From Daejeonella lutea (GTDB lineage Bacteria > Bacteroidota > Bacteroidia > Sphingobacteriales > Sphingobacteriaceae), in the NCBI RefSeq assembly GCF_900168015.1, contig NZ_FUYR01000007.1:1-64000 (forward strand): a stretch of DNA of 64,000 nucleotides. The letters run 5' to 3'. The notes under the pieces are model-generated. The model was not told the DNA's origin, did not search any database, and worked only from the letters and a program-made list of their open reading frames with translations. Positions 1 through 64,000 of this stretch are shown here, piece after piece (the first letter of the stretch is position 1; each line of letters starts with the position of its first letter). A program made the translations under genes and the position numbers.

Positions 1-397
1 ACCCGACTTTTATTACGCGCTTGCCTAAAATATCATCATGTTGTGCAACGGTCACTTAGGTCAAAAAGTATGCAAAAACCCCACCGCTGCGCCTGGCGCT
101 ATTAAAGCTTCTGCTGTGGCTTAGACTGTGGGTACCGCACCAGCCAATGCGGATTGACGGTGAACGGAGATTCAGTGGTTTGGCCTAAGAAACGTACACA
201 TAGCTTAGCTGGTGTAGAGGGGCTGGCCTGCGGCCCGCAGCCAATGTTTAGCGAGCGCGTTAGGCGCACAGTGTCCCCCGCTGGCGGGGGTAGGGGGTGG
301 ATGAACACATATAATACGGTAGCGGGTAGCTGCCTTAGTTGTTATTCAAGTCCTGCAAGTCCGCAGATTTGATCGGAAAAAATGAAATTAAATTCGA
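1..397. other. Left-edge stretch without a supported gene
   Basis: I see no convincing gene here. Short open frames exist on both strands, but they lack recognisable motifs and overlap a repeat. The stretch holds a GC-rich 13-bp palindrome near 228-240 and one copy of a 28-bp dispersed repeat at 274-301. It lies downstream of the minus-strand glycosyltransferase that ends at 398. What lies to the left is outside the window. Confidence 0.5.
274..301. repeat. 28-bp dispersed hairpin repeat, copy 1
   Basis: These 28 bases are identical to 18333-18360. The unit contains a 7-bp perfect stem (CCCCCGC / GCGGGGG) with a 2-base loop, followed by a G-rich tail. Both copies lie just outside a gene. Two exact copies 18 kb apart indicate a dispersed repeat family. 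The function is unknown. Confidence 0.8.
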
Positions 398-1285
398 TTA
401 CCTCCTTTTAAACCTCAATAAAACCGGATGCAAAACCCTAAAAACCCTTCCGGGCAAAACCATTTTTAAAATAAGCACCCAACTATGCCTTTGATAAATA
501 ACCTGGAAATCCCTTGCTATAAAATTTTTAAAACCACGCTTGATAATTTCATGGTTAAATGGAATGTGTTCACATATAGCTTCAAGCTGGTTTAAAGGGT
601 TAGCTACGGTTTTGTAATGCAGATTCTTAATTGCCTGGTAATTGTAGACACCAACGCCACCAAAGGCCGAGATTACGGGATAAAAGGATTTTTTTTTAAG
701 ATTTTTATTAATTGATTTAAACGTTCGGGCCTGTGAGTCCCGCGAATGGCTAAACTCTCCCTCATAAGGATATTCCCACACGGCAAATATGTCATAGTAC
801 ACCCTGGATAAACCAAAAGGAGTTTGCTTTACACTTACACCATTAGAGAAAATAGCACCTGTTTTATCATCAAAATGATTAATAACATCCAGCAGGCCTT
901 TTATAGATATATCAATTATGTCGATATCAATTATTATCACCAGGTCAATGGGGTGAACGATTTTGCTGATGTGCTCCAAATAAAAATTCCGGTAGCGCGC
1001 CATTTTCTCAATCCGCCCGAAACTAGTCCAGGGATCTACCTCGACATCTTTTTTATCCGGAATAGTTTTGGTCCCAAAATCATTAGAAATTATAGTAACG
1101 TCTTTGAAATTGGCCTGCCACTCCGCCAGTAAGCTTTTAGTTCCATCTACACTGTCGTTTTCCACCACAACAACTGCAGACCATGAAAAGTGAGTTCTTA
1201 GCTCCTCGATCAAAGGGATATTGTTCCTCAATGAATCTTCGCAATCTCTTGCAAGAGCTGCAATTACAATGTTTTTACTGATCAT
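398..1285 (-). CDS. CAP59-like glycosyltransferase
   Basis: This 295-residue protein looks like a GT-A-fold glycosyltransferase related to the CAP59/cryptococcal mannosyltransferase family. What is visible is a VVVENDSVDGT segment near residues 38-49, an R-I-E-K-x-A-R-Y-R-N segment at 91-100, and an acidic DIDIID stretch near 120-124 that could be the metal/nucleotide-sugar DxD site. There is no signal peptide or clear membrane segment, so it is probably cytoplasmic. It is the last gene of a minus-strand group with the carbamoyltransferase cassette, separated from it by a 148-bp gap that carries a heptameric repeat. The donor and acceptor sugars cannot be read from the sequence. The family assignment rests on motif pattern only. 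Confidence 0.65.
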   Translation of the reverse strand: MISKNIVIAALARDCEDSLRNNIPLIEELRTHFSWSAVVVVENDSVDGTKSLLAEWQANFKDVTIISNDFGTKTIPDKKDVEVDPWTSFGRIEKMARYRNFYLEHISKIVHPIDLVIIIDIDIIDISIKGLLDVINHFDDKTGAIFSNGVSVKQTPFGLSRVYYDIFAVWEYPYEGEFSHSRDSQARTFKSINKNLKKKSFYPVISAFGGVGVYNYQAIKNLHYKTVANPLNQLEAICEHIPFNHEIIKRGFKNFIARDFQVIYQRHSWVLILKMVLPGRVFRVLHPVLLRFKRR

Positions 1286-1390
1286 TAAGCTCTCCTATCC
1301 GATTTCCAGCCGCTAGCTATCGGCTTTGCGTTCTGTGCAAAACCCTGCGCTCTCTGTGGTTGACCTTCCGTCCAGCCGTCGGAAATCCAT

Positions 1391-1434
1391 CAGACTTCTG
1401 ACCTCTGACTTCCGACCTCAGTCCTCAGATCTCC
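1391..1434. repeat. Heptameric tandem array 1
   Basis: About six imperfect 7-bp units of the form CNGACNT run consecutively from 1391 to 1432, ending at the stop codon of the SxtJ-like gene (stop at 1434-1436). It is the first of five heptameric arrays in this window. Confidence 0.75.
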
Positions 1435-1796
1435 TACCACACATTTTCCAAACTCTCCTTTGTATATGTGAAGTTTCGATCTTTAAAATAAGTTTGTGCA
1501 CCTGGCTTAAGACGGATCCCGTTCTTTTTACCAAATGCTCGGGATAGAAATGAAAGCGGCAGCAATACCACCACGTAAACGACAGTAAGTAAAACCTTGC
1601 TCATAACATAGCCCATCACGTGAGCAAGTTTCATCCATGCCCAATGTATTTTACCTGCAAGAAATGGGATAAATAGTCCTGCAAATGCAAGAATTCCCGC
1701 TGCAAGCAGCAAGTAAGCATTCTGACTTAGCCAAAAAAATATACCCAGCGCAAAAACCAATACCAGGATGGTTTCTAAATGCTTTTCCCTGTTCAT
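1434..1796 (-). CDS. SxtJ-like small membrane protein
   Basis: This 120-residue protein resembles the SxtJ family, small membrane proteins first noted in saxitoxin clusters and often found beside NodU/TobZ-type carbamoyltransferases. Three hydrophobic segments are visible at roughly residues 8-24, 27-47 and 64-85, followed by a basic, polar C-terminal tail ending in Trp. I chose the start at 1796 (MNREKH) because the upstream extension would run through the neighbouring DUF5989 gene. Only 5 bp separate the two genes, so they are surely co-transcribed. The role is not known. The context suggests an accessory role with the carbamoyltransferase at the inner membrane. Confidence 0.75.
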   Translation of the reverse strand: MNREKHLETILVLVFALGIFFWLSQNAYLLLAAGILAFAGLFIPFLAGKIHWAWMKLAHVMGYVMSKVLLTVVYVVVLLPLSFLSRAFGKKNGIRLKPGAQTYFKDRNFTYTKESLENVW

Positions 1797-1801
1797 CTGC
1801 T

Positions 1802-1951
1802 TTAAAATAAAGTATAGATAAACGGTGCAATTGCTGAACCTCCGCCGAGTACAAGTAAAGCTCCAATCAATAACAGAACAACGATCAGTGGTGCTAGCCA
1901 AAATTTTTTCCTGGCTTTCATAAAGCCCCACATATCAGTAAGAAAATCCAT
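1802..1951 (-). CDS. DUF5989-type single-span membrane peptide
   Basis: This tiny 49-residue protein (start MDFLTDMW at 1951) has an amphipathic basic start (MKARKKFW) followed by one hydrophobic span at about residues 19-40 and a short tail ending FIYTLF. It matches the pattern of DUF5989 proteins, which accompany carbamoyltransferases and SxtJ-like proteins. The start was chosen 28 bp after the carbamoyltransferase stop; a longer frame would overlap that gene. No enzymatic motif is present. It probably anchors or regulates its neighbours at the membrane, but this is inferred from gene association. Confidence 0.75.
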   Translation of the reverse strand: MDFLTDMWGFMKARKKFWLAPLIVVLLLIGALLVLGGGSAIAPFIYTLF

Positions 1952-1979
1952 AGTATTATTTTTAAAAGTGATTTTTGTT

Positions 1980-3845
1980 TTAATCGAGAGAGAACTCATT
2001 TCTCCAGTCATCTTTTTCCTTCCATTCAGGTTGATCCTTTTTATCGAAAATGAAATTACCTATAATAAGGTAATCCATATCAGTTCGCATAAAGCAGCGA
2101 TATGAATCTTCCGGAGTATTAACGATGGGCTCTCCGCGAACATTAAAGCTCGTGTTAACCATAACCGAATAACCTGTTATTTTTTTAAATTCATTCAGCA
2201 GCTTCCAAAACCTTAGATTTGTTTCTCTATGAACGGTTTGTATTCGGGCTGAGTAATCTATGTGAGTGATTGATGGAATATCACTTCTTAGAAAATATAA
2301 CTTATCAAGTAATTCCTTTGCGTCGAAATTAGCGGGATAAGGGATTCTCCGGCTCTCTTTAACCTTTTTTACGAGCAACATATAAGGCGAATTTCCCTCA
2401 TGCTCAAAATATTCGCTGACATCCTCGATAGGTACTACCGGGGCAAACGGGCGGAAACCTTCTCGATATTTGATTTTCAGATTCAGTTTTTTTTGCATTT
2501 CGGGATTTCGTGCGTCGGCAATAATGCTTCGTGCTCCCAGGGCTCTGGGACCGAATTCCATTCTCCCCTGGTGCCAGCCTATTATGTTACCATCAGCAAT
2601 CAATGCGGCAGCCTTTTCCACAAGAGCATCTTCTGTATCAAATTGCTTGTATGGTGCACGGTATTTTTTTGCGACTGAAAGAATCTCCATATCAGAATGC
2701 TCAGTCCCCAGATAGGAACCCTTTAAAGCGTCAAGCTTAGCAGGATCAACCTTTCTTTCATTGCCATAATAAATATAATGGGCAGCGTATGCTGCTCCTA
2801 AAGCTCCTCCAGCATCTCCGGCTGCAGGTGTGATAAAGATCTCTTTGAAAATTTTTGCATCATCCAGCTTCCCATTCGCCACACAATTAAGTGCTACGCC
2901 ACCCGCCATACACAGGTAATCAGCATTTGTTAGCTTTTTTGCTTCCTTACCAAGGTTAAGCACAACTTCTTCGGTTACTTGCTGGATTGCCAATGCAAGA
3001 TCGCAATGATTTTGTTCAAGCAAAGATTCTGAATCGCGACGCGGAAATCCGAACAGTTGTTCCCATTTGTCATCATACACCATTCTTAACCCTGTCGCAT
3101 AATTGAAATAATCCTGATTAAGGAAGATCGAACCATCTGCTTTTACTTCAACAAGATTGTTCTTGATAATATTTACAAAACGCTCTACCTGTTGAGAATT
3201 AGGATTACCGTAAGGTGCAAGGCCCATTAGCTTATACTCTCCGGAATTAACTTTAAAACCGCAGAAATATGTGACCGCAGAGTAAAGCAATCCCAGGGAA
3301 TGAGGGAAGTCGAGCTCCTTTAAAATAGTGATCTTATTACCTTCTCCAAGACAAATCGACGCCGTGGCCCATTCACCTACACCGTCTATCGTCAGGATAG
3401 CGGCCCGATCGTATGATGATGGATAGAAAGCACTTGCAGCATGGGATAAATGATGCTCAGGAAACAGAAGTTTTACCTTCTTTCTGTCAACTTTCTCAAT
3501 GGTATCCAATGCTTCCCATATCAGTGTTTTCAGAAATAACTTTTCTTTTAGCCACACCGGCATCGACATCATGAATGATTTCAATCCTTTCGGCGCATAT
3601 GCATAATAAGTTTCTAATAAGCGTTCGAACTTCAATAAAGGCTTATCGTAAAAGACTACTGCATCTACTTCATTAATTGAACGACCAGCATATTCAAGAC
3701 AAAAACGGGCGGCATTTACTGGAAAGTCAGGATCATGTTTTTTACGGGTAAAACGCTCTTCCTGTGCGGCTGCAATTACTTCTCCATCCTCTATAATAGC
3801 AGCTGCAGAGTCGTGATAAAATGCGGATATACCAAGTATTAACAT
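1980..3845 (-). CDS. NodU/TobZ-family O-carbamoyltransferase
   Basis: This 621-residue enzyme transfers a carbamoyl group from carbamoyl phosphate, via carbamoyl-adenylate, to a hydroxyl, here probably on a sugar of the surface polysaccharide. The N-terminal actin/Kae1-like domain shows HDSAAA at 11-16, HHLSHA at 131-136 (metal ligands in this family), DGVGEW at 154-159, CMAGGVALNC near 312-321 and GDAGGALG at 343-350. The C-terminal domain shows the family signature FGPRALGARS at 431-440 and FRPFAP near 464-469. Length is normal for the family. It leads the two small membrane-protein genes downstream (28-bp and 5-bp gaps) and follows the SGNH hydrolase by 42 bp. The acceptor cannot be determined from sequence. 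Confidence 0.92.
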   Translation of the reverse strand: MLILGISAFYHDSAAAIIEDGEVIAAAQEERFTRKKHDPDFPVNAARFCLEYAGRSINEVDAVVFYDKPLLKFERLLETYYAYAPKGLKSFMMSMPVWLKEKLFLKTLIWEALDTIEKVDRKKVKLLFPEHHLSHAASAFYPSSYDRAAILTIDGVGEWATASICLGEGNKITILKELDFPHSLGLLYSAVTYFCGFKVNSGEYKLMGLAPYGNPNSQQVERFVNIIKNNLVEVKADGSIFLNQDYFNYATGLRMVYDDKWEQLFGFPRRDSESLLEQNHCDLALAIQQVTEEVVLNLGKEAKKLTNADYLCMAGGVALNCVANGKLDDAKIFKEIFITPAAGDAGGALGAAYAAHYIYYGNERKVDPAKLDALKGSYLGTEHSDMEILSVAKKYRAPYKQFDTEDALVEKAAALIADGNIIGWHQGRMEFGPRALGARSIIADARNPEMQKKLNLKIKYREGFRPFAPVVPIEDVSEYFEHEGNSPYMLLVKKVKESRRIPYPANFDAKELLDKLYFLRSDIPSITHIDYSARIQTVHRETNLRFWKLLNEFKKITGYSVMVNTSFNVRGEPIVNTPEDSYRCFMRTDMDYLIIGNFIFDKKDQPEWKEKDDWRNEFSLD

Positions 3846-3887
3846 TATGCGGTTTTATAGATTAATATTTCAGAAACAAAGAGACAA

Positions 3888-5015
3888 TTAATTTACCGCT
3901 TGTTGATCTGATAAAATGTATTCACTGATCTTTTGCCCCATCATCTTATGGGTTTCTGCTGAAATGTGTCTGTGCCCACTTTTAACATGAATTAACGATA
4001 GCTTGCTGTAATCACTGATCATATTATCATAGTTAAACAATGTGTCGCAATTGTTTTTTACATCAGACACCATATTTTTTGAGATGGAGGATTTGGCTGG
4101 TGCATCTGGATCCAACTGGGGGATATCAATAATAATTAATTTAATTCCCTGTGCTTTACAATAAGTATAGAACCGGCTTATCAATTTTTTCATCAGCTCT
4201 TCAGAATATTTGGTATTGGCATTAGATGCAATAGCCAGTTCAGTGTCCTTACCCGCAGCAGCCTTTTGATTCTGTTTTTTATAAAAGTCCCACACGGTAT
4301 TAAACGCAAAGCCATAGAGATACGATTTTTCTCCTAACCATCTGAATATACCATATTTATAGAGCTTATTCTGAATACTCACGCCCGGAATATATTCATG
4401 ATTTTTAACCAGTAAAGAATCACCCCTGAGTTCAAACAGATCAGATCTCATATTATCTTCAAAATCATTTCCGAAAAGAGCTACCACTACATAGTCTGGT
4501 TTATATTTATACCCTTCATTTTCCAAAAAGACTAATTCTTCGGCCGTGCTGAATCCTGAAACACCAGCATTGATAACTGTGCCTTTCAAACCATTCTTAT
4601 TCAACATCTTTTCTGCAACACTTGAAAAAGTTTCATTCTGGTTTACTTCATAGCCTTGCGTATGCGAATCACCCAACGCGATAACCCGGATCTCTCCCGG
4701 CTCCTTTTTGTAATCAATATTTTTATCGTTTCTAAATCCTTTATTGTTGGTTTTAAAATGGAAAGTGCCATCATAGCTTGTATGGGTGAAAGTCATCTCA
4801 GGTCTTACCCGTCTGATCTTAAAGTCTCCATATACAGCATCCGTATGATATCGCGGGAACAATACCATCTCCTTTTTATACAACAGCCTGATAATTCCCT
4901 CCCCAATCAACAAACCTATAATTATAGATATACTAAACATCAAAAGGCCTCCAAAAAAAGACTTTAACCTATTTTCTTTGCCAGATTCTGATTGTGAGGG
5001 CTTTTGTTTTTGCAT
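3888..5015 (-). CDS. Membrane-anchored SGNH/GDSL-type hydrolase
   Basis: This 375-residue protein has a short basic N-terminus, one membrane span at about residues 21-46, and then an extracytoplasmic SGNH-like domain. Block I is GDSHT at 115-119 (Ser117 candidate nucleophile), followed by GVSG near 151-154 and GND near 182-184. The C-terminal block reads SGHRH at 346-350, where families usually have D-x-H, so the catalytic Asp looks replaced by Ser. Proteins of this type deacetylate or acylate sugars. The carbamoyltransferase, DUF5989 and SxtJ-like genes follow directly, so it probably modifies the same glycan on the periplasmic side. Whether it is a hydrolase or a transferase cannot be decided here. 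Confidence 0.8.
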   Translation of the reverse strand: MQKQKPSQSESGKENRLKSFFGGLLMFSISIIIGLLIGEGIIRLLYKKEMVLFPRYHTDAVYGDFKIRRVRPEMTFTHTSYDGTFHFKTNNKGFRNDKNIDYKKEPGEIRVIALGDSHTQGYEVNQNETFSSVAEKMLNKNGLKGTVINAGVSGFSTAEELVFLENEGYKYKPDYVVVALFGNDFEDNMRSDLFELRGDSLLVKNHEYIPGVSIQNKLYKYGIFRWLGEKSYLYGFAFNTVWDFYKKQNQKAAAGKDTELAIASNANTKYSEELMKKLISRFYTYCKAQGIKLIIIDIPQLDPDAPAKSSISKNMVSDVKNNCDTLFNYDNMISDYSKLSLIHVKSGHRHISAETHKMMGQKISEYILSDQQAVN

Positions 5016-5327
5016 ACTGTTTTCTCGTCACCAAAAAAGCCGCAACGCTAAATCATTGAATTCCAGATTATAATTAGTCTGAAAAACAATATTTATTTGT
5101 TGGAACTTAACCTTTTTTCAAATTTTAAAAATAGATAAATTATTGTGTATTCTTTTAATAGCGCAGCTTATCTAATCAGCAAATTTATCTCAAGAATCAA
5201 TTAAACTACGCATTGCGGAAGTCTTGATTCTTGGTTCTTTGTTCTTAGTTCAATTTTGAGTAGCCAAATATTTCCCTCAGCCTGATGATTTAATGTACTT
5301 TTATGCCGGAATTAGTTCCAATCTCAC
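5016..5327. other. Divergent intergenic region
   Basis: This 312-bp AT-rich gap separates the minus-strand SGNH hydrolase from the plus-strand polymerase and must hold promoters for both. On the minus strand a TAAATTTG box lies at 5187-5180, fitting the Bacteroidota -7 consensus TAnnTTTG, but I see no good -33 partner. A heptameric tandem array occupies 5219-5253. No gene is visible. Confidence 0.5.
5219..5253. repeat. Heptameric tandem array 2
   Basis: Five consecutive 7-bp units follow the pattern NNTTCTT (AAGTCTT, GATTCTT, GGTTCTT, TGTTCTT, AGTTCAA). The array lies in the divergent promoter region, roughly 75 bp before the plus-strand polymerase gene. Confidence 0.75.
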
Positions 5328-6692
5328 ATGTTTGTATTTCCGCTTATTTATTTTTCTGCTTTTCTAAAAGCGATAAAGGATATTTTTAACAAGAATCCTC
5401 AGGGCGGGATGTTATTTATCATCTTCGGACTGCCCATTTACATTACCACACTTTCAATTCTTAATCAAACAGGGTATAAATCACTCGTTTCTGTATTTCA
5501 GCCTTTCAAGGAAATAATAATCATCGCCATGCTGGCCACTGTACTATGGGGCTTAAAAGAAAGGATCCGATTCCACGTCATCGATTATTGCATAGCAGGA
5601 TACCTCTTGTATACAGCCTTATATATTTTTATCCCCCTGGGAGATTTCGGCTTCATGGAACGGATATTAGCTTATAAAAACACGTCATTTTTTCCATTAA
5701 TCTATTTTGCAGGGCGACTGATAGATCCCCGAACTTTACAGATAAGAAAGTATTTCCACTTTATTCTCATACTTGCAATTTCCGCAGCATTACTGGTTAT
5801 TTACGAGGCCGCATCCGATCAGCACTTTCAATCCTCAACCGGATATTCTGAATATGTTTCTATTTTCGGGCAGGAGCCAGAGGGAGATTATGGTTTGACA
5901 TGGACTTTTCAACGAGACTCGGATGGGCTCAAGCGATTTGCCAGTTTTTTCTCTGATCCGCTGGAACATGCCTCAGCTACATTACTTTCCATTTGTGTTA
6001 TCGCCGCTTTGTTTACCAATAAAAATAATGCTTTTAATCCAAGCAGGCTTGGCACAATAGCCTTAGCAGCATCTTGTATTTCTTTATTTTTTACCCTTTC
6101 CAGGTCATCAACTGTCAGTTATTTTGGGATCATTTATGTTTATGCCTTAATAACTCATAAAAAGTATATTCTACATACCGCCCATGCACTTATTGCATTG
6201 GGCTTTATCTACATTGGTATTCTCCTGGAAAATACAGATCTGTACGAGTATATATTAACAACAGTGACGCTACAGGAAGCGTCGGCAATGGGACACTTAA
6301 TCGCATGGATTGAAGGTCTCACAGCAATTGCAAGCAACCCTTTGGGGCTCGGGCTCGGCATGTCTGGACGAGTAGCAACTGCGCAGGGGTCTACAATTGG
6401 GGGAGAAAACCAGTTTATTGTTCTTGGTGTACAGGTGGGTGTTGTCGCTGTCCTGCTTTACATCTTCATTCATTTCGCAGTAATTGCTTACGCCTACAAA
6501 TGGTTCCGGCACCTTGAGGGCAAAGAAAGGATGGTAGCTTTATGCATATTCCTGCTGAAGGTCGGCATTACCCTGCCTCTTTTTACCGCCAGCTTGGATT
6601 CTTTTTCATATTTAACTTATATGAATTGGTTCCTGTCAGGAATTTTTGTTAACATGATCATGAGAAAGGAGAGGGTATATTTTAAGAATTAA
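5328..6692 (+). CDS. O-antigen polymerase-like membrane protein (Wzy)
   Basis: This 454-residue protein consists almost entirely of hydrophobic segments, I estimate 10 to 12 spans, with a larger extracytoplasmic stretch around residues 165-210. Toward the C-terminus lies a Gly-rich GLGLGMSGR segment and a loop with GGENQF, typical of the second periplasmic loop of Wzy/O-antigen ligase-superfamily proteins. Such proteins polymerise lipid-linked repeat units or ligate glycans in the inner membrane. The gene opens the plus-strand block and is followed after 28 bp by a GT4 gene. Polymerase and ligase cannot be separated by sequence reading. I favour polymerase because Wzx and Wzz homologues lie in the same locus. 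Confidence 0.8.
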   Translation: MFVFPLIYFSAFLKAIKDIFNKNPQGGMLFIIFGLPIYITTLSILNQTGYKSLVSVFQPFKEIIIIAMLATVLWGLKERIRFHVIDYCIAGYLLYTALYIFIPLGDFGFMERILAYKNTSFFPLIYFAGRLIDPRTLQIRKYFHFILILAISAALLVIYEAASDQHFQSSTGYSEYVSIFGQEPEGDYGLTWTFQRDSDGLKRFASFFSDPLEHASATLLSICVIAALFTNKNNAFNPSRLGTIALAASCISLFFTLSRSSTVSYFGIIYVYALITHKKYILHTAHALIALGFIYIGILLENTDLYEYILTTVTLQEASAMGHLIAWIEGLTAIASNPLGLGLGMSGRVATAQGSTIGGENQFIVLGVQVGVVAVLLYIFIHFAVIAYAYKWFRHLEGKERMVALCIFLLKVGITLPLFTASLDSFSYLTYMNWFLSGIFVNMIMRKERVYFKN

Positions 6693-6720
6693 ATTATGTT
6701 TGCACTTTTTACCGATACTA

Positions 6721-7848
6721 ATGCCTGAGAAAATAATTGTTGGAGTTGATATCCGCGATTTGAGAATTGCGAAAACAGGTGGGAAGACATACCTTGAAGA
6801 AATTAGCAAGCAATTCAAAACAAAGAATTATGACTGTAAATTTATATTTTTCGATACCACGATTCCTGTATACACCGGAAAATATAAGTTCTTCAAGCTC
6901 ATCGAACATATTCGATTCTTTACCTGGAAGCAGGTAATTTTACCAATTAAAGCCTGGATCAATAAGTGTGATATCCTTTTTTGCTCTGATTATTTTTCGC
7001 CATATTTTTCCCCTGGCTTTAAAACGGTTGTGGTATTTTATGATTCCTTTTTTTATGAATATCCCTCCCATTACAATTCACAATGGTTACGGATTTTCAA
7101 AACATTGGGCGTCGGAGCTGCAAGGCGGGCAGAAAAAGTCATTACAATTACTGAATACACGAAAAAGCGGATCGCTCATTTTACCGGAATTAACCCGGAG
7201 AAAATCATAGCAATACACCTTGCTCCTAAGGGTATGGCAATAGCCGAACCCGACCCGTCCTACACACCCTCCCTCCATATTCCATCCTCAAAATTTATCC
7301 TGCATGTAGGCACCCTTGAAAAGCGGAAAAATCTTGTCAGACTGATCGAGGCCCTAAAGCTTTTGCATAACGAGGGATACACTGATTACTCATTAGTTCT
7401 TGTAGGCCAACCCAGTCCAAAAAATGATATGGATGGCAGTGCTGAAATTAACGAAGCAATCATTAAACATGGACTCCAGGATAGCGTCCTTCTTTCAGGT
7501 TATGCAAGTGATAACGACCTCGGATATTTTTATAAGAATGCAGAAATGTACGCTTTTCCTTCAATTAATGAGGGTTTTGGTCTTCCGTTATTAGAGGCAT
7601 TTCATCATAAAATTCCAGTTATAGTCGCCGATAATACGTGCCTGCCGGAAGTAGGTGGTGAAGCGATCTTGTGCTTTGACCCCTTCGACACTAAGGATAT
7701 CGCTAATAAAATGAAAATGATTATTAATAATCCTGCATTGCACGAAGATCTTGTGAGACGTGGCATTGAACGGTTGGAATCCTTTTCATGGAGCAGCAAT
7801 GCCGACCAGTTAGTGAAAATTTTTAAAGGCATAGTCAATAAAAATTAG
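6721..7848 (+). CDS. GT4-family glycosyltransferase
   Basis: This 375-residue GT-B-fold retaining glycosyltransferase is probably cytoplasmic. The C-terminal donor-binding half shows GTLEKRKN at about 197-204 and the E-x7-E signature EGFGLPLLEA at 284-293, both typical of GT4. The N-terminal half has a Gly-containing acceptor-side loop (KTGGKTYLEEI, about 18-28). I chose the ATG at 6721; an in-frame TTG at 6700 would add seven residues without recognisable homology. It follows the polymerase by 28 bp. The sugar specificity cannot be read. Confidence 0.85.
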   Translation: MPEKIIVGVDIRDLRIAKTGGKTYLEEISKQFKTKNYDCKFIFFDTTIPVYTGKYKFFKLIEHIRFFTWKQVILPIKAWINKCDILFCSDYFSPYFSPGFKTVVVFYDSFFYEYPSHYNSQWLRIFKTLGVGAARRAEKVITITEYTKKRIAHFTGINPEKIIAIHLAPKGMAIAEPDPSYTPSLHIPSSKFILHVGTLEKRKNLVRLIEALKLLHNEGYTDYSLVLVGQPSPKNDMDGSAEINEAIIKHGLQDSVLLSGYASDNDLGYFYKNAEMYAFPSINEGFGLPLLEAFHHKIPVIVADNTCLPEVGGEAILCFDPFDTKDIANKMKMIINNPALHEDLVRRGIERLESFSWSSNADQLVKIFKGIVNKN

Positions 7849-7911
7849 CATTTTCGTAAACTTTACCTGTTTTGGCGTGTTTATGCCTAATAAAACATTA
7901 AAACGATTAGT

Positions 7912-8892
7912 TTGAAGAAAGCTTTAATTTGTGGAGTTTCCGGCCAGGACGGTTCATATCTTGCCAAATTTCTCTTAGAACAAGGATACCGTGTTTATGG
8001 CGCTTCGCGGGATGCACAAACTTCATCCTTTATTAATTTAAGGAAGCTTGATATTAAAGATGAGTTAAACCTCATCTCCCTTAATATAACCGACTTCGGT
8101 AATACTCTTGAATGTATAAATAAGATCAAGCCTGATGAGATCTACAATCTTGCAGGCCAGAGTTCTGTAAGGCTTTCTTTTGAACAGCCCCATGAAACGC
8201 ATGAAAGCGTTAGCACCGGAAACCTCAATCTTCTTGAAGCCATACGATTCAGTAACTTACCCATTAAGCTTTACAATGCCGGGTCAAGTGAATGTTTTGG
8301 TGACACGATCATACCTGCAGATGAAAGTACGATCTTTCATCCCCGAAGTCCTTACGCTATTGCAAAAGCGACAGCTTTCTGGCAATTAGATAATTATCGC
8401 GAAGCATATAACCTGTATGCCTGTACGGGGATTCTATTTAATCATGAATCACCACTACGGCCGGATCACTTTGTCACAAAGAAGATCATCACAGCAGCTT
8501 GCAGGATCAGTCAGAATAAATCCCGGAATCTAAGTCTTGGGAATATCAATATTGAACGCGACTGGGGCTGGGCTCCTGACTACGTGGAAGCCATGTGGCT
8601 GATGATGCAGCAGGATCAGCCGAAAGACTATATCATCGCTACCGGGCAAAGTCATACGCTGAAAGAATTTATCACCATCGCTTTTAACACGTTAAATCTG
8701 CACTGGGAAGAACACGTGGAGATCGACGAAGTCTTACGCCGCCCTACGGATCTCCAGATCGGCCGGGCGAATCCTGCTAAAGCAAATGAGGAGCTTAACT
8801 GGAAAGCAAAATTTGGTTTGAATGATATCATTGAGAATATGATTGAAGATGAGCTGGTTTCTTCGTTTAAATCGCCTACTTCGTATTTATAA
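7912..8892 (+). CDS. gmd: GDP-mannose 4,6-dehydratase
   Basis: This 326-residue short-chain dehydrogenase converts GDP-D-mannose to GDP-4-keto-6-deoxy-D-mannose, the precursor of GDP-fucose, rhamnose and perosamine. It has the NADP-binding GVSGQDGSYL at 8-17, GSSECFGD at 124-131 (Ser/Glu of the catalytic set), Tyr148-x3-Lys152 (YAIAK), NHESPLRP at 177-184 and the family block RDWGWAPDYVEAMW, all Gmd features. The start is a TTG at 7912, giving the canonical MKKALI N-terminus. No GDP-fucose synthase lies in the window. A perosamine-synthase-like aminotransferase at 58608 could use the product. The gene stands alone between a 63-bp gap and a 434-bp repeat-rich gap. Confidence 0.93.
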   Translation: MKKALICGVSGQDGSYLAKFLLEQGYRVYGASRDAQTSSFINLRKLDIKDELNLISLNITDFGNTLECINKIKPDEIYNLAGQSSVRLSFEQPHETHESVSTGNLNLLEAIRFSNLPIKLYNAGSSECFGDTIIPADESTIFHPRSPYAIAKATAFWQLDNYREAYNLYACTGILFNHESPLRPDHFVTKKIITAACRISQNKSRNLSLGNINIERDWGWAPDYVEAMWLMMQQDQPKDYIIATGQSHTLKEFITIAFNTLNLHWEEHVEIDEVLRRPTDLQIGRANPAKANEELNWKAKFGLNDIIENMIEDELVSSFKSPTSYL

Positions 8893-9326
8893 TCAAAGGT
8901 TGAGCGCTTCGCGCTTAGCTGCCGGCATATTTTAAACGCAAGAACGCAAAGTTTTCGACCTTCTTACTGTGGCTGCTTCGCATCCATTGTCTTGGCGACA
9001 GTTTTTACCACTGAGAGCACGGAGAAAAGGCACAGAGAGCACAGAGAAAAATGGCTATACTTTTTATTACCGGTGAAATACCTCTATTCTGAGTGTAAGC
9101 CTTCGTCTACTCCGTGGTAAAACCCAAAAATTCTCGGCCTCTGCATGCACTCTGCGAACTTGGCGTTAAAGCTTAGAGCGAAGCGAAATCATCAAACGCA
9201 AAGCCAGACTCCGACAATAACGTTCATATCTGCACCTCTGTGCTCTCCGTGTAAAACTCTGTGCCCTCAGTGGTAAAACCTACAGCCAGCCTTTCAAAAA
9301 AATATTCATAGTTTTGCCAACATTCT
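8893..9326. repeat. Repeat-filled gap with CACRGAG-type repeats
   Basis: There is no gene in this 434-bp gap. It holds several copies, on both strands, of a degenerate repeat rich in CACRGAG / CTCYGTG units, clearest at 9008-9052 and 9230-9278. One ends ...CTCAGTGGTAAAA (9266-9278), which serves as an empty-site reference for the palindrome insertion at 26434-26453. The short TTTAAACGCAAGAACG segment at 8931-8946 is the empty-site counterpart of 13601-13637. A TAGTTTTG box at 9309-9316 could be a -7 element for the acyltransferase, but it lies very close to the ATG. Confidence 0.75.
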
Positions 9327-10076
9327 ATGAGATCGGAAACATCTTTCCTGCACAGCTATAAGTTTATCCTCAACCGTTTCCCGGCCGAATGGAAGACCCG
9401 GGATATATTAACCACCTTCTTTCGCCTCTCTTCTTTTTACATCCGCGGGATGTGGGAACGCTTATTCTTTAAAAGCTCCAGCGGCTGGGTTCTGGTCGGT
9501 AAAGGTGCGTCTATTCGTTATGCACGGCACCTGAGTACGGGCCGCGATTTTATTGTTGAGGATTATGCCGAAGTCAATTGCATGACGTACAGGGGTATTG
9601 TTGTGGGCGACCGGGTTACTATAGGCAAACACGCTATTATCAGGCCTACAAATATTTACGGTTCAGCAATTGGCGAGGGACTAAAAATTGGGAACAACTC
9701 CAGCATCGGCCCTTACTCGTATATTGGATGTTCTGGATTTATAGAAATCGGCGACAACGTGATGATGTCACCAAGAGTGAGCATATATGCCGAGAATCAT
9801 TTATTTGACGACCCTAACCTTACAATAAAAGAACAAGGGGTTAAGCGTGAATTTGTTAAAATTGAAGACGACTGCTGGATTGCGGCAAATACAATTATAC
9901 TCGCTGGGGTAACAATAGGCAAAGGATCAGTGATAGCGGCCGGAAGCGTGGTTACCAAGGACGTTCCACCTTATAGTATTGTGGGTGGGGTGCCGGCGAA
10001 GGTTATTAAAAATAGGAAAGCGGTTGACGGTGGACGGTGGACGGTTGAGAGTGGAGAGTTAAGAGTTGAGAGTTGA
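9327..10076 (+). CDS. Hexapeptide-repeat acyltransferase (WcaF/LbetaH type)
   Basis: This 249-residue protein has left-handed beta-helix repeats from about residue 50 to 230 (visible as IxxGxxxxIG-type hexads such as ITIGKGSV and IGNNSSIG) and the family end block [15 protein letters not shown]. Such enzymes transfer acetyl groups from acetyl-CoA to sugar hydroxyls or amines and act as trimers. The N-terminal 50 residues are alpha-helical and basic, as in serine-acetyltransferase-like O-acetyltransferases of polysaccharide loci. The last 15 or so residues are encoded by a heptameric DNA repeat running through the stop codon, so the native end was probably near the NRK at about 229-231. Substrate unknown. 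Confidence 0.82.
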
Positions 10077-10102
10077 CGGGTGAAAGAGGAAGGTTGAGAC
10101 GG
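10026..10102. repeat. Heptameric tandem array 3, overlapping a gene end
   Basis: Eleven consecutive 7-bp units run from 10026 to 10102 (GACGGTG x2, GACGGTT, GAGAGTG, GAGAGTT, AAGAGTT, GAGAGTT, GACGGGT, and so on). The period is exactly seven. The stop codon of the acyltransferase (10074-10076) lies inside the array, so the repeat supplies the C-terminal residues of that protein. Confidence 0.85.
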
Positions 10103-10146
10103 TTTCACCGGCCGATGCTGCCTGTACCTGCAACTGTATTCGCTTG

Positions 10147-10271
10147 AGGTTCCTCGCTCCGCTCGGAATGACGGGTCATTTTTTTAATAGAAGGGAGAAG
10201 AAGCGGGCTTCTTCTCCCTTCTATCTTCTCCCAAAAGCGTTCGCCGTCATTCCGAGCGAAGGGAGGAACCT
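10147..10271. repeat. Two-stem hairpin element E1
   Basis: Outer inverted repeats of 28 bp (10147-10174 and 10244-10271, 25 of 28 matching) begin AGGTTCCTC and end GGAATGACGG. Inside is an independent perfect 16-bp stem (10189-10204 with 10207-10222). The inner-stem sequence differs entirely from those of E2 to E4, while the outer arms are shared. This copy lacks the GC-rich palindrome insertion. Confidence 0.85.
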
Positions 10272-10443
10272 AAAAATGGGTTCAAATTGTCTTTAAGAAA
10301 TAACGCGTCCTCCGATTGGACAGCGCAATTACCTCGTGATCATCCCGGGGTTGCCAAACATTTTATATAACAGAAAAGTCAATGGGTACAAGAAACGAGA
10401 CATCAAAAACCATAGTGGAAACTCCACAACACCCGGGCCCAGG

Positions 10444-10492
10444 TCTTTGCTCTTTGCTCTTTGTTCTTTATTCTCCTATTTTCGCCTCGTTC
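10444..10492. repeat. Heptameric tandem array 4
   Basis: Seven-base units TCTTTGC, TCTTTGC, TCTTTGT, TCTTTAT, TCTCCTA and then more decayed units run from 10444 to about 10492. The array lies about 40 bp before the asnB start codon, in what would be its leader or promoter. Confidence 0.75.
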
Positions 10493-10530
10493 TCAACAAT
10501 CCATAATATTTCACCCTCCACCTCCCTCCC

Positions 10531-12438
10531 ATGTGCGGTATAATCGGTGTCATTTCTAAAAAGGATATTCCTGATTTCAACGCAGAATATTTTGAGCCCC
10601 TGAACCGCGCTTTGGATTATATGGAATACAGAGGGCCTGATAACAAGGGACTTTGGAGCGATGAAGGGATATGCCTCGGCCACCGCCGCCTTTCAATAAT
10701 TGACCTGTCGGATGATGGTAATCAACCATTCCACTATAAAGATGACAGGTACATCATCGTTTTTAACGGCGAGATCTATAATTACCAGGAGCTAAGAGAT
10801 GATCTCGCCAAACTTGGCCACCACTTCAGCACGGAATCAGATACCGAAGTCATTCTCGCTGCCTTTATTCAATATGGGGAAGATTTTTGCAATAAATTTC
10901 GCGGGATGTTCGCTCTGGTCATCTTCGATCGACAGGAGAAGCGGGTTGTATTTACAAGAGACCGCCTGGGAAAGAAACCCCTTTTCATTTTTGAAGATGA
11001 AAACGTGATCATCTTTTCTTCAGAGATCAAGTTCTTCCATGCTTTTAATATCCCACTTGAGATAAATCCAGACAGTGTTCTTAACTTTCTATCATTACAA
11101 TACATCCCCGGACCGGCTACGATCTACAAGAATATCCGGCAGCTTAAGCCCGCTGAGCTGCTGATCTATGACCGGCATAACAATAAAACTTCTGCATCTT
11201 CCTATTGGAACATGTTTGATTATGTTGGTAAAAGCCAGGCAATGCCTGAAATCGCGGAAATTGATGCTCTGCTTGAAGAGAGTGTCAAATACCGCCTCGT
11301 GGCAAATGTCGATATTGGGCTCCTCCTGAGCGGCGGTATAGATTCTTCCTTGCTTGCCACCTATATGCATCAGCTCGCAGGGAATAAGGTCAAGGCTTTT
11401 AACGTCGGATTTTCTGATAAATCCCTCGATGAGTCTGATTATGCAAAACAGGTTGCCAGTTCAATGGGGCTCGACCTAATCACGCTCAATGTGGAGGATA
11501 TAAGCCCGGATAATTTCATTGAATCAATCTATCATGGGGATCAGCCACTCGGCGACTCAGCGATCATCCCTACCTACCTAATCGCTAAATCGATAAAGGA
11601 ACATGTAAAGGTTGTGCTCTCCGGGGAGGGCGCCGACGAACTTTTCCATGGTTATGATCACTATAATTACGAAAAATACTATTACGGCTTGGGTAAGATT
11701 TCTTTCGATAGTGCAGCATCACTGCTTCAAATCATATCCGCTTCAGGCATAAACAAACTGGAAAAAGTAAAGAATAAATTAAAGAGTATAAAATCATTTA
11801 AGAAGGATACCGGTGTGTCCCGATGGACTTCCATTTTGAGTCCGGAACTTACTAAGGGATTTATCGGTACAAATCAGCGTCTCAGTGATTCGTATGAGCA
11901 CCAATTCCACAGCTTTCTGCAGGATTTTCAAAAAAGTGCAGGAAAATTAGAATCCAGCCTGATGCTTGACCTGCTAACCTGGCTGCCCGACGACCTGCTG
12001 GTGAAAACGGATAGAATGATGATGGCTTGCAGTGTTGAAGCCCGAACTCCCTTTCTTGATCACAAGCTGGTTGAGCGAGTTCTCGCCTCGTCAGGGGATT
12101 TCAAACAGAGCCTGTTTCAGTCGAAAAACTATCTACGACAGCTGCTAAAACAGAGGCTTCCGGCCTCCGTAGCGGACATGATTTCAAAACGCCCAAAACA
12201 GGGCTTTGAGACTCCAAAAGTAAAATGGTTAAATGCGAACCTATCAGATATATCTTCGCTGTTGTTTTCTGAGGAAAATCTCAGGGCGAACCCCTACCTC
12301 AATAATAATAGGGTGTCTGAATTATGGAATGACTTTAAAAAACAGAAGGCCGGCATAAATAACCGCTTAATTTGGAATATATTCTGTTTCCTGGAATGGT
12401 ACCGGCAGCACGAAAACAAATTTGGGTTGAAAGGATGA
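10531..12438 (+). CDS. asnB: Glutamine-dependent asparagine synthase-like amidotransferase
   Basis: This 635-residue protein has an N-terminal class II glutaminase domain with the nucleophile Cys2 (MCGIIGV), RGPD near residue 35 and GHRRLSIIDLS near 50-60. The C-terminal ATP-pyrophosphatase domain has SGGIDSS at about 267-273. In surface-polysaccharide loci such AsnB homologues are thought to amidate uronic-acid carboxyls on the glycan; true asparagine synthesis cannot be excluded. A second AsnB lies at 42164. Its stop overlaps the next gene start by 4 bp (ATGA), so the glycosyltransferase downstream is translationally coupled, favouring a polysaccharide role. Confidence 0.88.
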   Translation: MCGIIGVISKKDIPDFNAEYFEPLNRALDYMEYRGPDNKGLWSDEGICLGHRRLSIIDLSDDGNQPFHYKDDRYIIVFNGEIYNYQELRDDLAKLGHHFSTESDTEVILAAFIQYGEDFCNKFRGMFALVIFDRQEKRVVFTRDRLGKKPLFIFEDENVIIFSSEIKFFHAFNIPLEINPDSVLNFLSLQYIPGPATIYKNIRQLKPAELLIYDRHNNKTSASSYWNMFDYVGKSQAMPEIAEIDALLEESVKYRLVANVDIGLLLSGGIDSSLLATYMHQLAGNKVKAFNVGFSDKSLDESDYAKQVASSMGLDLITLNVEDISPDNFIESIYHGDQPLGDSAIIPTYLIAKSIKEHVKVVLSGEGADELFHGYDHYNYEKYYYGLGKISFDSAASLLQIISASGINKLEKVKNKLKSIKSFKKDTGVSRWTSILSPELTKGFIGTNQRLSDSYEHQFHSFLQDFQKSAGKLESSLMLDLLTWLPDDLLVKTDRMMMACSVEARTPFLDHKLVERVLASSGDFKQSLFQSKNYLRQLLKQRLPASVADMISKRPKQGFETPKVKWLNANLSDISSLLFSEENLRANPYLNNNRVSELWNDFKKQKAGINNRLIWNIFCFLEWYRQHENKFGLKG

Positions 12439-13583
12439 GTAAACGAGTATTATTAATTGGACATAGCGGCGATATGTACGGTGCGAGCCGTTCACTTGCA
12501 AAGCTAGCCCGCATTTTGGATAAGGAGCACCATGTTTTTGTCATGCTTCCTGAACGCGGGCCTTTGTATGATGTTTTAGCATCCATTATTCCCGCCAACC
12601 GGATCATCCTGTATCCCGAGCTGTATATTTTTACCCGGAAATCTTTCAAATTAAAATTCATACCTGGTACGGGTGTTAAATTTGTGAAGAATGTTGTGGC
12701 GATCAGGAATATGATTCGCAAGCATCGAATCGATATTGTTCATACAAATTCAGGAGTTGTGCCCGCACCAGCTCTGGCAGCGAAGCTGGCCGGAATAAAA
12801 CATCTCTGGCATATCCGGGAATGGTTTGGCGATTTTAAAAAATTCTGGCCTCAGTATTCGGCTTATATGATAAGCCTTTCCGATAAGATCATCTGTGTTT
12901 CGGAAACGATGGCATCCCAGTTTAATAACACTGGAAAAATACTTAGCATTTACAACGGCTTTCCCATGCCGGAGATCACAACAAAACCGGAGATAAGTCC
13001 CGAACTGCAAAATTCGCTGAATGATGCTGATCTTATCCTGGGCTGCACGTCCCGTATCAGGCTCATCCGGAAAGGCCAGGAATTCCTTATCGAAGCCATA
13101 GGAATGCTGGCTAAAAAGACCGGAAAGAAAATAGACCTGGTATTAATAGGCGACTATGTTCCGGGGTATGAATTTGAACAGAGGATCATAACAAACCTTA
13201 TCCAAAAGCATGATCTTGAAAAACATATTCATTTCTTAGGTCATTTAAAAGATCCACTCCCATATTATTCCTTATTTGACGTCTTTGTGCTTCCATCGGG
13301 GGAACCGGAGCCATTTGGCGGGGTGGTTATGGAAGCTATGAGCATGGGTCTGCCAATCATCGGCTCCAATTTAGGGGGTACCACGGAGCAGGTAAAAGAT
13401 GGATGGAATGGGTATCTCTTTGAGAATAGAAATCCGGATGATCTGGCTAATAAAATCGAATTATTCCTTATGGATAAAGAAAAACTTAAGGTTTTTGGAG
13501 AAAGGTCAAAAGAGAGGGTGGTTGAAATGTTTAGTTTAGGTTTGCATGAGAGGAGGATACTTGAGCTGTATAATTCACTATAG
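12435..13583 (+). CDS. GT4-family glycosyltransferase
   Basis: This 382-residue GT-B glycosyltransferase starts at the ATG overlapping the asnB stop; a longer upstream frame lies inside asnB and is unlikely to be real. The N-terminal half shows GHSGDMYGASRSL near 9-21, the Gly-rich acceptor-side loop of GT4 enzymes. The donor half shows SRIRLIRKGQEFLIEA, then PEPFGGVVMEAMSMG near residue 290, the E-x7-E nucleotide-sugar site. No signal peptide. It probably adds a sugar to the repeat unit amidated by the coupled AsnB; that link is inferred from translational coupling. Confidence 0.87.
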   Translation: MSKRVLLIGHSGDMYGASRSLAKLARILDKEHHVFVMLPERGPLYDVLASIIPANRIILYPELYIFTRKSFKLKFIPGTGVKFVKNVVAIRNMIRKHRIDIVHTNSGVVPAPALAAKLAGIKHLWHIREWFGDFKKFWPQYSAYMISLSDKIICVSETMASQFNNTGKILSIYNGFPMPEITTKPEISPELQNSLNDADLILGCTSRIRLIRKGQEFLIEAIGMLAKKTGKKIDLVLIGDYVPGYEFEQRIITNLIQKHDLEKHIHFLGHLKDPLPYYSLFDVFVLPSGEPEPFGGVVMEAMSMGLPIIGSNLGGTTEQVKDGWNGYLFENRNPDDLANKIELFLMDKEKLKVFGERSKERVVEMFSLGLHERRILELYNSL

Positions 13584-14095
13584 TACATGCCAGACGCATA
13601 TTTAAACCTGCCTGCCGGCAGGCAGGCGCAAAGAACGTAAGGATTCACTCCGAGTACGCAGAGAATTTTTGAACACGGAGAACACAGAGATTTTTCACAG
13701 AGGGCACAAAGAATAAAACCATACGACTCAGAACCTGCCTACTGGCGGGCAGGCAGGGTAAACCGAGCAAAGCGTTTATCAATTCTCTCCGTGCTCTTCG
13801 TGTCTTCTCAGTGCTCTTGGTGGTAAATTCACACAGCGTTTAGAAAATTCTGCGCTCTTTGCGTCTACTCTGCGGTCTCTGCGGTAAAAAATATTTCACT
13901 ATACCGGCGCGAAGCGCCCTTCACTTCCATAACACAATTTATTTCGGTACTTTTACCCCCATCAAAATCAGTGTCATCCGATAGCTAGCAGATCCTCATC
14001 AATGATACCAGTTATGACCTTCACAATCTCAGTTCTTAATTGCACGTTTCGGTCGTTGTACACTTTCCCCAACAACAAACACTTCTAATTTTCAA
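13584..14095. repeat. Repeat-filled gap with palindrome insertions
   Basis: There is no gene in this 512-bp gap. It contains CACRGAG-type repeats (about 13640-13900), a perfect 20-bp palindrome CCTGCCTGCCGGCAGGCAGG at 13607-13626 inserted between TTTAAA and CGCAAAG, and a 24-bp relative at 13734-13757. From about 13920 to 14095 the sequence is unique and AT-richer and is the likely promoter region for the next gene, but I found no clear promoter. Confidence 0.75.
13607..13626. repeat. 20-bp GC palindrome insertion
   Basis: This perfect 20-bp palindrome is flanked by TTTAAA and CGCAAAG. The same flanks occur contiguously at 8931-8940 without the palindrome, and with a 16-bp version at 21872-21887. 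It reads as an exact 20-bp insertion with no target duplication. Confidence 0.8.
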
Positions 14096-15220
14096 ATGAA
14101 AGTATCCATTATCGGTACCAGAGGATATCCTTATGTTTATGGTGGTTTTGAAACTTTTGTTAAGGAATTAAGTGAACGGCTTGTAAAACAAAATGTGGAG
14201 GTTCATATATACTGCCAGCGGGATCTTTTTAAAGAAAAACCGGAGCAGGTCAATGGAATCCATCTCCATTATATCCCCACTGTTCAAACTAAGTCCTTAA
14301 ATCAGCTAATCCATTCTTTTCTATCGATAGTTCATGCAAGCTGTAGCACTGGAGATGTTATTCTCGTAGTGAATTTAGCGGCGGGTCCGATGGGCTGGAT
14401 ACCAAAGATCACCGGGAAGAAAACAATAATGAATGTGGATGGCCTCGAATGGCTTAGGCCCAAATGGAAAGGCCTGGGTGCCTGGTATTTCAAGTTTGCT
14501 GCTCGCCTTGCAACCAAACTATATGATGTGATTGTGACTGACGCAAACGCAATGCGGGAGGTGTATTTAAACGAGTTTAGCACTGATTCGACGGTTATCG
14601 CTTACGGTGCGCCAGAATTTAAAAAGGCAGATCAATCACTGCTGTCACTATTTAATCTGTACCCCAATGACTATTACCTCATTGTTGGGAGATTGATCCC
14701 TGATAATAATGCAGATCTGATCGTCAAGGCTTTCGCCCGGGCGAACTCAGCAAAAAAACTGGTCATTGTTGGAGATGTACCTTATCGGGACAAATATGCC
14801 GAGGACCTCAAGAAATACGAGACCGACAATATCCGTTTTGTTGGATATGTGAAAGACAGTAATGAGCTGATGGCGTTATACCAGAATTGCTTCGTGTATG
14901 TGCATGGCCATAAATATGGAGGGACAAACCCGGCAATGCTAAAAGCCATGTCTAATAATTGTGCTATACTTGCACTGGATACTGTTTTTAACCGTGAAAT
15001 GCTTAACAATGGTGAATTTGGCGTGTTCTTTGAGGAAAGCGAGCAATCTGTAATAAATGCGATGGCCTTAATTGAATCGGAACCAATACGCGTACAATCA
15101 TTGCAGAATAAAGTCGCTGAAGGCTTAACTGATAAATATAACTGGGATGCGGTTACGCAATTGTACAGGCAGCTGATGGAAGATCTTTCCAATAACAAAG
15201 AGAAAAGCAATTCTCTATGA
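14096..15220 (+). CDS. DUF1972/GT4 glycosyltransferase
   Basis: This 374-residue protein starts with the DUF1972 signature (GTRGYPYVYGGFETF, 7-21), an N-terminal domain found on rhamnosyltransferase-like GT4 enzymes, followed by a GT4 donor domain with VGRLIPDNNADLI near 198-210 and YGGTNPAMLKAM near 273-286. In this subfamily the usual E-x7-E is altered; here GTNPAMLKAM lacks the first Glu. The gene overlaps the following initiating phosphotransferase gene by 4 bp, so it may add the second sugar after initiation. The linkage and sugar are not known. Confidence 0.85.
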   Translation: MKVSIIGTRGYPYVYGGFETFVKELSERLVKQNVEVHIYCQRDLFKEKPEQVNGIHLHYIPTVQTKSLNQLIHSFLSIVHASCSTGDVILVVNLAAGPMGWIPKITGKKTIMNVDGLEWLRPKWKGLGAWYFKFAARLATKLYDVIVTDANAMREVYLNEFSTDSTVIAYGAPEFKKADQSLLSLFNLYPNDYYLIVGRLIPDNNADLIVKAFARANSAKKLVIVGDVPYRDKYAEDLKKYETDNIRFVGYVKDSNELMALYQNCFVYVHGHKYGGTNPAMLKAMSNNCAILALDTVFNREMLNNGEFGVFFEESEQSVINAMALIESEPIRVQSLQNKVAEGLTDKYNWDAVTQLYRQLMEDLSNNKEKSNSL

Positions 15221-16614
15221 CGAGACCTTACTTTTTATACAATAGCTTAAGATACCTGATCGATACGCCGCTGCTGATCATTGCGTTTTTGCTGGCTGAT
15301 CACTTTTCGTACACCCAGATTGCAGATGGTTCAAATCCATTTCTATTTCCACTGATATCCATTATTTCCTGGTATATAGCCGCCCAGGTTTCCCGTCTTT
15401 ACACTGATTTAAGGTCCAATAAATTTGCCGAAGAGATCATTTACATAATAGTAACCATTATCCTTTTTGCAATATTGCTTACCTCATTTCTCTTCTTTTT
15501 CAGGAATAATATTAATCTGAATAATTATTTTCTTGCCATATACTTTCCATCATTATTTTTATTGATTGTTCCCTTCAAGTATATCCTCAGGAAATACCTG
15601 CATGCTGTTTTTTACAGTGGAAAGCTGCAGGAACAGATTGTACTTGTCGGATCAACCCCGGCCGCTAAAGATTTTTACGACACCATAACTCTTCATACGT
15701 ATTACGGTTATAAATGCATCGGCTTTTTAGATGACGACAAGACCAAAATGAATGGCTGTCCCTACTTAGGAAAAATCGAGGATCTGAATTCCATCCTGGA
15801 GAATAATGAAGTGGCGGAAGTGATCATTGCGCTCCCCAATTCAAAACATCAGCAGATAAGTGCAACGATCGAGATCTGCGACTTTCATGCCACCCGGCTC
15901 AGAATGATTCCCGACCTTTACCTGTATGCAGCCAGTAATATCAGCATCAACACAATCGGCCTGCTACCGGTAATAAATTTACGCTCACTTCCCCAAGACC
16001 GCTGGACCAATAAATTACTAAAAAAAGCATTTGACGTTAGCTTCGCTTTATCATTTTTCATCCTGATTGGCTGGTGGTTCATGCCGCTGATAGCCTTAAT
16101 GATAAAATTGACATCAAGAGGGCCTGTATTCTTTAAACAGGAGCGTTGGGGACTGAATAATAAAAAAATAATCTGTTATAAGTTCCGAACTATGTACCAC
16201 GGCAGTTCAGAAACAGATGAGAAGGGCGGCTTTTTACAGGCCACAAAAAACGACAGCCGGGTAACGCCTATAGGTAGATTCCTGAGGGAGTGGAACATCG
16301 ATGAATTTCCCCAGTTTTGGAATGTTCTATTGGGCAATATGTCGGTAGTAGGCCCAAGACCACATGTAACACCACTGAATATCTCATCCATCCAGCATGT
16401 AGATCGATACATGCTCCGACACCTTGTTAAGCCGGGAATCACAGGCTGGGCACAAGTCAATGGTGCCAGGGGTGAAACTTCTGCTCCTGGTGCGATGCAG
16501 CGACGCGTTAATTACGACCTTTACTACATTCACAGCTGGACATTTTGGATGGATTGCCAGATTGTACTTCAAACCGTTATCAATACCATCAAAGGAGATC
16601 AGGATGCATATTAA
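15217..16614 (+). CDS. Undecaprenyl-phosphate glycosylphosphotransferase (WcaJ type)
   Basis: This 465-residue polytopic protein starts repeat-unit assembly by transferring a hexose-1-phosphate from a UDP-sugar to undecaprenyl phosphate. Four N-terminal spans are visible (within about 1-130), then a Rossmann-like domain (VGSTPAAKDF near 145), a further hydrophobic segment at about 270-295, and the C-terminal sugar transferase domain with KFRTM at 322-326, DEFPQFWNVL (catalytic Asp-Glu) near 360, VVGPRPH and KPGITGWAQVNGARGE near 405. Length and layout match WcaJ/ExoY-long forms. It overlaps both neighbours. The usual substrate is glucose or galactose; I cannot choose. Confidence 0.92.
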   Translation: MTRPYFLYNSLRYLIDTPLLIIAFLLADHFSYTQIADGSNPFLFPLISIISWYIAAQVSRLYTDLRSNKFAEEIIYIIVTIILFAILLTSFLFFFRNNINLNNYFLAIYFPSLFLLIVPFKYILRKYLHAVFYSGKLQEQIVLVGSTPAAKDFYDTITLHTYYGYKCIGFLDDDKTKMNGCPYLGKIEDLNSILENNEVAEVIIALPNSKHQQISATIEICDFHATRLRMIPDLYLYAASNISINTIGLLPVINLRSLPQDRWTNKLLKKAFDVSFALSFFILIGWWFMPLIALMIKLTSRGPVFFKQERWGLNNKKIICYKFRTMYHGSSETDEKGGFLQATKNDSRVTPIGRFLREWNIDEFPQFWNVLLGNMSVVGPRPHVTPLNISSIQHVDRYMLRHLVKPGITGWAQVNGARGETSAPGAMQRRVNYDLYYIHSWTFWMDCQIVLQTVINTIKGDQDAY

Positions 16615-18322
16615 GAAGAAATTCAGCTATCAGCTATCAGCTATCAGCTATCAGCCCTCAGCCTTCAAGTTTGTGTTTTCAGCATTCCTGTTTCAGCTCT
16701 TGACTATTAGCATTATCCTTTTAGAAACAAAAAGCTCGACGGCCCAAATAGTTTGGGAAGACCCTAAAAATTCTATTCATCAGTTTTTATCCAGACAGGC
16801 CCAGAAAGGTAATATTGAGATTACGGATTTCATACTTCCGTTAAGCCGAAAGGAAATTGCTGCAGATCTAGCTATCCTGAAGGATTCAGTGCACAAATTG
16901 TCTGCAACTGAACAAAAAGAGCTGGACTTCTACCTGCGGGAATATTCAGAATTCAGCGGGCGGCCAGATGACACCACAACTTTCTTAAAAAAGGACCCGG
17001 CCGGCCGATGGAGGTTCCTCTCTGTCGATACCCGGGATTTCCTGGTGCGAGGTGATCCTGTAATAAGCCTCGAAACTATCCAGGGCAGAGAAAAAAGCAT
17101 TATAAAGAATGCTGCAGGTATCCGCTTCTGGGGCCATGTCGGGAAAAGATTCGCGTTCCAGGCATACTTTGCAGACATCACCGAAACAGGTAAAGGGATA
17201 GACACGGTTAAACAGTTTACAAACGAAACCGGTATCGTACGGACTGCCAATGTAAATCCAGATGCCAAAACTTTGAATTATACAGAGCTACGGGGAAACC
17301 TTGCTTATAACTGGAATAATGGTTCTGTCAGTTTTGGAAACGACCAATTGCTTTACGGTTATGGCGAGAACGGCCGGATCATCTCCTCCGATAAAGCGCC
17401 AGCCTACCCTTTCCTGCGCCTTGATTACCAACCCTTGAAATGGTTCCGCTTTCACTATGCTCATTCATGGCTGCAATCAGGTATCGTAGATTCAAATAAA
17501 AGCTACCCAAAAGGAAATACGATCTATGGTGATGAACGGGAAATTTACCGACCCAAATTTATGGCTACCCATAGCTTTAACTTCTTTCCATTAAAAGGCC
17601 TCGCTTTGAGTATCGGCGAATCAATGGTGTATAGCGACCGCCTGGATGTAGGATATCTCATACCTGTAATGTTCTTCAAAGCATACGACCAATATGCCAG
17701 CAGGTATAAGATCAACTCCGGATCTAACGGACAATTTTTCTTACACGCGAGCTCCCGGAATCACATTCAGCGAACGCATTTATATGGCGGCCTTTTCATC
17801 GATGAAATCCGTCTCTCAGAAGTTTTTAATAAGGCTAAAAGCAGGAATCAAATAGGATTTAACCTGGGTGCTTCGGTCACGGATGTGCTTATTCCCTATT
17901 TAACACTGGGCATTGAATACACCCGGATCAATCCATTCGTTTACCAGAATTTAATTCCTGCCCAGACATACAGCCATCAAAATTATACTCTGGGAGACTG
18001 GATCGGGCAAAATGCTGACCGGACGACGGCCTGGGTGAAATATAATCCTATGCCGCGCTTAACGACCAGCATCCAGCTCAACTACACCCGCAAAGGCGAA
18101 GACGGCAGCCTGGAAAACCAATATTATGCCGAACCGCAGCCCAAATTTCTTGCGGGCAATGTGACTACTCAGAAGCAAATGCTTATCGAGGTTAAATACG
18201 AGATCATCAACCAGCTGCGGGTCAGAGGATCATACCTCAAACAGGCCGGGATAATCCGGCCGGCAATGCAGCCGAAAGCGGTAGCGAATGAGATTAGGTT
18301 GGGAATTTCGTATGGGTTTTAG
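16604..18322 (+). CDS. Wzi-like capsule assembly outer-membrane protein
   Basis: The 572-residue product begins MHIKKK (ATG at 16604, overlapping the previous gene by 11 bp) with a signal peptide ending near SSTAQ (about 44-48). The rest alternates aromatic and charged beta strands (GNDQLLYGYGENG, FLRLDYQPLKWFRFHYAH, IGFNLGAS, LGIEYTRINPF) and ends IRLGISYGF with a terminal Phe, as expected for an outer-membrane barrel. It fits the Bacteroidota branch of the Wzi family, which holds capsule or O-glycan at the surface. Residues 7-20 are encoded by a 7-bp tandem repeat, so a change in repeat number would break the frame. The export and chain-length genes follow. Confidence 0.78.
   Translation: MHIKKKFSYQLSAISYQPSAFKFVFSAFLFQLLTISIILLETKSSTAQIVWEDPKNSIHQFLSRQAQKGNIEITDFILPLSRKEIAADLAILKDSVHKLSATEQKELDFYLREYSEFSGRPDDTTTFLKKDPAGRWRFLSVDTRDFLVRGDPVISLETIQGREKSIIKNAAGIRFWGHVGKRFAFQAYFADITETGKGIDTVKQFTNETGIVRTANVNPDAKTLNYTELRGNLAYNWNNGSVSFGNDQLLYGYGENGRIISSDKAPAYPFLRLDYQPLKWFRFHYAHSWLQSGIVDSNKSYPKGNTIYGDEREIYRPKFMATHSFNFFPLKGLALSIGESMVYSDRLDVGYLIPVMFFKAYDQYASRYKINSGSNGQFFLHASSRNHIQRTHLYGGLFIDEIRLSEVFNKAKSRNQIGFNLGASVTDVLIPYLTLGIEYTRINPFVYQNLIPAQTYSHQNYTLGDWIGQNADRTTAWVKYNPMPRLTTSIQLNYTRKGEDGSLENQYYAEPQPKFLAGNVTTQKQMLIEVKYEIINQLRVRGSYLKQAGIIRPAMQPKAVANEIRLGISYGF
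16624..16665. repeat. Heptameric tandem array 5, inside a coding region
   Basis: Four perfect CAGCTAT units (16624-16651) are followed by CAGCCCT and CAGCCTT. The period of 7 is not a multiple of 3, so gain or loss of a unit would frameshift the Wzi-like gene seven codons after its start. Confidence 0.88.
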
Positions 18323-18332
18323 ACGCCCAATC

Positions 18333-18360
18333 TCCCCCGCTGGCGGGGGTAGGGGGTGGA
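18333..18360. repeat. 28-bp dispersed hairpin repeat, copy 2
   Basis: Identical to 274-301. It sits 10 bp after the stop of the Wzi-like gene and upstream of the export-gene promoter. The 7-bp GC stem could act as a weak terminator, but there is no T-run behind it. Confidence 0.8.
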
Positions 18361-18396
18361 ATACGTTTAAACTGACAAACAATCACCCAGTTCGCG

Positions 18397-18416
18397 TTAA
18401 ATGCATAAGCATTTAA
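18397..18416. promoter_or_regulatory. Palindromic candidate operator
   Basis: A perfect 8-bp inverted repeat TTAAATGC / GCATTTAA is separated by 4 bases (ATAA). It sits just upstream of the -7 box at 18421-18428, in the -33/-7 spacer, and is therefore well placed to be a repressor or activator site for the SLBB/Wzz genes. No regulator gene is present in the window. Confidence 0.5.
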
Positions 18417-18420
18417 TAAT

Positions 18421-18428
18421 TATATTTG
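18421..18428 (+). promoter_or_regulatory. Bacteroidota-type -7 box (TATATTTG)
   Basis: A perfect match to TAnnTTTG 28 bp before the ATG of the SLBB export gene, giving a leader of about 20 bases. The -33 partner is weak (TTAA at 18397-18400). This is the best placed promoter box in the plus-strand block. Confidence 0.5.
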
Positions 18429-18455
18429 CATTTATCATCAATTAGAATTGCTTTC

Positions 18456-20786
18456 ATGCGCATCAAATTCATTCTTTATATACTTCTTGCCGGACTGATC
18501 TTTTCCTTTCAGCCCGCATCAGCCCAAAGCTTCTCCCTCGACCAGATCCAAAATGTAAAAGTAAGCCAGCTATCGGATGCTCAAATAATCGAGGCATGGA
18601 AGAAAATCCAGGAACTGGGCCTGTCTGAACAGGATGCCTATAAATTAATGGAGCAGAAGGGCATGGATCCAATAGAGGTGAATCTCTTTAAGCAGAGAGT
18701 GAGTCTTTTAGGTTTAAATAAAAGTGGCGCTAAAGTAACAAGCGGTCCTCAAAAGCCTGATATTGACTTCCGACGGGATACTGTTATAATTGCGCAGAAA
18801 CCAGTTGCAGTTCCGCCTGCGAAAGTCACAGCCGATGCTCCTCTTAGCATCTACGGTACTGATTTCTTTAATCAGGCAAACCTCAAATTTAATCCCGATT
18901 TCAATGTCGCTACTCCCAAGGGTTATGTTATTGGCCCCGGAGATGAACTCATTATTCTTTTAACAGGTTTAAATGAAAGCACGCAAAGAACGAGGGTCAG
19001 CCCGGAAGGGAATGTCCAGGTTCAGTATGCAGGTATTACCTATGTTAATGGATTTACCATTGAGCAAGCTACAACCCTTCTCAGAAATAAAATGGCGAGG
19101 ATATACCCGGCTTTAAATGGCGGCCAGACTCAGCTTGCAGTAAACCTCGGCAATACGCGGACAATCAAAATTACACTTGTTGGAGAAGTTAAAACACCTG
19201 GTTCATATACTATCTCTTCCTTGTCTACCCTTTTTAATGCCTTATATCTATCAGGAGGACCAAATATCAACGGAACGCTCCGAAACATAGAGATCATTCG
19301 TAATAATAAAGTCTACCGAACAGTGGACTTTTATGCCTTTTTGCAGAACGGCTTGCTTGACGGAAACATCAGGTTGCAGGACCAGGACGTAATTAACTTC
19401 CCCGTTTACCAGAAAAGAGTAGCAATCGACGGTGAGGTGAAACGTCCAGCCATCTACGAACTTAGAGCAGAAGAACAGCTAGATGACCTGATTCGCTATG
19501 CAGGCGGATACACCGACATAGCCTACCGTAGTATAGCTAAGATCGACCAGATCAATGAACTGGAGAGAGAAGTCAAAGATATCCCATCTAATCTTTTCTC
19601 TAATTTCGTGCCGCGCAATGGAGATAAGGTAACGATAGGATCTATTCAAAACAGGTATGCTAACCGGGTTGTTCTTGAGGGAGCCGTCAACCGCCCTGGA
19701 CCTTATGAATTAAGTGCGGGTCTTAGTCTTGCCGCTTTGCTAAAAAAAGCTGAAGGATTAAAACCGGAGGCTTATATGGAAAGAGGCTACATAAAAAGAA
19801 CACTGCCGAATCTAGATAAGGAGCTTATTCCCTTTGTGCCATCAGACATAATTAATGGCCGAACGGACATTCCTTTACTAAGGGAAGACTCGATTGTAGT
19901 GCAGAACCGTGCTGAATTTATGACGGATCAGTATGTAACTATTGGCGGAAATGTCCGGAACCCCGGACCAGTAATCTACAGAAAAGGCATGAAGCTTGCA
20001 GATCTGATCGCTATTGCCGGTGGCCTGAATGAACAGGCTGCAGGTCACCGGGTTGAAATTGCAAGGATCATTAAAAATAATACCGATAGTGTCGCCAACC
20101 AGCTTGTTGAAACATTCAATGTCGATCTGACCAGCAGTAACCAAGACCTGGAGCTGCAGCCTCTTGATTATGTCACGGTTCCCCGACTGGTAAATTTCAG
20201 GCCACTGGGCAATATCAGTATAAGGGGCGAAGTTTTGTTCCCCGGAGAATACGCAGTCCAGAAAAGGGATGAAACGGCCCAGGACTTTATACAACGGGCA
20301 GGGGGACTAAGTCCTTACGGATCGTTAGAAAGTGCACAGATCTACAGAAATGGTGTACGGGTCAATCTTGACCTGACGAAATTAAATGTAAACGACAAGA
20401 GCAATATTCTCTTACCGGGCGACAGTATTTTTGTGCCAAGGATCATCTCCTTTGTACAGGTGTCCGGCGCAGTTAATAATCCGCAATACATTAGCTACCT
20501 GGGCAGCAGGTTTAAATATTATATAAATGCAGCGGGAGGAGCTTTAGAGGATGCCCGGCTTAAAGGAGCGTTCATTCAATATCCGGACGGCTTAAATAAG
20601 CCCGTTCGCAATTTCCTGTTCTTCCGCATCTATCCCTCAGTTAAACCTGGCAGTACGATTTCCGTCCCGAAAAAGAATCCGGATTTGAAACTTAAACTAG
20701 GGTTCGCTGAAATATCAGGTATAATTTCCGCCATTACCGGGCTTGTGGGCTTGATTGCTATCGTTTATACCAATACTAAACCCTAA
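18456..20786 (+). CDS. SLBB-domain polysaccharide export protein (Wza-like)
   Basis: The 776-residue product has a signal peptide (ILLAGLIFSFQPASA, cut near residue 24), then a helical QLSDAQIIEAWKKIQELG region, the poly-export domain opening with GYVIGPGDELIILLTG near residues 155-170, and several successive SLBB domains, each marked by a G-x-V-x-x-P-G-x-Y pattern (VGEVKTPGSYTI, LEGAVNRPGPYEL, IGGNVRNPGPVIY, IRGEVLFPGEYAV). A C-terminal hydrophobic segment ends LVGLIAIVY. It probably forms the periplasmic/outer-membrane export conduit. At 776 residues it is about twice the size of E. coli Wza, as is common in Bacteroidota. The start was chosen at 18456 (MRIKF). The Wzz gene follows after 1 bp. 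Confidence 0.92.
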   Translation: MRIKFILYILLAGLIFSFQPASAQSFSLDQIQNVKVSQLSDAQIIEAWKKIQELGLSEQDAYKLMEQKGMDPIEVNLFKQRVSLLGLNKSGAKVTSGPQKPDIDFRRDTVIIAQKPVAVPPAKVTADAPLSIYGTDFFNQANLKFNPDFNVATPKGYVIGPGDELIILLTGLNESTQRTRVSPEGNVQVQYAGITYVNGFTIEQATTLLRNKMARIYPALNGGQTQLAVNLGNTRTIKITLVGEVKTPGSYTISSLSTLFNALYLSGGPNINGTLRNIEIIRNNKVYRTVDFYAFLQNGLLDGNIRLQDQDVINFPVYQKRVAIDGEVKRPAIYELRAEEQLDDLIRYAGGYTDIAYRSIAKIDQINELEREVKDIPSNLFSNFVPRNGDKVTIGSIQNRYANRVVLEGAVNRPGPYELSAGLSLAALLKKAEGLKPEAYMERGYIKRTLPNLDKELIPFVPSDIINGRTDIPLLREDSIVVQNRAEFMTDQYVTIGGNVRNPGPVIYRKGMKLADLIAIAGGLNEQAAGHRVEIARIIKNNTDSVANQLVETFNVDLTSSNQDLELQPLDYVTVPRLVNFRPLGNISIRGEVLFPGEYAVQKRDETAQDFIQRAGGLSPYGSLESAQIYRNGVRVNLDLTKLNVNDKSNILLPGDSIFVPRIISFVQVSGAVNNPQYISYLGSRFKYYINAAGGALEDARLKGAFIQYPDGLNKPVRNFLFFRIYPSVKPGSTISVPKKNPDLKLKLGFAEISGIISAITGLVGLIAIVYTNTKP

Positions 20787-20787
20787 G

Positions 20788-21840
20788 ATGAAGCAGGATC
20801 AGTACCCTTACGAACCGGAATTTTCTTTCAAGCAGGTTATACTTAAACGCCGGGAAGATCTCCAGCTGCTTTGGAAACACCGCTACACGTTGATTATCGT
20901 CGGGATCATAGGTGCCGGTTTGGGGGCGTTATACGCCTGGACGCGTCCTATAACGTATACCGCGAAACTGACCTTTGTCGTGGAAGAAGGCGGAGCGGGA
21001 GGAGGTTCCCTTTTATCCGGTCTTGCAGGCCAGTTCGGAATTGATATCGGGGGTATGTCCGGCACTGGGGGTGTCCTGGCGGGTGATAACGTGCAAGAAC
21101 TGTTGCGCAGCCACAAGATGATTAAAAACACCCTGCTGACGCCATTTGGTGAAAAAAGTACCTTAAGCCTTGCGGATAAGTATGCGGAAAGCGCTGAGAT
21201 GAGTAAGCGCTGGGCAGATAAATATAATAGCGGTAAAACGATTCGATTTCCCGTAGACGACAGCAAATACAGCCGGCTGCAGGATAGCCTCCTGCAGGTC
21301 ATGGTAAAACAAATTACAGAAGAGGAATTATCAGTCGCCAAAACGGATAAAAAATTAAGTTTCTTCGCGGCATCTGTTACGATGGCTAATGAGCAAGTCG
21401 CACAACTCTTCACGACCCGATTGATCGATCAGGCAACACGGTTTTACATCGATACCAAAACCCTCAGGCAGCGTACCAATGTAAACCGCTTACAGACCAG
21501 GGCAGATAGTATCGGAAGATTACTAAACCGCAAAACATATTCAGCATCCGCAGCGAACAGTATTCTGCTGGATGCAAACCCAGCTTACCCAACTGCTAAC
21601 GTTGGAGTGGAATTAAAAGAGCGGGATAAAATGGTCCTCCAGACCATCTACGGAGAAATTGTAAAAAATCTTGAAATTAGCCGAACGATGCTGATCCAGG
21701 AAACTCCTACCTTCCAGATCGTGGATGAACCGGAATTGCCGCTTAAAAAGAACAGGACGGGGTATTTAAAGTCTGTTGTATTGGGGGGGCTGATACTGGG
21801 GTGTTTGTATGCGTTGTATTTGATGTTGTTTAAAAAGTAA
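20788..21840 (+). CDS. Wzz-type chain-length determinant protein
   Basis: The 350-residue inner-membrane protein has one span near residues 35-51 and a second near 328-347, with a large periplasmic part between that contains a Gly-rich stretch (GGAGGGSLLSGLAG near 70-83) and coiled-coil-like helices. This is the polysaccharide copolymerase (PCP) architecture. The C-terminal tyrosine-kinase domain of Wzc-type proteins is absent: the protein ends three residues after the second span, with no Walker motif. It probably sets chain length with Wzy and docks to the SLBB export protein encoded one base upstream. I chose the ATG at 20788 over an overlapping upstream Met. Confidence 0.9.
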   Translation: MKQDQYPYEPEFSFKQVILKRREDLQLLWKHRYTLIIVGIIGAGLGALYAWTRPITYTAKLTFVVEEGGAGGGSLLSGLAGQFGIDIGGMSGTGGVLAGDNVQELLRSHKMIKNTLLTPFGEKSTLSLADKYAESAEMSKRWADKYNSGKTIRFPVDDSKYSRLQDSLLQVMVKQITEEELSVAKTDKKLSFFAASVTMANEQVAQLFTTRLIDQATRFYIDTKTLRQRTNVNRLQTRADSIGRLLNRKTYSASAANSILLDANPAYPTANVGVELKERDKMVLQTIYGEIVKNLEISRTMLIQETPTFQIVDEPELPLKKNRTGYLKSVVLGGLILGCLYALYLMLFKK

Positions 21841-21900
21841 CATCAAACGAGCTACCGCTCGGAATTTTAAACCGGCCGGCAGGCAGGCGCAAAGGTTTTT

Positions 21901-22054
21901 AGAGGTTCCTCACTTTGTTCGGAATGACGACACGATTTTTTTATGGGGAGAGGGGGTGGGAATGAAGCTGCGCTTCATTTCCACCCCCTCTAATAATAGA
22001 CTAGGCCCGTCATTCCGAACTAGTCTTGCCGGAGGCAGGCGCAGTGAGGAATCT
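21901..22054. repeat. Two-stem hairpin element E2
   Basis: The outer arms (21901-21929 and 22006-22054) match E1, but the right arm is interrupted by a 22-base GC-rich insert (22021-22042). The inner stem pairs 21949-21968 with 21972-21991, 19 of 20 Watson-Crick plus one G-T pair, loop TGC. The inner stem is unrelated to E1 except for its tip, which is shared with E3 and E4. Confidence 0.85.
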
Positions 22055-22211
22055 TCTGTCAAGTTAAAATTTTTAAGGGTTCTGTTGAAATGCGATTCCC
22101 GCTTCGAGGGAATACGTGTTAATTAACCACTGAGGGCACAGAGGAAACACGGAGAACACGGAGTACTTTTGTTCTCATTTAAATCTCTGTTTAAACTCGG
22201 TGTCCTCCGTG

Positions 22212-22231
22212 CCTGCCTGCCGCCAGGCAGG
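22212..22231. repeat. 20-bp GC palindrome insertion in a CACRGAG repeat
   Basis: CCTGCCTG / CAGGCAGG with a 4-base centre lies between CTCCGTG and TTAAAAACTCTG. The undisturbed version, CTCCGTGTAAAACTCTG, occurs at 9245-9261. This makes it another filled site of the same insertion family. Confidence 0.78.
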
Positions 22232-22321
22232 TTAAAAACTCTGTGCTCTCTGTGTTAAAAACTATCAGAAATGAGATTCCCGCTTTCGCGGGAATGACAT
22301 GACTAGGTTGGGAATTTAGGA

Positions 22322-22345
22322 GATTCCAGCTTTCGCTGGAATCTG
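22322..22345. repeat. Short hairpin of the ATTCC family
   Basis: A perfect 10-bp stem AGATTCCAGC / GCTGGAATCT with a TTTC loop lies 15 bp after the stop of the minus-strand GT2 gene. A sister at 22269-22297 has ATTCCCGC / GCGGGAAT. It could serve as a transcription end for the GT2 gene, but it has no T-run. Confidence 0.6.
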
Positions 22346-22359
22346 AGTTCCCCCTTTTG

Positions 22360-23292
22360 TTACTTCCACTTCCCCCTAAAAAACCCCCTCAACCCAAGCT
22401 TCATCTCCAGGTAGCTCTTACCCTTAAGTTTCAAAAATTTTAAGATCAACTTTTCCTGCTCCGGATCAAGTTTATCAGAAAAAGTCTCATAGAACTTCCC
22501 AACACAATCAAACTCCCTTTCAAAAAGATCATTATTTTTAAAAGCAGAGCTGATTTCTGATCGAATCCTTCCAAATCTAGTTTTCTTCTCAAGCCCCAGC
22601 AAATCAGTCGCATTATTGTTATGCCTTCGGTAATGTATCAATGCCTCGGGTACCTGGGCAACATTTCCAAAACTATACGCAATCAGTGCTATCCAGGTAT
22701 CATGGGTAATGTGCTCTCCTCTCGGTATCGTTTTAAAATACTTCACCATTTCAGGGTTCATCAGCATGGTACACCCATTTACAAATCCGCCAAAAAGCAG
22801 AGTATTTAAACAGTGCTGATATCCATCCTGGCCCAGTTCATTGCGAAAAGATGTATTCAAAAGTTTCCCAGCCTCATCAACAAGAATCAGGTCCGAATAA
22901 ACCATTGCCGGGGTACCACTTTCTTCTGTAGCCTGCATAGCTCCCATAGCCGCTTCAAGTTTGCGGGGCAGCCAGATATCGTCCTGGTCTGAAAGTGCTA
23001 TATAATGGTCTTGTTGCGCCATTGAAACCGCGTTCTGGAAATTTCCGACATAGCCCAGCCTTTGCTCATTGACATGGAAACGCAGCAGCCCTTTAGCCTG
23101 ATACTTTTCAAGGATCTCCGTAGTACCATCATCAGAGGCATCATCACTAACTAAAATTTCGGCGGGAGATAAGGTCTGTGCGAGTATAGAATCTAATTGT
23201 TCTTCAAGATATTTTGCACCATTGTAAGTTGCCATAGCAACGCTAATGGGAGGGCAAAACTTATAAGGTGAGGACGGTTGATCCGTTGACAT
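22360..23292 (-). CDS. GT2-family glycosyltransferase
   Basis: This 310-residue GT-A glycosyltransferase has the N-terminal nucleotide-sugar motifs VAMATYNGAKYL at 18-29, SDDASDDGT at 49-57 and SDQDDIW at 101-107 (DxD-like metal site), then HDTW near residue 200 and RRHNNNAT near 222, patterns seen in rhamnosyltransferase-like GT2 enzymes. It is the only minus-strand gene between two plus-strand blocks and is flanked on its 3' side by a repeat-rich gap, so it may have been inverted or inserted. A TATTTTTG box at 23364-23357 could be its promoter. Sugar specificity unknown. Confidence 0.87.
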   Translation of the reverse strand: MSTDQPSSPYKFCPPISVAMATYNGAKYLEEQLDSILAQTLSPAEILVSDDASDDGTTEILEKYQAKGLLRFHVNEQRLGYVGNFQNAVSMAQQDHYIALSDQDDIWLPRKLEAAMGAMQATEESGTPAMVYSDLILVDEAGKLLNTSFRNELGQDGYQHCLNTLLFGGFVNGCTMLMNPEMVKYFKTIPRGEHITHDTWIALIAYSFGNVAQVPEALIHYRRHNNNATDLLGLEKKTRFGRIRSEISSAFKNNDLFEREFDCVGKFYETFSDKLDPEQEKLILKFLKLKGKSYLEMKLGLRGFFRGKWK

Positions 23293-23356
23293 TTTGATCG
23301 AAATAAGACTTGTGATACGTCCGGCATTAGTTAAATTGCAACGGAAAAATACCTCC

Positions 23357-23364
23357 CAAAAATA
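23357..23364 (-). promoter_or_regulatory. Candidate -7 box for the GT2 gene
   Basis: On the minus strand this reads TATTTTTG, matching TAnnTTTG, and lies about 65 bp before the GT2 start codon. I see no good -33 element. It sits in the 101-bp divergent gap shared with the GT4 gene that starts at 23394. Confidence 0.4.
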
Positions 23365-23393
23365 AGAATTAAATTAAGCTTGCCGGGATCTCA

Positions 23394-24548
23394 ATGACGT
23401 CTAGAAAATCATTTGTTACCATCTTTCCGGAAGCTGAAAATTTCCACCTTGTAAAAGATGTAGGCCAAATTCCCTTTTTTATTGGTAAAAATGACGAATA
23501 TGATGCTGAACTGATCACTTATAAGAACAATCCCGACTATCCTTACTTAGAAGATGAAGTAAAAGGATTAAAGCTAACATTTATAAAAAACGCTGGGCGA
23601 TATTTCTCTCATCACAAGGCTATCCTTAAATTTCTTCTCTCCTCATCTAAACGGATCGACATCTTAAATCTTTTCCATTTTAAAAGAGAGAACGTTCTGT
23701 ACCTGTTTCTTTATAAAAAGCTTAATCCAAAAGGAAAAACTTACGTCAAACTGGATATGGACATCTTGTTCTTCAAGAATTACAACAGCTTTTTCTTTTC
23801 GCATTACCGCTTAAAAAACCTTCTCTTAAAAAGATTGGCGCGCGTTCATTTCAAGCTGACCGACCTGTTTTCTGTAGAAACAGATGAAGCCGCGGAATAC
23901 CTGGTAAACGTGTATCCTGAATTAAAAGATAAACTGATCTGCATCCCTAACGGCATTGATGATGACTATATCGATCGCAATGTCACCCTAAAAACCTTTG
24001 AGCAAAAAGAGAACATTATACTGACCGTGGGAAGGATCGGGACAGAACAAAAAAATACAGAATTGTTTCTCGAATCGCTGCGAATTGCAGATCTGAGGGA
24101 TTGGAAGGTCTATATTATCGGACCTGTGGAAAGGACTTTTGATCCCTATATAAAATCGTTTTTTGAGGATAATCCCGTCTTGAAGGAGAAGATCATTTTC
24201 ACCGGCAACATTACGGACAGGACAGAACTGTTTGAATGGTATAACCGCGCAAAGATATTTTGCCTGAGCTCACGCTATGAAGGTTTCCCGATAGCATTTT
24301 CAGAAGCGCTGCATTTCGGCAATTATATCATAACAACGCCCCTTTCGAGCTCATCTTTTGTCACTGATCGTGGAAGAACAGGAAGCGTAGCGGGCGGAAA
24401 CCGATTCGAGTTTGCAGCGGCTATTAACAGAACACTGGTACCTGGATTTCTGAATGCAGAACGCTACCAGCAGATACGCAGTTTTTCAAAAAATAAGCTA
24501 TGCTGGCCGGAAATCGTTAAACGAATCCTCACACAGCTCGAGAATTAA
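23394..24548 (+). CDS. GT4-family glycosyltransferase
   Basis: The 384-residue protein has a GT4 donor domain: LTVGRIGTEQKNTELFLESL near residues 210-229 and SSRYEGFPIAFSEAL near 292-306, the E-x7-E site. The N-terminal half is less typical, with a long basic stretch (KRENVLYLFLYKKL) and VKLDMDILFF near 119-128. Cytoplasmic, no signal peptide. Its stop overlaps the Wzx start by one base (TAATG), so the two are co-expressed. Confidence 0.86.
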   Translation: MTSRKSFVTIFPEAENFHLVKDVGQIPFFIGKNDEYDAELITYKNNPDYPYLEDEVKGLKLTFIKNAGRYFSHHKAILKFLLSSSKRIDILNLFHFKRENVLYLFLYKKLNPKGKTYVKLDMDILFFKNYNSFFFSHYRLKNLLLKRLARVHFKLTDLFSVETDEAAEYLVNVYPELKDKLICIPNGIDDDYIDRNVTLKTFEQKENIILTVGRIGTEQKNTELFLESLRIADLRDWKVYIIGPVERTFDPYIKSFFEDNPVLKEKIIFTGNITDRTELFEWYNRAKIFCLSSRYEGFPIAFSEALHFGNYIITTPLSSSSFVTDRGRTGSVAGGNRFEFAAAINRTLVPGFLNAERYQQIRSFSKNKLCWPEIVKRILTQLEN

Positions 24549-25792
24549 TGCAAAAGCAGTTACTAAAAGATTCAGCGGTTTATTTAAGCGGGAGTATAGT
24601 CGTCCAGGTAATGGGATTTGCCGGACTTGTATGGTTAATGAACTATTTGCCTGTAGCAGAATACGGTAAATATATTTACATCGTCGAATTTATCTCAATC
24701 TTTGCCTTTTTTGCAGATGGAGGTTTTTCTCAGTCGATCGTCAAGGAGACAAGCCAGAACCCGGCGGAAATACAGAATATCTACAATAGAGCCCAGTCCT
24801 CACAGATCCTGATCAGCATCATCATGCTCCTGCTGATCATCGTGGTTTCCTTTCCGCTCAACTCAACGGAAGATTTTATTTTCCTGGTCATTTATGGGCT
24901 CAGCGTGGTGTTATCTGCTTATTTTGCCCCAATGCTGGCCATCCTGGTAGCATCTGGCCGCAAGGACCTTATATTTTACAAGGACGTTGCCCTGAGCACC
25001 TTGAAGCTAATCTTTATGGGCCTGGGCATCCTATTCAAACAACCGGTCATCTATTTTATCTTCCTTGGTTTTCTTAATTGCCTGGTGCTATTGCTCCTTC
25101 ATTTTTATATTAAATGGAAAAAAGAGTTCATTTATTTTTTTAGAAACAAAGTTGACCTGTCGAACAGTCTCGCGTTTATGAAGCAGGGACTTTTATTCAC
25201 TACTCTAATGGCTGCGAATATCATCTACAATAAGATAGACATTGTCATGCTCGAAAAAATGAGCGGCAGCGTGGAAGTAGGGTATTATTCCGGAGCCACC
25301 CGTTTCATTTACCCTTTCATGTTCATTTCCACCGCATTCATGACTGCCATCTTCCCTAGCCTGGCAAAACACTCGAAAAACACGGAGAATTTTAAAAAGA
25401 TCCAGTATCTGGCGCTTTATTACCTCGGCGGGATTGGCATTCTTCTCAGCACTACGCTGTTCTTCGGCTCGGATATTATTTTCAGTACCTTCTTTGGAAA
25501 TAAATATGATGAATCGATACCGGTCTTTAAGGTTTTGGTATGGTACCTAGCAATAGTATTTATCTACGGCTCTATCAGCAATAGCCTGGTTGCACAGGAC
25601 AAGGTTAAGTTCCTGGTTTACCTGAACCTGCTTATGATTGCGGTGAACGTCGTGATCAACCTGATGCTTATTCCGGTTTATGGGGCTTTGGGGGCAGCGG
25701 TTGCGACAATTGTTTGCGAGGTTGTAATTTTGGTTACGGCGGGGGGGTATTACGCTTATGTGGGGAGGACAGAATTAAATAAAGAGAATTAG
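24548..25792 (+). CDS. wzx: Polysaccharide flippase (Wzx-like)
   Basis: This 414-residue protein has about 12 membrane spans in the pattern of the MATE/PST oligosaccharide flippase family. Visible landmarks are GFAGLVWLMNYLPVAEYGKY near 19-38, the KIDIVMLEKMSG loop near 228-239 and YSGATRFIYP near 246-255, all common in Wzx proteins. It would flip undecaprenyl-diphosphate-linked repeat units across the inner membrane. It is the only flippase in the window, so it may serve both the WcaJ-initiated and the PglC-initiated oligosaccharides. A repeat-rich 809-bp gap follows. Confidence 0.9.
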   Translation: MQKQLLKDSAVYLSGSIVVQVMGFAGLVWLMNYLPVAEYGKYIYIVEFISIFAFFADGGFSQSIVKETSQNPAEIQNIYNRAQSSQILISIIMLLLIIVVSFPLNSTEDFIFLVIYGLSVVLSAYFAPMLAILVASGRKDLIFYKDVALSTLKLIFMGLGILFKQPVIYFIFLGFLNCLVLLLLHFYIKWKKEFIYFFRNKVDLSNSLAFMKQGLLFTTLMAANIIYNKIDIVMLEKMSGSVEVGYYSGATRFIYPFMFISTAFMTAIFPSLAKHSKNTENFKKIQYLALYYLGGIGILLSTTLFFGSDIIFSTFFGNKYDESIPVFKVLVWYLAIVFIYGSISNSLVAQDKVKFLVYLNLLMIAVNVVINLMLIPVYGALGAAVATIVCEVVILVTAGGYYAYVGRTELNKEN

Positions 25793-25974
25793 CGCTACGC
25801 GGGTGACTGCGTCACAGATTTTTTAACCGCAGAGAGCGCAGAGTTTTTCGCGGAGGACGCAGAGGGGTGGCGGAAATATTGCCTGAAAGGTTCCTCAATT
25901 CGCCTGGCAACGCCGCAATTTAAGCTTATTGAATAAATCGCTTGTTGCAGAGCAATTTACTAAACGTGAGGACA

Positions 25975-26130
25975 GAGGTTCCTCACTACGCCTGCCTGCG
26001 GACAGCCTTGTTCGGAATGACGGGAGCTGTGTATTATTAGAGAGGGGATCAAATGAAGCTGCGCTTCATTTGATCCCCTCTCTCCATTTAAAAAACTCTG
26101 CCCGTCATTCCGAACAACTTGAGGAACCTC
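25975..26130. repeat. Two-stem hairpin element E3
   Basis: Outer arms GAGGTTCCTC...GGAATGACGGG (25975-26024) and CCCGTCATTCC...GAGGAACCTC (26101-26130), the left arm carrying a 20-base GC-rich insert at 25988-26007. The inner stem is a perfect 21 bp (26039-26059 with 26063-26083), loop TGC. Confidence 0.88.
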
Positions 26131-26236
26131 GCCAAAATCTCGGTGCTCTCCGTGCAATCTCCGTGTCCTCGGTGTTATTCTTTCGCTCTACTAGGCGTTC
26201 GCGTAAGTCGAAGGACCCTCTCAATATCGACTGAAA

Positions 26237-26389
26237 GTTTCCTCACTACGCCTGCCTGCGGACAGCCTTGTTCGGAATGACGGAAGCTGTGTATTATTAG
26301 AAAGGGGATCAAATGAAGCTGCGCTTCATTTGATCCCCTTTTTCCATTTAAAAAACTCTGCCCGTCATTCCGAACAACGTGAGGAACTC
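26237..26389. repeat. Two-stem hairpin element E4, near-copy of E3
   Basis: About 150 bp nearly identical to E3, including the same 20-base insert at 26248-26267. The inner stem (26301-26319 with 26323-26341) is again perfect, although it differs from E3: AGAGAGG/CCTCTCT in E3 is AGAAAGG/CCTTTTT here, so both arms changed together. Confidence 0.88.
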
Positions 26390-26433
26390 CTCTAAAACTT
26401 GGTGCTCTCCGTGTGTCCTCTGTGTCCTCAGTG

Positions 26434-26453
26434 CCTGCCTGCCGGAAGGCAGG
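26434..26453. repeat. 20-bp GC palindrome insertion
   Basis: CCTGCCTGCC GGAAGGCAGG lies between CTCAGTG and GTAAAA. The empty version CTCAGTGGTAAAA is present at 9266-9278, so this is an exact 20-base insertion. Confidence 0.8.
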
Positions 26454-26601
26454 GTAAAATGCTATCTCCTTCATTCTAAGCGAAGCGCGGAACTCTCTCC
26501 GTCCACTGCGCGTGCCCGCCTGCCGGGAAAAATCCGAGCTAGCGAGGATCAAAACTTTGCCCTCGTTGGGTTTAAAGTCCGCTTTGCAGTGCCCCGTTCA
26601 A

Positions 26602-28269
26602 TCAAAAACGATACGTCACTCCCACCTTCACCTGATAATTCAGAAAATCCATTCCCGGCACATAATACCCCCCGGTAACCGGTGTATACAACACATAATT
26701 ATAATTCAGTGTTCTTACCATGCTCCCGTTAAAGCTGACAAGTAAATTCTTATAATTCCAATCCGCGTATAGCGAATAACTCATATCCACCCAGTGTTTG
26801 CCCGGGTCCAGTGTCTCTGTAAAGATCGGGTAGTACAGATCATTATTATGCAGATAACGTTCAACCTGGAACCCAAAGCGCTTAATATCTTTTACCCAGC
26901 CAATATTCAGGGACTGCAGGTTACTACCCGGCCCGATACCAGCACCCAGCACCTGTCCCTGATTAGTGTGTCCCTGGCGGATTTTGTTACTTGTGTACCA
27001 GCCACCCAATGCGGGTATATCTGTCTGCTGTATTTCTGTAAGTTCGATGCCAGCCTGCAGGTATTCGCCGGGTCGGCGGGCAAGCGGGACCAGTTTGCGC
27101 AGGCCGATAAGCCATGCTGCATTATTGTCCGGACGATATAATAACTCCTGGAAGCTTGTCGGTGAATTATGCCCATATTCACCATATATTTCTGCGTTTG
27201 CTTCTTTCCACACCCAGCGGAAGAACATAGAAGACATGTACTCCCGCGTCTCACTCCCATTTTTCCTTTCGAAGGGTTGCAGCAGCGGTATAAAATCCCC
27301 TGCTTTATTACCGAAACCATTTTCATAGACCTGGGAAGTACGGCTTGCCCCTATAAATAAGCCTGGTACCACTTTTGGATTATAAGTGAGAACAAAACCT
27401 GTAAGATATCGCTGATCCTCTGGCTTAGGGACATATAAGGTCCGTCCTAAATAGATGCGGTTAATTTCTGGCGGAGTAAATCCCGAATTATCCAGCATGC
27501 CGATCACCATCTGTCCTTCAAAGGAACCAATCGGTGTGTTGACCGGCCGCGTAGTGTTTAGGGTGATGTGTTTAAAGCCCGGCGCATTATTGCTCATAAG
27601 TAATGAACTCCGCATTCCTGGTCCCCAAAATAAATTTTCTGCAGACACCCCAATTGAAACAGGATCAAAGTTCAGGCGGATGCTGCTTTGTCCCCAGAAT
27701 GCTTTCGAGTAGGCCTTATCACCAAATCGCTCCGGGATGTCAGTGACATTAAAATATCTGTCGTAATAATGAGCCCATATCACGTTGTGGTAATCCGTAG
27801 GAAGGCCTTCGAACTCTTTATTTTGGGCTGATACAAGCTCAGGCTTTAGCTGAATGCTGAGGGGGCCGTATTTTCCATATACGCCTAAACTTAGCTGGTT
27901 CTGATATCCTGCAGCAGGAATCATCGAGCCATCATTCCAGCCATAAGGCACCTTGGAATTATATTGCTGCAGCCAGCTCACAGGCATTAACTGCAGGTAG
28001 CCATTTCTAGATCCAAGGCTGACAGTACTTGCGAGTTTCGTAAATCCACGTTCATCGATAGTATCCAGGGCAAGACCTCGTTGCCCTTGCTCAAGGCCTG
28101 TAAATAGTGGCCGGACCGTAAAAGATATGGTGGAATCCACCCTGCCTATTAATTGCTCTCTCCGGTAAACATCTTCAAGAATATGCATACCTACAGGCAA
28201 GGATTGAGAAAAGCCCCGAAAATTGCTAAAAAAGAAAACTATACAGATATAAAGAAGTCTCCTGTTCAT
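26602..28269 (-). CDS. Wzi-like capsule assembly outer-membrane protein, paralogue B
   Basis: This 555-residue protein has a signal peptide (LLYICIVFFFSNFRGFSQ, cut near 21) and an outer-membrane barrel pattern ending KVGVTYRF with terminal Phe. The N-terminal segment YRREQLIGRVDSTISF (35-50) and the block FDPVSIGVSAENLFWGPG (201-218) are the Wzi-family marks in Bacteroidota. The second copy at 28943 shares these blocks and the order of all strands, so the two are clear paralogues. It is the last gene of a four-gene group, and its start overlaps the stop of the lipoprotein gene by 4 bp. Its likely role is surface attachment or secretion of the polysaccharide. Confidence 0.8.
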   Translation of the reverse strand: MNRRLLYICIVFFFSNFRGFSQSLPVGMHILEDVYRREQLIGRVDSTISFTVRPLFTGLEQGQRGLALDTIDERGFTKLASTVSLGSRNGYLQLMPVSWLQQYNSKVPYGWNDGSMIPAAGYQNQLSLGVYGKYGPLSIQLKPELVSAQNKEFEGLPTDYHNVIWAHYYDRYFNVTDIPERFGDKAYSKAFWGQSSIRLNFDPVSIGVSAENLFWGPGMRSSLLMSNNAPGFKHITLNTTRPVNTPIGSFEGQMVIGMLDNSGFTPPEINRIYLGRTLYVPKPEDQRYLTGFVLTYNPKVVPGLFIGASRTSQVYENGFGNKAGDFIPLLQPFERKNGSETREYMSSMFFRWVWKEANAEIYGEYGHNSPTSFQELLYRPDNNAAWLIGLRKLVPLARRPGEYLQAGIELTEIQQTDIPALGGWYTSNKIRQGHTNQGQVLGAGIGPGSNLQSLNIGWVKDIKRFGFQVERYLHNNDLYYPIFTETLDPGKHWVDMSYSLYADWNYKNLLVSFNGSMVRTLNYNYVLYTPVTGGYYVPGMDFLNYQVKVGVTYRF

Positions 28270-28946
28270 TCGCGGGTATCAATAGCTGTTATACGCATGT
28301 TATCTACCGACCAGCTTTCATTGCAACTTTTATTTGCTTTGTCCGGGTCTTCCAATCCAGCAAAACATCCCAGATCAAGGGAACTGGACGTATGATGAAA
28401 GGTACGCTGGATCCGGTACATGGAGGTACCGCCTTTAACATCTTTGAGTTTACATGCCCCGGGCAGATCAGTTTTAATAGCATTGCTGTTAGGCCGGTTA
28501 AGTGCAAAATTAAAAGTACCGTTAAAAAAAGGAGGCTGTAATTCCGGGTAAGACTGCGTGCAATTGTTGCAAGTCCCATTTGCGAACGAGGCATATACAT
28601 TACTGCCACCGTCAATATTCATGATCCAGATGTCTTTTCCATCCGGTCCAGCAGCATTCCCATCCCATGTATCGTGGATATACAGGTCGAACGTAATTTT
28701 GATCATATCATGATCTTTCATACCGCGAACTTCGACATTAAATCCGCCCTCTGAGTACCTTCCCAATACTCCGCCGCCGTTGTATTGCTCAACCTTTCCG
28801 TTAATCACATTGACTGGAACCCCGCGTTCAAAGTCGCTGCTGAAGACCTCTGTTTCTCGGGGAATGCCCTTACAGGCATTAAGAGTTAACGTTCCGTATA
28901 TCAGAACAGCGTAGCAGAAAATAAATTGCAATGATTTTATCTTCAT
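28266..28946 (-). CDS. Unknown lipoprotein between two Wzi-like genes
   Basis: The 226-residue product has a lipoprotein signal (LNAC at 22-25, lipid Cys25) and a compact domain of about 195 residues rich in Gly, Asn, Asp and aromatics. Several Cys residues (TCNNC, GAC, LGC, KSC) suggest disulfides. Segments such as SSDFERG near the start and SWSVDNMRI near the end are typical of beta-sandwich, carbohydrate-binding-like domains. I do not recognise the family. It overlaps both flanking Wzi-like genes by 4 bp, so the three are made together, and it probably sits at the outer membrane as a partner. The fold assignment is only a guess. Confidence 0.7.
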   Translation of the reverse strand: MKIKSLQFIFCYAVLIYGTLTLNACKGIPRETEVFSSDFERGVPVNVINGKVEQYNGGGVLGRYSEGGFNVEVRGMKDHDMIKITFDLYIHDTWDGNAAGPDGKDIWIMNIDGGSNVYASFANGTCNNCTQSYPELQPPFFNGTFNFALNRPNSNAIKTDLPGACKLKDVKGGTSMYRIQRTFHHTSSSLDLGCFAGLEDPDKANKSCNESWSVDNMRITAIDTRE

Positions 28947-30565
28947 TTCCTTTTGTTAGCCCCGGCTGAAAAACTATACATGATCCCCAACTGGGCATTA
29001 ACATTAAATACATTGGCCTTTGGTCGTCCATTAATCCCATCTTTCCACTGGTAGTTAATCGACTGTATCCCCTGCAGTTTGCCGCTTAGCTTAAAATTAT
29101 CGAATGTCCAATCAGCTACGGTGGCCATACTAATATCTATCCAGGGGCTAAATCCGTAAGCTGTTGCCAGATCCCCGTTGTGCTCAAAGCGTTCCAATTG
29201 TAGTCCCAACTTTTTAATCTCATTTACCCAGCCGATTTGCAGAGACTGGAGATTACCCCCGGGGCCTATTCCCGCTCCTAGTACCTCACCTCGATGAGTA
29301 TAACCATGTAAGACTTCGCTGTGGGTGTACCATTCTCCTGCTTCGCGAATCGTACGGTCTACAGATTGTTCCATCTGGGTAATCTCTGCTGAAAATTGAA
29401 TAAATTCATCCGCTCGTCCTCTGTAGGGAACCAATTTTTGAATACCCAAAATGTAAGATCGCGAATGCTCAGGAGACATTACGAAGTCGCGGGTGTTATA
29501 CGAATGATCATTGAGACCGTATTCAAAATAAACCTCAGATTTTGCAACAGGCATTAAAAAACGACCTGACATCGAAATTAGCTGATCCCTGCGCTTTATG
29601 TCCTCAGTCGTATTAATCTTTTGAAAGGCTTGAAGAAACGGGAAGATATCACCAAAGCTGCCATCCATATCCTTATGATAAATTTGGAAGCTCCGCGTTA
29701 AACCCAGAAATAGCCCCGGTATCCATTTAGGCTGGTAGGAAAAGACAAAGCCCGAGAAGTACCGCCAATCGTCTGATAGATCTGTGCTGAAGTCGGATCC
29801 CTCAAGTCTGCCAGCTACAACTTGCGCCTCAAAGTATCCCGCCGGCGTTTGAACTGGTCGATTGGTATTTAAAGTCAAATGTTTAAACCCTGCAGCGGAA
29901 CTAGACATCAATAAAGAGTTTTGGATTCCCGGCCCCCACCATAGGTTTTCATTAGAAAAACTAACCGACACTGGATCAAACTCCAAGCCGATGCTACTTT
30001 GGCCCCAAGTTGCTTGAGAGTATGCACCACTCCCAAAACGGGACGGTAAGTCAATGCCGCCTGTATGATAAGACTTAACTTCGTGGCGCTTATTTTCTGC
30101 AAAAATGAATTCTGGTCTGAGATGAACACGAAGCGGACCGAACTTGGCGAAAGCTCCCGCACTAATAAATGTCTGGTAACCCTTAGCCGGGATAACTAAA
30201 CCGTCATTTCGATTAATTGTGGGATTGCCATGATATTGTTGCTGCCAAAAGACTGGTAAAATTTGAAAATTATTACTGCTGCCCGTAGAGCCGTATATAA
30301 AATGCCTTTGTCTTCGTAAAATCGTGCCGGTATCGCTAATGGCCGAAAGTGATAATGGCCTCAGCGCAAAAGAAATTGTGGAATCCACAATTCCTACTAA
30401 CTGACTTCTACGGTAATATTCACTGAAAGAAGATGGGTTCGCACTCAGATTTTGCGCGCAGGTTTTGAAAATCACAAAACTTAGTGTAATAAAGAACAGC
30501 AACCGTCTTAATACCTGACTTAATGTAAATATTTTGCTGACATCTGCACTACTTGTTTTATACAT
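28943..30565 (-). CDS. Wzi-like capsule assembly outer-membrane protein, paralogue A
   Basis: The 540-residue product has a basic, hydrophobic N-terminal signal (about residues 18-37, cut after TCA) and a barrel-like body. It shares with paralogue B the blocks YRRSQLVGIVDSTISF, FAKFGPLRVHLRPEF, SYSQATWGQSSIGLEFDP-like segments, ENLWWGPG, and LTLNTNRPVQTP. The C-terminus continues past a terminal strand (LGIMYSFSAGANKRK), unlike paralogue B, which ends on Phe. It follows the 4,6-dehydratase by 16 bp and overlaps the lipoprotein by 4 bp. Wzi proteins bind capsule at the surface; duplicated copies may bind two glycans or form a hetero-oligomer. Confidence 0.8.
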   Translation of the reverse strand: MYKTSSADVSKIFTLSQVLRRLLFFITLSFVIFKTCAQNLSANPSSFSEYYRRSQLVGIVDSTISFALRPLSLSAISDTGTILRRQRHFIYGSTGSSNNFQILPVFWQQQYHGNPTINRNDGLVIPAKGYQTFISAGAFAKFGPLRVHLRPEFIFAENKRHEVKSYHTGGIDLPSRFGSGAYSQATWGQSSIGLEFDPVSVSFSNENLWWGPGIQNSLLMSSSAAGFKHLTLNTNRPVQTPAGYFEAQVVAGRLEGSDFSTDLSDDWRYFSGFVFSYQPKWIPGLFLGLTRSFQIYHKDMDGSFGDIFPFLQAFQKINTTEDIKRRDQLISMSGRFLMPVAKSEVYFEYGLNDHSYNTRDFVMSPEHSRSYILGIQKLVPYRGRADEFIQFSAEITQMEQSVDRTIREAGEWYTHSEVLHGYTHRGEVLGAGIGPGGNLQSLQIGWVNEIKKLGLQLERFEHNGDLATAYGFSPWIDISMATVADWTFDNFKLSGKLQGIQSINYQWKDGINGRPKANVFNVNAQLGIMYSFSAGANKRK

Positions 30566-30581
30566 ATCAGTGGTTAGTGCC

Positions 30582-32549
30582 CTAAAGATCAGACAACGAT
30601 TTTAGAGGTTCTTCAGCATGAATGTCTAACTCCTCATAGATGGAGTTGTTACTCTTAAATTCGGGTACAATTTCTTTCATTTTTATAACCACCTGCCGGT
30701 CCTTATACTCACAGCTCAATTGGATCAGTTCTTTAATATGCTTGGAAATACTCTGGAAATTGTACTCCCTCACTTTTGCGACCATGATCTTTTCATGGTG
30801 CGTTGGGATTGTATTTTCAAGATCATTGAGGAGTTCTTCATAAAGTTTCTCGCCAGGTCGCAAACCCGAATATTCTATTGCAATATCCTGATTGGGCAGC
30901 AGGCCTGAAAGACGAATCATTTTCTTAGCAAGCTCAATGATCTTTACCGATTTTCCCATATCAAATATGAAAATTTCACCTCCCTCTCCCATAGACCCTG
31001 CCTCCAATACAAGACGGCACGCCTCGGGTATAGTCATAAAATACCTTGTGATATCCGGATGAGTTACTGTGATCGGACCGCCCTTCTGGATCTGGGCCTG
31101 AAATCGTGGAATAACAGAACCACTTGACCCCAACACATTACCGAAACGTGTTGTAATAAATCGGGTTTTTGCCTTTGAAGGATCAACATTTAAGTGACTT
31201 AACCCATTCGTATAGGTGGTAGGCTCCTTGTATTTAAATGAATTAAATAGGGATTGAACATAAATCTCTGCTATCCTCTTGGATGCTCCCATAACATTAG
31301 TGGGATTAACCGCCTTGTCGGTTGAGATCATTACAAATTTATGAACACCGTACTTAACAGCCAAGTCAGCTACAACCTTGGTTCCCATCACATTGGTTCG
31401 CACCGCCTCGCCAGGGTTATGCTCCATCAAAGGTACATGCTTGTATGCAGCGGCATGGTAAACGTAATGAGGTTTAAATGTCTGGAAGAGAAGTTCCATC
31501 CGGCACTGATCACGAACATCTCCAATAAATGAGTGAAAATTATTATCAAGTACATTTTCCTGCAGTTCCAACTGTAGTTCATGTAACGGTGTTTCAGATT
31601 GATCATTTAAAATGATCATTTGCGGTGAGAATTGGGATACCTGACGTACAATTTCTGATCCAATTGACCCGGCGGCACCTGTAACCAATACACGTTTGCC
31701 TTTAACTTGCTCAGCGATAATATCATTGTGAATTTCAATCGGTTCCCGTTCTAAGAGATCTTCGATTTTAATATTCTGCAGCTGCTTCGCAGTTGGCTGA
31801 CCGTTAATCCAGTACCTAACCGGAGGAAGTGTTAAAACTTTGACACCATTTTCGAGACATATGTCAACAATACGATTTTTCTGATCAGGCAAAAGGTTTT
31901 GTGTTGCGATAATCAGATTGTCTATTTTTTCTTGCTTAAGTAAACTGACAAAGTCACGCGTATGAAAGATCTTGATACCGTCAATAGCTTTCCCTGCTTT
32001 CCGTTCGTCGTCATCCATAAATGCGGCAAGCAGCATATTTACTTTGTTATCATGATCCAAGGTACGCTTAGCAGCGATGCCAGCCTCCCCGGCACCATAG
32101 ATAATTACTTTCCGCTTGTCCATGCGAAAATTCTTTATATACATAAAGAAATATTTCACCATTACACGATACGTTATTAACAGCAAAAATCCCGTTAATC
32201 CGTTGATAATCAAGATAACATTTGAAATATACGGCTCCTTATTAAAACTTATAAGGAACAGGTTAACAAAGAAAAACAACCCATTGCTTATTATAATTGA
32301 GAATAGGATACGGAAAGAATCCTGGGCGCTTGTGTAACGAATTATACCTGCATAAGTTTTTATACTTAGGAAAACAAAACTGTTCAGGACCGTAAATACA
32401 AGGATATTCCGGCTTAATTCATTTATTTCTATTTCAGAAGAATTAAAATTATACTTTAAAAAATAAGCGAAGCAAAGGGAAAATATGCAGACAAGCAGAT
32501 CAAGACAAAAAATGATCCAGCGGGGTACAATGTTAATGAGATTAAACAA
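30582..32549 (-). CDS. Membrane nucleotide-sugar 4,6-dehydratase (PglF/WbpM/CapD type)
   Basis: This 655-residue protein has four N-terminal membrane spans (about 1-140), a first Rossmann domain (IIYGAGEAG near 150) and a second, catalytic SDR domain (VLVTGAAGSIGSEIV near 288-302). The block STDKAVNPTNVMGASKRIAE has Met in place of the usual YxxxK Tyr (M-x3-K), as known for WbpM/PglF enzymes. These convert UDP-GlcNAc to the 4-keto-6-deoxy sugar. PglE-, PglD- and PglC-like genes lie immediately upstream (32667-35016), so it probably starts a UDP-bacillosamine-like pathway. It also leads the Wzi triad downstream. A TATATTTG box lies 22 bp before its start. Confidence 0.92.
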   Translation of the reverse strand: MFNLINIVPRWIIFCLDLLVCIFSLCFAYFLKYNFNSSEIEINELSRNILVFTVLNSFVFLSIKTYAGIIRYTSAQDSFRILFSIIISNGLFFFVNLFLISFNKEPYISNVILIINGLTGFLLLITYRVMVKYFFMYIKNFRMDKRKVIIYGAGEAGIAAKRTLDHDNKVNMLLAAFMDDDERKAGKAIDGIKIFHTRDFVSLLKQEKIDNLIIATQNLLPDQKNRIVDICLENGVKVLTLPPVRYWINGQPTAKQLQNIKIEDLLEREPIEIHNDIIAEQVKGKRVLVTGAAGSIGSEIVRQVSQFSPQMIILNDQSETPLHELQLELQENVLDNNFHSFIGDVRDQCRMELLFQTFKPHYVYHAAAYKHVPLMEHNPGEAVRTNVMGTKVVADLAVKYGVHKFVMISTDKAVNPTNVMGASKRIAEIYVQSLFNSFKYKEPTTYTNGLSHLNVDPSKAKTRFITTRFGNVLGSSGSVIPRFQAQIQKGGPITVTHPDITRYFMTIPEACRLVLEAGSMGEGGEIFIFDMGKSVKIIELAKKMIRLSGLLPNQDIAIEYSGLRPGEKLYEELLNDLENTIPTHHEKIMVAKVREYNFQSISKHIKELIQLSCEYKDRQVVIKMKEIVPEFKSNNSIYEELDIHAEEPLKSLSDL

Positions 32550-32570
32550 AGCGACTTCTTGGTTTAATCA

Positions 32571-32578
32571 CAAATATA
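32571..32578 (-). promoter_or_regulatory. Candidate -7 box (TATATTTG) for the dehydratase-Wzi group
   Basis: On the minus strand this is a perfect TAnnTTTG about 22 bp before the start codon at 32549, implying a leader of about 15 bases. It lies in the 117-bp gap after the long minus-strand block, the largest gap in that direction between 64000 and 26602. The -33 partner is not clear. Confidence 0.45.
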
Positions 32579-32666
32579 GCTAATTACTATTTTATTTGTT
32601 ACAACCTGATAAGATTATTATCGCAATAAAAATAACATCGTTCCGTTCTATCACCCCTCGACTGAA

Positions 32667-33797
32667 CTACCTGTAAATTTCAGTGATTACCCTGGTAATT
32701 TTACTCAGATCATCATTAGCAAGGTTTGATCCTGAAGGTAAACAGATTCCCTTATTAAACAGCTCTTCACAAGTGTTTTCTCCATAATAAGGAGCGTTCC
32801 GAAAAATTGGTTGGAGATGCATAGGTTTCCATAAAGGCCTCGATTCGATATTCCTTGCGTTCAGCTCAAAACGTATCGTTTCTTGCGATATACCGCTTGA
32901 AGGGTCAATCACAGCACAAGATAACCAACGATTGCTTTTATATCCTTCAGGCTCGTCGAGAAATGATATTTCCTTAATATGCGATAGTGCCTGTCTATAA
33001 TACTCAAGATTAGATCTTCTCAGTTCAATATGCTTATCAAGCACTTTCATTTGGCCCCGTCCTATTCCAGCACAAATATTACTCATCCGATAATTGTAGC
33101 CAATGTGTGTATGCTCGTAATGTGGGGCTTGATCTCTGGCTTGAGTGGCCAGGAACACAGCTTTTTCAGCCATTTCATTGGCCTTTGCGACCAATGCTCC
33201 GCCACCAGAAGTAGTAATTATTTTATTACCATTAAAAGATAAACAAGCAATATCTCCAAATGTGCCGCAAAATTCGCCGTTAATACTCGATCCCAATGCT
33301 TCTGCTGCATCCTCTAGAACCGGAATCTCATATTTATTTGCGACTGCTAAAATTTGTTGCATTTTTGCAGGCATTCCATATAAGTGTACAGGAATTATGG
33401 CTTTTGGCTTCTTGCCATATTCGAGTCTGGCAATTATAGCCTCCTCAAGGAATTCTGGAGACATATTCCATGTGTCAGGCTCAGAGTCTACGAATACCGG
33501 AGTGGCGCCCAGATATGCAATGGGATTTGCCGACGCAGAAAAAGTCATGCTTTGACATATAACTTCGTCTCCCGCGACCACACCCAAAAGTATCAATCCT
33601 AGATGTATCGCTGCAGTCCCAGAACTTAAAGCCGCTACATACCGTTTATTATGGAGATAAGCTTCAAGATCCTGCTCAAATCCTGTCACATTAGGTCCTA
33701 ACGGAGCAACCCAGTTACTATCGAATGCTTCTTTGATATACTCAATTTCTTCCCCTCCCATATGCGGCGAGGAGAGCCAAATTTTATTATTCACCAT
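32667..33797 (-). CDS. DegT/DnrJ-family aminotransferase (PglE-like)
   Basis: This 376-residue PLP enzyme probably aminates the 4-keto sugar made by the dehydratase downstream to a 4-amino sugar. It has SSGTAAIHLGL at 58-68 (phosphate pocket), PVHLYGMPA at 136-144, EDAAEALGS at 162-170, and the Schiff-base Lys192 in FNGNKIITTSGGG. The N-terminus MVNNKIWLSSPHMGGEE is typical of PglE/LegC-type UDP-4-amino-6-deoxy-GlcNAc synthases. It overlaps the PglD-like gene by 11 bp. A LegC-type role is possible, but the trio with PglD and PglC favours bacillosamine. Confidence 0.9.
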   Translation of the reverse strand: MVNNKIWLSSPHMGGEEIEYIKEAFDSNWVAPLGPNVTGFEQDLEAYLHNKRYVAALSSGTAAIHLGLILLGVVAGDEVICQSMTFSASANPIAYLGATPVFVDSEPDTWNMSPEFLEEAIIARLEYGKKPKAIIPVHLYGMPAKMQQILAVANKYEIPVLEDAAEALGSSINGEFCGTFGDIACLSFNGNKIITTSGGGALVAKANEMAEKAVFLATQARDQAPHYEHTHIGYNYRMSNICAGIGRGQMKVLDKHIELRRSNLEYYRQALSHIKEISFLDEPEGYKSNRWLSCAVIDPSSGISQETIRFELNARNIESRPLWKPMHLQPIFRNAPYYGENTCEELFNKGICLPSGSNLANDDLSKITRVITEIYR

Positions 33798-34410
33798 AAG
33801 TATTATTATACCTTATCACTTTCCCGGGAACCCCAATAACAACTGCGAAGTCGGGAACATCTCTAATTATTACAGCGCCTGCACCGATTGTAGCCCATTT
33901 CCCTATTTTTATGCCAGGAATGATGGATGCCCCAATACCAATATGGGCTCCTTCACCCACCTGCACATTACCAGCAAGAGTCGAATTCGGGGAAAGATGG
34001 GCAAAGTCTCCTACATAGCAGTCATGATCGATCGAGGTACTGGTATTTATAATACAATGTTCCCCAATCGAAACGCCAGTGTTTATAACCACGCCAGGCA
34101 TAATGACTGTCCCAACCCCGATCGATGATCTGCTTGACACAATTGCCTTTGAGTGAACCAAACGACCATAACGGTACTTGTTTTTTGATCGATCCGTTAT
34201 GATTTTACGAATATGATTTGCACCAATACTGACAATAACCTTATCCTCTTCGATTCTATATATGTCCTCAAGGCCTTTTGTGACAGGATAGTCTAATAAT
34301 TGTGTAATTGTGTTATTTGTGTCAACTAGTCCACCTATTAATTCCATCTGGTCTTCCAGGATTTCCAGAATGACTTTAGCGTGACCGCCGGCTCCGATTA
34401 GATAAAACAT
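33787..34410 (-). CDS. PglD/NeuD-family sugar N-acetyltransferase
   Basis: This 207-residue enzyme has an N-terminal Rossmann-like part (LIGAGGHAKVILEIL, 4-18) and a C-terminal left-handed beta helix. The block STSIDHDCYVGDFAHLSP (124-141) carries the expected catalytic His129, and PGIKIGKWATIGAGAVI follows. PglD uses acetyl-CoA to acetylate the 4-amino group of the UDP-4-amino sugar. It lies between PglE- and PglC-like genes, abutting the latter. A NeuD-like role in nonulosonic acid acetylation is an alternative, since NulO genes are at the far end of this block. Confidence 0.9.
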   Translation of the reverse strand: MFYLIGAGGHAKVILEILEDQMELIGGLVDTNNTITQLLDYPVTKGLEDIYRIEEDKVIVSIGANHIRKIITDRSKNKYRYGRLVHSKAIVSSRSSIGVGTVIMPGVVINTGVSIGEHCIINTSTSIDHDCYVGDFAHLSPNSTLAGNVQVGEGAHIGIGASIIPGIKIGKWATIGAGAVIIRDVPDFAVVIGVPGKVIRYNNTYGE

Positions 34411-35016
34411 CTACGCGTTTCCTCCGAATTTTTCTGTGGTGACATGCCCGGATTGGTTAACGTCAGCTCCTTTAAAGACTTTCATCATTGTTAACAATAC
34501 AATCTTAAAGTCCAAACCTAAAGAAATATGATCCACGTACCAAATGTCACAATCAAATTTCTCTGTCCAGGTAATAGCATTTCTGCCGTTTACCTGCGCC
34601 CATCCTGTAATCCCCGGCCTTACCAGATGTCTTCGATTTTGATCTGCACTGTACAGGTGCAAATACTCTACTAAAAGGGGCCTCGGTCCTATCAGGCTCA
34701 TGTCTCCAATAACAACATTGATCAATTGCGGGATTTCGTCTAGGGAACAGCGCCTAATTAATTTGCCCAGTTTGAATAATCGTTCATCATCCGGCAATAA
34801 TTTCCCGTGATTATCAAAAGTATTGCGCATTGTCCTGAATTTAATTATACGGAAAACCTTGGAATTAAGCCCAGGCCTGGGTTGAATAAAAAATGGATTG
34901 CCTCTTAAAGCTATTGCCAGTACTCCAGTAACTAAAACAAAAATCGGAAGCAATACTATTATTACAGTGATGGATACCAGTAAATCGACGCCCCTCTTAA
35001 AATATCGTCTATACAC
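34411..35016 (-). CDS. Monotopic phosphoglycosyl transferase (PglC type)
   Basis: The 201-residue protein has a single N-terminal hydrophobic helix (about 11-37), then the sugar transferase domain with KFRTMRN at 59-65, the catalytic Asp93-Glu94 in CSLDEIPQLIN, the uridine-binding-type GPRPLL at 110-115 and RPGITGWAQVNGR near 133-145. It would transfer the bacillosamine-like phosphosugar to undecaprenyl phosphate, starting a second repeat-unit pathway next to the WcaJ-type enzyme at 15217. It overlaps the preceding GT4 gene by 8 bp. Confidence 0.92.
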   Translation of the reverse strand: MYRRYFKRGVDLLVSITVIIVLLPIFVLVTGVLAIALRGNPFFIQPRPGLNSKVFRIIKFRTMRNTFDNHGKLLPDDERLFKLGKLIRRCSLDEIPQLINVVIGDMSLIGPRPLLVEYLHLYSADQNRRHLVRPGITGWAQVNGRNAITWTEKFDCDIWYVDHISLGLDFKIVLLTMMKVFKGADVNQSGHVTTEKFGGNA

Positions 35017-36250
35017 CCTTGATAGAATTTTGAATTGCAGTCAAATATCTTTCACTAAGAACACGCCGGTCAAAGTTCTTCTTCGCAAAAAGATAGCCGT
35101 TGTCCCCTTCTCTCCTTAACCGGGCGGGATCATTTATGTATAAAACAACATTTTTAGCAAAGTCCTGAGGGTTTTCCGGCTCAATAAATGTACCTGCTTC
35201 GGCATCATTTACGAGATCCCTTGACACGCCATCTATGGCCATTAATATAGGCTTCTTACAGGAAAAATAGTCGAAAGTTTTGTTTGAATATACTGTTTTG
35301 AATGTATCCGCTTTTTTCAGGACTGAGGTTCCCATATCAGAAGCCAGAATATATTTAAAAACATCTTTTTTTGAGACTGGGTCACGGAAAACGACATTTT
35401 GGATATTTTCATTTCGCGCTACCTCCATCAGTTTTGATTTTTCCATTCCATCCCCAATCAGTTGAAAGACGACTGGCAGATCCTTTAAAAGTTTCGCTGT
35501 ATCGAGAATTTGCTCAAGTTTATTCGCTATTCCATGTGCACCAACATATGTTATTACAAATTTTTCTTCAAACCCCAGATTCCGCCTAAAATTGTGAATA
35601 TCAAAGTCGGCTAACAATTCTTCAGATAAGCTAAAATCAGCGGCATTAGGGATAAAAACGATTTTTTTGGGACTTACATTCTTCTTATTTATAAGGCTAT
35701 CTTTGAATGCCGGAGTAAGAACGTTTATCAGCGTTGCCCTTTCATAGCTTAATCGTTCAAGCGAGTAAGCTGCTTTGATAATCGTTCTATTGGATACTAC
35801 ACCCGTATCAATCGCCGACTCTGGCCATAGATCCCGGACTTCGAAGATCATCGGTACTTTTTTTATAGCAGAGTAAAGCATAGCTGATATCGAGATAAAC
35901 AAGGGAGGCGACGTTACTAAAATACAATCAAACTTGCCTTCCACTTTAAAAAACAATGCCCAGATAGAAGAGAATACAAAAGAAAAGTAACCCCAAAGCC
36001 TGCCCAAGAAACCTGAATTATATGATTCAGAAACATGTGATCGCCACACTGTGACGGGCCCTAACGATTTTTTTACGAAATATTTACCTTTATATTCAGA
36101 TTTTTTTGTCAGGCTGTTTGCATGCATCATGCCGGCTACTACCGTAACTTCATGCCCTTTTTCGGACCACATCCTCGCCATTTCATTCCACCTGGACCCC
36201 CCTCCATCATTCTCTTCCAAAAAGTACTGATGCAATAACAGTATTCTCAT
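35009..36250 (-). CDS. GT4-family glycosyltransferase (WbuB/PglA-like)
   Basis: This 413-residue GT4 enzyme starts MRILLLHQYFLEENDGGG, the typical N-terminus of WbuB-like glycosyltransferases, with the Gly-rich acceptor loop. The donor half has VTYVGAHGIANKLEQIL near residue 224 and then TVYSNKTFDYFSCKKPIL, the region of the second Glu, here replaced by a FDYFSC pattern as in other WbuB proteins. I chose the ATG at 36250, which overlaps the heparinase-like gene stop by 4 bp; an upstream Met lies inside that gene. Immediately followed by PglC, it probably adds the second sugar of that oligosaccharide. Confidence 0.86.
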   Translation of the reverse strand: MRILLLHQYFLEENDGGGSRWNEMARMWSEKGHEVTVVAGMMHANSLTKKSEYKGKYFVKKSLGPVTVWRSHVSESYNSGFLGRLWGYFSFVFSSIWALFFKVEGKFDCILVTSPPLFISISAMLYSAIKKVPMIFEVRDLWPESAIDTGVVSNRTIIKAAYSLERLSYERATLINVLTPAFKDSLINKKNVSPKKIVFIPNAADFSLSEELLADFDIHNFRRNLGFEEKFVITYVGAHGIANKLEQILDTAKLLKDLPVVFQLIGDGMEKSKLMEVARNENIQNVVFRDPVSKKDVFKYILASDMGTSVLKKADTFKTVYSNKTFDYFSCKKPILMAIDGVSRDLVNDAEAGTFIEPENPQDFAKNVVLYINDPARLRREGDNGYLFAKKNFDRRVLSERYLTAIQNSIKGV

Positions 36251-38127
36251 GTTGCAGTTAACATAGTTGAAATTTCCGAACATGAAACTTCCAGTGTAAT
36301 ATCCTCGGTTGCTTCTTTATTTCCGTATTTACTGCTATACCAGCCCGCCGAGCTTCGTCTTTCTACTTTAATATCTGTAAGACTTGTTATTTTTATCAAG
36401 CTGGCATCGGCAGGATGCCACATTTGCCTCATCATCACGCTGTCAGGTTTATTTTTTACCCGGTCGTGTACTATCCATTCCGGTTTGCTTTTTTGCTTTA
36501 CAACTGTTCGAAAGTGCCGGATCCCTGGTCTTAAAAATCGGAACGCTGATATTGAACCTGAAAAAGAATAGGTTAAATCGTCCTCCTCGACAATCACCTG
36601 CCCAGCCTGACTCCAATAGTACCAAATGAAGCGCCGTCCTTTTTTCATCTGATCGTACTCGTCAAGCATAACTGTATTATGACCCGCACTTCCAAAAAAA
36701 TACTTAACATCCTCAGGTTGGGCATTGTATTGATAAGTGCCAGAATCCCTCATAATGTTTACTCCCTTATGAAACAGGTCAAGATGAAGATTATCAGCTT
36801 GAGAAGGTCTGTCTTTGTGGTTGCCGCACCTTATAAATGTTAGAGTTTCCTGCTCCCTTAAAATATAATACCCCCCATCAGGATAGCAACGCCATCCATA
36901 TTTATGAGCCAACGCTGGAAAGGTCTTAATATTCCTTGTCTGGTACCAGAAAAGATCTTCTTCAAATGGTCCTTGTCCATACAAACTTGCACCTGTAAGT
37001 ATGAAGTGCAAAGCATTCAGCTGAGGGCGATAATCCCTGTAATCGCCACTGTTAAGCTTAAAGAACAATGCTCCGTCATTTGCACCATAATTCGGAAGAT
37101 TTCCAGATTTCAAGTCTTGACAATCGAATAGAAACTTTAACGATTTATATGCTCTTTCGTAAACTACTTCCTGGAATGAATCCCCAGTTTTTTCGGCAAT
37201 AACAAAAGCCCATGTTAAAAGCTGGATAACCACTCGATGATAATTCATACTGAACTGCAGAAATGTACCATCAGGATAAATTTGGTATTCGATTTCCTGT
37301 TCAAACCACTTCATTCCCTCCCTTTTCCATTTTTGGGCTTCCGGAAAAAATGGAAAAAATACTCCGGATAGATATAGCATCAAGGTTTCAGTAATTGCAT
37401 GATTATTTCGAACTGCAATCCTGGAAAACATAATATTGGCATGAACATGTCTCATCTGCCAATATATGACATTCATAATTTTCTGAAAACGCTCTTCTGT
37501 GAGCGACTTACTGTGCCTATAGAAATTAAGACAGAAAACCCAATTTAATACGCGAATGGAGATTTCCTGGCTGCACTTATAATTTGGTCCAGAATTGATG
37601 GGATTCTGTTCAATCCATGACATAATTTCGGAAAAAATAAATTCTGAGCGATCAGTTCCAAGGCCTTTGTCACTTCGGATTATTTCGTAGATCCAGGAAA
37701 ATCTGGATTTCTCCCAAACATACTTTATATCGCCAGATTCACTTCCGAAATCCTCAACATCTGACCAATGAAGATTTTTGTCATATTTATACTGGTTACC
37801 GGGATTGGTGATCCAATCATAATTATTGCCTAAGTTGACATGAAAACTGTTGAACATGAAAATCTCGCCCGCAATAATTCGCTCTGCCTCTGAGTGATCG
37901 GGCTGAAAGTCATATAAGTTCCTTGTCATGGATTTTAGGGTTGGAAAGAAAATTGGCGTAGTTAGTTTCCAATTCTCAAGGCTAATAAAAACTTTCTTCT
38001 CGCAATTTTGCGGAAAATTTCTTTTGAGCACACCCATATTACGTTGCGCACCGTAAAAGACCCTAAATATTATGTATCGCAGCCCCATATTTTTCAACAG
38101 CTGCGCAGCCTGCAAAATTTTATTCAA
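36247..38127 (-). CDS. Cytoplasmic heparinase II/III-like protein
   Basis: The 626-residue protein has the two-part heparinase II/III plan: an alpha toroid with SRIAVRNNHAITET (the NNH site near residues 241-243) and a C-terminal beta-sandwich region starting with ADNLHLDLFHKG and MRDSGTYQYN near residues 442-465, then AGHNTVMLDEYDQ. The usual HAD motif reads QAD here, so a conserved His is missing. There is no signal peptide, so it is probably intracellular, which is odd for a lyase. It could be a uronyl C5-epimerase-like or other biosynthetic enzyme acting on lipid-linked sugar, since dermatan epimerases share this fold. It overlaps both neighbours. Confidence 0.72.
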   Translation of the reverse strand: MNKILQAAQLLKNMGLRYIIFRVFYGAQRNMGVLKRNFPQNCEKKVFISLENWKLTTPIFFPTLKSMTRNLYDFQPDHSEAERIIAGEIFMFNSFHVNLGNNYDWITNPGNQYKYDKNLHWSDVEDFGSESGDIKYVWEKSRFSWIYEIIRSDKGLGTDRSEFIFSEIMSWIEQNPINSGPNYKCSQEISIRVLNWVFCLNFYRHSKSLTEERFQKIMNVIYWQMRHVHANIMFSRIAVRNNHAITETLMLYLSGVFFPFFPEAQKWKREGMKWFEQEIEYQIYPDGTFLQFSMNYHRVVIQLLTWAFVIAEKTGDSFQEVVYERAYKSLKFLFDCQDLKSGNLPNYGANDGALFFKLNSGDYRDYRPQLNALHFILTGASLYGQGPFEEDLFWYQTRNIKTFPALAHKYGWRCYPDGGYYILREQETLTFIRCGNHKDRPSQADNLHLDLFHKGVNIMRDSGTYQYNAQPEDVKYFFGSAGHNTVMLDEYDQMKKGRRFIWYYWSQAGQVIVEEDDLTYSFSGSISAFRFLRPGIRHFRTVVKQKSKPEWIVHDRVKNKPDSVMMRQMWHPADASLIKITSLTDIKVERRSSAGWYSSKYGNKEATEDITLEVSCSEISTMLTAT

Positions 38128-39214
38128 CTCCTAATGTTAGTAAAATGTCCACTATCCGCTTACCAGTCATTCCATCCCAAAGTTCAGGGATTTGGCCCTT
38201 TTTCCAACTTCCTGAAAAAAGTTTTTCAAAATTGGGTTTTATAGCTATTGGGTCGGTGCCTATTAGTTCATTAGTCCCGATAGTTACCGTTTCCGGTCTT
38301 TCTGTGCTATTTCTTAACGTAATACAAGGGACACCCATAACAGTCGTCTCTTCCGTAATACCTCCGGAATCTGTTACAACCGCAAATGCCCGTTGCACCA
38401 AATAATTAAATTCCAGATAACTCAAAGGCTCAACGTAATAAAGATTGTCAGATTTTGGCCCGATAGCCTTTAAGATTTTTGCAGTTCTGGGATGTACAGG
38501 GAATATCACCGGCAGTCCTCTGCTATTGCCAATTATCTGGTCCAGTAATGCCTTCAATTTCTCTTCTCCATCGACATTTCCTGGTCGATGGAGCGTTAGA
38601 ACAAAAAATTCTTTTTCTCTTAGCTCAGCTTTATCCCAGATTAATGGTTTCATAAAACGGCTTTGGTTTTTCAGCAGCGTATCGATCATTGTATTTCCAA
38701 CAAAAAATATTCGCTCATTGGAAACCCCCGAGGCCGTTAAGTTAAAATTTGCTGTTTCAGATGTGGTGAAAAAATAATTCGTAATACTATCAGTTACTAA
38801 GCGATTGATCTCTTCCGGCATTGACCAATCACCCGACCGGATACCTGCTTCTACATGAGCAACTTTCACAAATGATTTTTGAGCTACTATCGCACATGCC
38901 ATTGTAGATGTTACATCACCAACTACTAAACAAATATCCGGCTTTTTTTTCCCTAAAAGATTTTCATAGCCAAGCATAATCGCAGCAGTTTGTTCAGTAC
39001 CGGTGCCGCCACCACCCTCCAGGTTGATGTCTGGCTGAGGAATTCCTAACTGCTCGAAAAAACTATCACTCATGTTTTTATCGTAGTGTTGACCTGTGTG
39101 AATCAGTCGGAAATCAATATTTCTATTGTCGGCCCGGGCTAGTTTAATATTCTCAACAATTGGGGCAACCTTCATGAAATTTGGTCGGGCACCCGCTATA
39201 ATATCTATTAGCAT
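38120..39214 (-). CDS. Non-hydrolysing UDP-GlcNAc 2-epimerase homologue (WbpI-like)
   Basis: The 364-residue protein has the epimerase signature AGARPNFMKVAPI (6-18), HTGQHYDKNMS (41-51), the Gly-rich GGGGTGTEQTA, GDVTSTMA near 100-107, HVEAGIRSGDWSMPEEINR near 124-142, and a conserved TDSGGITEE motif near residue 275 (Glu and Ser of the UDP site). The HTGQHxDxNMS...FFEQLGIPxP opening is closer to WbpI, the 2-epimerase for UDP-2,3-diacetamido-glucuronic acid, than to WecB. A WecB-type homologue lies at 51291. It shares a tight group with a bi-domain oxidoreductase and a heparinase-like protein, so it may feed a uronic or amino sugar. Confidence 0.85.
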   Translation of the reverse strand: MLIDIIAGARPNFMKVAPIVENIKLARADNRNIDFRLIHTGQHYDKNMSDSFFEQLGIPQPDINLEGGGGTGTEQTAAIMLGYENLLGKKKPDICLVVGDVTSTMACAIVAQKSFVKVAHVEAGIRSGDWSMPEEINRLVTDSITNYFFTTSETANFNLTASGVSNERIFFVGNTMIDTLLKNQSRFMKPLIWDKAELREKEFFVLTLHRPGNVDGEEKLKALLDQIIGNSRGLPVIFPVHPRTAKILKAIGPKSDNLYYVEPLSYLEFNYLVQRAFAVVTDSGGITEETTVMGVPCITLRNSTERPETVTIGTNELIGTDPIAIKPNFEKLFSGSWKKGQIPELWDGMTGKRIVDILLTLGVE

Positions 39215-39220
39215 ATTAAT

Positions 39221-41341
39221 TTAAATTTCTATCCATTTCCCTTGCTTAAGGCTTTCCACAGCCGCAAATGATGCCTTAGTTGTATTTACTATATCTTCGA
39301 ATGCTATCAGGGGCGGACCTCCAGTTTTTACCCTGTGTATTAACTCCCTAAATTGGTTTTTGTGTCCCTTGTCCAGTTTAGTGCGCAGTTTCGAAAAGCC
39401 TTTGAAGCCATAACCTTCGGTGATACGGAAATTATCAATTATCGCGGTTCGTTCTTGAGAATATATTTCAATCCGTTCTTTCGAGTAAGACTTCGATCCA
39501 TTAGAAAAATAGTTTATCACCCCTGTTGATCCATTTTCATATTTCAGCAAAATGGAAGCATTATCTGTATTCTCTTCCGGATGCCTTCCTAACGCATTCA
39601 TGCACACTGATTTAACTCTGCTTCCAGTGAAAAAAGATATAAGATCAATAAAATGGCAAGCCTCTCCAATAATACGGCCTCCCCCGATACTCATGTCATG
39701 TATCCATACAGTCGAAGGAATTGAGCCAGCGTTCATGGTAGCTATTATATTCATAGGCTCATCGCCAAGGATAGACCTAACTTTTATAGAATGTGGGGAA
39801 AAACGCCTGTTAAATCCTACAGTAAGCGTTCCCTTATAATCTTTCGAAGCTGTCAGAAACTCATTTAGCTGTTCTCTATTCAGTGCTAAAGGCTTTTCCA
39901 CGAATACATGTTTGCCCGCAATCAGAACTTCCGCAGCTAGAGCAGAATGTTTGTCATGCCTGGTGGTAATAAAAACGAGATCAACTTCGGGGTCATGAAT
40001 AATTTCAAGATAATTAGTTGTGGAAACTGAAAACCCGTGCTTTTTCGCAAGTGTTGTACCACTCAGACCACCAGCACTGGCAATATATTTGAACTTTGCC
40101 CCGGAATTACTCAACGCCGGGAGCATGGTCATTTTGGTAAAATTCCCAGCTCCTATTATACCAATAACGCCTTTTGAGCCGGCAAATGACAAATTGTTTA
40201 ATACAATGCTGTTACTGGGGGAGAATTCCTCGGTTTCAGGATATTTTAAAATTGAAGCAATGGATTTTGATGCGCCAATATTACCATAGATGCTATTAAA
40301 TTCGTGTAATTCGTAACTCTCGGTTATGAGTTCCTTTACCGAGATTTTTCCGGCTGAAATCGTTTGGAGAAAAGCTTCAAAATTTCGTTTTTCTGTCCAA
40401 CGCACGAATGGCAACGGATAGTCTATACCTCGTTGTTCGTAAACATCATCATAGCGTCCAGGGCCATAAGAACAGGACACCTGGAAACTTAACTCCTTTT
40501 CATAGAACTCAGCCCGGCTCAGATTCAAACCAACCACCCCAATTAATACGATCCTTCCCTTTTTTCGGCTCATCCGGGCCGCCTGGGATATAATTTCATT
40601 AGATTTTGATGAAGCGGTTATTAGCACTCCATCGCTGCCTACAGTATTTGTATATGATTCAACGAATGAAACAACGTCGCCATTCGCCGGGTTAAATGGA
40701 ACAATCCCCCACTGTTTTGCTATTTCCAACTTCCCCTCATCGATATCGACCCCAATGACATTACAGCCTGCAGCGATTAAAAGCTGCGCACTCAGTTGTC
40801 CTATTAATCCCATCCCAACCACTACAACTGTCTCACCTAAGCTGGGATTCAACAAGCGTATTCCCTGTAATCCTATTGATCCTATAACCGTAAACGTAGC
40901 TTCTGAGTCCGACACATTGTCGGGAATATGGCAAACGAGATTTTGTGGTATACAAACAAATTCGGCGTGGTTCCCATTAGAAGCAACACGATCCCCGATA
41001 CTAAAACCATGAACCCCTTCACCTACCGCAATTACTTTTCCTACATTACAGTATCCCAGAGGAAGTGGTTGTTCTAGCTTATTGAAAACAGCTTCGAGTG
41101 TTGGCAATAACCCCTCGGTTTTTATCTTATCTAAAACCTGCTTTACTTTATCCGGTTGCTGGCGAGCTTTAGAAATCAAGTTCGATTTTCCAAATTCGAC
41201 CAACATTTTCTCAGTACCGAGAGACACCAAAGATCTGCTAGTCTGAATAAGAATTGAACCTTTTTTAACTTGTGGAGCCGGAATCTCTTCGAGAAGTGTT
41301 TCGCCGGTTTTAAAGGATTGAATTATTTGTCTCATTATCAA
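39221..41341 (-). CDS. Bi-domain oxidoreductase (ADH-like plus Gfo/Idh/MocA)
   Basis: This 706-residue fusion joins an N-terminal zinc-alcohol-dehydrogenase-like domain (about 1-350, with LGYCNVGKVIAVGEGV, GDRVASNGNHAEF and the Rossmann VVVVGMGLIGQLSAQLL near 170-186) to a C-terminal Gfo/Idh/MocA domain (GIIGAGNFTKMT near 395-406, VFVEKPLAL near 485-493). The combination is known in polysaccharide loci as a two-step sugar redox enzyme, but the reaction is not established. The start is MIM; the second Met would remove only two residues. The stop of the methyltransferase upstream overlaps its start by 4 bp. Confidence 0.85.
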   Translation of the reverse strand: MIMRQIIQSFKTGETLLEEIPAPQVKKGSILIQTSRSLVSLGTEKMLVEFGKSNLISKARQQPDKVKQVLDKIKTEGLLPTLEAVFNKLEQPLPLGYCNVGKVIAVGEGVHGFSIGDRVASNGNHAEFVCIPQNLVCHIPDNVSDSEATFTVIGSIGLQGIRLLNPSLGETVVVVGMGLIGQLSAQLLIAAGCNVIGVDIDEGKLEIAKQWGIVPFNPANGDVVSFVESYTNTVGSDGVLITASSKSNEIISQAARMSRKKGRIVLIGVVGLNLSRAEFYEKELSFQVSCSYGPGRYDDVYEQRGIDYPLPFVRWTEKRNFEAFLQTISAGKISVKELITESYELHEFNSIYGNIGASKSIASILKYPETEEFSPSNSIVLNNLSFAGSKGVIGIIGAGNFTKMTMLPALSNSGAKFKYIASAGGLSGTTLAKKHGFSVSTTNYLEIIHDPEVDLVFITTRHDKHSALAAEVLIAGKHVFVEKPLALNREQLNEFLTASKDYKGTLTVGFNRRFSPHSIKVRSILGDEPMNIIATMNAGSIPSTVWIHDMSIGGGRIIGEACHFIDLISFFTGSRVKSVCMNALGRHPEENTDNASILLKYENGSTGVINYFSNGSKSYSKERIEIYSQERTAIIDNFRITEGYGFKGFSKLRTKLDKGHKNQFRELIHRVKTGGPPLIAFEDIVNTTKASFAAVESLKQGKWIEI

Positions 41342-42171
41342 CTTTTATACAATGTGACCATAAGTTCAATCCCATTTGACGGAAAGAATTTTTTAATTAA
41401 TGTCCTTGGCCATATTTTAGTCATGATGTTGAGAAGAACACCCCTATGACGTTGGCCAACAGCTGAAGTAAGCAGATCTGCATGATTTAAAGGTGTACTA
41501 ATTGACTCAATACGAAATTTCTTGAAAAGCACTTCCGCTTCCTTTCGGGAATAGGCTTTTGTTCCCGGGCTTTCCAGATACTTGGAATATATAGTTTCCA
41601 TCGTAATTAATGGCTTAAACCTTAAAAGACCATACCGTAGCCAAAGCATAAGGCCGACTATGCTGTATTTATGGTATATCATAATCTTGGCAAAGCCTCC
41701 TGGTTTTAAAACACGATATACCTCATCGATAGCCCGTTGCGTATCGGGGCTATGATGCAGAACCCCCCACGAGTATACAGCTTCGAAGGTTTCGCCCGCA
41801 AATGGCAAATTTTCTGCATCTGCTATCGCCAATTCCGAGGTCAAGCCATTTAATTCAAATCGGCGTGTCGTATGATTAATTGCTCTTTGAGTAAGATCAA
41901 CTCCGCTTAATATTGCACCTGCCTCAGCCAACTTTTGATGATCAGCTCCCAGTCCCACTCCGATCTCCAAAGTTTTTTTATTTCTGAACCTCTCAAACTC
42001 ACCGAATGCTATAATTTCAGGCTCTAGCTGATACCTTTTTGCTGAATGCGATGTATAATCCGCTTCAGTAAAACCTGCGAGATATAGATCCTCACCGCAC
42101 GAAGCCTCGTTCCAAAAATCTTTTACTTGATCTTTTTCTGAAAAAGTGCTTGACTCTAATTGTTCATTCAT
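41338..42171 (-). CDS. Class I SAM-dependent methyltransferase
   Basis: The 277-residue protein has motif I LEIGVGLGADHQKLA (about 70-84), GVDLTQRAI as the acidic motif II near 91-99, ADAENLPFAGETF near 115-127 and SWGVLHHSPDT near 134-144, a standard Methyltransf_11 pattern. It has an N-terminal extension with FWNEASCGEDLYL, seen in methyltransferases of polysaccharide loci. Methylation may cap or decorate a sugar. It overlaps the AsnB gene by 8 bp and the bi-domain oxidoreductase by 4 bp. Confidence 0.85.
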   Translation of the reverse strand: MNEQLESSTFSEKDQVKDFWNEASCGEDLYLAGFTEADYTSHSAKRYQLEPEIIAFGEFERFRNKKTLEIGVGLGADHQKLAEAGAILSGVDLTQRAINHTTRRFELNGLTSELAIADAENLPFAGETFEAVYSWGVLHHSPDTQRAIDEVYRVLKPGGFAKIMIYHKYSIVGLMLWLRYGLLRFKPLITMETIYSKYLESPGTKAYSRKEAEVLFKKFRIESISTPLNHADLLTSAVGQRHRGVLLNIMTKIWPRTLIKKFFPSNGIELMVTLYKS

Positions 42172-44050
42172 TGTCTACAAATTGTTTAAACCAGCTTTCT
42201 ATCGCCAACAAAGCCCATATCGTGTAGGAAGCATCGATTACACCTGCTTTGTTTTGCTCAATAAGCATGTCAATCTCCTTACTTACAAATATGGAGCGCT
42301 TAGCAAGCTTTTCCTGAGAGAGATTTGATTTAATTTTATCACCCAATTCATCTATCACCCAGTCCCGGACCGGCGCTCCAAAGCCAGTCTTTGGTCTATA
42401 AATAACTTCACGCGGCAAGTACCGCTCTGCAACCTTCTTCAATAAGTACTTTGTTTCGGTACCCTTCATCTTTAAAGACGGTGGAATACTTGCACTAATA
42501 TTAACTAGATCAATATCTAGAAATGGTACACGAACCTCGACGCCGTGCATCATACTCATTTTATCAGTATAATTAAGATTATGGTCGGTCAAAAAAAACT
42601 TCAAATCCCAAAATAACATTTGATTTAATGGTGATTTTTCATCGGGTATACATGTTAGGGACGAAATTAAAAAGTCATTCGGGTTGAACGCAACTTCATT
42701 ACTAAAAAGCCTTTTCACACGCTCTACGGGCAGCCAGCCGTATAACGAGGCACTTCGGGATTCTTTGTCAGGATATCTGTAGGTCGAAAAAAACTTCTTG
42801 AACCTACGGAATGATGCTTTCCTGCCTGGTAAATTGGAAGATATCCTGTACAGCAATTTTTTAAGCGCGAATGGAACCAACGACATCTTATTTTCAAAAA
42901 ATAGCGACTGGTGCCGGCGATAGCCGGAAAATAAATCGTCTCCTGCAGTGCCGCCCAGAAGCACGACATAACCCTGAGCACGTGCACTTTCGCATATGTT
43001 TGAGATATTCAGAGGGGCTGGGTCGGCCTGCGGTTCGTCCAGATGATAAATCATTTGATCGAAATCCCGGACAATCTGAATATCCGATTTTACTATTTCC
43101 AGATCAACTTTTAAATAGTCAGCAACCTTCTTTGCATAAGAAAGGTCATCTTCAAATCCCTCACGTTTACTGTTTACGTCCGTCTGGATTGTAAAGCATT
43201 TGAATTTTTTATCGGGATATAATTTTTTCGCAATGGCCACTATCAAACTGGAATCCAAGCCGCCTGAAAGAAAAAACCCCACAGGAACGTCAGATAGCAA
43301 CTGCCTCTCCACCGCTTTGGTTAACTTCTCATCGAGCAGATCTATCCACTCGGTTTCAGTCTTCTCCTCATAGACTCCCGTAAAAGGAAGTTCATAATAT
43401 TTATAAATTGCAATCTCCTGTGGGCTTTTGATATTGGTCTTTAAATAATGGCCAGGCAAAAGTTTTTTACAATATTCAAAAGGCGTCTTTTCGCCCGGCG
43501 ACCAAAGGAAATAAAGATAGTTTGGAAGGGAGCTTAAATCTATGTCTTTCCTGAACTTTGGGTATTCAAGGATTGACTTTATCTCTGAACTGAAGAGTAA
43601 GCATCCATTTGAGTGTGAATAATAAAGAGGCTTGACTCCGAACTGATCCCTGCAAAGAATTAATTCTCCTGTTGTCCTGTCGAGAATTGCAAAAGCAAAT
43701 ATCCCATTGAGCATGTTAAATAACTCAACTCCATACTCCTGAAACCCATACAAGAGGGTCTCTGTATCTGAGTTGGATTTAAATGAATACTTATCTTTAA
43801 GTGAGTTCCTGATGTCCCAGTGGTTATAAATTTCTCCGTTAAAACACAACACAAAACGATTGTCACCGCTAAACATAGGTTGGTGACCATTCTGTGTGAG
43901 ATCCTGAATAGCAAGTCTCCTGTGACCCAGGCCTATATCACCTTCGCTAAAAACACCCTGATCATCAGGGCCCCGGTGAGCGATGATATCAGTCATATTT
44001 TGTATGTATTCAGAAGCCTCCTGAGAAATAATTCCAGCTATACCGCACAT
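42164..44050 (-). CDS. asnB: Glutamine-dependent asparagine synthase-like amidotransferase, second copy
   Basis: This 628-residue protein has Cys2 (MCGIAGI), RGPDDQG near 27-33, GLGHRRLAIQDLT near 42-54, and the synthetase-domain P-loop SGGLDSSL near 264-271. The layout is identical to the copy at 10531, and the two are paralogues with different neighbours. Surrounded by methyltransferase, glycosyltransferase and WbuX genes, it is more likely to amidate a uronic acid of the glycan than to make free asparagine; this is inferred from context. It lies one base downstream of the glycosyltransferase-like gene and overlaps the methyltransferase by 8 bp. Confidence 0.9.
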   Translation of the reverse strand: MCGIAGIISQEASEYIQNMTDIIAHRGPDDQGVFSEGDIGLGHRRLAIQDLTQNGHQPMFSGDNRFVLCFNGEIYNHWDIRNSLKDKYSFKSNSDTETLLYGFQEYGVELFNMLNGIFAFAILDRTTGELILCRDQFGVKPLYYSHSNGCLLFSSEIKSILEYPKFRKDIDLSSLPNYLYFLWSPGEKTPFEYCKKLLPGHYLKTNIKSPQEIAIYKYYELPFTGVYEEKTETEWIDLLDEKLTKAVERQLLSDVPVGFFLSGGLDSSLIVAIAKKLYPDKKFKCFTIQTDVNSKREGFEDDLSYAKKVADYLKVDLEIVKSDIQIVRDFDQMIYHLDEPQADPAPLNISNICESARAQGYVVLLGGTAGDDLFSGYRRHQSLFFENKMSLVPFALKKLLYRISSNLPGRKASFRRFKKFFSTYRYPDKESRSASLYGWLPVERVKRLFSNEVAFNPNDFLISSLTCIPDEKSPLNQMLFWDLKFFLTDHNLNYTDKMSMMHGVEVRVPFLDIDLVNISASIPPSLKMKGTETKYLLKKVAERYLPREVIYRPKTGFGAPVRDWVIDELGDKIKSNLSQEKLAKRSIFVSKEIDMLIEQNKAGVIDASYTIWALLAIESWFKQFVDNE

Positions 44051-44051
44051 A

Positions 44052-45125
44052 TTAATTCTTTGAAGTTAGTCGAGTGATGAGGCTATTTATGAAGGAAAAC
44101 CTTTGTCCTTCAGTGTGTCTTAAAAGGAATGATCGTATATCTTCCTGAACCAGATCAAAATTAGTTTTAAAATAGTCAATGGCGTCCGGAAAAGACTCCG
44201 GCAAAGAGCATTTTCGAATGACAGTATCTGGTGCTTCTATCAAATTCGGCATGTTGGGGTAAACAAGTGGGATACCCTTTGACAGCAATTGAAACAGCCG
44301 GTTACTGGCAGTAATGGGCAATGTAGTAGCGTCATTAAGATCGTACAAAGCGACGGAGCAGCACACATCATCAAAGTCAACTTCCGATAAAGGCCTGGCA
44401 GCAAGAAATTCAACATTGTCAAATCGCTCGTATTTATGCTTGATCTTCACACCATCACCAAGTACAGGTCCTATAAACCTTACTTTAATATTCCTCTCGC
44501 ATAAGACATCCAATATTTTTGTATCTATCCGGCTGATAAACCCGAAATAAAGGACGACCTGCCTATTTAAGCCTTCGGGAGGTTTTGAATAGCTGTCAGC
44601 CGACCAGGGAAGGAAAAGGTCTGACTTATCCGACAGTTGCTTTAATTGCTTTTCCAAAGAATAAGAAACACTTAAAACGGCACCGGACCTTTTACATGTC
44701 GCAGCAAGCTTTTTCTTTACTGAGTGCCGCATCCATGGGGAAGCTGAGGCAATGAAATCGTCGTTTATAACACTTATCACAGGTGCGTGAAATACTGATC
44801 CAAGAAAGTCAAAATCATAATTAAAATTGAAAATTATGTCAAACTTGATTTCTGCAAACATTTTCTTCAATTGTACCTTTAAAATGACCGCAGCAAGTCT
44901 ATCCTGGAACACGAATGGTTTTAACTGATGATGAAAGGCTTCACTTACACGATATACGTAAATCCCCGGATCAGATACTACCGATTTTGGCTTTCTGCCG
45001 AAAATAGTTTCGAGATAATGCACATTATACCCATTGTCCCTCATCATCCGAGCAATTTGGTGCCTGAGTCGCGGAGTTTCGTACCAGGGAGTCCTTGAGA
45101 CCACCAATACATTTTTTTCACTCAT
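44052..45125 (-). CDS. GT-B-type glycosyltransferase-like protein
   Basis: The 357-residue protein has a GT-B-like plan: an N-terminal opening VLVVSRTPWYETPRLRHQIA, a central domain crossing with ATCKRSGAVLSVSYSLEKQ, and a C-terminal donor half with VLYFGFISRIDTKILDVL and ASNRLFQLLSKGIPLVYPN. The last block is the counterpart of the GT4 E-x7-E region but with SNRLFQLLSKG, as in TuaH-like GT4 members. No membrane segment. It overlaps the WbuX gene by one base. Substrates are not known; its place just after the amidation cassette suggests it transfers, or works on, an amidated sugar. Confidence 0.75.
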   Translation of the reverse strand: MSEKNVLVVSRTPWYETPRLRHQIARMMRDNGYNVHYLETIFGRKPKSVVSDPGIYVYRVSEAFHHQLKPFVFQDRLAAVILKVQLKKMFAEIKFDIIFNFNYDFDFLGSVFHAPVISVINDDFIASASPWMRHSVKKKLAATCKRSGAVLSVSYSLEKQLKQLSDKSDLFLPWSADSYSKPPEGLNRQVVLYFGFISRIDTKILDVLCERNIKVRFIGPVLGDGVKIKHKYERFDNVEFLAARPLSEVDFDDVCCSVALYDLNDATTLPITASNRLFQLLSKGIPLVYPNMPNLIEAPDTVIRKCSLPESFPDAIDYFKTNFDLVQEDIRSFLLRHTEGQRFSFINSLITRLTSKN

Positions 45126-46228
45126 CAGGAAAACCGTTTGAAAAACTGGAATAAAGCGTTATTATTTGGATAGTCCAGGTGGCTCCTTACGGGCTCCTGC
45201 ATTATCTTCTTAAAGGCACTTTCAGTAATTCCCAATTTTTTCAACACATATTCCATATCATTATCAAGCTCATTAGCGGTGTAGATATCACTCCGGAGTT
45301 TTAGCAGGGCATCTTCTCGGGTCATATTTCCGGAGCAAATTAAAGTAGAGTAGTGAGCCTTCCTCTTATCTACTCCGAACTTCTCTGGCAGGATGTAGCC
45401 CTGGTAGAACTTAGTAAAAATTGATTCATGATGTTTTCCACCGTAATATTTCCATCCCATGTCATTTTCCATATCCTGAATAGCGGTGTCAACCTTATAA
45501 TCGATTAAATTCAGCACATCAATTGGCTTTATTTTCGCAAATGCCCGGTAATAAATATATTTTCCCAACGACATTCCCGGGAATGTCCTGTGCCGTCTGG
45601 CACCAAAACGACGACTTATTGATCGTATATTTTTATAATCGAGCTTATTATATACCCACGAATTCGGAAGGATACCCTCAGTGGTATAATTTGACCCGCT
45701 AAGATTGTATTCGATTTTATATTTGTCCGTAAGTTTATAAATAATTGACCGTATAGCATGATCCGTTAATGCCTCAATGTCTATCACCCCGGCTTTAAGA
45801 TAGGCAACCTGCATGCTTTTAAACTCTTCCCAATCAATTACATGAGTAAAGAGGTCCGCGCCGGCGTACTTAATACAGTTTTCTATGTTCTTAACAGATA
45901 GTTCTGAATTCCAACCGTTATCAAGATGCACTGCGAGAATTCGTAATCCAAAATGTTTTGCGCGATACGCGACATAGGAACTATCCATTCCCCCGCTGAC
46001 GCCCATAATAACATCATATTTCTTACCCTGGCCTGACTGACGTGCTCTCTCCAGCAATTTATCCAGTTCCGCCAATCCTTCAGGTCCTCTAATTATAGTA
46101 TTTGGTAATTGTTCAATATATTTATTACAGTGATTGCAGTTACCAATCTCATCAAATTCTATTAAAGGGTCGCTCGTATCCATTACACAACGGTTACATT
46201 GCTGATATGCTGCACTACTATTCTTCAT
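45125..46228 (-). CDS. wbuX: N-acetyl sugar amidotransferase (WbuX/WbpG family)
   Basis: This 367-residue enzyme belongs to the WbuX/WbpG/PseA family that converts an N-acetyl group on a sugar to an acetamidino group with ammonia and ATP. It starts with a zinc-type double CxxC (Cys11, Cys14, Cys31, Cys34), then the PP-loop GVSGGMDSSYV at 76-86, and the family segment NLSGSNYTTEGILPNSW, followed by KPIDVLNLIDY. It overlaps WbuZ by 4 bp, and WbuY follows: the usual ammonia-supplying trio. In Pseudomonas aeruginosa the target is a 2,3-diacetamido mannuronic acid; PseA makes acetamidino-pseudaminic acid. The target here is unproven. Confidence 0.93.
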   Translation of the reverse strand: MKNSSAAYQQCNRCVMDTSDPLIEFDEIGNCNHCNKYIEQLPNTIIRGPEGLAELDKLLERARQSGQGKKYDVIMGVSGGMDSSYVAYRAKHFGLRILAVHLDNGWNSELSVKNIENCIKYAGADLFTHVIDWEEFKSMQVAYLKAGVIDIEALTDHAIRSIIYKLTDKYKIEYNLSGSNYTTEGILPNSWVYNKLDYKNIRSISRRFGARRHRTFPGMSLGKYIYYRAFAKIKPIDVLNLIDYKVDTAIQDMENDMGWKYYGGKHHESIFTKFYQGYILPEKFGVDKRKAHYSTLICSGNMTREDALLKLRSDIYTANELDNDMEYVLKKLGITESAFKKIMQEPVRSHLDYPNNNALFQFFKRFS

Positions 46229-46992
46229 AGCTTAAGTAATTTTTCATTTTCTTCCGGAGAAATGTAAGTGATTAATACCGCATTATGTTTCCCGTTAAAA
46301 ACAAATTTCGATCCGGCAGCTACGGCTGAGGCACCGTGTTGAAATGCCTTCACGAAATCGTCTGTATCCATAGCACCGCCACAGGAAATAAGCGGAATAT
46401 TAACTGAGGATGATAAAGACTTGATTAGGTCAAGGTCATACCCGTTCTGCATCCCGTCTCTGTCGATCGAATTTAGCAGGATTTCCCCTACTCCGCATTG
46501 TTCAAATAATGATATGATTTCTAAGGGGCTCTTCCCGGTATTTTTGCTTCCATATGACGTATAAACCCGCTGCTTTCCCCAAAAGTCTTTTTTGACATCG
46601 ATACTTCCAACGATTGTTGAACTGCCAAAAATATTGCAGGCTTCTCTTAAGAATGTCGGATTTTCTATCGCTGCACTGTTAATTATTACTTTTTCTACCC
46701 CTATACTAAGTATCTTTCTTATTTGCTGAATGTTCGTCACTTTGCCGCCATAAGAAAGAGGGCTAAAACATTCAGATGTTATATCTTTCAGAAAATCATA
46801 ATTCGGCTCAGGTCGTTCCCGTAAAGGCGTTATATCGATAAGAGCCAGTTCGTCAACTTCTTTCTCATTAAATATCCGGACCGCATTTATAGCATCGCCG
46901 ATATAGGCCGGATTTTTAAATCTCTTAGTTTTGACCAGCCCTTCACCCCGCAATAATAAAACCGGTATTACACGCTTCCTCCAACTATACAT
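46225..46992 (-). CDS. wbuZ: HisF-like sugar-amidation protein WbuZ
   Basis: The 255-residue TIM-barrel protein is related to imidazole glycerol phosphate synthase subunit HisF. The N-terminal strand reads VIPVLLLRGEGLVKT, so the catalytic Asp at position 11 of HisF is Leu, whereas GSIDVKKDFW keeps the second Asp. NSIDRDGMQNGYD and SCGGAMDTDDF are typical HisF phosphate-site blocks. WbuZ proteins are thought to channel ammonia from the HisH-like WbuY to WbuX rather than to make histidine. It overlaps WbuX by 4 bp and WbuY by 8 bp. The loss of the first Asp supports that reassignment. Confidence 0.92.
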   Translation of the reverse strand: MYSWRKRVIPVLLLRGEGLVKTKRFKNPAYIGDAINAVRIFNEKEVDELALIDITPLRERPEPNYDFLKDITSECFSPLSYGGKVTNIQQIRKILSIGVEKVIINSAAIENPTFLREACNIFGSSTIVGSIDVKKDFWGKQRVYTSYGSKNTGKSPLEIISLFEQCGVGEILLNSIDRDGMQNGYDLDLIKSLSSSVNIPLISCGGAMDTDDFVKAFQHGASAVAAGSKFVFNGKHNAVLITYISPEENEKLLKL

Positions 46993-47605
46993 AAGTATCC
47001 ACGAATTTCAAAAATCCCTTCATTAAAGTCATGCCATATCTGTGGCTTTTTTCAGGATGAAACTGAACTCCTAAAATATTTCCCTTTTCGAAAGCGGAAT
47101 CAAATTTCATCGAATAGTTACTTGTAGCCGCTACATCGCCCCTGTTTACACATTGCACATAATAGGAATGTACAAAATAAAATTTAGGCGTTTCTTCAAA
47201 AGTGTCAAAAAGCACACTATTTTTTTGCTTTTCTACGAAATTCCATCCCATATATGGAATTTTGAGATTTTCATCCCCGGAGAACTTCTTTGCCAGCCCA
47301 TCTACGAGGCCCAGCCCCTCTGTTTTACCTTCCGCACTACTCAGCGTCATTAACTGCATCCCCAAACAAATCCCTAAAATGGGTTTTTTCTTATGTATGG
47401 CGGAATCTTTTATATAATCAAAGAGTTCATACTTTTTAAGATTTTCAACTCCGGCATCAAACGATCCTACCCCAGGCAATATTATGCCGTCTGCTTCATC
47501 AATAATTTCTCGATTATTGGTTATGATACTATCACCACCTACTTTCTTGATCATATTCTTAATAGAACCAAGATTTCCCATATCATAATCAATAATCGCT
47601 ATCAT
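46985..47605 (-). CDS. wbuY: HisH-like glutaminase WbuY
   Basis: This 206-residue class I glutamine amidotransferase has the nucleophile Cys80 in GICLGMQ and the His183/Glu185 pair in FHPEKS, so the glutaminase triad is intact. It starts MIAIIDYDMGNLGSI, typical of HisH. With WbuZ and WbuX it would deliver ammonia for sugar amidination. It overlaps WbuZ by 8 bp and the DegT aminotransferase upstream by 4 bp, so all are co-translated. No other his genes are present in the window, which argues against a role in histidine synthesis. Confidence 0.93.
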   Translation of the reverse strand: MIAIIDYDMGNLGSIKNMIKKVGGDSIITNNREIIDEADGIILPGVGSFDAGVENLKKYELFDYIKDSAIHKKKPILGICLGMQLMTLSSAEGKTEGLGLVDGLAKKFSGDENLKIPYMGWNFVEKQKNSVLFDTFEETPKFYFVHSYYVQCVNRGDVAATSNYSMKFDSAFEKGNILGVQFHPEKSHRYGMTLMKGFLKFVDTYV

Positions 47606-48711
47606 GATTTAGCAAAAAAGCTCTCTATTGAGTCAGCAACGTGGTCGATCATCTCGTTAGTTAATTCGGGGTACATTGGCAGAGAAAGTATCCGATCCTG
47701 ATAACTTGATGCTACGGGAAAATCTGATTTTTCATGGCCTAAATAAGAATAGGCTTCAAGATTTGGAAGGGCCGTAGGGTAATGCACAGCGGTTTCAACA
47801 CCATTTGCCTTCAGGTGTGCCGCTAATTCGTCCCTTTTTTCCGTTCGTATTACATACAGATGGAAAGAGTGCTTGGAGTCAGGCCTGACAACTGGAATTT
47901 CTATATCTTCCAATCCCTTTAACCGTTCCGTGTACCTGGCTGCATTTTCTATCCTTCGCCTGGTCCAATCCAATATATGAGGAAGCTTGGCATTTAAAAC
48001 GCCTGCCTGTATTCCGTCTAGACGGCTATTAATTCCTTCAATGACATGGGCATGTTTTTTCAGAGCACCGTGGCGGGCGAACATCCGGAATTTTGTGCTT
48101 AAAGCTTCATCGTCAGTAAGAATGCATCCTGCGTCCCCGTATGCACCAAGGTTCTTGCCCGGGTAAAAGGAGAATGATGCCGCATGTCCCCTCAAACCAG
48201 CCCGAACACCGTTAAGTTCTGAAAAATGCGACTGCGCACAATCCTCAATCACAAACAAATTATGCTTTTTCGCGAGCTCCATAATTTTATCCATTTCACA
48301 CATCTGACCATGAAGATGAACAGGAATAATAGCCCGCGTATTCGAATTTATCCTCTTTTCGATGAGGTTCTCATTCATGGAATAGTACACGGGGTCAATA
48401 TCGACAAATACTGGCTTTGCTCCGGTTTGGGTGATAGTTTCGGATGAAGAAATCCAACTGTTAGAAACCGTAATTACCTCATCTCCTTCTCCTATTCCAA
48501 GCATCTTCATAATTATGTAGAGAGAATCTGTCCCGTTCGCCACAGAAACGCAATGTTTAGCCCCGTATAATTTAGCGAATTCAACTTCAAATTTATCGAC
48601 TTCGCTGCCCCCGATAAAAGAGGTTTGATTTATAACATTCTGAATTGCGGCATCTATCTCGGATTTAATAGACTGATATTGTATTTTCAAGTCAACAAAA
48701 GGTACTTTCAT
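47602..48711 (-). CDS. DegT/DnrJ-family aminotransferase (WbpE-like)
   Basis: This 369-residue PLP enzyme starts VPFVDLKIQYQSIKSEI, carries SVANGTDSLYI at 56-66, EDCAQSHFSE at 156-165 and the Schiff-base Lys186 in FSFYPGKNLGAYGD. This pattern fits 3-aminotransferases such as WbpE (and the QdtB/FdtB group), which aminate 3-keto sugars. With the Gfo/Idh/MocA dehydrogenase at 49179 and the acetyltransferase at 48716 it would make a 3-acetamido sugar, presumably a UDP-2,3-diacetamido uronic acid. It overlaps WbuY by 4 bp. Confidence 0.87.
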   Translation of the reverse strand: MKVPFVDLKIQYQSIKSEIDAAIQNVINQTSFIGGSEVDKFEVEFAKLYGAKHCVSVANGTDSLYIIMKMLGIGEGDEVITVSNSWISSSETITQTGAKPVFVDIDPVYYSMNENLIEKRINSNTRAIIPVHLHGQMCEMDKIMELAKKHNLFVIEDCAQSHFSELNGVRAGLRGHAASFSFYPGKNLGAYGDAGCILTDDEALSTKFRMFARHGALKKHAHVIEGINSRLDGIQAGVLNAKLPHILDWTRRRIENAARYTERLKGLEDIEIPVVRPDSKHSFHLYVIRTEKRDELAAHLKANGVETAVHYPTALPNLEAYSYLGHEKSDFPVASSYQDRILSLPMYPELTNEMIDHVADSIESFFAKS

Positions 48712-48715
48712 CTTT

Positions 48716-49186
48716 CTAATTTGATTTTCTTAAAAATTTTGCAGGATTACCCGCATAGATCCCCGGTGTCGTTATATCTTTTGTCACAACTGAACCAGCT
48801 CCAATGACAACGTTATTACATATAGATACAGGAAGGATAGTTGAATTACTTCCTATAGAAACTTTGCTTTGAATCCGAGTGCCAGCCCACTTGCTTACAT
48901 CGCCATTTGCGGGTCCGCCGTCTCTGAAAAGATCATTTACGAACATAACTCCATGACCGATAAAGCAATCGTCGCCAATTTCGACGAGTTCACAAATAAA
49001 AGTATGGGACTGAATCTTTGTTCTACTTCCAACAATTACGCCTTTCTGGATCTCTACAAAAGGGCCAATAAAGCAAGCATCTCCGATCACACATTCATAC
49101 AAGTTTACCGGTCGTACCACTGTGCATGATTCTCCCATCTCAACATCACGAATTCCTGCGTCATGGAATTTTATGTTTCTATCCAT
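48716..49186 (-). CDS. Hexapeptide N-acetyltransferase (WbpD-like)
   Basis: The 156-residue protein is almost entirely left-handed beta helix, ending GIYAGNPAKFLRK. I chose the start at 49186 (MDRNIKFH), which overlaps the upstream oxidoreductase by 8 bp; the longer frame adds 12 residues inside that gene. WbpD acetylates UDP-3-amino-GlcNAcA. The order oxidoreductase / acetyltransferase / aminotransferase matches a WbpB-D-E module. The exact acceptor is inferred from context only. Confidence 0.85.
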   Translation of the reverse strand: MDRNIKFHDAGIRDVEMGESCTVVRPVNLYECVIGDACFIGPFVEIQKGVIVGSRTKIQSHTFICELVEIGDDCFIGHGVMFVNDLFRDGGPANGDVSKWAGTRIQSKVSIGSNSTILPVSICNNVVIGAGSVVTKDITTPGIYAGNPAKFLRKSN

Positions 49187-50198
49187 TATTGAGCTGTTTG
49201 GCAGAGGCGTATATTTTGTCAATTATCTCTACAGTTTTTAACCCTTCAAAGGAATTAGCGGAAATCGCAGCATTTGACTGGAGCACGTCTACAAGATTTT
49301 CATAAACTTTATCATGATTGGACATAGACCCCATGTAAGTTCCATAATTATTTGCTTTATTTCCCTTGGGAAGGTCACCAAATTCAAAATCTTTAACACA
49401 TTGGTATTCAAGTTCATTTAGATACTGACCGCCAATTTTAACTGTCCCTTTCTCAGCAAAAATAGTTAACGATCCCTCCATATTCTTCTGGAAACTATTG
49501 ACTGAATAGTTGATAGTCCCAATTGTGCCTGAATAGAACTCAAGTGCAACAACTCCTGTATCTTCAAACTCTATGATGTCTTTATGGGAAAAATTTCCCG
49601 TGAGTGCATAAGCTCGCTTTACATCACCAACCATCCAGTAAAGAAGGTCTATAAAGTGGCTAAATTGTGTATACAGGGTTCCGCCATCGAGTTCAAGTGT
49701 ACCCTTCCATGAGTTATGATAATAATCCTCATTACGATTCCAGAAACAGCTTAACTGAATACTATAAATTTTCCCAAGCTTACCTTCGTCAATAGCCTTT
49801 TTGACCGCGGCCACAGGAGGATTAAAGCGGTTTTGTTTAATTATAAACAAACGCTTGTTATTCCGCTCCGCGGCTTTAATCATTTCCCCGCAATCGTACA
49901 CAGAAGTGGAGAGCGGCTTCTCACACAGAACGTGAAATCCAGCATTCAGGCTTTCAATAGAATGTTTGGCATGAAGTCCGTTGGGACTGCAAATGGCGAT
50001 CACGTCAAGGTCTTCCCTGGTTAACAGGTCATCCAGGCTGAGGGTTGCTACGGTTTTATGTTTTTGCGCGAAGTCTTGGGCTTTTGAATAGTCTATATCA
50101 TAAACCGCGGTAAGAGTCCCAAATTTAATTATGTGTTCGGCATGTCTGTTTGCAATTCTCCCACAACCAATAATTCCAAATCTAATTTTTGTATTCAC
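49179..50198 (-). CDS. Gfo/Idh/MocA-family sugar dehydrogenase (WbpB-like)
   Basis: The 339-residue NAD(P)-dependent oxidoreductase has FGIIGCGRIANRHAEHI near 7-23, the family ICSPNGLH near 69-76 and CEKPLS near 92-97, whose Lys is catalytic. KQNRFNPPV near residue 120 and ELDGGTLYTQFSHFIDLL near 170-187 are further family blocks, with the active-site His in the last. By position with WbpD- and WbpE-like genes it should oxidise C3 of a UDP-sugar, probably UDP-GlcNAcA. A UDP-GlcNAc 6-dehydrogenase (WbpA) that would supply this substrate is not in the window. Other Gfo/Idh functions remain possible. Confidence 0.85.
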   Translation of the reverse strand: MNTKIRFGIIGCGRIANRHAEHIIKFGTLTAVYDIDYSKAQDFAQKHKTVATLSLDDLLTREDLDVIAICSPNGLHAKHSIESLNAGFHVLCEKPLSTSVYDCGEMIKAAERNNKRLFIIKQNRFNPPVAAVKKAIDEGKLGKIYSIQLSCFWNRNEDYYHNSWKGTLELDGGTLYTQFSHFIDLLYWMVGDVKRAYALTGNFSHKDIIEFEDTGVVALEFYSGTIGTINYSVNSFQKNMEGSLTIFAEKGTVKIGGQYLNELEYQCVKDFEFGDLPKGNKANNYGTYMGSMSNHDKVYENLVDVLQSNAAISANSFEGLKTVEIIDKIYASAKQLNNG

Positions 50199-50274
50199 GT
50201 AATTTTATATAATTTTTCTCGTTTTTGACCCTGACAATTAACCCTTCTTATGGCTGCCTACAAAGTTGAACTAT

Positions 50275-51294
50275 TTAATTGATTTTATAATCTTCAATTT
50301 CATTCTCGAAAGAATATTCTTCATTTATAAGCGCCTCCGTTCGTTCAATCTTCATACCCTCTGTAAGCTTATTAATTGGAATTACTAATGGCTCGGTACT
50401 ATGCTGAACTTCGGCAAGCATTCCAGGATTATCAGATGCGATAATAGTCTTATTAATCAGCATAAATTCAAAAAACTTGCTGGACGCGGACAACCTCTGG
50501 TTACTAGTGGCATTATGATACAGGCATAATCCTGCCAGGCATCGCGACGAAAGGTACATTACAAATTCATTGCTGATCTTTCCTAAACTAATAATAAGGC
50601 CCGGGAACTTGATTACAGATCTTTGCATCATGTCGAATTGACCCGTAGCAGCCAGCACTTTCAAATTATTTTGTGAGGCGAAGGCACATACCGTAAAAAA
50701 TTCTGTCTCAACGTTGATGCGGCCGCCAATAAAAATAAAATTACCACCAGCTACAATTTCTTTTACCTGCTCCGTCTGTGACTCAAAATCAATCGGCACT
50801 TTCACTTGGAACTGTTTTAAAATAGGCTTATTCCGGAGTACAGTATAAACTATATTTTGCGACAGACGGGTCTTTAAATAGTTGACCCGCAGCTGACTTG
50901 GAATGATTGCTTCCGTAGAGCCAAAACTCAAAATTCCCTGAATTAACCGGATTTTTAAAGGAACTACGAGCAAAAAGTAAAGTATAGCTTTCCAGTTTGA
51001 CCGGGCTTCAGATTTAAGAAGAAAAGTCAACTCTTCCCGCCAGGCCTGAAAATCTACGTTGAAAAGTTCGAGAATAATGACACTAACTTTAGAAATCTTG
51101 CCATTTTGTTGAGCTCTTTTGATCTTCAACAGCGTTTTGGTGTCACAACTGTCAGAAAATAGCAATTTGGCTGCGCTCGCATGATCAAGTACGCTTAGAT
51201 CGGAAATCACTTCATGCCCAAGAGCGTTTGCCAGCAGTAAATGTCTTTGAAGGTCTACGTGATGCGTATCACGACCGAAAAATGCATATCTCAT
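50275..51294 (-). CDS. Putative GT-B glycosyltransferase, divergent
   Basis: I do not recognise the exact family of this 339-residue protein. It has a GT-B-like C-terminal half: [21 protein letters not shown] near 185-205, [16 protein letters not shown] near 253-268, and [26 protein letters not shown] near 277-302, the last resembling the donor-sugar loop of GT4. The N-terminal half contains a hydrophobic stretch [13 protein letters not shown] near 100-112 that could bind the membrane. It overlaps the WecB-like gene by 4 bp and precedes the WbpB-like gene by 76 bp. A glycosyltransferase role is likely but unproven. Confidence 0.62.
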
Positions 51295-52418
51295 TTCCGG
51301 GCCCAGTGTTTTAGAACTTTGACTATCCTTGCACAGGCTTTGCCATCACCGTAAGGGTTCTGAGCCACACTCATTTCAGAATATATTTTCTCATTGGTTA
51401 ATAATATTCTCAGGTTCTCTGTGATAAGATCTACGTTCGTTCCAACCAGTTTAACAGTACCGGCAATGACGGCCTCAGGGCGTTCAGTGGTGTCCCGCAT
51501 TACAAGCACAGGTTTTCCCAAAGACGGCGCTTCCTCCTGAATGCCCCCGGAATCGGTAAGGATAATGTGAGAACGATTCATTAAATAAACGAAGGGCAAA
51601 TAATCCAGCGGTGCTATCAAATGTATGTTCGAAATTCCAGATAACAACCCGGTAACGGGTTCCAGGACATTAGGGTTTAGATGGACGGGATATACGATAT
51701 CGACCGAGGGAAACTCACTCGCGATAGTTTTGAGACTTTGGCAGATGCGTTGAAACCCATCTCCAAAACTCTCTCGCCTGTGACCTGTAACTAGTATAAC
51801 TCTATTTCCTGCATTAAGAAAAGAAAATTGATCCGCAAATTTGAGCTTTAGCTTCTCATCTTCATTTAAAATTTGGGAAATGTGAAGCAACGTATCAATA
51901 ACCGTATTCCCGGTAACAAAAATTTTATCGGGTGTGATCCCTTCATGAAATAGATTAGATCTGGCAGCTTCTGTGGGTGCAAAATGAAGAGTAGCCAGCG
52001 CTCCGGTAAGTTTCCGGTTTGCTTCCTCAGGCCATGGGGAATAAATATTCCCTGTCCTCAAACCAGCCTCGACATGACCCACCGGCACCTGGTGATAATA
52101 GGCGGATAGGGTGGTTGCAAGGGTGGTTGTGGTATCACCATGTACGAGCACTATATCAGGTAAAAAATCTGCAAACACGCTTTTCATTCCTGCCAGTATC
52201 TGGGTGGTAATTCCCGTTAAGTCCTGACTCTGCTTCATTATATCCAGGTCGTAGTCGGGGACAAGGCCGAACAGTTCCAAAACCTGGTCAAGCATTTGCC
52301 TGTGTTGTGCAGTTACACACAACCTCGTGACAAAATCGGGGCATCCTCTAAGTTCTTTTATAAGGGGAGCCATCTTAATAGCCTCGGGCCTGGTCCCAAT
52401 AACGATTAGTATCTTCAA
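51291..52418 (-). CDS. wecB: UDP-N-acetylglucosamine 2-epimerase (WecB-like)
   Basis: The 375-residue enzyme interconverts UDP-GlcNAc and UDP-ManNAc. It has [15 protein letters not shown] (5-19), [14 protein letters not shown] near 37-50, [10 protein letters not shown] near 93-102, [22 protein letters not shown] near 115-136, GHRRESFG near 211-218, [16 protein letters not shown] near 286-301 and the terminal NPYGDG motif. These are the classical WecB/MnaA marks, so the call is firm. It is a paralogue of the WbpI-like epimerase at 38120. It follows the GT-C-like gene by 10 bp. Confidence 0.94.
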
Positions 52419-52428
52419 GTGATAGAAT

Positions 52429-53862
52429 TTAAGAGGTTAACATTTTCAATCCGACATATAAAAAACACATGACGCCAATAATACCGCCCATTCTGAAAAA
52501 GGCGTTTTTATGGACTCCACGATAACGTGAGTACCCCAAAGCTGTAATAAGCACCGCCAGGGGTAAATATTGGGTAATATGCCTGCTTGTAAAAGTAAAC
52601 ATTGCCATTCCTATAAACAACATAACTAAGCCGCTAAGAACTATCCACCAGGATTTGTTTCGTATTGATACAGAGATACCTTTAAAGAAAAAAGGCAAAT
52701 AGAATATGTGTACAATTGTACCAATAGATAGCCATATCACATATAATTTATAGCTAATTACAGGGAGGGGAGAAACCAATGCGTATGCAGTCCGAAGGAA
52801 ATAGCTCCACGGGGGCGACGAGGAAAACACAATAGTACTTAGCCCCCCGCCTCTTTCTTCTGTCCTATAAGTACTGTATGCATCCGAAGACATTAATATA
52901 AGCTTGAAATCGCTGTTAAGTATGGCTGAAAATTTGATGACCATCCATATCCCTATCAATGACATTAATAGGATCCAGAGGATACGGACCCACCTGTATC
53001 TTTTGTCCGATCCGGTTAAAAGTCCGATAGTAGCAACAAGCAATAAAACAAATGCCTGAGCCCTGCGCAATTCAAATAAGAAGAGAGCGAGAAAGAGAGT
53101 GACAACCAGGATGTAAAAAAGGGGGTATTTTTGTTTACCTGAATGATCCGGCGACCATACAAATATTCCAATGAACAGCAACATTGACACTAGAATATCC
53201 CTTAAGGATTGACCAGCAGTCCACATCATCAGAGGAAGGCAGCCGGCAAACATGGCTGCCCAAAAGGCTATATTATTCCTCAAATCCAGGCGCTTTGCAA
53301 GGCAATACACCATTACCGAAATCATTGACAAACAACCGGAGTTGAAAATCCGGACGACCATAGTATGTTCACCACCTAGGGTCTGACTTAGCTTCGTAAG
53401 CAGTCCTACCAAATATATGTAGCCAACAGAATTGTGCCACAGAGGCACCAGGTTTCCTCGTATGCTGCCATATTCCAAAATCCCGTACTTATCTGCAAAC
53501 TCTTTACCCAGACGCTCGTATTCTAATTCATCAGATCCACCGCTCCAGTACGGGGTACCATAAATATTAAAGTAATGGAAATATAGAAGCGTAGCAAAAA
53601 GAGTGCACAGGGCGTATACAGTCAGGAATATCCCCGTTGCTTGCCTGTCGATTTTAAAAGTTATTACTAAACCAGCAAAACCGAAAATAATGTAGGATAG
53701 TAAAATAGCCGGCGACAATTCATATACCGAAAATCCCGCCATCATCAGGTAGGATAACAGAACGACAAGTTTGCAAACAACCCGGCTGCTTAGGCTTTTT
53801 TTTTCTGTGGGGAAAAATAAAGGGTCGGAAATAAGAATTGACTTTGCTTTCATTGATTGCAA
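52429..53862 (-). CDS. Polytopic GT-C-like or Wzy-like membrane protein
   Basis: This 477-residue protein has about 11 hydrophobic segments. After the first few spans there is an extracytoplasmic loop with [15 protein letters not shown], an acidic DE pair where GT-C enzymes carry their metal/donor site, and later [16 protein letters not shown]. This fits EpsG- or GT39-type integral-membrane proteins and could be a second polymerase or a polyprenyl-phosphate-sugar transferase. It is the only other polymerase candidate besides 5328-6692, as expected if two glycans are made. The start is at MQSMKAK; the second Met is equally possible. Confidence 0.7.
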
Positions 53863-53892
53863 TCAGCATTTTGGATCATCATCAATAAATAC

Positions 53893-54669
53893 TTACTTTT
53901 TTTGTATAACTTTTAAACGTGCAGCCAGGAAATATGGCAGACGCAGGTCGCGGTTCGCAATTCTGTAAGACACCTTTCCGAGTAATGAGCGAAGCCAGTA
54001 TGCAAGTCGCTGCCTCCTGTTAAAATACTTCGATAAATAAGATTCTCTCTCTTTACGAAAAATCGTATGATCAGCACTTGCTCCCCCCCCTTCATAAACG
54101 CAGATAATTTCAGGCACGTGAAAAAACGAAATTCCGGCGACAAATGCTCGTGCCACCCAATCTGAATCACCATACAAATTAGTACTGAGATCGAAGTCTC
54201 CGATCCGCTCAAATACCTCCCGCCTTGTGATCATAGCCTGATGGCAGATTCCGGACTCATATAAGCTATATTTCCTTAATATTCCGGGCGAATGAATAAT
54301 GCCAAAATCTCCTTTATCAACGTCACCATATAAAATACCGGCATTACCATGGTTAGAAAGTACAAGACTTGCTAAAGATTGGCTGTTGAAAAATGAATCG
54401 CCAACATTCATAAAGCTTATCCAAGTTCCTGTAGCCAACTTGATCCCTTTATTCATTGCATCGAAAATACCACGGTCCGGTTCGCTGATAAAGCGGTCTA
54501 TTCTATTCAGATAAGGTTTGATTGCCGAGAGGGTCTCTTCTCCTGAGCCGCCATCAACTACAATGAACTCGATTGCATCAACCTCCTGATCAAGGACGGA
54601 GTCAAAGGTGAAATTTATCTTTTCCGCAGGTTCATTGTAACAAACTGTTATTACTGATATTTTATTCAT
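53893..54669 (-). CDS. GT2-family glycosyltransferase
   Basis: The 258-residue GT-A enzyme has VITVCYNEPAEKI near 5-17, FIVVDGGSGEET near 35-46 (the GGSGDGT-like site), SEPDRGIFDAMNKGI near 61-75 and GDVDKGD near 110, a classical WcaA/GT2 plan. Short, cytoplasmic, no membrane segment. The sequence SEPDRGIFDAMNKG is typical of GT2 enzymes that transfer Gal, GlcNAc or Fuc-type residues. It lies between a methyltransferase (73-bp gap upstream) and the GT-C-like gene (30 bp downstream). Confidence 0.9.
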   Translation of the reverse strand: MNKISVITVCYNEPAEKINFTFDSVLDQEVDAIEFIVVDGGSGEETLSAIKPYLNRIDRFISEPDRGIFDAMNKGIKLATGTWISFMNVGDSFFNSQSLASLVLSNHGNAGILYGDVDKGDFGIIHSPGILRKYSLYESGICHQAMITRREVFERIGDFDLSTNLYGDSDWVARAFVAGISFFHVPEIICVYEGGGASADHTIFRKERESYLSKYFNRRQRLAYWLRSLLGKVSYRIANRDLRLPYFLAARLKVIQKK

Positions 54670-54742
54670 TATACGATATTGGGCGCTCGCACTAAAGCGA
54701 CCGCTAAATTACGATTAACCAGAACTAACCTGCGAAGTCGGG

Positions 54743-55705
54743 CTATTTTTTTTGAAGAATGGCAAACAGGTGATAAGAGCCCTTTCGGTTATTAAATTCG
54801 TAAGCGCGTTTTAGATATAACCTCTTAAACTCATTGGCCATGTGCACCGGATAAAAATCCTTTAAACGCGTCTTCAATTTAGACATCGCGGTTGTCATCG
54901 CCGTCTGAGGCGCAACCAGATCGCCAAGTGCAGGAAATCCATAACATTCTAAATGTTCAATACTCGCGTTTAACTTACTAGCAAGATATGCTATGCTTTT
55001 AGTAGTAAAATATTGCATGTGCTCAAGGTCAACACGAAAGGTCGTCGAATTGGGATCTTTTTTGCTGAAATCTCCATTTGGGGTCCAAATCAATATCCTG
55101 CCACCCGGATTGAGCCTTTCGAAAGCCTCATTCAATAAGTCCAGGGGATTTAACGGGTGCTCGATCAGATCATTCATCGAGATTACGTCGAATTTCAGCT
55201 CTTTCGGCAGATCCGAGATCTTACCGAAAAAAACGTTATCCAGCCCGGATTGCCTGGCATAGTCAATTGCTTGATTATCATATTCCACGCCAAACACGTT
55301 GCCCCCAAGTTTTTGTAAATGATAGAGAAAATATGGAATTCCAAAACCTACATCGAGGAAACTTGAATTCTTGAAATCAACCATTGATGCCAGCTTCCGA
55401 ATCCTCAGATCACCGAAATGATCCGTTCCGAAAATCAAATCCAGTTTAGACTTATTTATTCGCAGGTCTTTCGTTTTGCGATGATTACTATCATACTGGG
55501 CATAAAATTGGTTAATTTGCTCTGGAGAAGGTGAAGGTGATATATAGTAGACACTACATACTCCACAATTTTTAACAACCAGGTTGTCCGGCCGTAAATA
55601 GAGCTGTTTATTCTCCAAAGTACCGCAGATTGGGCAATGTCTTTCCTGCAAATCAGTCATATCCCATTTCGGCAACCTGTAATCGAGTTTCTCGAGCTTT
55701 TTCAT
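54743..55705 (-). CDS. Zinc-ribbon class I SAM methyltransferase
   Basis: The 320-residue protein starts with a zinc-ribbon-like part (CPICGTLENKQLY near 24-36, CGVCSVYYISPSP near 47-59), followed by a class I methyltransferase domain with FLDVGFGIPYFLYHL near 115-129, VEYDNQAIDYARQSG near 139-153 and ISMNDLIEHPLNPLDLL near 174-190. It is a paralogue of 60231-61223 with the same layout. Such proteins may C- or N-methylate sugars. The substrate is not known; two copies in one block suggest two methyl groups or two residues. Confidence 0.83.
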   Translation of the reverse strand: MKKLEKLDYRLPKWDMTDLQERHCPICGTLENKQLYLRPDNLVVKNCGVCSVYYISPSPSPEQINQFYAQYDSNHRKTKDLRINKSKLDLIFGTDHFGDLRIRKLASMVDFKNSSFLDVGFGIPYFLYHLQKLGGNVFGVEYDNQAIDYARQSGLDNVFFGKISDLPKELKFDVISMNDLIEHPLNPLDLLNEAFERLNPGGRILIWTPNGDFSKKDPNSTTFRVDLEHMQYFTTKSIAYLASKLNASIEHLECYGFPALGDLVAPQTAMTTAMSKLKTRLKDFYPVHMANEFKRLYLKRAYEFNNRKGSYHLFAILQKK

Positions 55706-55744
55706 TATGTCTTTAGTATTCGAAATGATGTGAATTAAAATATA

Positions 55745-56929
55745 TTATGCCCAGCACTTTCGCCGGTTTTTAAACTTAATCAGCCTTTCCAGTAGTTCAT
55801 GCTCACACTTCACGCGCTCGTCCTCAACAGCCTTTAATCTTAAATATCCGCGGGAAACAAGATCTTTTCTAACATCCGGATCTAATACTGTTTCCATTGC
55901 TTCTGCGAGAGATTCAGCATTATCGGGGTCGATCAATAATGCCGCACCGCCTGCCTCGCCTGCTAGGTGACTAGAGTAAATGACCGGAACTCCCAGCGAC
56001 CATGATTCGAGAGGTGGCAAATTAGTAGGCCCGAAATAGGTTGGCATGACCAGGGCACAACTTCCCTGGTATAAGCCTTTGATATGTTCGGAAGGGACCA
56101 AGCCTAAAGTATGAACCTGACTATCTACCGATAATTCTACTGCGCAATTCAGGATGTGCTGAATGTTGCCTTTGTCGCCCCCGGAAAAAACCACATGGTA
56201 ATGTTTTCCCTGATTGTTTAACACGGACAATGCCTCCAGAACTCGAATATGATTTTTATGTGGCCAGAATTGAGCCGGGTAAAAAAAATAAACCTCAGGC
56301 AATTTGTAAAATTGAATAACCTCGGTCACGGTTGTTGAATTGCGTTCCAGATCAGGAGAGGGTCCGTATGGCATGTGCAGCAACCTTCCCGGATTTACCC
56401 CGTAAAATTTACCCGCATTGTTGGAAAGCTCTTTTGAATCTGTGAGAGTAATATATGAGTTCGATATTGTCGAGAAGTAAAGTGCGTCGCGTTTCTGAAA
56501 TTCTCCAAGTGCACTTACTTCCGGAAATTCGGGAAAATCCCGGTGCGCCAAGTCAAAAAGGGTAAATATATAATTAGTCTTTTTTAAATGTGTCGCCCAT
56601 AACGATGGGCCTGTGAAATAAACCAGATCTGTTTGGCAGGATATTAATTTTTTCTCAAACGTAAACAAGGTTTTTGCAGAAAGAATATATTTACCGAAAA
56701 AAGAATTTAGTATCCGCACCTTGATTTTGTCCAGCAAAGAGAATTGCACCAAAACACCATCAAAACCCTTGTCGATCAGTACCTCCACAGTTTGCTTATC
56801 AAAGGCAATAACCTGCAGGTCAAATTGCCCTTCACAAATACGTTTCATCTGGAACAATGCATTCAGGGACTGATTATGCGCCCCTCCAGCCTTCAAAGTA
56901 GTTTCCAGGACAGCGACGATCCTCATCAA
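55745..56929 (-). CDS. GT4-family glycosyltransferase
   Basis: The 394-residue GT4 enzyme has AGGAHNQSLNALFQM near 15-29 as the acceptor-side loop, FYPAQFWPHKNHIRVLEAL near 210-228 and MPTYFGPTNLPPLESWSLGVPV near 295-316, where the E-x7-E site reads GPTNLPPLESW with one Glu missing. The latter pattern occurs in mannosyltransferase-like GT4 members. It overlaps the upstream methyltransferase gene by 4 bp (stop 56926, start 56929). Confidence 0.85.
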   Translation of the reverse strand: MMRIVAVLETTLKAGGAHNQSLNALFQMKRICEGQFDLQVIAFDKQTVEVLIDKGFDGVLVQFSLLDKIKVRILNSFFGKYILSAKTLFTFEKKLISCQTDLVYFTGPSLWATHLKKTNYIFTLFDLAHRDFPEFPEVSALGEFQKRDALYFSTISNSYITLTDSKELSNNAGKFYGVNPGRLLHMPYGPSPDLERNSTTVTEVIQFYKLPEVYFFYPAQFWPHKNHIRVLEALSVLNNQGKHYHVVFSGGDKGNIQHILNCAVELSVDSQVHTLGLVPSEHIKGLYQGSCALVMPTYFGPTNLPPLESWSLGVPVIYSSHLAGEAGGAALLIDPDNAESLAEAMETVLDPDVRKDLVSRGYLRLKAVEDERVKCEHELLERLIKFKNRRKCWA

Positions 56930-57696
56930 TTAAGCTTCAGTATTGAAATGGCAGCCCAATCGTCAGCGGTGGGCAAGTCATCAGACATCCATGCTCTTGT
57001 CTCCAACACCTTAAACCGCGTACTTATTAATTCCAACTCAGGCAGAAAAAAATATCGCATTAAATGTGATTCTTCAACAACATCGGTTTTAGCCCCCTCA
57101 TGCTTTTCAGTGATCATCACTGTAAAATTTACCTCTACCGAATTTGATAAGGGATTTAGTACAGGTTCGGCGATCCTTAGAACATCAATTTTCTCATCAT
57201 TTATCCTTCTGATCTTTACTTCCGGCTTTTGAGTTAGAACAGCAGGCCCAAACCAATAATCAAAGATGAAAATGCCGCCCGGCTTGAGATGTTTTGCTGC
57301 CGTTTCAAATGTGGCTCTCAGATCCTCATTGCTTGTTTGATAACTCATCACGTGGAATAGGGAAATTACAACATCGTATTTAACTTCGGTGTTGTAATTT
57401 CTAACATCGCCTGTTTCAAAGCTCAATCGATCCGAAACATCCCTGGACAGCCCTTCTTTTCTCGTATTTGCCCGTTCAACCATGTTTGGGCTAAGGTCAA
57501 TGCCGTGCACGGAAAATCCCAAACGTGCCAGATGTTCCGCATGAGCTCCAGTTCCCGAGCCCAGTTCAAGAACAGCTGCAGCCTGAGGCGAAAACTCGTC
57601 TATAATTGAATGAATATATTTCGATTCTGCGGTATAGTCCTTGTCCTTATACAACAGGTCATAATACCGGGCATATGCATTAAAAACTTGGTCCAT
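56926..57696 (-). CDS. Class I SAM-dependent methyltransferase
   Basis: The 256-residue protein, starting MDQVFNAYARYYDLLY at 57696 (1-bp gap after the FkbM-like gene), has motif I LELGSGTGAHAEHLARLG near 43-60, GIDLSPNMVERANTR near 64-78 and VVISLFHVMSYQTSNEDL near 109-126. The opening YARYYDLLYKDKDY is a standard feature of methyltransferases in polysaccharide clusters. The beta-strand insertion in its C-terminal half is large. The longer frame adds 14 residues inside the upstream gene. Confidence 0.86.
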   Translation of the reverse strand: MDQVFNAYARYYDLLYKDKDYTAESKYIHSIIDEFSPQAAAVLELGSGTGAHAEHLARLGFSVHGIDLSPNMVERANTRKEGLSRDVSDRLSFETGDVRNYNTEVKYDVVISLFHVMSYQTSNEDLRATFETAAKHLKPGGIFIFDYWFGPAVLTQKPEVKIRRINDEKIDVLRIAEPVLNPLSNSVEVNFTVMITEKHEGAKTDVVEESHLMRYFFLPELELISTRFKVLETRAWMSDDLPTADDWAAISILKLN

Positions 57697-57697
57697 C

Positions 57698-58618
57698 TTA
57701 AAATATCTCTGGTGTTTGAGTGGTAGTGTTAATAACACTTAGCCCCTTTATCTTATCGTTTCTCTCAGAGGCATCAAGGTAGGTAAGGCGACCATGCTCA
57801 TCTCGTGACTCCCGGTATTTTGATGAAACATACCCTTCCTCGAGCGACACCTCCCTTACTGTTTCGTTCATATAGTCTTCTAAAATAAAGTAAGCATTAT
57901 TCCCCGCATTATTACATCCAATGAACCGGTACCCCCGTGAGCGACTTAATTCGTAAAGAGAGCGCAGTGAGGCTCCCCAATAGAGATTGCTATAATGGGC
58001 GTCCGTACGGTAAAACGATGGGTTGTATGGCACCGTTACAGCTCTTTCGCTTCCGAAGTTACTGTTGTATTCAAGGATGAGGATCACCGGCTTTAAATTA
58101 AGGGCCTCCCAAATCCAATAATCATTCCCGTCCAGATCAATGTGAAGGAGGCCTAAGCCTCCCCACCTGTCTACATGAGGTTTTAACAAGCTTGAAATAT
58201 TCTCTTTAGTAATGAAAACCGCCTGAGACTCCAGGTCCTGCTTCCAGTAGAATGGAGAAGACCGGAGCTTTCCAATGTGTTGTTCGGAACCATCAATTAC
58301 AAATCCCGACCAATTGTCTTTCTGCAGTAAAAATCTTGTGTTCGATTCAAAATAATCTTCAACCCCAAATTCGATGAAAGTCTTGTGAGGTATGTCAATA
58401 TTTTGCGTCAGGTATTGTATAATGCCATCATCGCCAAATTGCGAAAAGACCCTAAATTCAAGGTCTGAGAGCTTATTATATTGTTTCCTGGAACTTATCA
58501 GGGCACTATGTAATGATCCAATGTTAATCTTTAATTCATCATGTCCGGCTACTACTTTATCCGGAAGTCCAAACAGTGTCTTTTGGCCGGAAACTACCTT
58601 CTTTAACCTATCGAGCAT
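57698..58618 (-). CDS. FkbM-like putative methyltransferase of unknown role
   Basis: This 306-residue protein has a single-domain Rossmann-like centre: FIEFGVEDYFESNTRFLL near 80-97 (altered motif I), GFVIDGSEQHIGKL near 104-117 and LLHIDLDGNDYWIWEAL near 154-170, followed by LILEYNSNFG near 177-186. This resembles FkbM methyltransferases but with changed motif I and no other family marks. It overlaps the aminotransferase by 11 bp. The role in glycan methylation is inferred. Treat the family assignment as tentative. Confidence 0.55.
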   Translation of the reverse strand: MLDRLKKVVSGQKTLFGLPDKVVAGHDELKINIGSLHSALISSRKQYNKLSDLEFRVFSQFGDDGIIQYLTQNIDIPHKTFIEFGVEDYFESNTRFLLQKDNWSGFVIDGSEQHIGKLRSSPFYWKQDLESQAVFITKENISSLLKPHVDRWGGLGLLHIDLDGNDYWIWEALNLKPVILILEYNSNFGSERAVTVPYNPSFYRTDAHYSNLYWGASLRSLYELSRSRGYRFIGCNNAGNNAYFILEDYMNETVREVSLEEGYVSSKYRESRDEHGRLTYLDASERNDKIKGLSVINTTTQTPEIF

Positions 58619-59741
58619 TTAATATTTTTTTTAATGATGCAGCACTATGTTGTATTTGACTTTCGGTTATCGCCATGCCGCTTGGCAGGTAGAACCCTCT
58701 TCTGGCTATGCGTTCAGCGACCGGGTAATTCTGATTTTTAAAAAGTCCCGATCTCATAAAAACTGGCTGTTCATGCATCGGCCAGAAAAACGGGCGGGAG
58801 CCTACTCCTTCCGCAGATAATCTTTTCATTGCTTCTTTTGCATCAAACGGCACACTTTCATCGAGTACAATTCCATAAACCCAGTAAATGTTGTCGGCAT
58901 AGTCAGTTCGATAATGGGGTATCTGTATTCCTGTTGTGGACTCCAGCTGGGAGTTATACAGGCTACCCATCTTCCTTTTTAAGCCCACGAATTCACTTAA
59001 TCTTTCAAGCTGCGCTACTCCCATAGCTGCCTGGAGGTTCGTCATCCTGAGATTCCAGCCAATCTCATCATGCACAAACCGCTGTTCAGCCTTGAAGCAT
59101 AGGTTTCTCAGACTGCGGCACCGCTCTGCAAGTTCCTCATCATCCGTTAGGATCATTCCGCCTTCGCCTGTAGTAATGTGCTTATTGGGATAAAAACTAA
59201 AAGTGCTTATATCACCGAAGCTGCCGCATGGCTTTCCTTTATATGTCTGGCCGTGCATTTCCGCGGCATCCTCTATTACTTTCAGATTATGAGCTTCAGC
59301 AATTTCAAGTACCTTGTCCATGTCGGTGGGCAGGCCATAAATATGGACTACCATAATCGCTTTAGTCCGGGCGGTAATTTTCTCAGTAATTTTTGAAACA
59401 TCCATGTTCCATGTGACCGGATCAGCGTCCACCAATACCGGAACAGCTCCGGCCCGCACTATGGCTGCCGCACACGAAATGATGGTAAAAGCCGGCATGA
59501 TCACCTCGTCACCTACAGAAAGATCTAATGCTACGATGGCTGCATCTAATGCAACAGAGCCGTTAGAAACTGCAACTCCGAACTTCCTGTTAACGGTTCC
59601 TGCCATTTCTTCTTCGAACTGTTTAATAAACGGCCCTTCAGATGAGATCCATCCGGTCCGGATACATTCTATTAGATTTTTTTCCTCGTTGCCATTCAGG
59701 AGAGGCTCGTTTACTGGTATAAACGGAAGGGTAGCGCTCAT
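58608..59741 (-). CDS. DegT-family aminotransferase, perosamine synthase-like
   Basis: This 377-residue PLP enzyme has SNGSVALDAAI at 59-69, HIYGLPTDMDKVLEIAEAH near 133-151, EDAAEMHGQTYKGKPCGSFGD at about 157-177 and the Schiff-base Lys187 in FSFYPNKHITTGEGG. The HIYGLP...HGQTYKGKPCGSFGD layout is that of GDP-perosamine synthase (Per/RfbE), which aminates the GDP-4-keto-6-deoxymannose made by Gmd. A gmd gene is present at 7912, so GDP-perosamine is plausible. The cupin gene precedes it with a 1-bp gap. Confidence 0.87.
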   Translation of the reverse strand: MSATLPFIPVNEPLLNGNEEKNLIECIRTGWISSEGPFIKQFEEEMAGTVNRKFGVAVSNGSVALDAAIVALDLSVGDEVIMPAFTIISCAAAIVRAGAVPVLVDADPVTWNMDVSKITEKITARTKAIMVVHIYGLPTDMDKVLEIAEAHNLKVIEDAAEMHGQTYKGKPCGSFGDISTFSFYPNKHITTGEGGMILTDDEELAERCRSLRNLCFKAEQRFVHDEIGWNLRMTNLQAAMGVAQLERLSEFVGLKRKMGSLYNSQLESTTGIQIPHYRTDYADNIYWVYGIVLDESVPFDAKEAMKRLSAEGVGSRPFFWPMHEQPVFMRSGLFKNQNYPVAERIARRGFYLPSGMAITESQIQHSAASLKKILNAR

Positions 59742-59742
59742 A

Positions 59743-60174
59743 TTAACAAATCATATTAAGTTTATCAACAGAGACAGCTTCAAATCTGGTTTTATCCCCG
59801 TCCCCTGCATAGGGACCTTGCTTAACCTCTATCATTTCGGTTTCTTCCAGCATTTCAAAGCCGTGGCCGCCGAACGCCAGTAGTATTACATCGCCAGTTG
59901 AGAGAACATGACTTTCCAAATAATTCTGATTGTCGTCATAAAAATCTACCCGCACCTTCCCGCTCTTAATAAACAAAACTTCTTTTGTATACTGCACTTC
60001 CCGTGCTACTGGATTATGTACATGTGGAGGAATTACATAACCCTCAGGACGATTCATGTAACCCAACTGCTGGGAGAAGTCGCTGGGAGTGAAAAATTCT
60101 ATCCCTTCTGTCTTGAAGGAGGCACGCAATATTATAGCTAGCTCCCTCCCCTGACAAATAATTTTTTGTATCAT
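59743..60174 (-). CDS. Cupin-domain protein
   Basis: The 143-residue protein is a small single cupin: NRPEGYVIPPHVHNPVAREVQYTKEVLFIKSG holds metal-type His residues (PHVHNP near 49-54) and a Glu (KEVLFI), and FGGHGFEMLEET near 106-117 supplies the second cupin motif with another His. Cupins in such clusters may be sugar isomerases, epimerases or assembly partners. The gene sits 1 bp before the perosamine synthase-like gene, suggesting it acts in the same nucleotide-sugar pathway. No specific function can be given. Confidence 0.72.
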   Translation of the reverse strand: MIQKIICQGRELAIILRASFKTEGIEFFTPSDFSQQLGYMNRPEGYVIPPHVHNPVAREVQYTKEVLFIKSGKVRVDFYDDNQNYLESHVLSTGDVILLAFGGHGFEMLEETEMIEVKQGPYAGDGDKTRFEAVSVDKLNMIC

Positions 60175-60230
60175 TTTTTACGTGTTTCTTATTAGTATAG
60201 GCCATGTAGCTTCTAAAATAGATAGTAGAA

Positions 60231-61223
60231 TCATATTTTTTTGCCAATCATTCTCAAATTCTTTCCATATCCAGACGAATTAATAAAAAACTGGAGTTTA
60301 TCGGCTATTTTATCGAGCATTCCCGTATTGTTCGCTTTATTTTTCAGGTACCAAATATAGTCGAACATATCAAGACCTTCAGTCTCAAACCACTCGAATT
60401 TAAAATTACTATTTTCCAGCTGTAACTGCAGTGTTGCGGGTGTATATAAAGTAAGATGATGTGAAGGCCAAATAAAGTGAGCATCGGCACCCATCAATAC
60501 TCTGGATGCTGAATTATAATTTGGGACGTAAATGTACACAATACCACCCGGTTTTAACAATCGGTAAGCATGATCAAGTATATCTTTGGGGTAAGGTACG
60601 TGCTCCAGGACATCGAACATTCCTATGGCATCAAAAGAAATATTTTCGATATCCTGAATTCTTTTATTCTCCAGGGGAAGACCAAGCGATTTCCCAAAAT
60701 CTACTGCTGCAGGATTTAGGTCAATCCCCAGAGCTTCCCATCCCAGCTCTCTCGCTGCTTCAACGACGAATCCTGTGCTGCAGCCAACGTCAAGCAGTGA
60801 GATATTTTGCTTGTCGGTGAAGAACTGTGATATCTTTTGCACCCTTTCTTTCCCAAATCGCTCTACCCGATAATTGTGCGAGGAATGACCAAGTTCAGAC
60901 ACTACCTGCTGATATTCTTCCGATTTGTAAGTATCCTCATAATACTTTTCGTTGAAGATCGGGTTCACATAAATTGTGCTACAGGAGGTGCACTTAACTA
61001 AGTCCAGCGAATCCTTTTTAAGCTCAGGTAAATACTCAGACTTTTCGCAATTAGGGCAATTTCTTAAACTCAAATATTCACGAGGTATTTTTCCGTGGAT
61101 GGAGAGTAATTTATCGAGGTTATGATTTCGTTTTGATATGAGTGTTCCGTAAGAATCTTTTGGTCTTAGTTGCTCTAAATCAATTTCATTGTACTCGGAG
61201 ATAGGTTTTAACGGAAGTTCCAT
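60231..61223 (-). CDS. Zinc-ribbon class I SAM methyltransferase, second copy
   Basis: The 330-residue protein has an N-terminal extension, a zinc-ribbon pair (CPNCEKSEYL near 57-66, CTSCSTIYVNP near 77-87), and a methyltransferase domain with SLLDVGCSTGFVVEAARELG near 142-161, GIDLNPAAVDFGKSLG near 166-181 and IGMFDVLEHVPYPKDIL near 201-217. It resembles the protein at 54743-55705 in plan but with a better-preserved motif I. It probably methylates a sugar or a lipid-linked intermediate in the nonulosonic or deoxymannose branch. Confidence 0.85.
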   Translation of the reverse strand: MELPLKPISEYNEIDLEQLRPKDSYGTLISKRNHNLDKLLSIHGKIPREYLSLRNCPNCEKSEYLPELKKDSLDLVKCTSCSTIYVNPIFNEKYYEDTYKSEEYQQVVSELGHSSHNYRVERFGKERVQKISQFFTDKQNISLLDVGCSTGFVVEAARELGWEALGIDLNPAAVDFGKSLGLPLENKRIQDIENISFDAIGMFDVLEHVPYPKDILDHAYRLLKPGGIVYIYVPNYNSASRVLMGADAHFIWPSHHLTLYTPATLQLQLENSNFKFEWFETEGLDMFDYIWYLKNKANNTGMLDKIADKLQFFINSSGYGKNLRMIGKKI

Positions 61224-61243
61224 GCTTAAATGTTAGGTGATAA

Positions 61244-62389
61244 TTATAATGAGGTCCGCGTATAAAAAGAAAGGCGGTCCAGAAAATATGTCAGATAACC
61301 CGGATGCGATTTTAAGGGTGGAAGTTTTTGAAGGTCAGAAGTGTCGTTAAGGAAAAAATTAGCAGGAGCGTCATGAAAGATACTATCGTACGTACCTTCA
61401 ATTTCATCGGGAAAACCAATGAGTTTATAAATTACATACGATTTGAATCCCATCTCCAGAGCTGAGAGTGAAGATGTGGAGCCCAATGAAAAGCAGTAGT
61501 CAATTTCCGGGTGGGTCAGCAATACCAACTCCGAGCTTAGGTCGTAACCTATGTTTTCAATGTTTCCAGTTGGAAAGCATTCCCTGATAAGTTTGAACTC
61601 GTCATCCATTTCTGCCGGATGTGGTTTATATAAAAACGTATATCCTGGAAGAGATGACGATAACTCTTTATAATATTTCAATAAATCTGCCGTCATCTTT
61701 TTTGTAAAATAATCCCAGCTCAAAAACCTGCTTCCAAATAAAATCACTTTCTTACTTGTGACTTCGCTTTCAATTAATGGGGGTAAAACAATTCTGTTTT
61801 TAAGAGACTTATCCCCATTCCGGAAAATAATTTCCACCTTTTGTCTGATAACATGATGGTGGCTAACAAATGTACTTTTCTTATTGACGCGGATAATTTT
61901 CCATTTAGCCCCAAAAATAGAATGATAAATATTAGCTAAAACGGTTGACTTCCATGCAATCGTATAATCTTTAGTCAGATCTGGTGCCTCGAAGGTCTGA
62001 ATTAGAATACTGTGGTGGAACTTATTTAGCAATATATGTGGCAAAAGCTGAGATTTATCCAGTGAAATAAATAAATCAGCTTTGTTAATCAGCTTATCAA
62101 TCCGCTGAAGGGCCGTTGAGATTAACTTCGAAATTGGGGCAATCCCTTTGCCCAACCTGGGTACCTGATCTTCAGTTATCATTATATAATCCGATGCAAT
62201 ATGATCAAGATAACTGCTCAAACCCGCAATTTTATTTAGGTGGGGGTCCATAGCCACCACTGCCGAAAATGTAAACCGCCCGTACGCACGAATCAATGGA
62301 ACCAGCCGCAGAAAATAGACAAGGTCATATGCGTGCCCGATATAAAGGGAAATATGCCGTGTCTGATTATTCATATTAGTCTGCGCCAA
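61244..62389 (-). CDS. Polysialyltransferase-like GT-B protein
   Basis: The 381-residue protein has two marks of polysialyltransferase-like enzymes: YKPHPAE near 256-262 (KPHP-like) and CFSLGSTSSLSALEMGF near 298-314 (the S-rich CMP site). VILFGSRFL near 215-223 begins the C-terminal Rossmann half. It lies 15 bp after a CMP-sugar synthetase gene, so it probably transfers a CMP-activated nonulosonic acid. No signal peptide or membrane segment. The overall similarity to a named family cannot be judged without a search. Confidence 0.68.
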   Translation of the reverse strand: MAQTNMNNQTRHISLYIGHAYDLVYFLRLVPLIRAYGRFTFSAVVAMDPHLNKIAGLSSYLDHIASDYIMITEDQVPRLGKGIAPISKLISTALQRIDKLINKADLFISLDKSQLLPHILLNKFHHSILIQTFEAPDLTKDYTIAWKSTVLANIYHSIFGAKWKIIRVNKKSTFVSHHHVIRQKVEIIFRNGDKSLKNRIVLPPLIESEVTSKKVILFGSRFLSWDYFTKKMTADLLKYYKELSSSLPGYTFLYKPHPAEMDDEFKLIRECFPTGNIENIGYDLSSELVLLTHPEIDYCFSLGSTSSLSALEMGFKSYVIYKLIGFPDEIEGTYDSIFHDAPANFFLNDTSDLQKLPPLKSHPGYLTYFLDRLSFYTRTSL

Positions 62390-62404
62390 AATAGAGCGAT
62401 CATT

Positions 62405-63100
62405 TTACTTTCTTCGCGCTAAATACTTCTCTGCGGTTTTAAGGTCCTCAATATTATCGATGTCTACTGATCTTTCTGCATTCATCAAATAAGCTAATGC
62501 CTTCCCTCCCCACACAAACTTATCAATACAATTTAGGCGGGTAATATAGATTGCTGCTCCATTTCGTGCTAAGACGGGAGCTTTATCCTGTCTTCTTGTC
62601 GGTTGCTGCCCGTTAATAAAATTTTTTAAATAGCCTTCAGCATTCAGTTCCATAACTGAAGTCGGATGAAAAATATGCGGAACCTCAATACAAGAAACCA
62701 GGCTGTCTGCATTAGGATCCGAAAGGAACAGCTGGACAGCCTGGTCTATATCTTCGCTCGTTCTAAGCGGTGAAGTTGGCTGTAGTGTTATTACAGCATC
62801 TGGTATCCATTCCTCATGCACGGCTAAATATTGCACAACATGCTGCAAAACTGCCATAGTGGGAGTGTCATCCTCTGCTAGTTCTTCTGGCCGCAGAATC
62901 GGCACTTCCGCTCCAAATTCAAGGGCAACTGAAGCTATCTCAGGGTCATCCGTAGAAACAATAGTTCGATGTACAAAATTTGAACCTAAAGATGCCTCGA
63001 TCGTCCACCCAAGCAATGGCTTCCCAAAAAGGGGATAAATGTTTTTGCCAGGAATACCTTTGGAACCACCTCTAGCCGGTATGATACTGATAAACTTCAT
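62405..63100 (-). CDS. CMP-nonulosonic acid synthetase (NeuA/PseF/LegF)
   Basis: This 231-residue enzyme activates a nonulosonic acid with CTP. It starts with IIPARGGSKGIPGKNIYPLFGKPLLGWTI (about 5-33), the family N-terminus, and continues with TIVSTDDPEIASVA near 47-60, AEDDTPTMAVLQHVV near 78-92, LQPTSPLRTSEDIDQA near 107-122 and a DIDNIEDLKTAE end. The gene overlaps the NeuC-type epimerase stop by 1 bp. Legionaminic, pseudaminic and sialic acid cannot be distinguished from this protein alone. Confidence 0.92.
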   Translation of the reverse strand: MKFISIIPARGGSKGIPGKNIYPLFGKPLLGWTIEASLGSNFVHRTIVSTDDPEIASVALEFGAEVPILRPEELAEDDTPTMAVLQHVVQYLAVHEEWIPDAVITLQPTSPLRTSEDIDQAVQLFLSDPNADSLVSCIEVPHIFHPTSVMELNAEGYLKNFINGQQPTRRQDKAPVLARNGAAIYITRLNCIDKFVWGGKALAYLMNAERSVDIDNIEDLKTAEKYLARRK

Positions 63101-64000
63101 TAATAAGTTATCCTTTTCTGGACGTTTACTGTTTTCGTCGCAAGAACTTCTGCTATCCTTTTTCCTGCATTTCCATCACCATAAATGGTATCCCTTTGAT
63201 AGGGCCCATGGGCTACCTGCTGCTTTACTGCTTGCAGAATTGCCTCTCTCTCGGCAGGTACCTCGAGGACATTAGACCCTCTTTCCCGTGTAGTTTGCCG
63301 CGACCCAAGATTAACGCATGGCGTTCCAATAAAGGCCCCATCCCTCAATCCGGAAGATGAATTACCGACAATACAGCTCGTTCTTTTCATCAGCCGTACA
63401 TATACATCTATTGGCAGATTCTTAAAAAAATGCATATTCTTGCCATGTCCCTGCTCTCTCCATTTACGTATACCACGTGATATGTCGTCAGATCCGGCAT
63501 CAGCATTCGGCCACAATACGATAGCAGGCAGTCCGCTTTCACTTACAGCTTCCAGAGTAGCCCTGATCTGTCTTTCACCTTCGCCGTATTCAGTGGTAAC
63601 CGGATGTTGAGAAACCAGAATAAAAGGCTTATCAAGATCTATAACGTCACCAACGCCAGCGGTAAATAGCTCATTCGCAAGTTCTGCTGTGCCCTTATCT
63701 TTTTCCAGGATTTCAGCAACCAGGTCGATTCTCGGGCAGCCCACCATATGGACATCCTCTGGCACTTCTCCCAATTTTATTATCCTTTCCCTAGCATCCT
63801 CGCTTGCCGGAAAATGTACGTGTGCAAACTTTGTAACAGCATGCCTGATGCTCTCATCAATAGTTCCTGAAACCTCTCCGCCCATAGTGTGTGCCACCGG
63901 GATGTTCATATAAGCCGCAGCGAGGGTCGTAGCCATCGTCTCAAATCTGTCACCTATTGTTACCACAAAATCGGGCTTCAGCCGGCTAAAAACTGTAGGT
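63100..64000 (-). CDS. Hydrolysing UDP-sugar 2-epimerase (NeuC/LegG type), cut by the edge
   Basis: About 299 residues are visible, and the frame stays open to the last base, so the N-terminal 70 to 90 residues lie outside the window. It shows VTIGDRFETMATTLAAAY, HTMGGEVSGTIDESIRHAVTK, GCPRID, SQHPVTTEYGEG, GNSSSGLRDG and GSRQTTRERGSNV, the marks of NeuC-type epimerases that release ManNAc (or a diNAc derivative) from the UDP sugar. It probably provides the six-carbon precursor for nonulosonic acid synthesis. The synthase NeuB is not in the window and should lie further upstream of this gene. Confidence 0.9.
   Translation of the reverse strand, partial: PTVFSRLKPDFVVTIGDRFETMATTLAAAYMNIPVAHTMGGEVSGTIDESIRHAVTKFAHVHFPASEDARERIIKLGEVPEDVHMVGCPRIDLVAEILEKDKGTAELANELFTAGVGDVIDLDKPFILVSQHPVTTEYGEGERQIRATLEAVSESGLPAIVLWPNADAGSDDISRGIRKWREQGHGKNMHFFKNLPIDVYVRLMKRTSCIVGNSSSGLRDGAFIGTPCVNLGSRQTTRERGSNVLEVPAEREAILQAVKQQVAHGPYQRDTIYGDGNAGKRIAEVLATKTVNVQKRITY

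Follow-up and report, generated by a model that had tools for sequence, protein, structure and literature searches.

The 64-kb stretch of Daejeonella lutea DNA analyzed here (hereafter, the window) holds five sequences of the type of a non-coding, 20-bp palindrome, CCTGCCTGCCGGCAGGCAGG (P), all lying where the first-pass annotation had placed them (Table 1). One is an exact copy, two carry a single mismatch, and the remaining two are relatives of differing length, the longer of which departs from P at 3 of its first 20 bases. No match to P at up to 3 mismatches was seen in 100 shuffles of the window, and the Daejeonella lutea genome holds P at 23 places (≤2 mismatches), compared to 0 for the reversed control. 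A comparison of the 8-28 kb portion of the window with Rfam families gave no match at the gathering score.

Table 1. Copies and relatives of P in the window, with their empty counterparts and the related inserts in repeat arms.
Feature	Position	Strand	Flanks or partner	Basis
Exact P	13607..13626	.	TTTAAA / CGCAAAGAACG	Read directly
24-bp P relative	13734..13757	.		Read directly
16-bp P relative	21872..21887	.	TTTTAAA / CGCAAAGG	Read directly
P, 1 mismatch	22212..22231	.	CTCCGTG / TTAAAAACTCTG	Read directly
P, 1 mismatch	26434..26453	.	CTCAGTG / GTAAAA	Read directly
Empty site CTCAGTGGTAAAA	9266..9278	+	Partner of 26434 copy	Read directly
Empty site CTCTGTGTTAAAAACT	22248..22263	+	Partner of 22212 copy	Read directly
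Near-exact empty site, shorter by one A	8931..8946	+	Partner of 13607 copy	Read directly
Empty repeat arm TTCCTCACTTTGTTCGGAATGACG	21906..21929	+	Partner of E2/E3/E4 arms	Span comparison
Related 20-nt insert, arm E3	25988..26007	.	TTCCTCACT / 20 / TTGTTCGG	Span comparison
20-nt insert, arm E4, same as in E3	26248..26267	.		Span comparison
Related 22-nt insert, arm E2, replacing 2	22021..22042	.		Span comparison

Empty counterparts of these sites lie within the same window. Joining the flanks of one copy (26427-26459) reproduces the CTCAGTG/GTAAAA sequence at 9266-9278 letter for letter, as first described, while the two other pairs offered alongside it are inexact: CTCCGTGTAAAACTCTG (9245-9261) departs by one T and one A from what the flanks at 22205 give when joined, and for TTTAAACGCAAGAACG (8931-8946), set against the joined flanks at 13607, the difference is a single A. 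The 22205 junction has a closer empty counterpart in GTG/TTAAAAACT at 22248-22263. Related inserts occupy the repeat arms E2, E3, and E4, where the span from TTCCTCACT to TTCGGAATGACG is 24 nt long in the empty arm (21906) and reaches 44 nt in each filled one (E3 at 25979, E4 at 26239, and, on the minus strand, E2 at 22008), so that all three inserts amount to a net gain of 20 nt. The 20-base inserts noted in E3 and E4 therefore stand, and the 22 bases noted in E2 are real but replace 2.

Across genomes, we collected 235 copies of P with distinct flanks and noted that the removal of exactly 20 bp leads to a junction known elsewhere in 36 of them (38 if L051 and L224 are kept, whose matches overlap the copy's own surroundings). 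Trimming 1-12 bp beyond the 20 regained a known junction in only 0-6 copies, and deleting left-flank sequence instead, as a control, regained none (234 copies usable). The 36 empty sites come from the collected loci and are in part repeats of one genome, and should not be read as 36 independent events. Identical 3-mers on both sides of P were found in 0/235 copies (i.e., a MITE-like target-site duplication is absent), and the five cases of identical 7-bp flanks among the 235 fit heptamer repeats. The exact insertion without target duplication proposed from the window is thus borne out, with P lying between two bases of a sequence that is otherwise uninterrupted and nothing lost from the target, and the flanks do rejoin to sequences known elsewhere; the proposed insert length of 20-22 bp holds insofar as 20 bp dominates, but not for the 16- and 24-bp relatives in the window. 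P is also rarer in long open frames, which contain 63 of the 192 copies with enough flank, compared to a proportion of 0.70 at random positions.

Relatives of the host carry such sites in both states. Among the copies listed of a ~150-bp repeat of the genus, 22 of 31 distinct copies are empty and nine have an insert at the site (33 rows, minus L441 and L457, which repeat L038 and L039); seven of these inserts are clearly P-like, and two (L448 and L465) only doubtfully so. At one orthologous spacer, P is present in Daejeonella lutea and absent from 17/17 congeners. Presence polymorphism among relatives, suggested from the window, is therefore seen in both the genus repeat and the spacer, and the idea of a mobile palindrome gains support from these two settings together with the exact 20-bp junctions.

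An alternative is that P is itself immobile and merely looks inserted where larger repeats containing it have been copied. Some copies do have longer common flanks, namely those in the ~150-bp genus repeat and in families in G043 and G050. However, the flanks of 179 usable copies (2 of 181 were dropped, their flanks being too short) have no sequence in common beyond ~three bases, the spacer described above has P in only 1 of 18 orthologues, and P is found nested within other palindromes, including five insertions in P-like palindromes (L064, L120, L227, L261, and L270). This weakened explanation appears very improbable to us. From the sequence comparisons, P is very probably a mobile, non-coding unit of 20 bp that inserts exactly, and possibly among the smallest mobile DNA units.

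A database scan returned exact P in at least 116 stretches. Among the matches listed, and by record title, 44 belong to Patescibacteria/CPR, 29 to Bacteroidota, 12 to Omnitrophota, seven to Nitrospirota-type hosts, three each to Ignavibacteria-type and Planctomycetes/PVC hosts, two each to Elusimicrobia, Verrucomicrobia, Chloroflexi, and Desulfobacteria/Deltaproteobacteria, and one each to WOR-1 and Lindowbacteria, with eight unnamed. By these titles, letter-exact P spans ten or more groups of phylum rank, a hand count in which metagenome-bin titles may misplace some hosts. That many of the matches are metagenome-assembled, and that duplicates ~250-310 bp apart at first resembled mis-assembly, could point to an assembly or library artefact; however, P is also present in isolate genomes (L055 and L144, one a complete chromosome), decayed variants of it exist, and the tRNA duplicates flank a coding element, leaving an artefact scarcely credible. 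Mis-assembly of near duplicates, checked for 186 of the 235 copies in loci of at least 2.5 kb, was rejected once the sequences were read. Neither the 20-mer nor three shorter forms of it had a match in the literature searched, a scope that leaves most subscription papers outside, so P is not thereby shown to be undescribed. No description of P was noted among the titles and abstract openings listed for short repeats, nor among those for GIY-YIG in connection with tRNA, palindromes, Patescibacteria, or truncated tRNA.

As to what moves P, transposases of the IS200/IS605-like type (Y1, RAYT) insert hairpins without target duplication, and P could accordingly be a REP-type element moved by such an enzyme. 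P fits this in being short, hairpin-forming, and inserted with no duplicated target, and Y1_Tnp matches are present in four of the five P-bearing genomes searched. On the other hand, the Daejeonella lutea genome has 0 Y1_Tnp matches despite its 23 P copies, and the REP tag GTAG directly abuts 2 of 235 copies, where ~3.7 are expected. Both observations weaken this mover, which we consider unlikely.

The context of P in other genomes points in part to tRNA genes. By BLAST, 9/235 copies lie in tRNA-derived sequence compared to 0/4297 in the control, which is above chance, and the result was the same with the set restricted to the 48 tRNA genes whose loci had been gathered before the GIY-YIG searches. 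ARAGORN, run on 170 joined flanks, found one tRNA across the junction; this is due to most of the tRNA pieces being truncated, and the BLAST test was used instead. In several cases, a truncated tRNA piece split by P is directly followed by a small GIY-YIG nuclease gene and an intact tRNA, which may stand after or before. Such a split tRNA or tRNA-like piece adjoins a small GIY-YIG gene at L040, L061, L107, L194, L311, L339, L402, L408, L409, L418, and L523, the last being the only match of a D-loop pattern search among 390 genomes; the first ten GIY-YIG cases comprise six that came in via P and four from genomes picked for holding P. All four neighboring proteins searched with Pfam contain the GIY-YIG domain (PF01541, E 1e-17 to 8e-14). 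ARAGORN placed no intact tRNA next to the GIY-YIG gene at L194, L339, or L408. P is in both tRNA copies at L408, an insert is in both copies at L412 and L417, and a tRNA repeat is present with no clear hairpin insert at L317, L347, and L406.

The tRNA enrichment, with P in D, T, or anticodon arms by inspection, would also suit an RNA intermediate, with P spreading as RNA that is either reverse-spliced or copied back to DNA. Such an intermediate was proposed for the SDR elements of cyanobacteria. However, several of the P-split tRNA pieces adjoin a gene for a DNA endonuclease, and hairpin loops are not generally enriched with DNA folding parameters; we judge this route improbable, to the same degree as a Y1 transposase.

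The association with GIY-YIG genes has clear bounds. A GIY-YIG frame lies within 1 kb of 7/235 P copies and within 300 bp of 6/235, compared to 0.375% for random positions, and with four of those six having seeded the GIY-YIG model, two P copies remain without the seeds. The same model found no GIY-YIG frame in the 64-kb window, and among 121 relatives of G069, P was found in a tRNA copy for none of the 30 top-scoring small GIY-YIG genes. In G008, P occurs at three places (≤1 mismatch), yet its GIY-YIG frames number just two, both of them long (606 and 465 aa). We therefore reject GIY-YIG as a universal companion of P, as most copies of P have no such gene nearby. Of 92 small GIY-YIG frames, direct repeats flank 32, in some cases genome repeats rather than tRNA, and 42 have a tRNA within 400 bp; for the 30 top-scoring frames, the counts are two and eight, respectively.

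In comparable tRNA/GIY-YIG elements, other inserts, mostly GC-rich hairpins, stand where P would. When folded, 10/11 of these inserts surpassed at least 98.8% of their 1000 shuffles in stability, with the insert ends set by eye, shuffles that preserve single-base content only, and one of the two inserts at L414 folded. Hairpin loops as a general target of P were rejected (32/170 junctions over 0.5, compared to a mean of ~0.21 nearby, with DNA parameters). The junction preferences of P and of a sub-form, CCTGCCTACCGGCAGGCAGG, were also compared, and the sub-form seems to have a preference of its own, as expected of a separate mobile lineage.

We favor, as a moderately probable whole, an explanation in which mobile P is combined with the capture of hairpins at breaks, perhaps made by GIY-YIG nucleases. 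P would move in trans, as a hairpin or a blunt duplex caught at a DNA break, and small GIY-YIG nucleases would be one plausible source of such breaks. In the GIY-YIG elements, the hairpin may be retained as it spoils the left-over target copy, preventing both re-cutting and a pseudo-tRNA. That spoiling the duplicated tRNA is the cause of retention falls, in our estimation, just short of an even chance; P may simply persist in dead tRNA copies, such copies being neutral. Participation of GIY-YIG in the movement of P itself is a tentative proposal, less probable than not, and marginally more doubtful still is a complete two-part system. There, the GIY-YIG gene would enter a tRNA locus through duplication of one end of the tRNA, 5′ or 3′, a bare GC-rich hairpin (in several phyla, often P) would enter the spare copy and immunize it, and the same break-plus-hairpin reaction occurring elsewhere would scatter P as a gene-free, 20-bp mobile unit crossing phyla.

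P is a single sequence with clean filled and empty sites in many phyla, cultured Bacteroidota among them, and has a candidate partner in small GIY-YIG genes at tRNA genes, which opens the question of what moves the smallest dispersed repeats to bench work. Identical 20-mers across phyla need not imply a common function, and this has consequences, in environmental genomes, for how repeats are annotated, for binning, and for the choice of primers or guides.

Several known systems resemble P in part. Elhai et al. 2008 (Genome Res. 18:1484) reportedly described SDRs from cyanobacteria as several families, said to form hairpins and to lie within other repeats and within arrays of heptamers. SDR elements are ~20 nt, dispersed, and possibly mobile (PMC2884548), and SDR5 is inserted precisely between bases 3 and 4 of HIP1 (PMC4390886). 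Like these, P is 20 nt, hairpin-forming, dispersed in many contexts (235 copies), including other repeats and heptamer arrays, and precisely inserted without duplication; unlike them, it is one sequence rather than several families, spans many phyla by title, and has a GIY-YIG/tRNA context. REP and CGTC-tagged palindromes are short (20-40 bp). Mobilization in trans is thought to apply to them (PMC3733652). P shares the short palindrome with the REP/RAYT systems but lacks the GTAG tag, and its window genome lacks a Y1 match; CGTC-type tags abut 9/235 copies, compared to ~3.7 expected, which does not suffice to class P with them. The GC clusters and hairpin elements of mitochondria are short palindromes inserted within intergenic DNA (PMC4478555, PMC2800124, PMC7218506), and a helper role has been suggested for intron endonucleases (PMC4478555). 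These are organellar, whereas P is bacterial. Homing-endonuclease elements of the Allomyces atp6 type carry part of their target gene. The tRNA/GIY-YIG elements are alike in that a small endonuclease gene adjoins a partial copy of its target while the intact copy keeps the function, and differ in their target (a tRNA gene), in their nuclease domain (GIY-YIG), and in the hairpin that sits in the spare copy.

All five palindrome-type sequences that the first-pass annotation had placed in the window were recovered as the 20-bp non-coding palindrome under study (P) or relatives of it, and three further P-related inserts lie in the arms of window repeats. Matches with ≤3 mismatches were absent from 100 shuffles of the window. 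In its own genome (4.03 Mb), P occurs at 23 places with ≤2 mismatches and the reversed pattern at none, with the inner 16 bases at 36 places, some being overlapping registers of one site. Among 60 relatives, 19 hold P at ≤1 mismatch, one of them (G043) at 82 places.

Copies and relatives of P read in the window
Feature	Start position	Strand	Basis
Exact P, CCTGCCTGCCGGCAGGCAGG	13607		direct reading
24-bp relative of P	13734		direct reading
16-bp relative of P	21872		direct reading
P with one mismatch	22212		direct reading
P with one mismatch	26434		direct reading

For analysis of insertion, we compiled 235 copies with distinct flanks in either orientation (203 exact; 32 of a sub-form with A at position 8). 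When the 20 bp were removed, 10 bases per side joined, and the resulting 20-mer sought elsewhere in the collected DNA (≤1 mismatch), 36 of the 235 copies recovered a known junction, not counting matches overlapping the copy's own surroundings (38 counting them). Trimming 1 to 12 more bases off one flank left only 0 to 6 matches, with a small rise at 7 and 8 bases that fits heptamer repeats, and a control 20-bp deletion within the left flank gave none (234 usable copies). Alignment of filled and empty pairs identified five copies as insertions into P-like palindromes (L064, L120, L227, L261, and L270). Target duplication is absent: no copy had the same 3-mer on both flanks (0/235), the same 2-mer was seen in 20 versus 14.7 expected, and the same 7-mer in five, fitting heptamer repeats. 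The proposal of exact insertion without target duplication therefore stands.

Its extension, that the palindrome is mobile, is borne out in the comparative sense by this junction recovery and by filled and empty copies of one repeat. This ~150-bp repeat, dispersed across the window's genus, has up to 42 matches per congener genome and none in the window's own. Setting aside two duplicates among 33 rows left 31 distinct copies for reading. Of these, 22 were continuous through the junction of CCGCATA and GAAACATAG or a close form, and nine carried an insert at exactly this junction, seven clearly P or decayed P and two doubtful. The repeat (L038, L039, L043, L442–L470) also contains inner palindromes. 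At a further copy in the window's genome (L012, C8:411142, one mismatch), the equivalent spacer between two conserved frames was located in 17 of 19 congeners; at this spacer P was present only in the window's genome, the best match in the 17 congener loci having at least six mismatches, and as these spacers have diverged, the comparison shows absence of P and not a letter-exact empty allele.

Position −1 was A or position +1 was T for 131 of the 203 exact copies (other dinucleotides, 0.46–0.53), and the flanks had no common sequence past about three bases. The sub-form CCTGCCTACCGGCAGGCAGG, comprising 35 of the 66 single-mismatch members, was immediately preceded by C in 81% of 32 copies, which are not all independent because several lie in a common repeat or genome. 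P was rarer in stop-free stretches of ≥200 aa (63/192 copies versus 0.70 for random positions), and no preference for hairpin loops as a general target was found.

A test independent of any GIY-YIG gene placed P in tRNA-derived sequence more often than expected: joined flanks matched a tRNA gene across the junction in 9/235 copies, versus 0/4297 nearby deletions and 7/4316 positions with nothing removed, and the counts were unchanged (9/235 versus 0/4297) when the tRNA set was limited to the 48 genes in loci collected ahead of any GIY-YIG search. Among 186 copies tested, short nearby duplicates holding P accounted for 42 alignments, of which many were plain repeats; four, 252–307 bp from their partner, were tRNA duplicates enclosing a coding frame. 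In L061, L107, and L194, a P-interrupted 5′ piece of a tRNA precedes a frame of ~80–90 aa, and the tRNA follows; L040 shows the mirror arrangement, with a 3′ piece. All four frames encode a GIY-YIG nuclease (PF01541 in 4/4). A pattern search that made no use of the gene, pairing a tRNA D-loop with a half-P after it, returned one match in 390 relatives of G069 (titled Patescibacteria group bacterium), directly preceding a GIY-YIG gene with an intact tRNA-Thr after it. In L194 (840–1050), the tRNA copy after the gene is interrupted by sequence, possibly an intron, leading into another frame that bears what we take to be an HNH-like motif.

With a model from the four frames, a GIY-YIG frame lay ≤300 bp from 6/235 copies versus 0.375% of random positions, a count biased by four of the six being model seeds, with two independent. 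Among 92 distinct small GIY-YIG frames from P-holding genomes, with some loci picked because of P, a tRNA lay within 400 bp of 42, and a flanking direct repeat was present at 32, some being genome repeats, not tRNA copies. P splits a tRNA or tRNA-like copy at the gene in loci found first via P (L040, L061, L107, L194, L311 (= L230), and L408 (= L085), the last with P in both tRNA copies) and in loci found only from the GIY-YIG side (L339, L402, L409, and L418). By ARAGORN, the gene is followed by an intact tRNA in L061, L107, L311, L402, L409, and L418 and preceded by one in L040; no intact tRNA was called in L194, L339, or L408. Inserts other than P occupy the tRNA copy in L319, L328, L350, L352, L354, L361, L412, L413, L414, L417, and L421; ten of 11 such inserts folded are more stable than ≥98.8% of their own shuffles, the exception being L413. 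The truncated copies in L350, L354, L361, L412–L414, L417, and L421 hold GC-rich inserts, mostly hairpins and some nested. No clear insert was seen in L317, L347, or L406.

In 121 relatives of G069, the 30 best-scoring small GIY-YIG genes were accompanied by two direct repeats and eight tRNAs, and none had a tRNA copy carrying P; tRNA duplication can therefore apply to no more than a subset of such genes. P is also present in G008, where no small GIY-YIG match was found, and the window's own genome has three short matches, two with an internal stop and none inside the window. Separately, several long inverted repeats with arms of type TTCCTC...TCGGAATGACG occur in the window (10140–10270, 21900–22050, and 25960–26400), and the GIY-YIG genes of L307, L310, and L343 have similar-looking repeats on their flanks.

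On comparative sequence grounds, we regard the mobility of P, its exact insertion, reach, and context as demonstrated. As to mechanism, P may be inserted in trans where DNA is broken. On settling at a tRNA, a GIY-YIG nuclease would leave behind a spare copy of the sequence that it targets, and a hairpin in that copy would block re-cutting and disable the pseudo-tRNA, so we propose that such insertions would be kept. This overall account, joining a mobile, exactly inserting palindrome to in-trans addition and retention in the spare tRNA copy, is on balance probably correct.

An exact scan of 84,980 species genomes found P in at least 116 stretches. By record titles among the 116 matches listed, these comprise 44 Patescibacteria/CPR, 29 Bacteroidota, 12 Omnitrophota, seven Nitrospirota-type, three Ignavibacteria-type, three Planctomycetes/PVC, two each of Elusimicrobia, Verrucomicrobia, Chloroflexi, and Desulfobacteria/Deltaproteobacteria, one WOR-1, one Lindowbacteria, and eight without a group name; none names Firmicutes, Actinobacteria, or Gammaproteobacteria. 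Isolates among them include Maribacter halichondriae (complete) and Winogradskyella echinorum. Viral contigs held P in 33 stretches; one 29.5-kb viral-collection contig (L183, L190, and L191) has six copies, several inside repeated hairpins.

P failed the REP tag test, and a REP transposase was not found in the window's own genome. It works in like manner to the SDR of cyanobacteria, which are very small mobile repeats (PMC4390886, PMC2884548), and to mitochondrial hairpin elements (PMC4478555, PMC2800124, PMC7218506). The literature searched yielded no nuclease and tRNA context like that of P. Small mobile repeats as such are known; what appears new about P is a single sequence present in many phyla, with a nuclease-and-tRNA context.
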